Shown here: in pieces, positions 1-24,464 of the stretch
How the letters are laid out: every line of letters starts with the position of its first letter
Numbering within the stretch: the stretch's first letter is position 1
From: a virus
Reading direction: 5' to 3' (one strand)
Length of the DNA: 24,464 nucleotides
Virus record (IMG/VR): IMGVR_UViG_3300034103_001915
Span: 1 to 24,464 of that record
The notes under the pieces: generated by a model
Databases searched by the model: none
Told to the model about the DNA's origin: nothing
The model's input: only the letters and a program-made list of their open reading frames with translations
Position numbers and translations under genes: made by a program

Positions 1-294
1 ACCAGTCGCCAGTAGTCTGAAGTTGACGGTGTCGGTAATCGCGTAATGCGTTGCCGTGCCTGTGGCCGTCACGTTTCCCCCTGTCAACGCTTGCACCGTC
101 ACTTGCCGACCGTTTGGCGAACCGGCGGCTGGGGCACCGATGGCGGGCCCGTCGAGCGTTTTATTGCCTAAGGTGAGCGTGCTGTTGGCCTGCGTGTAGG
201 TCGTGGGCTCGCTGCTGCAAATGTCCAGCCTAGTGGCCTCGGTGTCTAAAATCTTAAGTCCTTCGTCAAAGACTCGATCATTCAGAAATGGCAT
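1..294 (-). CDS. Phage virion-associated protein, N-terminal 98 residues (partial)
   Basis: An open frame begins at the ATG at 294 and runs off the left edge without a stop, so only the N-terminal 98 residues are visible. The protein starts MPFLNDRVFDEGLKIL and contains TRLDICSSEPTTYTQA, followed by a Gly/Ala/Thr-rich beta-type stretch (VTVQALTGGNVTATGTA). This resembles small beta-rich phage structural proteins found next to head or tail genes, but I cannot name the family. It lies downstream of the membrane/peptidase cassette in the same leftward late operon, which fits a virion role. The function is inferred from pattern and position. The open frame itself is clear. Confidence 0.7.
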   Translation of the reverse strand, partial: MPFLNDRVFDEGLKILDTEATRLDICSSEPTTYTQANSTLTLGNKTLDGPAIGAPAAGSPNGRQVTVQALTGGNVTATGTATHYAITDTVNFRLLATG

Positions 295-362
295 GGCTTA
301 TCTCCGTTGCATTGTTTAACGCATTAGTTGTGATAAAAAAATTGAACAAAAAAAGACGAGAC

Positions 363-605
363 TCAAGCAATTCTCCGCTTCAGTTCAACCAACTCGCGGT
401 GTAAATCGAACATCGACTTCCGAAGTGCCTCACGATCCGTCTCACAATCTTGAAGTCGCGAATTCACTACCGTTAGCTGCCTATCGAAATGTTCAACCAG
501 CGTTTGCTTTGCTTGCTCGAATCGATGGAACAGATAAACCACCGCGCCCGTCAGTGAGCCGCAGACACCTGTGCCGATGATGTAGATAAGGCTGTCTTGG
601 CTCAT
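363..605 (-). CDS. Small membrane protein with C-terminal coiled coil (spanin- or holin-like)
   Basis: The protein has 80 residues. Residues about 5-26 (SLIYIIGTGVCGSLTGAVVYLF) form one transmembrane helix, and residues about 28-80 form a charged, heptad-like helix rich in E, R, K and L. One N-terminal membrane anchor followed by a coiled coil is the shape of inner-membrane spanins and some phage lysis accessories, though no sequence family is recognisable. The start codon overlaps the stop of the papain-like peptidase gene as ATGA (602-605), so the two are translationally coupled. The position beside a peptidase and other small membrane proteins supports a lysis or envelope role by inference only. 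Confidence 0.72.
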   Translation of the reverse strand: MSQDSLIYIIGTGVCGSLTGAVVYLFHRFEQAKQTLVEHFDRQLTVVNSRLQDCETDREALRKSMFDLHRELVELKRRIA

Positions 606-1471
606 GTGAAGACGCTTTCTTTTGTCCAGTCAATGTTTCTTGGCCCAGGAACTTCCATGTCCGATCGCCCAATCATCACCGTCCATTGATGCGAGAGCAT
701 CTGGTTGATCGCTTGCGGGTCAACGTAGGCGTATCCACCAACCCCCCAGCGTGACCCCCACGAGTTCTTGAGCAATGCCCACCAACCCTTGGTGGATTGA
801 GAACCCACCTCTGCATCCGGCAGGTAGCCACAGAAAACGACCGCATGCCCGCCACCACCTGGCGACCATCGACGAATGCAGCCTTTGGCATCCGGAGTCA
901 TCGTCGAGTTCCACGCGATTCCGATTTGAACAATCCCGATACCGGACCCGATATACTGCCGCACCTCGTCAGCCGATCGAATTACTGTGTGCGTCTTGAG
1001 CTTGTAGTTCTTTGCGTTCTCGCTCATCGCTGGGGTAATCCAACCCCAACCCGGATAGCTAGACGTGTATGGCCCGATCTGCTCCAAGCAGATTCCTTCC
1101 TTCGCGGTCTTTGTCCCGCCGCTTAGCGTGCTTCCCGAGTCGCCTCGAATGTTGTCGAATTGCTGCGAGCGGAGGTAGGCGTACATTCGCGACAACTGGA
1201 TCACGTTCCCGCCTGTTGCCGTCGCCCAGCAGAACTCCGCACACTCGGTCAAGCTTTGGCCTTGGCACGATCCGATCTGGCCCTGGTTCTCGACCTTGAG
1301 CCATCCCTTTTCCGCGAGTGGACTTTTTCGCGGATCAACCTTGGCTGGCACATCGCCGAACGTCGCGAACAAGCAATCAGTCGAAGACGAAGCGATTCCT
1401 TCGCGGTCCTCGAGTTCGATGCGATAACCGCCAACCGGCAGATCGGGTTCGGAAAAATCTAACTCGCTCAT
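602..1471 (-). CDS. Papain-like C1 family cysteine peptidase
   Basis: This 289-residue protein carries the complete papain catalytic set. The oxyanion Gln63 and nucleophile Cys69 lie in NQGQIGSCQG (Gln six residues before Cys, as in papain). His209 lies in GGGGHAVVFCGY, and Asn236 lies in LLKNSWGSRWG. There is no evident signal peptide, and the N-terminal 55 residues could be a short propeptide-like region. C1 peptidases cleave peptide bonds, and their presence in a phage late operon is uncommon. The gene follows two overlapping membrane/secreted ORFs, starts in an ATGA overlap with one of them, and has GGAGG about 11 nt upstream. Possible roles are lytic endopeptidase, virion maturation protease or receptor degradation. 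The fold is secure, but the role is inferred. Confidence 0.9.
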   Translation of the reverse strand: MSELDFSEPDLPVGGYRIELEDREGIASSSTDCLFATFGDVPAKVDPRKSPLAEKGWLKVENQGQIGSCQGQSLTECAEFCWATATGGNVIQLSRMYAYLRSQQFDNIRGDSGSTLSGGTKTAKEGICLEQIGPYTSSYPGWGWITPAMSENAKNYKLKTHTVIRSADEVRQYIGSGIGIVQIGIAWNSTMTPDAKGCIRRWSPGGGGHAVVFCGYLPDAEVGSQSTKGWWALLKNSWGSRWGVGGYAYVDPQAINQMLSHQWTVMIGRSDMEVPGPRNIDWTKESVFT

Positions 1472-1761
1472 CGACCGATCAGCCTCCGCAGTGCCGATCG
1501 CACTGGTTTCCTCACCGCAGTTTTCCCCGTACTTTTCCCCGTACTTTCCCCAGACACCGATTCCGATTCCGTAACAAAATCTGGTGCTGTTTCGTTACGA
1601 ACTGGAGTTACGCATTTGCCGTTCACGCAATCACTGGAAACCGTTGGCAACCGATTTGAGAAACGTAGTGACGGCACCTCGATTGCCGTCGTCGAATTCG
1701 GTAGGAATCCGATCATCAAGAAGGTTGCTGAGATCAACACTAGCCGCACTACGAACGTCAT
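1468..1761 (-). CDS. Small secreted protein with signal peptide
   Basis: The start is set at the ATG at 1761, where AAGGAGAG lies about 7 nt upstream, giving 97 residues. The open frame extends further upstream without a comparable ribosome site. Residues 1-26 (MTFVVRLVLISATFLM then GFLPNSTTA) look like a signal peptide, with probable cleavage near TTA|IE and no lipobox. The mature part has a Cys-x5-Cys loop (DCVNGKC) and a Ser/Thr/Lys tail (ESTGKSTGK) encoded by a 12-bp tandem repeat at 1521-1551. The first 131 nt overlap the 3' end of the upstream gene in another frame, an arrangement like embedded spanin genes. The last 4 nt overlap the peptidase start. The function is unknown. Confidence 0.6.
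   Translation of the reverse strand: MTFVVRLVLISATFLMIGFLPNSTTAIEVPSLRFSNRLPTVSSDCVNGKCVTPVRNETAPDFVTESESVSGESTGKSTGKTAVRKPVRSALRRLIGR
1521..1551. repeat. 12-bp tandem repeat, about 2.6 copies
   Basis: The unit TTTTCCCCGTAC occurs at 1521-1532 and 1533-1544, followed by a partial copy TTTCCCC. It lies inside the small secreted protein gene and encodes the repeated STGK segment of its C-terminal tail, so copy number may vary by slippage. Confidence 0.7.
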
Positions 1762-2008
1762 CGAGTCTCTCCTTAAGTTGCTTGTGAAGTTGTTCTTCGT
1801 TTGTGATTTCCTTGTCCTGCACTTGCATCGCTGCCTTCGAGAACTCGTTGGCATAACCAAGAGCAGTCTCTTCCATCATTTTCTTCGCAATCGATTCCGG
1901 CTTGCCGTCATCGACGCTCGGCTTTGGCGTCTTTTGCCAAACCATGAACGCCAAAACAGCAACCAGCACCCACGGAATTAGGCTTGCTTGCTTTACCTCA
2001 GTCGTCAT
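1631..2008 (-). CDS. Membrane-anchored small phage protein
   Basis: The start is placed at the ATG at 2008, which has GGAGG about 9 nt upstream, giving 125 residues. The longer open frame upstream encodes a Cys/Ser/Arg-rich stretch that is a shadow of the neighbouring gene. Residues about 9-24 (LIPWVLVAVLAFMVWQ) form an N-terminal transmembrane helix. The rest is an alpha-helical, charged domain (KEITNEEQLHKQLKERLDDV) with a short folded C-terminus. This topology matches inner-membrane spanin-type proteins, but I see no recognisable family. It overlaps the preceding membrane-protein gene by 11 nt and the following secreted-protein gene by 131 nt. The coding call is good, but the function is unknown. 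Confidence 0.72.
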   Translation of the reverse strand: MTTEVKQASLIPWVLVAVLAFMVWQKTPKPSVDDGKPESIAKKMMEETALGYANEFSKAAMQVQDKEITNEEQLHKQLKERLDDVRSAASVDLSNLLDDRIPTEFDDGNRGAVTTFLKSVANGFQ

Positions 2009-2309
2009 CGTCAACATCCTCCGTTTCGTAATCGACTGGTTCATCCGATGACGGCACAACACTCGGCTCGTCGATTTTGTTTTCGAGCCAATAGCGGAAC
2101 AACAGCAATGCGATCTGCAACAGCAACGCGACCAAGGCAGGGTCAAGTCCGTACAGTCGAGGATCGTTCTGAAAATCGATCGCCGCATCTTCGCCCTTGC
2201 CGTCGGACTTGACCCACGCCATACGCGCCGCAGCTCGCGTCAGTAGACGCATGCGGAGCCGCACGTTGCCCATTCGATCCAGGCCCTCTTGCATCGTCAT
2301 TCCACGCAT
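1998..2309 (-). CDS. Small single-pass membrane protein
   Basis: This 103-residue protein starts at the ATG at 2309, which shares one base with the stop of the preceding gene (TAATG), so translation is probably coupled. The N-terminal 35 residues are Arg-rich. A hydrophobic helix follows at about residues 56-73 (DPALVALLLQIALLLFRYW). The C-terminus is very acidic and ends DYETEDVDDDD. Downstream ATGs at codons 4 and 6 are possible alternative starts. It belongs to a run of small membrane-protein genes placed after the capsid genes. Holin, pinholin or head-proximal membrane roles are all possible, and nothing in the sequence decides between them. Confidence 0.7.
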   Translation of the reverse strand: MRGMTMQEGLDRMGNVRLRMRLLTRAAARMAWVKSDGKGEDAAIDFQNDPRLYGLDPALVALLLQIALLLFRYWLENKIDEPSVVPSSDEPVDYETEDVDDDD

Positions 2310-2503
2310 TACGCTGGCGCCTTTGCCGAACTAGACCGCAGCGATTCGCCGACCACCCACGAGCCAATCAAAATGGCCAAGTCGGTAATCTGTTCCTCGG
2401 AGAGAGGCAAGCCAAGCTTGTCCTTTAGAACCACGGCAGCGATCGCACCAACGCTCACCCAGAATCGACGGCTCTTGAGCAAATCTTGCACAAACGGCGG
2501 CAT
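2309..2503 (-). CDS. Holin-like small membrane protein
   Basis: This protein has 64 residues. It begins MPPFVQDLLKSRRFWVSVGA, with a membrane-spanning segment at about 14-27 and a second hydrophobic segment at about 40-53 (LAILIGSWVVGESLR). Similar short proteins with LKSRRFW-type starts and two weak hydrophobic helices are common in phage genomes and are often annotated as holin-like, but their activity is usually untested. It is the first gene of the tightly coupled membrane-protein cassette leading to the papain-like peptidase, which makes a lysis role reasonable. The upstream ribosome site is weak (AAAAGAAA). Confidence 0.72.
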   Translation of the reverse strand: MPPFVQDLLKSRRFWVSVGAIAAVVLKDKLGLPLSEEQITDLAILIGSWVVGESLRSSSAKAPA

Positions 2504-2550
2504 GATATGGTTTCTTTTGTTAGCAGGTTTATTCGAAATATTCAGGTTCA

Positions 2551-2577
2551 GGGCGGGCAGCGTGAACCTGCCCGCCC
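2551..2577 (-). terminator. Strong GC hairpin downstream of the capsid-associated gene
   Basis: GGGCGGGCAG (2551-2560) pairs perfectly with CTGCCCGCCC (2568-2577) around a 7-nt loop, 17 nt after the stop of the leftward gene ending at 2594. There is no good T run on either strand, so it may act as a partial terminator, an RNA-stability element or a processing site. It resembles the stem at 3511-3539. Confidence 0.5.
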
Positions 2578-2593
2578 GAGAACTACTTTTTAC

Positions 2594-3454
2594 TTACAGC
2601 ACCTGAGCGCAAGCCCACCAATCGATTGACAGGATGTGGTTTGCACCTGTTTCGTATTGGGCAGCAGCACAAAAGTTCATGTAGAGGCTAGGCCACGGTG
2701 TAGCACCAACAATCGCAGAACCCATGCGAGCAGCAACAACTTCTTCACCATTGACAAACACCGAACACTGCCTTCGCGCTGCATAGTAGCGGAAGCCAGC
2801 CTTGATGTAGGTGTCAGCAGCAAGCGTCACAACGTTAGCTCTTGCGGCTGCAGTTCCGCTAGCTCGCTGATAAGACAAGCTCATCGTGTTTCCTTGAGTT
2901 CCCAAACGGGTAAACCCAAGAAAATTGTTAGACGCCAAGGCACCAGCATCAGTAAAAACACCGTTGTCAGCACAAGCCCCAGTGCCAGCCAGACCAATAA
3001 AGATGTTGCTTTGAGAACCTGTCACTGAAGACACCTTGAACCGACACTCAAAGGCCAAGTCTTGGTTTCTTGCTGGGATGACGTGAAACGGCATTGTTGC
3101 GCCGCTTCCAGCCTGAAGAATAGCAATGTCTTCTGCGGTACTTGCATCCGCTTGCAAAGCAATAACTCCAGGGCCGTTTTCGTTAACTGAAGGCACAGTC
3201 GTTGGAACAACGGCAGCTGTTGGGATTACTGCCAAGTCGTTGAATCCGATGTACGTGTTTCCATTTGACTGGAAAAACGTTGTGGATGTAGACAAAGGAC
3301 ACGTCGCACCGAAAGCGTCGAAGTCATCAAACAAACCGCGAACTTCGCTTCCGCTCGGTGTATTTGGAAACATGTTGCCAACAGGCGGCGCAAACCCTCT
3401 CCAAAGCTTAGGAGAAAGAAGGCGGTTCTCAACTTCATCAAATAAAGTCTGCAT
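2594..3454 (-). CDS. Capsid-associated structural protein, possibly decoration or lectin-like
   Basis: This 286-residue protein starts at the ATG at 3454 with AAAGG about 9 nt upstream. The sequence is rich in Ala, Thr, Gly, Asn and Phe and has alternating beta-strand patterns (FECRFKVSS, IFIGLAGTG, CSVFVNGEEV, HILSIDWWACAQ). This is typical of jelly-roll or concanavalin-like beta-sandwich domains. It is the first gene after the terminator that follows the major capsid gene, and it is itself followed by a strong hairpin, so it looks like an independently dosed, abundant virion protein such as a decoration or fibre component. No family is recognised with confidence, and the fold is inferred from pattern. 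Confidence 0.7.
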   Translation of the reverse strand: MQTLFDEVENRLLSPKLWRGFAPPVGNMFPNTPSGSEVRGLFDDFDAFGATCPLSTSTTFFQSNGNTYIGFNDLAVIPTAAVVPTTVPSVNENGPGVIALQADASTAEDIAILQAGSGATMPFHVIPARNQDLAFECRFKVSSVTGSQSNIFIGLAGTGACADNGVFTDAGALASNNFLGFTRLGTQGNTMSLSYQRASGTAAARANVVTLAADTYIKAGFRYYAARRQCSVFVNGEEVVAARMGSAIVGATPWPSLYMNFCAAAQYETGANHILSIDWWACAQVL

Positions 3455-3505
3455 TTCAAAAGCCTTTCAAAAGCCAAAGTCTACCCGAAGTAAAGCCGGG
3501 TCTTG

Positions 3506-3539
3506 AAAAATGGCGGGCGAATTTAACGTCTGCCCGCCA
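3506..3539 (-). terminator. Rho-independent terminator after the major capsid gene
   Basis: Read leftward, an 8-bp stem (3539-3532 with 3518-3511, TGGCGGGC/GCCCGCCA) with a 13-nt loop is followed directly by five T residues (3510-3506). It lies 45 nt after the capsid stop codon. It would end or attenuate the packaging/head transcript before the capsid-associated and membrane-protein genes. Confidence 0.8.
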
Positions 3540-3583
3540 GAGACGTTTATTAAGTCGCTGCTGACACGATGTCAGCAATGACA

Positions 3584-4702
3584 TTAAGCGGTTTCTGTTA
3601 CGGGAATAGTGCTGTAGCCACGGAAGTTTCCGCGACGGTTGAAGCAAACCATCTGAACCGAGTCGTCCATGCATCGAACGCGAACGTTGCTCATCTCTGG
3701 GTGCTGGAACGCCTTTCGCTTACGCATCTGCCGACCAGCAGCATAGTACGCTTTGAAGGTTGCCCAGTTGACACCAAGAATGATTCCGTCCGTTCGAGCA
3801 TTGACGCTTGCAGAGTTCGTCCACGCTGGAACCCAGGTCATTGGAACACCACGGACGAAAACAGTGCCGCTACGAGCAGCCATGTCGTCGCCAATGTTGT
3901 CGTTTCCAAGCTGTAGCAAACGCCGACCAGCTGCCAAAACGCTGTGGGTAGTCAACAACTCCCAATCGCTGCGCTTTTGGTCAACGATGTCAGGTCGCTG
4001 AACAGGCGGAGTAAACTGGCAAAGGTCCATCGAGTTGATGACCTTTTCAACAAAGTCGCTTCGGCTGACCGTTGTGTACGGGAAGGTCCGATTACGCCAC
4101 TGTGGATATTGAGCACAAGAGATACCACCAACACCATTAGCCCCCCAACCCACTGGTTCAAATCCGTTGAAGCCTTCAGGAGCGTTGTTTTCGGTAACGC
4201 TGTCATTTGTTGCGGTGATCCACCACAACAGGGACGCAACCGAAAATGGAGACTGCGTTGGTCCAACGGGACCGGGGCCAAACACCAAATCCTCCATGCC
4301 CGTGTAAAACGATGTCATCAGGTCACGTTCCATGTCCTCGATGTAATCGTAAATCTGACGGCCACCAGTTCGGAAGATTTCTTCGTCGATGTCGTAGTGG
4401 TAGTTATTTGTGGTCAACGCCCACTTCAACTCGCCTTGGTCAAGCGTATTGACCCGAGTCGAAGAGTCTCGGTGATACAAACCAACCGTCTGGAAGTTGT
4501 CGTTGGTATTGACTTTCACCTTCCATCGGCATTCCGATGTACTCATCGTGTCTTTCTTCAGGTTCCCTGAGAAAAGTCGCGATGCGTACTTGTATTCCTG
4601 CAACGGCAAGGACAAGTCCTGAGCTGCAAGCTGTTCTTCTCCAGCAAACTTCTGGTGAATGCTGTTGACAAAGTCATCAATCTGTTCAATCGATAGTGCC
4701 AT
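3584..4702 (-). CDS. Major capsid protein
   Basis: This 372-residue protein starts at the ATG at 4702. It lies directly after an acidic scaffold-like gene and two genes after the portal, in the standard head-gene order. Its length and composition fit a phage major capsid protein. There is an N-terminal helix (SIEQIDDFVNSIHQKF), a long central region of aromatic-rich beta segments, and a C-terminal part (VQMVCFNRRGNFRGYSTIPV) resembling the ends of coat proteins that keep the HK97 core. A strong terminator follows, consistent with an abundant late product. The assignment rests on gene order and overall pattern. An exact family cannot be named without a profile search. Confidence 0.82.
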   Translation of the reverse strand: MALSIEQIDDFVNSIHQKFAGEEQLAAQDLSLPLQEYKYASRLFSGNLKKDTMSTSECRWKVKVNTNDNFQTVGLYHRDSSTRVNTLDQGELKWALTTNNYHYDIDEEIFRTGGRQIYDYIEDMERDLMTSFYTGMEDLVFGPGPVGPTQSPFSVASLLWWITATNDSVTENNAPEGFNGFEPVGWGANGVGGISCAQYPQWRNRTFPYTTVSRSDFVEKVINSMDLCQFTPPVQRPDIVDQKRSDWELLTTHSVLAAGRRLLQLGNDNIGDDMAARSGTVFVRGVPMTWVPAWTNSASVNARTDGIILGVNWATFKAYYAAGRQMRKRKAFQHPEMSNVRVRCMDDSVQMVCFNRRGNFRGYSTIPVTETA

Positions 4703-4722
4703 TTGGCCAATTCCTTATATGT

Positions 4723-5706
4723 TTAAGACCGTTCGAGTTCCTTGTAAAGTCGGTCTGCCTCTTCGCGAGGATCTTCGCGAGGTGGTTGCGGCTTTGTCGG
4801 GCTTCCACCCAACCGCATTTGACTTTGCCTCGAAATTCTCTGGGTTTGTTGTTTGAGACGTTTTTTACCAATCTCATCAGCGAACACCATATTGGCTACT
4901 CGACTGACTAATTGGTCCGTGAGTTCTGTCGAACGACCCAACCGCTCAAGACCAATCATCTGAGCTTTAACAGCCACATGAAGGTCTTTTCTGCGTTCTA
5001 GTTCCTGCTCAGATTCTTTCCCAGTTTTGCCAAACAATTCAGCGTAACCAAGAGAATCTACATAGCTGTCGAACCGCTCTTCCTCAGACTTGGCATTCAC
5101 ATAAGCAAATTGCGACTCCAGACGTTCTAGTCGAGATTCATAATGGTCTCGCAATCGCGAAAACTCATCAACAATCTCGTCGTCATAGAGATCCTTGCTT
5201 AAGGAAACCTCGTACCGATCGCTCGACTTGCTAACAGCAGAATCTTGATCGTCCTCTTCCTTGGTATTTTGTTTCTTGGAGAATTGACCCTTCTCATTAC
5301 GAGTAGGTTCTTTTTCGCTTTCAGCCATAGCTTTGCGGCCAGCTTCAAGCGCCTTTTTGTCCATGAAACGCAAAACCTTTTCCAACTCATCGCGATTGGC
5401 AAACTCCGATACCTCGGAATCATCAATACCGTACGCGGCCATCTCGGCTTTCACCTTGTCGTCGACCCATTCAGGAAGACTTGTAGTTTCGCCGGTATCA
5501 TCGCTGTCGGATTTAACCTCAGCGGCTTTTTCGCCGGATTTCTTCTCGGCTTTTGGTTCTTTTGTTGTTTCTGTGTTGCTTGCGACATCAACGTCTGGCT
5601 TTTCTTCGCCTCGACGTTCTGCAGCAACCTCTTCAACAACCGCATCAGCATAAGCTTTTAAGCCTTCACTGTCCAGTTTTTCCATTTCGACTGTTTCGCT
5701 AGGCAT
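4723..5706 (-). CDS. Scaffolding protein
   Basis: The start is placed at the ATG at 5706 because GGAGG lies 8 nt upstream. An in-frame ATG at 5721 has no ribosome site. This gives 327 residues. The protein is highly charged, acidic and Lys-rich, with a disordered N-terminal 80 residues (many E, K, T and S) and a central helical/coiled-coil region at about 150-230. The C-terminus is basic and Gln-rich, with RQSQMRLGG and a Pro-rich tail before a last helix. Charged coiled-coil proteins between portal and capsid genes are usually internal scaffolds that guide shell assembly and leave the procapsid. It overlaps the preceding gene by 8 nt. Confidence 0.8.
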   Translation of the reverse strand: MPSETVEMEKLDSEGLKAYADAVVEEVAAERRGEEKPDVDVASNTETTKEPKAEKKSGEKAAEVKSDSDDTGETTSLPEWVDDKVKAEMAAYGIDDSEVSEFANRDELEKVLRFMDKKALEAGRKAMAESEKEPTRNEKGQFSKKQNTKEEDDQDSAVSKSSDRYEVSLSKDLYDDEIVDEFSRLRDHYESRLERLESQFAYVNAKSEEERFDSYVDSLGYAELFGKTGKESEQELERRKDLHVAVKAQMIGLERLGRSTELTDQLVSRVANMVFADEIGKKRLKQQTQRISRQSQMRLGGSPTKPQPPREDPREEADRLYKELERS

Positions 5707-6022
5707 CTCCGTAACCTCCATCTAAATCGCGAAGACCGCGCATTTTCAAGAATTCATTACGTGCGCGGCGACTTGTAAAACGAATTTGACCGCTATCTAA
5801 AACAGCAGCCCCTTGGATTGAATGCTGTTTGATCAACTGGCGTGTTTCATTAACCTGATTCCGCATTACGCCACAGCCTTCAGAAATGAGCGGATCGTGT
5901 TCGCTGTAAGTGTTCGGCACCATTGGCGTTCCAGAAAGCCAATCAGGTTTTTTTGGCAAAAGCTGATCAAGCTCTTCGTGAGAAACAGTTCTTCCGTTGT
6001 ATTTGTAAGTTATTCCACTCAT
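5699..6022 (-). CDS. Small head-module protein of unknown function
   Basis: The start is the ATG at 6022, which shares one base with the portal stop codon (TGATG) and has AAGGA about 8 nt upstream, giving 107 residues. The sequence begins MSGITYKYNGRTVSHEELDQ. It has a Pro-rich middle (KKPDWLSGTPMVPNTYSEHD) and a basic helical C-terminus (SRRARNEFLKMRGLRDLDGG). Small proteins between portal and scaffold are common in phages and are often head assembly or ejection helpers, but no family is identified. Two-sided overlap with portal and scaffold genes supports that it is a real, co-translated gene. Confidence 0.75.
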   Translation of the reverse strand: MSGITYKYNGRTVSHEELDQLLPKKPDWLSGTPMVPNTYSEHDPLISEGCGVMRNQVNETRQLIKQHSIQGAAVLDSGQIRFTSRRARNEFLKMRGLRDLDGGYGDA

Positions 6023-7812
6023 CAACCTGTTCCTTGCAACATTGATTCTCTTTGCTGCGAATTGATTTGCGGATTACCGCCCATCAAAGTCTGAATCAGA
6101 GCATTGTTTTTCGCCTGCTCTGTTCCACCTGCACTTACGTTGCGACGTATCGTTTCTCTCGTTGTTACTGGCGATTGCCTAACAGTGTTCTGGTCGCCAC
6201 CAAGCATTTCGGCAGGTGCTGCAAAAGTAATAAATCGCTTAAACTCTGGCCTGTTTTTCAATCTGGCAATTTCGTCAACGATTGCTTCGGCATCGATCGA
6301 TGCTCCCGACGCCTGGAACATTGGCCAAAGCGGAGCGATTTGTTGCAAGACTTGGAACAACTCTTGAAGCTTTTGTTCTGGCGTTTTGAAGACCATTGAA
6401 TATGGTTCGACTCGAAAGTCATAGTCTTCAAACTCTCCATCCCGATAATCTGGCGTCCAGTCTGAATTAACGCTAATACCACTGTTCTCAACAGGCATAG
6501 CAGTCTTGAGTTCAAGCGTTGAGTCCTCCCACATCAATCTCCCTAAATCCAAAACAACATCCGAAGCAAACGAAACAACTGCCATTCGCATGTCTGCAAC
6601 GTTTTTGGAAACGTTTCCATGAATCAGCTCCTCTTGGCCTAAAGTCGATGCCTGCTGACCGAGACCGCCCATTGCTTGCAAATTGCCAGCAAATCGGTCG
6701 TATTCCGCTTGTAGGAATGTCGCGAGAGCCATATCTCTTTGGTCAATCCCGCCTACCTGGAATTGCTTAATTTGCTCTGGGCTCCGACCTCTGTACCATC
6801 CATTTCTTTCTGATGTCCTGAGTCTTTCTGCGTCGTCTTCCATGCCTGGAGGGTATACATTCACCACGCGATGAGCATCGGAATCATCCTCCATGCGACG
6901 GTGGAGCCTATTCTGCAGGTCGTGCATACCCTTCAAGTTAATAGCTGGCGATGTCGGAATGACATTGTCTGGAGTGTCGCCAAGAGAAAGAAACTTGTAC
7001 GGACCAGATTGACATCCAATCCATTCTCTTTCGATAAGCGGAGGCAAATCTGCTTGATCAACCGCAAACGTTGCGATGGAGTTGTTTTCTGCAATCCAAA
7101 CATCCATCATCCATATCATGTCTTTCAAATCATCGTCTTCCGCGCTTCCCCAATCTGAAGCAATATCCCGTGCGGCACCGACAGAATCCTGATGCCGACG
7201 ATTTGTTGGCTTTAATTTGTCTTTGACTTTCTTGTCGTACCCTGGCTCGTCCATGACCTTTTCGTAGTCAGCACGATACCTGTGACCGCAATATCGCATC
7301 TTGGTCAGTTCTTTGGCTGGCATGTCAAGAATCAGGTCGTCAATGGAAACTCGGTTAAACCAAGGCTGGCCTGGGTCCAACCAAACATCTTCTTCAGATT
7401 CAAGCATTCCATGAAAACGAGTGTCGGTGTCTCTCATCATTACAACACCGCACCCAAGACAGAAAAACGCATCCATGACAATTGCTCGAATCGTTTTATC
7501 AAGCGTCATATCGCTTATGAGTTTATTGAGATTTACCTCAAATCGAGCAGCAAACGGCAAGGTTTCCATTCGCGATGTGGAAACCAAAACTTGCGGATTA
7601 TTTGCGGCAAGTGCAATAGTGTAGATGCGAGCTGTCTGGTTCATCAGGTTTACGAGCGTTTTGTTTTCCGCACCTGATTCTGCGTACCAAGATCCAACGT
7701 AATCCTTGATAAGCTCTTTTCGAACACGACGAAACGGCTCCATCGCATCACGCGATGAGCGTATGGCTTTAAGAAGTCTCGCTCGTTTTTCGTCGTTATC
7801 TAAATCAAACAT
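6022..7812 (-). CDS. Phage portal protein
   Basis: This 596-residue protein starts at the ATG at 7812, with a weak ribosome site. Length, position downstream of the large terminase and pattern all fit a portal. There is an N-terminal helix with basic residues (MEPFRRVRKELIKDYVG), a conserved-looking ARIYTIALAANNPQVLV region, a wing/clip region with acidic turns, and a C-terminal long helix region (TPEQKLQELFQVLQQIAPLW) that would form the stem/crown. Portals form the dodecameric ring through which terminase packages DNA. The sequence HGNVSKNVADMRM lies near the core. The exact portal type (P22-like or other) is not resolved by eye. Confidence 0.88.
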   Translation of the reverse strand: MFDLDNDEKRARLLKAIRSSRDAMEPFRRVRKELIKDYVGSWYAESGAENKTLVNLMNQTARIYTIALAANNPQVLVSTSRMETLPFAARFEVNLNKLISDMTLDKTIRAIVMDAFFCLGCGVVMMRDTDTRFHGMLESEEDVWLDPGQPWFNRVSIDDLILDMPAKELTKMRYCGHRYRADYEKVMDEPGYDKKVKDKLKPTNRRHQDSVGAARDIASDWGSAEDDDLKDMIWMMDVWIAENNSIATFAVDQADLPPLIEREWIGCQSGPYKFLSLGDTPDNVIPTSPAINLKGMHDLQNRLHRRMEDDSDAHRVVNVYPPGMEDDAERLRTSERNGWYRGRSPEQIKQFQVGGIDQRDMALATFLQAEYDRFAGNLQAMGGLGQQASTLGQEELIHGNVSKNVADMRMAVVSFASDVVLDLGRLMWEDSTLELKTAMPVENSGISVNSDWTPDYRDGEFEDYDFRVEPYSMVFKTPEQKLQELFQVLQQIAPLWPMFQASGASIDAEAIVDEIARLKNRPEFKRFITFAAPAEMLGGDQNTVRQSPVTTRETIRRNVSAGGTEQAKNNALIQTLMGGNPQINSQQRESMLQGTG

Positions 7813-7883
7813 CCACAGCCGAAATGATTACGGAGCTATTCCGAACTTATTTCGACTGGGTTTTATCTCCAGCCTGAGCTAGG

Positions 7884-7898
7884 TTGACACTGTGTCAA
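7884..7898. promoter_or_regulatory. Perfect 15-bp palindrome at the 59-aa/portal gene junction
   Basis: TTGACAC-T-GTGTCAA is a perfect 7+1+7 inverted repeat. It covers the stop codon of the 59-residue gene (7895-7897) and lies about 70 nt upstream of the portal start. It could be an operator, an RNA hairpin or chance. Nothing else in the window matches it. Confidence 0.5.
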
Positions 7899-8074
7899 AC
7901 AGCTTTTTTGTTAGACGCTGGCGATTTCGATCCTTCAAGAACCGCTTTTGTTTGAGCAAGATTCAGAGCAGACTGAGAAAAGTGCAGTGCTTTTTGAGCA
8001 TCTGGCTGAGCTTTAACTTGGTCAGCCAACTTTGCAATTGCCACATCGATCTTTTCGCTTAAATCGTCTACCAT
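7895..8074 (-). CDS. 59-residue protein between terminase and portal genes
   Basis: A short open frame runs from the ATG at 8074 to a TGA at 7895. GAAGGA lies about 11 nt upstream. The product (MVDDLSEKIDVAIAKLADQ, then a helical stretch ending SPASNKKAV) is almost entirely alpha-helical with a basic C-terminus. It fills the gap between the large terminase and portal genes and shares their orientation. Many phages carry small unnamed helical proteins at this place. No function can be assigned. Confidence 0.7.
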   Translation of the reverse strand: MVDDLSEKIDVAIAKLADQVKAQPDAQKALHFSQSALNLAQTKAVLEGSKSPASNKKAV

Positions 8075-8108
8075 CCTACACCAATCCTTCAGGTTTTATC
8101 CTTGAATC

Positions 8109-10010
8109 TTACCTACGCAACACATCGCGTATTCCATATCGTGGACTACCCGTGTTAATGCCGCGCCGCTCTTGTCGCTCTCTCCACAAAAAGCTTCCAT
8201 ATTCTGGATTCTTACCATTTTCCGTGTCGCTGTCAACTTTATCATTTGCGTTCTCTGATGAAAATATATACCAACACCCAGCTGCTGATATAGCACGGTC
8301 TGCATGGTTTTTATTGCCAGCGCCTTTATTTTTCGTTGGAACATGCAAAAGTTTGTCGCCGTCCCATTCATATTCTCCGCACTCCGTGATCATTTCCTCA
8401 GAACGCGGAATGTATAAACCGGCATCCATCGCCATTGAAATGCGATCAAACAGGTCTGCCTTGTCGGAATCTCTGCGAACTGGCCAACCTACTCTGCGAG
8501 TTTTTGTTTGAGATCCGAATTGTTCAGAGGTGCGATAAAACACATTCCAGTACCCGAGTTTTGCTATTTCATCCGCAAAACCTCCAGAATTGCCAGCGTC
8601 TTCCCAGCCGAGCAAAGCTTTGCGCATCCACACGCAAAGTGCTACTACGGTGAATGCAAACGCCCGAGGCTCGACTCCTTTGATTGCGTACTCCAGCACC
8701 TGTTCTCCGCTGCTGTTGTCGAGCATGGAGATGACGGAAGGCGTTGCGACTGCCGACATACCGCCCGACGCAACGTCGCAACCTGCCGTGTATGGTCCGA
8801 GCGGAGGTGAGTAATCTATCCCTGGGCGAAACCACAACCTTAACGGCCCATCGTCTCTTGGAGACAACCCTACAACTTCTGGTCGCTCTTTGTCGATCAC
8901 TGGTACGCCCTGCCAAACAGGTCGCTTGCAATGTTCTTTTTTCATTCGCTCGAGCAAAGCAGGCTGGAAGCATTTACTGGCTGCGCCTTTTGCGTCCATG
9001 TCAAGTTCACGCGCAATAAATCGAGGTGTAGCACCTGGCAACAAACAATGCGAGTCGTACCAGGGAGATCTAAACTTTCCATCGATAACATGGCCACGAC
9101 GTTCTATCGACCGCAACTCTCTAGCGTGAGTCTGCATGTACCCATCAACAGCCTCTTGCTCTTCCGGCCTGACAGCTTTTGCAATTCCGTTTTGCCTAAT
9201 GTAAGCAAGTTTGGAATGAACGGGATTCTCTTTCCAGTCAAGAGAATAGACTCGAGGATTGTCTGGATCTGTGGCCGATTCGTAGAAGACTCCAGCGTCA
9301 GATCCAAACGTCGAGCATAAGAAAACGCAATTTGTAACGTGGGCAACGCTAGACATGATTTTGAAATCGACCCCGCCAGCAATGAACTCCTCAGAACCGA
9401 CTTCGTCAAACGCAAACATGCTGGTTCGACCACCGCGAGCCACGTCTGCAGTTGCGGAATATCCAACCCAGATCGAGTTTGTCTTTGGCAGCTTGATTGT
9501 GTGGTCGGTGATGTTGCGATCGTACTTATCTAGCATCCACACTGGCAATTTATCAAGCATGGAAGACAGCTTGTTCATAACAGCCGACGGGTCTTTTGAG
9601 TCCATCATCTTCTCGTTACGAGAAACCAAGCCAGAAGAAAAACCATCCTCAAACAGGGCTCTTCTAATCTGAACGCCGAGATACGTGTAGGTTCCACCCT
9701 GGGCTCGCGACTTCTTTACCGTAGCGGAAACAGGATGACCTTCAGTCATCCCTTCGGTGATTGTTTCATCCATGCCTACTATCACCGCATCTTGATGCGG
9801 CCAAGGCACAAACGGACGCAGCTTGATTCTTTCACGAGGTTCTTCAACCCACAAAGCAAATGCGAAAAAGAAAAGCACATCTTGTTCGCACGCTTGTATA
9901 AGAACATTTCTAAATTGTTCGTCCACCAACGCTCGTTCTCGGCAACGAATTCGCCAGCGTAGATTTTCCTCGATTCCGCGAGGAACCAAATCGTAAAAAG
10001 GTGTGTTCAT
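8109..10010 (-). CDS. terL: Terminase large subunit (packaging ATPase and nuclease)
   Basis: The start is the ATG at 10010, giving 633 residues. An in-frame TTG at 10061 would add 17 residues but sits too close to its AAGGAG. The ATPase domain has a terminase-type deviant Walker A (KKSRAQGGT, residues 99-107), a Walker B (MFAFDEV, Asp202-Glu203) and a coupling motif (CSTFGS, near 232-237). The nuclease domain shows candidate metal ligands Asp412 in AGCDVASGG, Glu470/Asp471 in WEDAGNSGG and Asp571 in NHADRAISA. The protein would cut concatemers and drive DNA into the procapsid through the portal. It heads the head-gene operon, just after a zinc-ribbon/HTH gene that may be the small subunit. 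Confidence 0.93.
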   Translation of the reverse strand: MNTPFYDLVPRGIEENLRWRIRCRERALVDEQFRNVLIQACEQDVLFFFAFALWVEEPRERIKLRPFVPWPHQDAVIVGMDETITEGMTEGHPVSATVKKSRAQGGTYTYLGVQIRRALFEDGFSSGLVSRNEKMMDSKDPSAVMNKLSSMLDKLPVWMLDKYDRNITDHTIKLPKTNSIWVGYSATADVARGGRTSMFAFDEVGSEEFIAGGVDFKIMSSVAHVTNCVFLCSTFGSDAGVFYESATDPDNPRVYSLDWKENPVHSKLAYIRQNGIAKAVRPEEQEAVDGYMQTHARELRSIERRGHVIDGKFRSPWYDSHCLLPGATPRFIARELDMDAKGAASKCFQPALLERMKKEHCKRPVWQGVPVIDKERPEVVGLSPRDDGPLRLWFRPGIDYSPPLGPYTAGCDVASGGMSAVATPSVISMLDNSSGEQVLEYAIKGVEPRAFAFTVVALCVWMRKALLGWEDAGNSGGFADEIAKLGYWNVFYRTSEQFGSQTKTRRVGWPVRRDSDKADLFDRISMAMDAGLYIPRSEEMITECGEYEWDGDKLLHVPTKNKGAGNKNHADRAISAAGCWYIFSSENANDKVDSDTENGKNPEYGSFLWRERQERRGINTGSPRYGIRDVLRR

Positions 10011-10057
10011 GCCAAGATTGTGCAAATTACAATCAACTTCGTCAAACTTGGCAAATA

Positions 10058-10363
10058 TCAACTCCTTAGATTTCGCTCCAACGCCTCTTGCAACGACATG
10101 ATCTTCAGGCGAGCCCGCAAGGTACTTTCGTTCAGTCCGTGCGATTCAGCCCATTGCTTAATCGTCATGCGCTTGCCAGCGTGTGATATTCCGCAGGATC
10201 CGCAGCTCGAGGTGTGACCGCTACGAAGATGATCAAGACGAACCTCGACCTTAGCTCCGCAGTCGCATGCGCAAAGAAACCGACGTTTGCCCGACGACTT
10301 TACCTCCTCGATGACAAACAATTCGCCAAACTTTGTTCCTGTTTCTACTTCGATTCTTTTCAC
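10058..10363 (-). CDS. Zinc-ribbon plus helix-turn-helix protein (possible terminase small subunit)
   Basis: The start is the GTG at 10363, with AAGGA about 7 nt upstream, giving 101 residues. The upstream open frame to 10510 has no ribosome support and would run back across the recombinase start. Residues about 10-58 match the phage and homing-endonuclease zinc-finger pattern GxxFGxLxVIxE...CxCDCG...LxSGxTxSCGxC, with cysteines at 31, 33, 35, 54 and 57. Residues 66-98 (MTIKQWAESHGLNESTLRAR, then LQEALERN) form a helix-turn-helix of the WAxxxGLxxSTLxxRL type. The protein should bind DNA. Its place just upstream of terL suggests a small terminase or late regulator, but that is inference. Confidence 0.75.
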   Translation of the reverse strand: MKRIEVETGTKFGELFVIEEVKSSGKRRFLCACDCGAKVEVRLDHLRSGHTSSCGSCGISHAGKRMTIKQWAESHGLNESTLRARLKIMSLQEALERNLRS

Positions 10364-10394
10364 TGTGTTTTCCTTGATAAAATGGCGATGCCAG

Positions 10395-10400
10395 ATTATC
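10395..10400 (-). promoter_or_regulatory. Possible -10 element for the leftward late operon
   Basis: On the minus strand GATAAT (10400-10395) matches the sigma70 -10 consensus at five of six positions and lies about 30 nt upstream of the GTG start at 10363. No good -35 is seen at 16-18 nt, so activation by a phage factor would be needed. This is a weak call. Confidence 0.3.
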
Positions 10401-10431
10401 CGCACGGACCAAAAAACGCAAACACGCCAAA

Positions 10432-10446
10432 TAGGGCGACACCCTA
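10432..10446. promoter_or_regulatory. Dyad TAGGG-N5-CCCTA upstream of the recombinase promoter
   Basis: TAGGG (10432-10436) and CCCTA (10442-10446) form a 5+5+5 inverted repeat ending one base before the -35 box at 10448. It is a candidate operator or recombinase-binding half-site in the divergent region. Confidence 0.45.
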
Positions 10447-10447
10447 G

Positions 10448-10476
10448 TTGACTGCTTGCGTTACGGGGGCTATCCT
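10448..10476 (+). promoter_or_regulatory. Sigma70-type promoter for the serine recombinase
   Basis: TTGACT (10448-10453), a 17-nt spacer and TATCCT (10471-10476) form a good promoter, 46 nt upstream of the recombinase ATG at 10522. The sequence CCCTAGTTGAC around the -35 is nearly identical to that of the promoter at 14430. Confidence 0.65.
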
Positions 10477-10521
10477 TGGAGTAGGAGACTTGTTTTCTGC
10501 TTTTTGCCAAGGAGATTTGCG

Positions 10522-11121
10522 ATGACGATTGCCATGTATGTCCGCGTAAGCACTGAAGAACAGAACGAAGATGGTCAGCGTCTTGAGTTGAAAAAATGGA
10601 TCGTTGCCAACGGAATCGACTACAAGTCCGTTCATTGGTACGTTGACAAAGCCAACGGATCTACGTTGGATCGACCGGAACTTGATCAACTTCGACGAGA
10701 CGTTCGGAACGGGACCATTAAGACCGTGGTCGTTTGGAAACTTGATCGCTTGTCTAGAAACGCAATGCAAGGTTACAACCTGATAGGAGAGTGGTGCGAC
10801 AAGAAAGTAAGGATCGTTTCCGTCACTGAGCCTATAGACCTTAGCGGGCTTATTGGACAGGCTATAGCCAACTTGTTTCTCACTTTCGCACAGATCGAAA
10901 AACAAAACATCAAGCAACGTCAAACTGCTGGTATTGAAGCCGCCAAAGAACGCGGCGTTTACAAAGGCAGAAAGCCGGGAGCTATCAAAGCAGGTGTCAA
11001 CCTAAAAAAGGTGTTCAATCTTCGCGACAAAGGCTTTACGCAAGAGGAGATTGCTCGAGCGATGGGACTTAGCGTGAGCTCCGTTGCTCGCTACTTGCGA
11101 CGAGAACAGGTCAGCAATTAG
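10522..11121 (+). CDS. Small serine recombinase (resolvase/invertase family)
   Basis: The start is the ATG at 10522, with AAGGAG 8-9 nt upstream, giving 199 residues. The catalytic domain has Arg8 and nucleophile Ser10 in YVRVSTEEQ, a STLDRPELDQL segment at 47-57, and VVVWKLDRLSRN at 69-80. The long E-helix follows at about 117-150 and leads into YKGRKPG. A C-terminal helix-turn-helix lies at about 163-193 (GFTQEEIARAMGLSVSSVAR). This is the size of resolvases and invertases, much shorter than large serine integrases. It cuts and rejoins DNA through a Ser-linked intermediate, either to resolve multimers or to invert or integrate DNA. It is the only gene on its strand here and converges on the gene at 11136. 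Confidence 0.92.
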   Translation: MTIAMYVRVSTEEQNEDGQRLELKKWIVANGIDYKSVHWYVDKANGSTLDRPELDQLRRDVRNGTIKTVVVWKLDRLSRNAMQGYNLIGEWCDKKVRIVSVTEPIDLSGLIGQAIANLFLTFAQIEKQNIKQRQTAGIEAAKERGVYKGRKPGAIKAGVNLKKVFNLRDKGFTQEEIARAMGLSVSSVARYLRREQVSN

Positions 11122-11135
11122 TATTCGCCGTTAAC

Positions 11136-11666
11136 TCAGGTAGCGGCCCAATGTTTGTTGTACACTTCCCACCAAAACGTCAAGTCCGACTTCGTGTCGT
11201 CGTAATATTCGGCGACAAAATCCGATTTGAACGCTGAATGAACGTTTTCGTATAGCGTAGCCGTAATCACGTTTTGGTCCGGGTAATGCACGAAAAGCAA
11301 ATCCGTCAACGCTCTGTAATTGCTGCCGCGAATAACGCCAGCTTCAATCAGAATCAAATGTTTCTTAAACTCAACACTGAGGCATGCGTTCAAAATCTTG
11401 CTTGAGGTTTTGTTAGTCCATCTCTCATCTGGGTAAGGAACATCCACCGTGAAGCCTTCGCAAATCTCGCCATCGTGGCTAAGGTGGTGGCGAAGCACCT
11501 GCCAAGCAATTGACGAGTAATCCGACGACACGGCCACAAGCGTTGAATTACCTGCGTTGTAGCCAGCTTCTTGAAGCTTATACGACAATCTCCTAATCAT
11601 GAGTTGTTCAGACAATGGATCAACCGTCATAACACGTCTTACCAGCATGCTTTCTGTACTACTCAT
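11136..11666 (-). CDS. Possible phosphoribosyltransferase-fold protein
   Basis: The start is the ATG at 11666, with GAGGTG upstream, giving 176 residues. Residues 41-60 (STLVAVSSDYSSIAWQVLRH) resemble the first strand and loop of type I phosphoribosyltransferases. Residues 104-120 (LILIEAGVIRGSNYRAL) resemble the PRPP-binding strand-loop, with EAGVIRGSN in place of the usual DDxxxTGxT. The C-terminus has VAEYYDDTKSDLTFWWE and ends NKHWAAT. If correct, it could act on a base or nucleotide, or be an inactive PRTase-fold protein. It overlaps the preceding 94-residue gene by 8 nt, so the two are probably co-translated. The fold call is tentative. Confidence 0.65.
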   Translation of the reverse strand: MSSTESMLVRRVMTVDPLSEQLMIRRLSYKLQEAGYNAGNSTLVAVSSDYSSIAWQVLRHHLSHDGEICEGFTVDVPYPDERWTNKTSSKILNACLSVEFKKHLILIEAGVIRGSNYRALTDLLFVHYPDQNVITATLYENVHSAFKSDFVAEYYDDTKSDLTFWWEVYNKHWAAT

Positions 11667-11943
11667 CGCTCACCTCATCCGAAAGCATTTTTTTGAGGTC
11701 TCGAGATTCTTCAATTAAACGCTTTCCTAGCTTTTCCAACGACTCGACTGCTCGAAGCTTTACGTCTATTTCTACATGCAATAACAATCGATCTCGCTCC
11801 TTGGATGATAGCGACTCTACCAATGTAGCCGCATCAAGGTGAAAGTCTTTTTTTGGACCAGCCTTGCTGTCAATAAGTTGCAACCGACCAGAAGCTCGTA
11901 CTGCTTGCTTCCTATGCCACTCAGCAAGAGACTTGACATCCAT
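11659..11943 (-). CDS. 94-residue helical protein of unknown function
   Basis: Two in-frame ATGs lie at 11949 and 11943. The ribosome site AAAGGG is only 2 nt from the first and about 8 nt from the second, so 11943 is preferred. The sequence starts MDVKSLAEWHRKQAVRAS, with a central DAATLVESLSSKERDRLLLH and a charged helical end (LIEESRDLKKMLSDEVSDE). It is predicted to be helical and possibly coiled-coil. It overlaps the putative PRTase-fold gene by 8 nt and is likely its partner in a two-gene unit. No family is recognised. Confidence 0.7.
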   Translation of the reverse strand: MDVKSLAEWHRKQAVRASGRLQLIDSKAGPKKDFHLDAATLVESLSSKERDRLLLHVEIDVKLRAVESLEKLGKRLIEESRDLKKMLSDEVSDE

Positions 11944-12076
11944 TTGCATCGCCCTTTAGTTACTTACTGCACCAAAATCGATCGTCTAGGAGTCTAACCC
12001 AAAGCAACTACGCCGCATGAAGCGAAATTTGAGTTGCAAACCATCGACCGCACAAACATCTTAGCATCACGCTAGC

Positions 12077-12484
12077 CTATCTCCTACGAGGCCAGACGTA
12101 CATCGGCGTTGTCAGATAAGGATTTCCCGCACCGTATCGATTCCGAATACTGTCTGGTGAGTACGGATTTCCATATCGCCCGTACGGATTGGAAATCGAA
12201 TCAGAACGATATCGATTTACACTGAACTCCCCGTAATACCACCCTTCACTAGAGTAAATCCTCGGCGGGTTCGAAGCATACGGGTTCGTCCAAGAATAAT
12301 CGCTGTACGGGTTTCCGTATTGGCTGTACGGATTCATCAACCCATCTGATCTGTACGGATTTCCAGCACCGTACGGATTACTTAAAGAGTCAGGATCGTA
12401 CGGATTGCCTCGCAAGTCGCCCAACTGCCCATACGACACCGAAGAAAACAACACCACTAACAAAACACCCAACAAAGATCGCAT
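12077..12484 (-). CDS. Secreted NPY-repeat protein
   Basis: The start is the ATG at 12484, where AGGAGA lies 8 nt upstream, giving 135 residues. Residues 1-19 (MRSLLGVLLVVLFSSVSYG) form a signal peptide. The mature protein is made of NPY-centred repeats such as SNPYGAGNPY, MNPYSQYGNPY and SNPYGRYGNPY, with nine NPY triplets, and ends WPRRR. Secreted proteins with the same NPYGxGxPY / NPYSxYGxPY pattern occur in diverse bacteria with no established function. It sits alone and has no virion or replication neighbours, so it may be a cargo gene expressed in the lysogen and exported to the periplasm or outside. The domain pattern is clear. Confidence 0.85.
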   Translation of the reverse strand: MRSLLGVLLVVLFSSVSYGQLGDLRGNPYDPDSLSNPYGAGNPYRSDGLMNPYSQYGNPYSDYSWTNPYASNPPRIYSSEGWYYGEFSVNRYRSDSISNPYGRYGNPYSPDSIRNRYGAGNPYLTTPMYVWPRRR

Positions 12485-12691
12485 CGAACTGTCTCCTATG
12501 CACAGACAACCAAAACCACTACTCAACAGACATTCAACGTACCACTATTGCCCCAAAGACGCAACCTAAATACACCAGTCAACAAAAAACAGCATCGCGG
12601 CAGGAGGTAACAAGCACCCGTACCCGTCCGGATCAATTTCCGGTTGGAAACGGTTTCAGACGAATCAGGAGAATTTCCCTCCATGGCTTCC
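12485..12691. other. Intergenic stretch with small dyads
   Basis: No gene is supported here. CCGGA (12628-12632) and TCCGG (12639-12643) form one dyad. GAAACGGTTTC (12647-12657) is an 11-bp palindrome. A perfect AGGAGGT at 12602-12608 is not followed by a start codon at a usable distance. This is the upstream region of the NPY-repeat gene. Confidence 0.5.
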
Positions 12692-12750
12692 GTTAGTTTT
12701 CATCTAACTGAGTTAGTTTTCATCTAACTGAGTTAGTTTTTGGCTAACGA
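12692..12750. repeat. Three tandem 20-bp units, each a GTTAG-N7-CTAAC dyad
   Basis: Units start at 12692, 12712 and 12732. The first two are identical (GTTAGTTTTCATCTAACTGA), and the third is GTTAG-TTTTTGG-CTAAC followed by GA. Each holds a 5-bp inverted repeat around a 7-bp centre, and the 20-bp period puts the sites on nearly the same helix face. This is typical of multi-copy operators or replication/partition iterons. Two further hairpin arms follow, CTTCGTA (12761-12767) with TACGAAG (12778-12784). Confidence 0.85.
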
Positions 12751-12830
12751 AGCCTCGTAGCTTCGTATTTTCCGTTTTACGAAGGACCGGGGGACAAAAC
12801 TAGGGAACAGATGGGGAGCAGTTGGCGCAA

Positions 12831-12910
12831 ACCGGACCAAACCGGACCAAACCGGACCAAACCGGACCAAACCGGACCAAACCGGACCAAACCGGACCAA
12901 ACCGGACCAC
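12831..12910. repeat. Eight tandem copies of a 10-bp repeat
   Basis: ACCGGACCAA is repeated in perfect register from 12831 to 12910. Seven copies are exact and the eighth ends in C. The period of about one helical turn places every copy on one DNA face. It lies 80 bp after the GTTAG dyads in a stretch without a convincing gene. A plus-strand frame can be read through it, but the product is only a KPDQTGPNRT repeat. Confidence 0.92.
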
Positions 12911-12931
12911 TAATCGTTACGACAATCTGCC

Positions 12932-13171
12932 TCAATGAATCATCCACTCCTTGTGCCTCCTGCTGTAACTACACAACCGCTTCTTCCTCAAAACCTGCAT
13001 GGCTCGAGAACACCTACGACGATCCCCCATATCGCTGCACTCAATAGGCGAAATCAAAAGAATCGAGTCCAAGGAAACCCACCGACGCTCAGAAAACTGA
13101 GTCTTGTAATCCACCAACGCAAACTCCAACGTCTGCACCAACTCCTTAAACTCATACTCGTAAGCAAACAT
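12932..13171 (-). CDS. Small protein of unknown function (tentative)
   Basis: The frame starts at the ATG at 13171, or the adjacent GTG at 13174, with GGGAGGG 6-9 nt upstream, a strong ribosome site. The 79-residue product begins MFAYEYEFKELVQTLEFALV and has an acidic, helical N-terminal half. Its C-terminal half is Arg/Cys-rich and less protein-like (RRRCSRAMQVLRKKRLCSYS). It ends 22 bp from the 10-bp repeat array, so a protein acting on those repeats is conceivable. The good ribosome site supports it and the composition of the second half argues against it. No family is recognised. Confidence 0.45.
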   Translation of the reverse strand: MFAYEYEFKELVQTLEFALVDYKTQFSERRWVSLDSILLISPIECSDMGDRRRCSRAMQVLRKKRLCSYSRRHKEWMIH

Positions 13172-13506
13172 CACCTAAGCCCTCCCGAAACCAAAATATC
13201 AGTATGGACCCGACAGAGCAAATGAAAATAGGCATGCGTTGGAAGGGGACATTAACGTCCCTCCTGGCCGCGAGGGGGTGGGGTCTGGGTTGATTTCCGG
13301 TCCGTCGCACTGGTCCACCCACTCCCAGCCACCGAGACGACCGACCGCAGCCGCAACGTCGATCCCATCGCCGAACACCCGTCAAATAGGGTGCGCAGCC
13401 CAAGAACACCGGAAACGCAGGGAAAACACGCAGAAACAGCGTGATAAAACACCTATCATCAAGCGTATACCCTAGCAGGCATGGCATATTGGCAGTCGGG
13501 GGGCAA
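13172..13506. other. Gene-poor stretch between two leftward genes
   Basis: About 335 bp carry no supported gene. Open frames on both strands are Arg/Pro-rich and lack ribosome sites. Visible elements are GGGAC-ATTAAC-GTCCC (13246-13261) and an ACCCTAGC word (13469-13476) that recalls the CCCTA element before the two rightward promoters. It may be the leader of the 79-residue gene. Confidence 0.4.
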
Positions 13507-14208
13507 TCACCCCTCGACCATCTCTGCGAGGAGTTTGCGAACCTCATCGATCGCCATCCGTTCGCGGCGAACGTGTTCCCGTTCGTCTTCGAGCTGGGCG
13601 GTCGCTTTCGCGGCTACATCGACGAACTTCGTGTAGGCCCTGATTGACGTTTCCAACCAGCCTAGGGCAGCGTAAGACGGTGCCGGAGTCAGCGCTCGGG
13701 ACAAATCCACCAGCGACCGCTCACCAGCCTCCCTGACGCACTGCAGGCGGTTTGCCTGCACCCACTGGATCTCAGCGGCGAGGGGCGCATTAGCGGGCAA
13801 CCGGGGCCAATCCGGCGGCAGATCGCCCAGGCCGATCACCTGGGAGTCGCCGTCTCGCGTGCGTGGGTCGGAGCCAGCCTCACCCACGGCAGCGCCGGTC
13901 GAACGGAAAGCCGCATCCCCCTCCTTGCCATCGTGGCTCCGTGGTTGCGGTTGGTGATCGTCGTGATCGTCCTGGATGCCGTCATTAGCGGCGGAGGGTC
14001 GGTTGCTCGCGGGAGTCGGATTAATAAGTGGCGGGAACATCTTTTCGACGGCGAGGTACGCTTGCCGTTGTGCGTCCTCTCGCGACACACCAGCGGCCCG
14101 AGCTTCCCTGATCAGGTCATCCTTGACAGCGGCGGCCTCAACCCAGCGCCCTTCAGCGTGTATCCGCTTGTTGATGCGGTACTTCATCTCTGTAAGCGGT
14201 TCAATCAT
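13507..14208 (-). CDS. GC-rich gene of unknown function
   Basis: The start is taken as the ATG at 14208, giving 233 residues. A second ATG at 14187 is possible, and neither has a strong ribosome site. The N-terminal 70 residues are helical (RWVEAAAVKDDLIREARAAG, then AQRQAYLAVEKMFPPL). Residues about 75-135 are a disordered Asp/His/Pro/Ser linker. The C-terminal 100 residues form a helical domain (YAALGWLETSIRAYTKFVDV) and a final coiled coil (EDEREHVRRERMAIDEVRKL). The gene is visibly richer in G and C than the phage genes around it, which suggests separate acquisition. The helix-linker-coil shape could fit a DNA-binding adaptor such as a small terminase, but I cannot identify it. Confidence 0.72.
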   Translation of the reverse strand: MIEPLTEMKYRINKRIHAEGRWVEAAAVKDDLIREARAAGVSREDAQRQAYLAVEKMFPPLINPTPASNRPSAANDGIQDDHDDHQPQPRSHDGKEGDAAFRSTGAAVGEAGSDPRTRDGDSQVIGLGDLPPDWPRLPANAPLAAEIQWVQANRLQCVREAGERSLVDLSRALTPAPSYAALGWLETSIRAYTKFVDVAAKATAQLEDEREHVRRERMAIDEVRKLLAEMVEG

Positions 14209-14429
14209 TGTAGCTCTGCTGCGTGCCCTGGACTCTCTTGTGCCCAGGAAATCTACCAAATTTCAGCGCCGACGCAAACTCTGCGGGTGCGGTCGTCGAT
14301 CCTGCAGCGACTTCCCCGCCGCGTTCCCAGTCAAAATTCCGAAATAACTTTCCTGACAAAACACCATCGAAATCCCTGCGAAAACCGCGATTTGAACCGT
14401 TCAACTCGGGTCTTTCTCGGAAACCCTAA
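14209..14429. other. Divergent intergenic region
   Basis: This region separates the leftward GC-rich gene from the rightward promoter at 14430. It holds a CCTGG/CCAGG dyad near 14228-14249 and no convincing gene. Any leftward promoter is not clear. Confidence 0.4.
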
Positions 14430-14458
14430 TTGACGGCTTTACTGCGGTCCGATATTCT
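14430..14458 (+). promoter_or_regulatory. Sigma70-type promoter for the rightward accessory operon
   Basis: TTGACG (14430-14435), a 17-nt spacer and TATTCT (14453-14458) form a near-consensus promoter 66 nt upstream of the ATG at 14524. The preceding CCCTAA makes CCCTAATTGAC (14424-14434), matching the recombinase promoter at 10 of 11 positions. Confidence 0.75.
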
Positions 14459-14523
14459 GGACAGAGAGACCGGGATTCCCTCGGTCAAAAGAGTTCTAGC
14501 GGCTCCGCAAGGGAGACAGAGAG

Positions 14524-14820
14524 ATGGTAAAGCCAAGCAAGAGGTTGTTCGATTTATTCCTGCGATGTAGCGAACTGGAATGCGTCCTGAGAAACTGGTC
14601 CACTGACGACCAAAAGGCAATGCGCGATTACACCCTCGACGAGTTGATCGGGCTTGCCAGGGAACGACTGGAAGAGTTCCGCGAATCTGGACACGTGCTG
14701 CATGAAGGGCGATTTTCGGACGATCCTGACGAACGTAAGTACTGCCGCGAAGAGATGCGGAAGGTTCAGGTTTGGCTTAAAAAGTCGCAAGCCGAACGCA
14801 ATCAAGTTCAGGTTAGCTAG
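14524..14820 (+). CDS. 98-residue acidic helical protein, first gene of the accessory operon
   Basis: The start is the ATG at 14524, with GGGAG about 9 nt upstream. The protein is charged and helical (LDELIGLARERLEEFRESGH). Its middle carries FSDDPDERKYCREEMRKVQV, and it ends KKSQAERNQVQVS. It has no signal or membrane segment. As the first gene behind a strong promoter it should be expressed early or in the lysogen. Its family and function are unknown. Anti-host or superinfection roles are common for such leading small genes but are not shown here. Confidence 0.75.
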   Translation: MVKPSKRLFDLFLRCSELECVLRNWSTDDQKAMRDYTLDELIGLARERLEEFRESGHVLHEGRFSDDPDERKYCREEMRKVQVWLKKSQAERNQVQVS

Positions 14821-14835
14821 ATTCACCTGCCCTTC

Positions 14836-14864
14836 CGCCGGGTGGGCTCCGGCTTTTCAACAAG
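14836..14864 (+). repeat. Leader hairpin repeat, copy 1
   Basis: GCCGG (14837-14841) and CCGGC (14849-14853) form a short stem followed by TTTT and then CAACAAG, 12 nt before the ATG at 14876. The same element recurs at 15027-15057. It looks like a weak terminator or attenuator placed just before a ribosome site. Confidence 0.75.
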
Positions 14865-14875
14865 GGAGATAGAAG

Positions 14876-15010
14876 ATGGCATTAGTCTACGATGTTTTGC
14901 GTAATGGCGTGTATCAGCGACAGATCGTAGTTGGTAGCAAAGATGAGGCTCAGCGCTGGGTTGATGCTTACATGTCCGGTTGCACGATCACTCTAGCGTA
15001 TAGGTTCTAG
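14876..15010 (+). CDS. 44-residue protein
   Basis: The frame runs from the ATG at 14876 to a TAG at 15008-15010, with AGGGAGA about 6 nt upstream. The product begins MALVYDVLRNGVYQRQIVVG, continues with SKDEAQRWVDAYMSG and ends TITLAYRF. It reads as two beta strands, a helix and a strand. The SKxEAxxW segment also occurs in the next gene's product (SKKEAIEWMN), and both genes are preceded by the same hairpin leader, so they may be duplicates. No function is known. Confidence 0.7.
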   Translation: MALVYDVLRNGVYQRQIVVGSKDEAQRWVDAYMSGCTITLAYRF

Positions 15011-15026
15011 TGCACTAACGCCCAGT

Positions 15027-15057
15027 CGCCGGGATGGGCTCCGGCTTTTTCAACAAG
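15027..15057 (+). repeat. Leader hairpin repeat, copy 2
   Basis: This copy matches copy 1 at 14836 except for one extra A and one extra T. The stem is GCCGG (15028-15032) with CCGGC (15041-15045), followed by five T residues and CAACAAG. It ends 15 nt before the ATG at 15073. Confidence 0.75.
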
Positions 15058-15072
15058 CAAAGGAAACGTAAG

Positions 15073-15288
15073 ATGAGCACAACACGAATCAACACAGTCG
15101 ACAGCCACGGCAAATGGGCAGTAGTTACCGAAAGCCAAGGCACGACAGCCGAGTATTGCATCACATGCTTCGACAGCAAGAAAGAAGCGATCGAATGGAT
15201 GAACGAAGAAGGCGATGCAGGAAACGATGCGGAAGTCATGCTGACAAGCAAGGCTCTCAAAATGTACCCAGATTGCGTTATCCAATAA
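15073..15288 (+). CDS. 71-residue protein with SKxEAxxW motif
   Basis: The start is the ATG at 15073, with AAAGGA about 9 nt upstream. The open frame continues to 15034, but that would begin inside the hairpin repeat. The product begins MSTTRINTVDSHGKWAVVTE, with strands, then FDSKKEAIEWMNEEGD (helix), and ends LKMYPDCVIQ. It is acidic and probably a small alpha/beta cytoplasmic protein. It shares the leader hairpin and the SKxEAxxW segment with the preceding 44-residue protein. The function is unknown. Confidence 0.75.
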   Translation: MSTTRINTVDSHGKWAVVTESQGTTAEYCITCFDSKKEAIEWMNEEGDAGNDAEVMLTSKALKMYPDCVIQ

Positions 15289-15329
15289 TGCTGTGCAGGC
15301 TAGATGCCCCGCAAGGGCAAGGAGAACAA

Positions 15330-15563
15330 ATGAACAGGTTAACGCCGACAATCACACTGTCCGAGTACGAAGCAATCCATCCCGATTACCGGGGAATATG
15401 GACGACCGAACGAACGGATCTTCCTGATTGGGAATCGATCCGAGACCAGTACATCGGCAAACGCACGATGATGGCGGGCGACGGTACTTGTACGCTTTTG
15501 ATCGAGGGGCTTAGCTTTGAGATCGTTGAGGACGGTAAACAACCAGGGGAGGAAGTATCGTGA
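15330..15563 (+). CDS. 77-residue protein of unknown function
   Basis: The start is the ATG at 15330, with AAGGAG 6-7 nt upstream. The longer upstream frame is out of context and overlaps the preceding gene. The product begins MNRLTPTITLSEYEAIHPDY and has an aromatic/acidic middle (GIWTTERTDLPDWESIRDQY). It ends with a strand-rich part (TCTLLIEGLSFEIVEDG). It is followed by a GTGA overlap with the lipoprotein gene at 15560. No family is recognised. Confidence 0.75.
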   Translation: MNRLTPTITLSEYEAIHPDYRGIWTTERTDLPDWESIRDQYIGKRTMMAGDGTCTLLIEGLSFEIVEDGKQPGEEVS

Positions 15564-15709
15564 AAAAATGGATCTTGGTTTTGGCGCTGGCGTTGTCCTG
15601 CGGTTGCGCTGGGCAACGCGCGAGGGTAGTAGTCACGAGGGTCAACGGTGAGCCCTCGGTAAGTTTCGAAATTGAAAGGCAGGAGATTGAACATGTTGCG
15701 AATCGGTAG
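15560..15709 (+). CDS. Tiny lipoprotein (49 residues)
   Basis: The frame starts at the GTG at 15560 in a 4-nt GTGA overlap with the previous gene, with GGGAGG about 7-8 nt upstream. The first residues MKKWILVLALALSCGCAG are a classic lipoprotein signal: two Lys, a hydrophobic core, and a lipobox-like LSC or SCGC ending in cysteine 14 or 16. After processing only about 33-36 residues remain (RARVVVTRVNGEPSVSFEIE and a short helix). Phage lipoproteins of this size include outer-membrane spanins and superinfection-exclusion proteins such as Cor or Llp. Its end overlaps the next gene by 17 nt. Lipidation is predicted, and the role is unknown. Confidence 0.7.
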   Translation: MKKWILVLALALSCGCAGQRARVVVTRVNGEPSVSFEIERQEIEHVANR

Positions 15710-16232
15710 TTTGGTTACGGTGGTCAGGATGGGCAAGGATGGTGAGTGGTTTGTTCCGAACTTTGAAGAAGACTCAAATACAGGGACAGTCATTGCAATC
15801 GAATTGGATGATTGCGACGGATACGACAGGGTTGAGTCTCTGACGATCCGGTGGAACAATGGCAAGGTCGAGTCAACGCAACCAGAAGGCGATGATTCCC
15901 AAGGACCGTGGGAGATCGCGGACGCAACGCCGCAACTGTACGCCAACTTGTACCTACATGATCGCGAGTATGGCGGACCCGAGGAAGGTGGTTGGTGGTA
16001 TGATACCTACACGCCTATCGATGGCGATTGGATGACCGAACCGCCTCAATACGGTCACTTTCCGACTGTACATGAGGCTGAGAAAGCGATGGAAAAGCTA
16101 ACACCATGGTGCGAGGAGGAAAACAAGTCGCGCCGTTCACCTTCATCTATGGCGTCTGAAGGGCATTTTGTAGCTCGGCTGGAATCTTGGCCAGCAGAGC
16201 CAAGCCCATCTCGCAGACCGTACTACTGTTAA
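15693..16232 (+). CDS. 179-residue protein, last gene of the accessory operon
   Basis: The start is the ATG at 15693, with AGGAGA 7 nt upstream. A TTG at 15672 is less likely. The N-terminal part (MLRIGSLVTVVRMGKDGEWF, then GTVIAIELDDC) looks like a small beta-barrel. The middle is rich in Trp, Tyr, Gly and acidic residues (EEGGWWYDTYTPIDGDW). A helical part follows (VHEAEKAMEKLTPWCEEE). The last 35 residues are basic and probably disordered. It overlaps the lipoprotein gene by 17 nt and is followed by a terminator-like hairpin. I do not recognise a family. Confidence 0.72.
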   Translation: MLRIGSLVTVVRMGKDGEWFVPNFEEDSNTGTVIAIELDDCDGYDRVESLTIRWNNGKVESTQPEGDDSQGPWEIADATPQLYANLYLHDREYGGPEEGGWWYDTYTPIDGDWMTEPPQYGHFPTVHEAEKAMEKLTPWCEEENKSRRSPSSMASEGHFVARLESWPAEPSPSRRPYYC

Positions 16233-16250
16233 GTACAATCTCAAGAACCT

Positions 16251-16313
16251 CCACCCTCCCCGTGCAGCCCTAAGCAAGCTGTGGCGCAAGCCTCCTCGGG
16301 GGGGTGGGCTTTT
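16251..16313 (+). terminator. Likely intrinsic terminator of the rightward operon
   Basis: A C-rich arm at 16251-16260 can pair with the G-rich arm 16298-16307, with an A-T and a G-U pair and a long structured loop. A shorter AAGCC/GGCTT stem (about 16288-16311) uses the same 3' side. A TTTT run follows at 16310-16313. It lies 19 nt after the last stop codon of the operon. Confidence 0.55.
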
Positions 16314-16414
16314 CTCACTAAATCGCGATGCAAATTGAATCCATCCCGATTTCTCCTTTGGGGGCATTTTTTAACATTGCCGTTTTGTAATTTTCCCTTT
16401 GGACTCTAGTGGCC

Positions 16415-16463
16415 GTGGGTGTAGGGGAGGGAGCCTAAGCGGACTCCCCGTAACCCCACCCAC
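16415..16463. repeat. Imperfect long hairpin between converging operons
   Basis: GTGGGTG (16415-16421) pairs with CACCCAC (16457-16463), and GGGGAG (16424-16429) pairs with CTCCCC (16444-16449). The internal loops are short, and there is no T run on either side. It may limit read-through or protect RNA ends. Confidence 0.5.
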
Positions 16464-16500
16464 GTAAGTCCATCGGGGACGATTCGGACCACTTGTTTTC

Positions 16501-16557
16501 GACCTGTTCCCAGATCAAAAAACCCTTAAGGGGGAACAGGTGTTTTGGGAACAGGTC
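16501..16557 (-). terminator. Alternative-stem hairpin at the end of the replication operon
   Basis: GACCTGTTCCC (16501-16511) is a perfect inverted copy of GGGAACAGGTC (16547-16557), and a second GGGAACAGGT lies at 16532-16541. One arm can therefore pair with either of two others. Read leftward, a short CCC-TTAA-GGG stem is followed by TTTTTT (16522-16517), as in an intrinsic terminator. The 16547 copy overlaps the stop codon of the primase gene. Confidence 0.5.
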
Positions 16558-18451
16558 AAACCGTGATCAAGTGCCACTGTTTTGACCCCCTTTTTCCGGT
16601 CTCAAAAGCGATCAAATTTTCGTAAGCCAAGGCCTCCAAAATCGACGTCAAATCGCTCTTCCTGACCTTCAATTCACGCTGGAGGTCCGAAGTGCTAACG
16701 GCGGGATTTCCGCCAATAGCCTCTAGCAATCTCTCCCTCAGATCGGTGACTTCGTCCTCTTTTTCTACCTCCGTTTTGGCCTTCTTGGCGGCCTTCTCAA
16801 GCTCGTCAAATTCGGTCGGGGAACGTAGTGTGGATTGCCAAGTCCGGTGTGGGTAAACGCCGTCGAAGGCCTCTAAAATGTTCAGGCCTTGGTGGCCGGC
16901 GGACCCGCCCCAAGAGAACCAAACTTTGTGGTTTCCGTCCTGCTTGTAGGCCTCTCGTCGCTTCAAAAGAAGAAATTGGCGGGCAAATTCGGCCATCCCG
17001 CTTTGAGACAGATCCTCAAGTTCGGGGGCTTCGCTGTAGGTTCTTCCGGTCTTTCGGAAGTGGTGCAACAGAATCAAGGTGATCCCGGCTCGGTGGATCC
17101 GTTCGGCAATCAGCTCGAGCTTTTCTCCCATCGCGTAGATATTGCTGGCCGCTTCGCCGGCTCGAAGTGATCGGTAAAGGGGGTCGATGAAAACCGTGTC
17201 AATTTCCTTGTACCGAAGCTCTTCGATCAAGTCGTCGACACACTTTTGATTGTCCAACTTAGGCAGCTTGAAGCCGATTTCCAGCCGATCAAGCTGGCGG
17301 GCTTGGATCCCACGGGCTTCGGCAATGGCCCTTATCGTGGTTTGGAGCGTACTTTCGCCGGACTCCCCGGAAATGATCATACAAGGCCTTGGGTTCGGTA
17401 CGGCGAATTTCCCGAGGAATGGCGTCCCCGTCACAATGCTGACCGCCATGTCCAAGGCAATTGACGTTTTGAGCGTTTTGGAGGGCCCACCGATCACCAT
17501 CGGCTCGTTGGCCACCATGAAGCCGTCGATAATGAAAGTCCGTTCAATCGTCTTGTGGAACAGCTCTTCGCCGGTAATTGCCCTCGTTTGGTACTTGTGC
17601 GGGTCGAAGCCGTTGGCCTGGGCTAGACGCTCGAGAAACTTGATTGTGCAGAGTTGGCCGGACTCCCGCTTGAACGAGTCCCACTTGTATTCGCACTCTC
17701 GCTCCGAGTACTTGGGTGAACTGCTCGACCACTCCTTCCACCGTTCAAGCATTCGGGCTGATGAATCGCACCAGTGGAGGGCCATGCCGACCTTGATCCA
17801 TTCGTGATAATCGTCGGCAATATCTTCGTGGATGTGGTCTAGGAACTGTAAGGCTTTGTCCACGTCATCGTTTAGCGGGTCTATCTTGGTCACGTCATAG
17901 ACGGGATCCGTGAGCATGGTTTGGAGCGCGTAGAGGCCTTCCCGTTGCCCGGTTATCTCTTTAGATTCCCCCACCCGTTGTCCGGTGATCGTGAAATAAC
18001 GGTTGGTCGTGGCTCCGTCGTAAAGCTCAACACCCTTCTTGTGGCTTATGGAGTCAAGGTTCGGGTTGAGCTTCCCCGCCGCTATGAGCTTTACGCCTGT
18101 CCCGCTCGGAGACTGCTCGGCGTAGGTGGGGAGCATTCCAAGAACCATCTTGGCTTGGTTGGTGAGGGTCTCGCCATGGATGCAATCGTCCAAGTCGATC
18201 CCGACCATGCCTTCAGGGAGGACGATACCGATCCCATCGAAGTCACCAACGGCGTGGGCCATGAAGGCTTCGTTGAAGCTGGTCCACGTCTCCGGGTTGG
18301 CCGTTGATGCCGCGCGGCCGTTGGTCTGCTTTGGTGGCTTGTCCCAAGATCCGTTTCGGTGTTCCCACTTCCAAACAAGCCATCGATCCATGGCCTTGAG
18401 TGATTGCGGGATGTTGTTGGGGTTAACGTCAATTCGGGTTGGCTTGTTCAT
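16556..18451 (-). CDS. Primase-polymerase/helicase fusion protein
   Basis: The start is the ATG at 18451, with AAGGA 7 nt upstream, giving 631 residues. Residues about 1-180 are an archaeo-eukaryotic-type primase-polymerase domain with metal ligands in GIDLDDC (84-90), SPSGTGVKL (114-122) and VELYD...RYFTITG (141-157). Residues about 195-282 match a primase C-terminal (PriCT-2-like) domain with DYHEWIKVGMALHW. A RecA/AAA-type helicase follows, with Walker A GGPSKTLKTS (321-330), Walker B TVFIDPLYR (419-427) and LLHHFRK (461-467). A winged-helix domain ends the protein (568-631). It would prime and unwind phage DNA. The start overlaps the SNF2 helicase gene by 23 nt. Confidence 0.9.
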   Translation of the reverse strand: MNKPTRIDVNPNNIPQSLKAMDRWLVWKWEHRNGSWDKPPKQTNGRAASTANPETWTSFNEAFMAHAVGDFDGIGIVLPEGMVGIDLDDCIHGETLTNQAKMVLGMLPTYAEQSPSGTGVKLIAAGKLNPNLDSISHKKGVELYDGATTNRYFTITGQRVGESKEITGQREGLYALQTMLTDPVYDVTKIDPLNDDVDKALQFLDHIHEDIADDYHEWIKVGMALHWCDSSARMLERWKEWSSSSPKYSERECEYKWDSFKRESGQLCTIKFLERLAQANGFDPHKYQTRAITGEELFHKTIERTFIIDGFMVANEPMVIGGPSKTLKTSIALDMAVSIVTGTPFLGKFAVPNPRPCMIISGESGESTLQTTIRAIAEARGIQARQLDRLEIGFKLPKLDNQKCVDDLIEELRYKEIDTVFIDPLYRSLRAGEAASNIYAMGEKLELIAERIHRAGITLILLHHFRKTGRTYSEAPELEDLSQSGMAEFARQFLLLKRREAYKQDGNHKVWFSWGGSAGHQGLNILEAFDGVYPHRTWQSTLRSPTEFDELEKAAKKAKTEVEKEDEVTDLRERLLEAIGGNPAVSTSDLQRELKVRKSDLTSILEALAYENLIAFETGKRGSKQWHLITV

Positions 18452-19835
18452 CGCTTTCCTTGTACGTCTTAAGAGCTTCAAGGAAAGACTTTTGAGAGCG
18501 ATCCTTTGACTCGATACGATCCTTTACCGCCACGTCGACCGTCCTAGTCGCCAATATCCTGTGAACTCGCACTTGTCCCGTGACCCCTTGGCGGTGGATT
18601 CGGGCGTTGAGCTGCAAATAGACTTCCAAGTCATCGGTAAGGCCCATCCAAGCAATGTCACGCCCGGGCCCGGCTTGCATATTGACACCGTGGGAAATCG
18701 CTTGCGGCTGAACGGCCAAGATGGGGATACTTCCTTGGTTCCACTTCTCCACAATCGAATCCGTTTCCTTGGCGTTCACAGTCCCATCGATGTAAGCAAT
18801 TTTTCCAAAAGCGGTTTTGAGCCGTTCAAGGTCATGCTTGTATTGAAAAGCAATCAAGACCGGCTTTCCGTTCAACTCTTCCACAAGGTCTTTGATAGCT
18901 TCGACCTTGGCCGTGTGGATGTGGTGGACCGTTTTGTCCGCGTCATAAAGGCCACCATTAGCCAACTGCTTGCAAGCGAGATACTTCGACCCCGCATTCA
19001 AAGGGGTGAATGTCCCTGCATTCTCAAGCTCAAGAAACATTTTTCGTTCCAAGGTCTTGTAGTCCTTGAAAACATCCGGCGGGAGGTCCACCCACACGTC
19101 GTTGACCAAAAGGCTTGGTAGGTCCAAGTGATCCGCCGCGTCCATCCGAAGACAAGCATGGGCGATCAAGCTTTCAATCTCTTCCTTGGATCCCTTCAGA
19201 GGGATCCTTTCGTAGCCACTGAAGCCGCCGCGATAAAAGTACCGCTCTTGGAATCTGCTGATAGCTGTTCCAAGGGTCTCCCCTTGGTCGACAATGAACA
19301 TTTGTGAGAACAGGTCTTCGATGCTCCTGGGGCTCGGCGTTCCGGTGAGGATCAAGCGTCGTTGGAAGTCGGGGATCAATTTCTTCAGTGCCTTGGTACG
19401 CTTTGCGCCCCATTGCTTGAACTTGCTCGACTCGTCGACCACTAACGTTTGGAAGTCCAGCGTCTTGAGCTTGAAATGGCAGGCCAACCACTCGACCCCC
19501 TCGGGGTTGATCAAGTAAATATCCGCCGGGGTGGCCAAGGCCTTCAATCGCTGCGTGGGCGTACCGTGAATGATGCTGACCTTGAAGTCTTGGAACTGAT
19601 CCCACTTCATGACTTCCCTTGGCCAAACGGAATAGACCACCCGCAAAGGTGCAATGATTAGGGTTTTTTGGGAAAGCCCTAGGATCTTCAAGAGCCGAAG
19701 CCAAGCCAACGTAATCGACGTTTTCCCAAGGCCTGGATCCAAGAAGAATGCCCCGCCTTGTTGGCCATCGATGACGGTCCTTTGGATAAGCCATTCCAAG
19801 GCGTAAATTTGGTATTCATGGGGCACAAACTTCAC
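18429..19835 (-). CDS. SNF2/superfamily 2 DNA helicase-like ATPase
   Basis: The start is a GTG at 19835 in a GTGA overlap with the nuclease gene, with AAGGGG 8 nt upstream, giving 468 residues. Motif I is DPGLGKTS (33-40), motif II is VVDESSKFK (132-140) and motif III is LTGTPSPRS (163-171). The second RecA-like lobe ends with motif VI QLNARIHRQGVTGQV. The length and lack of extra domains match the short SNF2-type proteins of phage replication cassettes. It should be an ATP-driven DNA translocase aiding replication or recombination. Co-translation with VRR-NUC suggests that they act together. Confidence 0.92.
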   Translation of the reverse strand: MKFVPHEYQIYALEWLIQRTVIDGQQGGAFFLDPGLGKTSITLAWLRLLKILGLSQKTLIIAPLRVVYSVWPREVMKWDQFQDFKVSIIHGTPTQRLKALATPADIYLINPEGVEWLACHFKLKTLDFQTLVVDESSKFKQWGAKRTKALKKLIPDFQRRLILTGTPSPRSIEDLFSQMFIVDQGETLGTAISRFQERYFYRGGFSGYERIPLKGSKEEIESLIAHACLRMDAADHLDLPSLLVNDVWVDLPPDVFKDYKTLERKMFLELENAGTFTPLNAGSKYLACKQLANGGLYDADKTVHHIHTAKVEAIKDLVEELNGKPVLIAFQYKHDLERLKTAFGKIAYIDGTVNAKETDSIVEKWNQGSIPILAVQPQAISHGVNMQAGPGRDIAWMGLTDDLEVYLQLNARIHRQGVTGQVRVHRILATRTVDVAVKDRIESKDRSQKSFLEALKTYKESDEQANPN

Positions 19836-20119
19836 TTTGTATTCCCCTTCAATACTGTGTTAAGTGTCCATTCGGCCACCGCCACGCTATCAATAACAGC
19901 CACGTAAAAGCCGAGCTTCCGAAGCCGTTCGATCCATTCCTCTTGGGCCGGACGAAGCTTCCCGCCGGGTGCCTTAAATTCGATGAAGAACATCCCTCGA
20001 GGTGTTAGTACCGTTCGATCTGGAAAGCCGTTTTTGCCATCGATGCGAAGCTTTAGGGCGTAACACCCTTTGGACTCGGCATAGGCCACGAAGGCCTTTT
20101 CAATGCCGGCTTCCGTCAT
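19832..20119 (-). CDS. VRR-NUC domain nuclease
   Basis: The 95-residue protein is a stand-alone VRR-NUC nuclease. Its PD-(D/E)xK centre is GFPDRTV (Pro33-Asp34), then FFIEFKAPGG (Glu47, Lys49), followed by the conserved KLRPAQEEW (Gln59). The N-terminal MTEAGIEKAFVAYAESKGC helix is typical of the family. Such phage proteins cut branched DNA. The start overlaps the polymerase stop as ATGA, and its own stop overlaps the SNF2-helicase start as GTGA, so polymerase, nuclease and helicase form one coupled unit. Confidence 0.93.
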   Translation of the reverse strand: MTEAGIEKAFVAYAESKGCYALKLRIDGKNGFPDRTVLTPRGMFFIEFKAPGGKLRPAQEEWIERLRKLGFYVAVIDSVAVAEWTLNTVLKGNTK

Positions 20120-22230
20120 TTCCGATACCTTTCCGCAACAAAACCTTCAACCGCAATCGGGCAACCACGCCCCCACGTCGGTACGGCACTCATCAGCATT
20201 TCAAACTCACTTAAATGCCACTCGGGTTGGTCGGGCACCTCGCACAAAATTTCATCGTGGATAGTCGCAATGATCGGGTATCCACTGGCTTCGACTCGGA
20301 GCATCGCTTCGGCCAAGAAGTCCCGAGCCACCGCTTGAGTCACGTTCTCTACAAGTTTTCCACCGTATGTCCTGGTGGGTGACCATTTCCGTGTTGTGCT
20401 ATCGACCGCCATGTATTCGATCTGGTCGATGTAAATGGGATCCATTCGCCCTAGCTCCATACGCAAAAGGCCTGACGCTGAAGCTGCCACCCGCGTTGGC
20501 ACTATGCATTCTTCAAAAAAAGTCCCATTGTGTTCACCTACTTCGATCCCCATGTCCTCAAGTCGGGTCCGCTCTTCGGGAGGGCCGTAGATGGTTCCTG
20601 TGTATCCGTCCGACCAAGGGGCTTGCACTTGCACAAGCTTTGGAGTTCGATAGTGAAGCTTTCGTCCACTCGGCAATTGGATGCGAAGCCAATCTTTCGA
20701 GCTTGTCACTTCAAGGAACCCAACTCTGTGGGGTTCCCCGCTGCGAATCGCACCGATACACGCTGTATTTAGGTTTGACCAAAAATTCTTGATCGATGGG
20801 TTGGTTTGCCGGTATGTCTTAACCACCAGCTTGGCCATCTGCATGTCCAACGTAACCTTGGCCATGATCGCGCAAGCATCGCGGAACGATTGAGCCCCCA
20901 TGCCATAGCCAAGGCCAAGGATAGCCGTCTTGCCGACGTGCCGTTGGACCTTGGTAACGTCGCTGACGTCCACCGAATAGATTTTGGCCGCCATGACCTT
21001 GTAGACGTCACCGCCACCGGCAAAGGTGTCAAGTAGCTCTTGCTCTCCCGCCAGCCAAGCAAGAACCCGGGCTTCGATAGCCGCAAAGTCACAAGCCAAA
21101 AGCTTATTTCCCTTCTCAGCCCGAATGAACGAACGTAGCGAACTGCTCAAGGCCGCCATTGGCGACCCGAACAAGGGCCCAAAGACTTTGGGATCCCGCC
21201 CCGCTATGAGCCGGTGAACCAACTCGATTTCCTTGGGCGTCAATGTCCCTCGGGGGAAGTTCTGGATCTGGATCCCAGCCCCAGCCCATCGCCCCGTGGC
21301 CGCCCCGTGGTAGACCAAGTTACCCCGTACTCTCCCATCCGTTTCGCATCGCGCCAAAATGCTTTTTAGCTTCGCCGTCGATGCCAAGGCCGTGTCTTGT
21401 CGAATCTGAAGCACTTCCAACACGTCTTCGGGAAGCTCCTTGGTCATCCACTCCCGAACCGTCTCCGCCGTCAAGTCAGGCACCACCTTTCCGGTTCGGT
21501 CAAAGATCCACCGCCGCATGGCCTCCACTTGCTTCGGTGTCGTTACACTTCCGCCTGTAAGCTTGGCAAGCCTGCGTTCGGATTGTGCGTAATGCTCACT
21601 TAGCACCGCCAAAGCATCTCGGACCCCGTGTACGTCGACCGGTATCCCCCGAAGGTTAATCCGCTGGTCCAGCTTCCATAGCTCCAACTCTCGCTTCTCT
21701 AGCCCGGGTATCGCCTTGCTCAAAGCGACTTCGGCGCGTACGTCCTGCTTGCAATACTCGTAGAGCTTCAAGAGTCGGTGACGGTCGTTGTCAAAGTGAC
21801 CCGATGAAAGCGGCTTGCAAAGCCTGAGCATGACCTTTCGTCCCTCGGCGTCTTTCTTGATCGGTAGGCCAAGGGCTGCCGCTGCGTCGGCCAAGGATCT
21901 TGGAAGCCCAAGAGCCGAACACGCCGCTAAAGTGCATCGCCATTGGCATTCAGGAACGTCCGGCCAACCGAAGCTTTCGTGGCATATCCAACGCCATATC
22001 TGACGCTCAAAGCCAGCATTGTGAGCCTCGATCAATTCGCCCATCTGGATGGAGATCAAGAGGTCTTTGGGGGGCTCATCACCCGGTACCCAAAAGCCCA
22101 TGTCGTGCTTGGGACTACCATCCCAATAGGCCAAACAAAGGATTTCGGTAGAAGGATCCCTCGCGTAGACTCCTGCACCGCAATCCGATAGGTCCACCCT
22201 GGATCGCGTTTCGAAGTCAATCGTGATCAT
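20116..22230 (-). CDS. Phage family A DNA polymerase with 3'-5' exonuclease
   Basis: The start is the ATG at 22230, 6 nt after AAAGG, giving 704 residues. The frame remains open to 22299, but that part runs into the tRNA-like element. The exonuclease domain has DFE (Asp5, Glu7), HNAGFE (70-75) and YCKQDVRAE (159-167). The polymerase domain has motif A ACDFAAIEARV (Asp381), motif B RHVGKTAILGLGYG (Arg430, Lys434, Leu438, Tyr442) and motif C HDE (658-660). Leu438 stands where E. coli Pol I has Phe762. A region of about 70 residues before YMAVD (533-605) looks longer than usual. It copies phage DNA together with the SSB, nuclease and helicases around it. Confidence 0.95.
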   Translation of the reverse strand: MITIDFETRSRVDLSDCGAGVYARDPSTEILCLAYWDGSPKHDMGFWVPGDEPPKDLLISIQMGELIEAHNAGFERQIWRWICHESFGWPDVPECQWRCTLAACSALGLPRSLADAAAALGLPIKKDAEGRKVMLRLCKPLSSGHFDNDRHRLLKLYEYCKQDVRAEVALSKAIPGLEKRELELWKLDQRINLRGIPVDVHGVRDALAVLSEHYAQSERRLAKLTGGSVTTPKQVEAMRRWIFDRTGKVVPDLTAETVREWMTKELPEDVLEVLQIRQDTALASTAKLKSILARCETDGRVRGNLVYHGAATGRWAGAGIQIQNFPRGTLTPKEIELVHRLIAGRDPKVFGPLFGSPMAALSSSLRSFIRAEKGNKLLACDFAAIEARVLAWLAGEQELLDTFAGGGDVYKVMAAKIYSVDVSDVTKVQRHVGKTAILGLGYGMGAQSFRDACAIMAKVTLDMQMAKLVVKTYRQTNPSIKNFWSNLNTACIGAIRSGEPHRVGFLEVTSSKDWLRIQLPSGRKLHYRTPKLVQVQAPWSDGYTGTIYGPPEERTRLEDMGIEVGEHNGTFFEECIVPTRVAASASGLLRMELGRMDPIYIDQIEYMAVDSTTRKWSPTRTYGGKLVENVTQAVARDFLAEAMLRVEASGYPIIATIHDEILCEVPDQPEWHLSEFEMLMSAVPTWGRGCPIAVEGFVAERYRK

Positions 22231-22250
22231 GTGCATCCTTTCAAAGAAAA

Positions 22251-22311
22251 GGACCGTTGCGGGAATCGAACCCGGTGGGCTATCGCCCACGGCCACCACT
22301 GACCCCGGTCC
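22251..22311 (-). ncRNA. tRNA-like element, truncated, without a usable anticodon
   Basis: Read on the minus strand, the 61-nt sequence has a 6-bp acceptor-like stem (GGACCG/CGGTCC at its two ends). It has a D-arm-like hairpin (GGTC-AGTGGT-GGCC), a GTGGG/CCCAC stem with a 6-nt loop, and a canonical T-arm (CGGG-TTCGATT-CCCG). The variable loop is missing, the anticodon loop is short without the usual U33, and no CCA follows (TTTTC comes next). It begins 5 nt after the SSB stop and ends about 14 nt before the polymerase ribosome site. It may be a decayed tRNA, an RNase P/Z processing signal or an RNA decoy. Confidence 0.6.
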
Positions 22312-22316
22312 TGCGA

Positions 22317-22886
22317 CTAGCCGAAGACGTCAACGTCAAAGCTTGTGTCACCGAAGGAATCAGCGTCGACTTGAACCGTAGCAAATTCCTTGTCAGCCGC
22401 TTGGCGGTTCCCGAAGCCTTCTCCGTCTCGCACTTTCCACACGTTGTTCAGCGCGAAAGAAACGCCCTTGTTTCCCGAGATGTCATAGGCAAAAGCTGTC
22501 ACGCTACAAATCACGTAGCAACCGCCGTAGACGTCGCTTTCGTTGACGCATGGCATTCGATCGGGGCCGATAACCACGCCGGGCCGATCCTTCGATCGGG
22601 CCCCAATGAAGATGGAACCTTCGTAGCCGTCTTTCCCGTCTCGATCGGTGTCACCGTATCGAAAGGGGCTCTTCAAGTTCTTGGGAATGTTCGATCCCCA
22701 CTTGGCCACCGCCGCTTGATTGACCGCCTTCTTCAACTCCGAAAGGTCCGCATCCTTCTTGAAGATCAATTCACACTGATACTTGGCCTCTCCACCATCG
22801 GCCATCGGCTTCGATGGCTTAAAGAGATACGGATAGCTCAAGCGGGCAATAGGCGTTACAACTCGGGTAGATACAACAGTCGACAT
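22317..22886 (-). CDS. DUF2815-type single-stranded DNA-binding protein
   Basis: The start is the ATG at 22886, with GGAG 7 nt upstream, giving 189 residues. The open frame to 22955 overlaps the nuclease gene and is unlikely. The pattern matches the DUF2815 SSB family: VTPIARLSYPYLFKPSKP near the start, KYQCELIFKKDADLSELKKA, then FRYGDTDRDGKDGYEGSIFI, VYGGCYVICSVTAFAYD, and NKGVSFALNNVWKVRDGEGF. An acidic tail ends FDVDVFG, as in phage SSBs that recruit partners through an acidic C-terminus. It should coat single-stranded DNA during replication. It lies between the DUF2800 nuclease and the polymerase, the usual order. Confidence 0.9.
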   Translation of the reverse strand: MSTVVSTRVVTPIARLSYPYLFKPSKPMADGGEAKYQCELIFKKDADLSELKKAVNQAAVAKWGSNIPKNLKSPFRYGDTDRDGKDGYEGSIFIGARSKDRPGVVIGPDRMPCVNESDVYGGCYVICSVTAFAYDISGNKGVSFALNNVWKVRDGEGFGNRQAADKEFATVQVDADSFGDTSFDVDVFG

Positions 22887-22890
22887 AGGA

Positions 22891-23997
22891 TTACTCCACC
22901 GATAAAGAGACATTAGAAAACTCGTCCGAAGCCGCCAAACGCTTGACCGCTTCACGCTTATCAGAAACCGGAACCACGGTGGTCCCGGTGTGTGGTCGCT
23001 CGACCAACGAGGTCACTAGGTCTTTGCCTACAACCTTTTCCAACTGAGCTGGGCTCAAGATGGTTGACTTGTCAATCATCTTCTTGCCGAAGCCCGCTGA
23101 CTTACACTTCCGTTCAATCGTCGCGTCATCCACGCTATAGCGTCGATTTCCGAAGACGTTGACAAGCTTGAATCCAGGGACTTCAACCCCCTTTTCAAGT
23201 TGCCCGTGGGCCCAATCTTCCACCGCGTCGATGAAGGTCTTGATGGCATCCTTTTTAGAAAGGATCTTTGCCGCCATTTCTGGATCAATCTCTGGAGCCT
23301 TAAACTCCCTTTGAGCCGTCAAAAGGGTCATCTCGTATAACTCGGGACACTGAGCCCGGTGGGGGCACCATCGGCAATGATCACCCGCGTTCAACTGCGA
23401 GGGGGCTTCTTCGACGATCCGAAGGATCCTTCCTTTCAGGTCTGCCAGCCACTCGGTTGACGCTGTCCACGATCGGACCACATCATCAGGGTCATACGCC
23501 CTTGGCTGAACGATCGTGACCTGAACATCAACAAGATTCCCACCGTGATACTTGTCGCAATACAGAATCGCGTAACAACCGAGCTGGGTGTTATGCTCGG
23601 CGTCCACCATGACGCCCGCCCCGTACTTCAGGTCGATGATATGGGCTTGCCCCACGGCATCAATCGTTCCGCCAAAATCGTCAATCTCTGAGTGATCGAC
23701 CCGGGATTCCACTTCGTAGATCCCTTCGCGTTCTAACACCTCAACGTAGAGACTCACGCCGTCGACCATCTCTTGATCTACTTCGATGGCGAAGCCGTCT
23801 TGCTCGTACACTCGGCCAAGGAACCCCGCCGGGTCCGCACCAGTAAGCCAGCACGTCCCCGCGATGGAGTGGGCCACGGTCCCTTGAGCCGCGTAGGCTG
23901 AAGGTGAGTCCTTGGCCCCTTCAACCAAGAGTGAGCCGGGGCACGATAGCCACCGGCTTGAGGCTGACGGGCTCAATCGGCTGTGTGTGCTACCCAT
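22891..23997 (-). CDS. DUF2800 RecB/Cas4-like Fe-S nuclease
   Basis: The start is taken at the ATG at 23997, because family members begin a few residues before HxxLSPSAxxRWLxCPGS. An ATG at 24015 has its own GAGGG site and would add 6 residues. The product has 368 residues. It has the RecB/Cas4 nuclease centre GGTIDAV (Asp113) and IIDLKYG (Asp122, Lys124), an upstream His43 in GTVAHSIAG, and four candidate Fe-S cysteines: Cys19, Cys208, Cys211 and Cys217 (HCRWCPHRAQCPEL). It is probably a DNA exonuclease for recombination or replication. It overlaps the previous gene by 8 nt, and its TAA sits inside the ribosome site of the SSB gene. Confidence 0.9.
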   Translation of the reverse strand: MGSTHSRLSPSASSRWLSCPGSLLVEGAKDSPSAYAAQGTVAHSIAGTCWLTGADPAGFLGRVYEQDGFAIEVDQEMVDGVSLYVEVLEREGIYEVESRVDHSEIDDFGGTIDAVGQAHIIDLKYGAGVMVDAEHNTQLGCYAILYCDKYHGGNLVDVQVTIVQPRAYDPDDVVRSWTASTEWLADLKGRILRIVEEAPSQLNAGDHCRWCPHRAQCPELYEMTLLTAQREFKAPEIDPEMAAKILSKKDAIKTFIDAVEDWAHGQLEKGVEVPGFKLVNVFGNRRYSVDDATIERKCKSAGFGKKMIDKSTILSPAQLEKVVGKDLVTSLVERPHTGTTVVPVSDKREAVKRLAASDEFSNVSLSVE

Positions 23998-24307
23998 GGG
24001 TGGCCAGCTCCGCATACAAAGCCGCCCTCTTTTCGGGTGGGCACCCCTTCACGTTAGGGATACCCATCTTCTTGAGGATTGCAACCAAGGCGCTTTGGCC
24101 TTTGGACTCACAAAAGTCCACCGCCTGTTGAAGCAAGATTTCCGCCGTCGTTTCCGAAGGCGTATTCTCTTCGGCTGGGGCTGGTGTTACCTTTCCCTTA
24201 GTGACCACGGGATCCGACTTGGACACAAAGCCCATCCGCCCAAGGAACCATGCTTGAACTTCCGCCGGGGCACTTACTAGGTCTTCCGCATTAACTGATA
24301 CTTGCAT
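23990..24307 (-). CDS. 105-residue protein upstream of the DUF2800 nuclease
   Basis: The start is the ATG at 24307, with GGAG 8 nt upstream. The TTG at 24322 sits on the ribosome site and is rejected. The product starts MQVSVNAEDLVSAPAEVQAW and has a Pro/Thr/Glu-rich linker at about 40-60. A helical C-terminus follows (LLQQAVDFCESKGQSALVAI, then MGIPNVKGCPPEKRAALYAE). Small proteins of this shape often precede DUF2800 genes in phages, with unknown function. It is likely a small DNA-replication accessory factor. Confidence 0.78.
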   Translation of the reverse strand: MQVSVNAEDLVSAPAEVQAWFLGRMGFVSKSDPVVTKGKVTPAPAEENTPSETTAEILLQQAVDFCESKGQSALVAILKKMGIPNVKGCPPEKRAALYAELATHG

Positions 24308-24344
24308 TGCTGTTATCTCCAAAAAAAAAAACTACCCTCGCCCT

Positions 24345-24455
24345 TTACAAAAAACCGAACATCCACGATGCCAACGCCAGGATCGAACACCACACAATCA
24401 ACCCTGACACAACAAACTCCACTATCGGAATGTCGGAGAATTTATCGTCGTCCAT
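24345..24455 (-). CDS. Very small single-pass membrane protein (36 residues)
   Basis: A short frame begins at the ATG at 24455 and ends with TAA at 24345. The product starts MDDDKFSDIPIVEFVVSGLI and continues into VWCSILALASWMFGFL, an acidic N-terminus followed by a transmembrane helix. Its ribosome site is cut by the window edge. It precedes the replication genes on the same strand. A run of ten A residues at 24321-24330 (T on the coding strand) separates it from the next gene. It could be chance, but the sharp topology supports a real gene. Confidence 0.5.
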   Translation of the reverse strand: MDDDKFSDIPIVEFVVSGLIVWCSILALASWMFGFL

Positions 24456-24464
24456 CACGCAGAT

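Follow-up and report, generated by a model that had tools for sequence, protein, structure and literature searches.

The 24,464-base IMG/VR virus record analysed here (the window) comes from an uncultured virus that is probably a bacteriophage. Its minus strand carries a gene for a single-stranded DNA-binding protein (SSB; PF10991, phrog_112; 22317-22886), followed by a gene for a family A DNA polymerase (PF00476, phrog_17; 20116-22230). Between the two genes, at 22311-22251 on the minus strand, lies a 61-nt anticodon-less cloverleaf; the SSB stop codon (TAG, 22319-22317) is 5 nt upstream of its start, and the polymerase ATG (22230) is 20 nt downstream of its end. An earlier note, which had reported a tRNA-like element at this place, is confirmed. 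The polymerase Shine-Dalgarno, AAAGGA (22236-22241, minus strand), recognized by its sequence and its spacing to the ATG, follows the element. Scans of the surroundings found no promoter within the SSB-polymerase gap and no intrinsic terminator (a GC hairpin with a T-run directly behind it) in 22000-22600.

Read 5' to 3' on the minus strand, the element opens with the acceptor strand GGACCG (22306-22311), a single G and a D-arm, GGTC-AGTGGT-GGCC (22291-22304), in which A14, R15 (as G15) and G18G19 can be assigned. A closed arm, GTGGGC-GATA-GCCCAC (22275-22290), then takes the place of the anticodon arm and, in the RNAfold structure, forms a 6-bp stem with the 4-nt loop GATA where a tRNA would have a usable 7-nt anticodon loop. 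The T-arm, CGGG-TTCGATT-CCCG (22260-22274), contains the only T-box in the window, of canonical form, and joins without a variable loop; its 4-bp stem is separated by three unpaired nucleotides (CAA) from the 3' acceptor strand CGGTCC (22251-22256), which completes a 6-bp acceptor stem and is followed by TTTT in the DNA rather than by CCA. The D-loop AGTGGT and T-loop TTCGATT suggest that both partners of a tRNA elbow are present. The four-way cloverleaf is the minimum free energy (MFE) structure of the element (-33.4 kcal/mol), with a z-score of -2.7 to -2.9, and was matched in energy by 6/200 and 10/1000 dinucleotide shuffles.

The acceptor-, D- and T-arm-like parts that the earlier note had read from these 61 nt are borne out by the RNAfold cloverleaf, and the lack of a variable loop, usable anticodon and CCA holds in both sequence and fold; the canonical D-loop positions are an addition, as is a competing pairing between the acceptor 3' strand and the Shine-Dalgarno that is discussed below. 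Standard models do not recognize the element as a tRNA. ARAGORN made no call for it, and no Rfam family matched at its gathering score anywhere in the window. When 351 bp were searched by E-value, tRNA-Sec (RF01852) was the top Rfam match, with ends exactly at 22311-22251 and a score of 25.7 bits (threshold 47; E 0.0049); no riboswitch family appeared among matches up to E 10. The element shares with canonical tRNAs (RF00005, RF01852) the cloverleaf, the D-loop G18G19, the T-loop TTCGA and an acceptor stem, and differs from them in its length, its short acceptor and the missing decoding parts.

Conservation in a close relative

The only close relative found, L002 (IMGVR 3300005525_000955), encodes a polymerase and an SSB that are 83% and 89% identical in amino acids to those of the window. 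In each gene about 43% of the four-fold degenerate sites differ (35/80 and 124/289), whereas 58 of the 61 bases of the element are identical; if the element changed at the four-fold rate, three or fewer differences among its 61 bases would occur with a probability of about 2e-11. The three changes comprise a U-G pair of the D-stem that becomes C-G and two substitutions in loops, one of them G to A in the loop of the closed arm, whose stem is unchanged. No pair is broken, the acceptor 5' strand is identical, and the putative elbow-forming D-loop GG and T-loop TTCRA are both kept. This pattern indicates that the element is under purifying selection at the RNA level, and it is incompatible with a neutral relic of a tRNA, as the earlier note had allowed. 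The same note had named missing conservation or stem covariation in related phages as grounds for refutation; the element is conserved, and its covariation amounts to one pair-preserving change within a stem, seen against a single close relative.

The polymerase reading frame is open upstream across the element (22299-22231, minus strand), with a GTG at its start in the window and an ATG in L002, making a 23-residue N-terminal extension possible. We considered and rejected such a coding extension (a 727-aa ORF from the GTG at 22299). Although L002 also has this frame open, reading the extension in frame shows 0/12 four-fold sites changed inside the element, which places the constraint at the RNA or nucleotide level. 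Elsewhere in L002, at about 380-450 on the plus strand, we noted the 3' half of a tRNA-Asp, from anticodon loop to discriminator, which is probably a phage attachment site; tRNA 3' halves are also present in L005, L006 and L020.

tRNAs, tRNA-like structures and terminators in the slot

We scanned IMG/VR for a T-box (GGTTCRANYCC) lying 15-75 nt before the polymerase motif IDFETR, and found 15 loci; the sense control, a scrambled box, matched none. Six of these belong to one lineage with a real tRNA-Gly; in this lineage (L065, L069, L071, L076, L078, L081) a complete tRNA-Gly(TCC) stands directly before the DNA polymerase. One locus is a tRNA-Thr before a spurious motif match (L066), another has a polymerase that we could not confirm (L131), and the remaining seven, L002 among them, are separate tRNA-like structures. 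Judged by sequence and predicted fold, there are thus at least six further unrelated phages with tRNA-like, mostly non-decoding or truncated elements in this slot (L070, L075, L079, L080, L082, L009). The L070 element has 57 nt and no anticodon arm, that of L075 has 63 nt and an 8-bp acceptor, and that of L079, also of 63 nt, is called as tRNA-Arg by ARAGORN. In L080, the slot between an SSB-like gene and the DNA polymerase holds at 577-657 the tRNA-like domain of a tmRNA lacking the mRNA-like part (RF00023: 44 bits, 3 short of the threshold of 47; E 9e-17). This is the likeness to tmRNA in the set: the window element is not a tmRNA, and L080 has no tag-coding part. The acceptor and T-stem together span about 12-13 bp in L070, L075, L079 and L080; the elements of L082 and L009 are more divergent, the structures of L009 and L054 are weaker than the others, and L077 and L097 are tRNA-like but less clear. 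Across these phages the acceptor, the T-arm and usually the D-arm are kept, and the decoding arm is lost.

The element usually begins 4-12 nt behind the upstream stop codon. The element follows the SSB stop after 9 nt in L070 and 12 nt in L075, as does the real tRNA of L304 after 10 nt; in L079 and L009 a small ORF stands behind the SSB gene and the element begins 8 and 4 nt after it, and in L082 it begins 9 nt after an unassigned ORF. Larger gaps from the upstream stop occur in L080 (40 nt) and L326 (85 nt).

Real tRNAs occupy the slot in L304, L395, L065 and L117. L304 has a complete tRNA-Thr there and a polymerase 54% identical to that of L070, and L084 keeps an acceptor/T-arm hairpin where its relatives L117 and L126 have a tRNA-Leu. 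The planctomycete genome L395 carries a complete tRNA-Ile(AAT) directly after its SSB gene (1400-1472, minus strand), in the order exonuclease-SSB-tRNA-Ile-small ORF-polymerase; the exonuclease-SSB-polymerase order is that of the window, and the SSBs are 44% identical. Judging by this locus, phages resembling the window may have planctomycete hosts. At L396, another planctomycete SSB locus, no T-box lies behind the SSB gene. Since relatives carry real tRNAs in the slot, a canonical tRNA is the probable ancestor, and the element is likely to descend from one.

To search on structure, we used a finder for a T-arm joined to an acceptor of at least 6 bp, applied to both strands of 885 kb around polymerase relatives. 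It returned six structures that ARAGORN does not call, four of them within 180 nt before the polymerase and all in sense (P about 6e-7), a figure to be read with the facts that the finder was written after the window had been seen, that the window's relative is among the four and that the second set of loci was fetched using polymerases of element-bearing phages. The background in Markov-shuffled sequence was 0.56 per Mb per strand. The count leaves out the many odd tRNAs, not called by ARAGORN, in the tRNA arrays of large phages; the tRNA-rich regions of L086, L150 and L178 contain many missed T-arm/acceptor structures, some of unusual length. A strict structure pattern matched only L002, and a broader pattern run on genome contigs gave no polymerase neighbour among the matches listed. 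By blastn, the element has no homologue in isolated phages, and none of 12 INPHARED regions surrounding related polymerases contained an anticodon-less element; they had hairpins, a distant tRNA-Pro (Achromobacter phage AMA2) or nothing.

The slot is also enriched in intrinsic terminators, which occupy it in 10 of 85 polymerase-locus clusters, compared with 1.4% of random windows (9-fold, P 1.3e-6). A tRNA or tRNA-like structure is present there in 5 other clusters, and the majority contain neither. Together, these counts suggest that the slot is a frequent site of RNA boundaries, the tRNA-like structure being one type among them.

Candidate functions in the SSB-polymerase transcript

Punctuation of transcripts by tRNAs is best known from mitochondria, where, as proposed here, a tRNA structure between coding sequences serves as a cut mark and the loss of arms is tolerated; the present case differs in being a single non-decoding element at one junction of a bacteriophage, with putative processing. 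Rather than a broken tRNA gene, the element is probably a signal in the mRNA, for control or for cutting. Our preferred, tentative reading is that it is a cis-acting, domesticated, non-decoding tRNA that separates the SSB and polymerase messages; we infer the cleavage, the enzymes and the effect on expression. The cloverleaf would present its acceptor/T-arm stack and D/T elbow to host RNase P, whose cut at the 5' end of the element would split the SSB message from the polymerase message. A possible second cut by RNase Z, at the U-rich 3' end, would also detach the strand able to hide the polymerase Shine-Dalgarno. The position close behind the upstream stop codon invites the speculation that terminating ribosomes influence how the element folds.

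RNase P docks on the stacked T-arm and acceptor and gauges a set distance from the elbow (PMC4919913). Its substrates include model hairpins made of an acceptor and a T-arm, the M3 and C4 RNAs of phages, and polycistronic mRNAs (PMC11143913). These known substrates, together with the retained acceptor and T-arm, make punctuation by RNase P the most likely function. Of the three readings in the earlier note, an RNase P/Z signal is by analogy the best fit to this mostly kept acceptor and T-arm and lost anticodon arm, while the neutral relic falls. The sites in M3 RNA, P1/P7 C4 RNA, T4 gene 32 mRNA and the his operon (PMC11143913) likewise have a tRNA-like or acceptor/T-arm-like structure within a phage or operon transcript; cleavage of the present element is putative by comparison, and a fixed placement between SSB and PolA was not found in the papers searched. 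The computed support comprises the fold, selection at the RNA level, recurrence of the slot in unrelated phages and the enrichment of terminators in the slot elsewhere. Against it stand the lack of a 3' CCA, a feature that favours bacterial RNase P and aids the E. coli enzyme (PMC5723415) and in whose place the RNA has UUUU; an imperfect acceptor of 6 bp with CAA unpaired before the T-stem; an acceptor probability that falls to 0.0-0.1 when the window is folded with longer flanks; and the majority of relatives, which have neither terminator nor tRNA-like element.

The main rival to punctuation is a translational switch like that of the yjdF riboswitch. The last bases of the acceptor 3' strand can instead enter a predicted hairpin, GTCCTTTT-CTTT-GAAAGGAT (22235-22254, minus strand), which is incompatible with a full acceptor stem and would mask the polymerase Shine-Dalgarno. 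The tRNA-like fold would then free the Shine-Dalgarno, the alternative would pair it with the acceptor 3' strand and U-tract, and the choice would fall to ribosomes ending SSB translation 5 nt upstream or to a bound factor. The hairpin has 8 bp, is expected by chance in 0.2-1% of cases and is kept in L002, where a G-U pair becomes G-C alongside two loop changes. The two mutually exclusive folds are predicted to be close in energy in the window (-34.6 versus -30.9 kcal/mol) and in L002 (-35.7 versus -34.4 kcal/mol), and with longer flanks the hidden Shine-Dalgarno dominates the predictions, which vary with flank length and leave tertiary elbow contacts outside the model. As precedent, the tRNA-like fold of yjdF competes with Shine-Dalgarno pairing, and translation rises 2- to 6-fold when tRNAs are placed upstream (PMC9142559). 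Both systems share that competition and conserved D- and T-loop equivalents; however, the element has no purine-rich ligand junction and no known ligand, and the Shine-Dalgarno partner is its acceptor 3' strand, as opposed to the T-arm in yjdF. Furthermore, by eye, no Shine-Dalgarno lies between element and start codon in L075, L082, L304 or L009, so a switch is not the function common to these elements, and we consider it rather unlikely for the window.

We regard as improbable that the stable tRNA-like structure and its U-tract serve the SSB message as a structural barrier at its 3' end, weakly terminating transcription or stopping exonucleases in place of the hairpin terminators of relatives. 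Terminator enrichment in the slot speaks for it, as do T-runs after the acceptor in the window, L002, L075 and L082, but L070, L304, L079, L080 and L009 have no T-run, the terminator scan found none at the site, and a barrier leaves the retention of canonical D- and T-loops unexplained. Still less probable is a free small RNA acting in trans, as a decoy for a tRNA-binding protein or nuclease or as a replication primer: an RNA with a tRNA-like body and elbow features could persist after excision, and some phages have real tRNAs in the slot, but the element has neither anticodon nor CCA, and the constant position between SSB and polymerase across unrelated phages, with diverse sequences and always in sense in the two-strand scan, favours a role in cis. 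A functionless, decaying tRNA is hardly credible, despite the tRNAs of L304 and L395 in the same slot, given 58/61 bases kept against 43% four-fold divergence and only structure-preserving changes.

Proposed domestication of tRNAs by phages

Each part of the element is of a known kind; what may be new is the recurrent domestication of tRNAs in phage replication operons, and we found no report of a tRNA-like element at the SSB-polymerase junction in the open-access literature, which our search covered incompletely. With moderate confidence we propose that phages have repeatedly domesticated tRNAs, and once the tRNA-like domain of a tmRNA, stripping the decoding parts and keeping acceptor, elbow and T-arm, to form a general class of cis elements between SSB and polymerase. 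By cleaving the mRNA, by attracting or obstructing ribosomes, or in both ways, such an element would control how much SSB is made relative to polymerase. If so, tRNA punctuation would operate inside phage replication operons too, tRNA-like debris in phage genomes may often be regulatory, and tRNA finders that require an anticodon would be missing a functional class.
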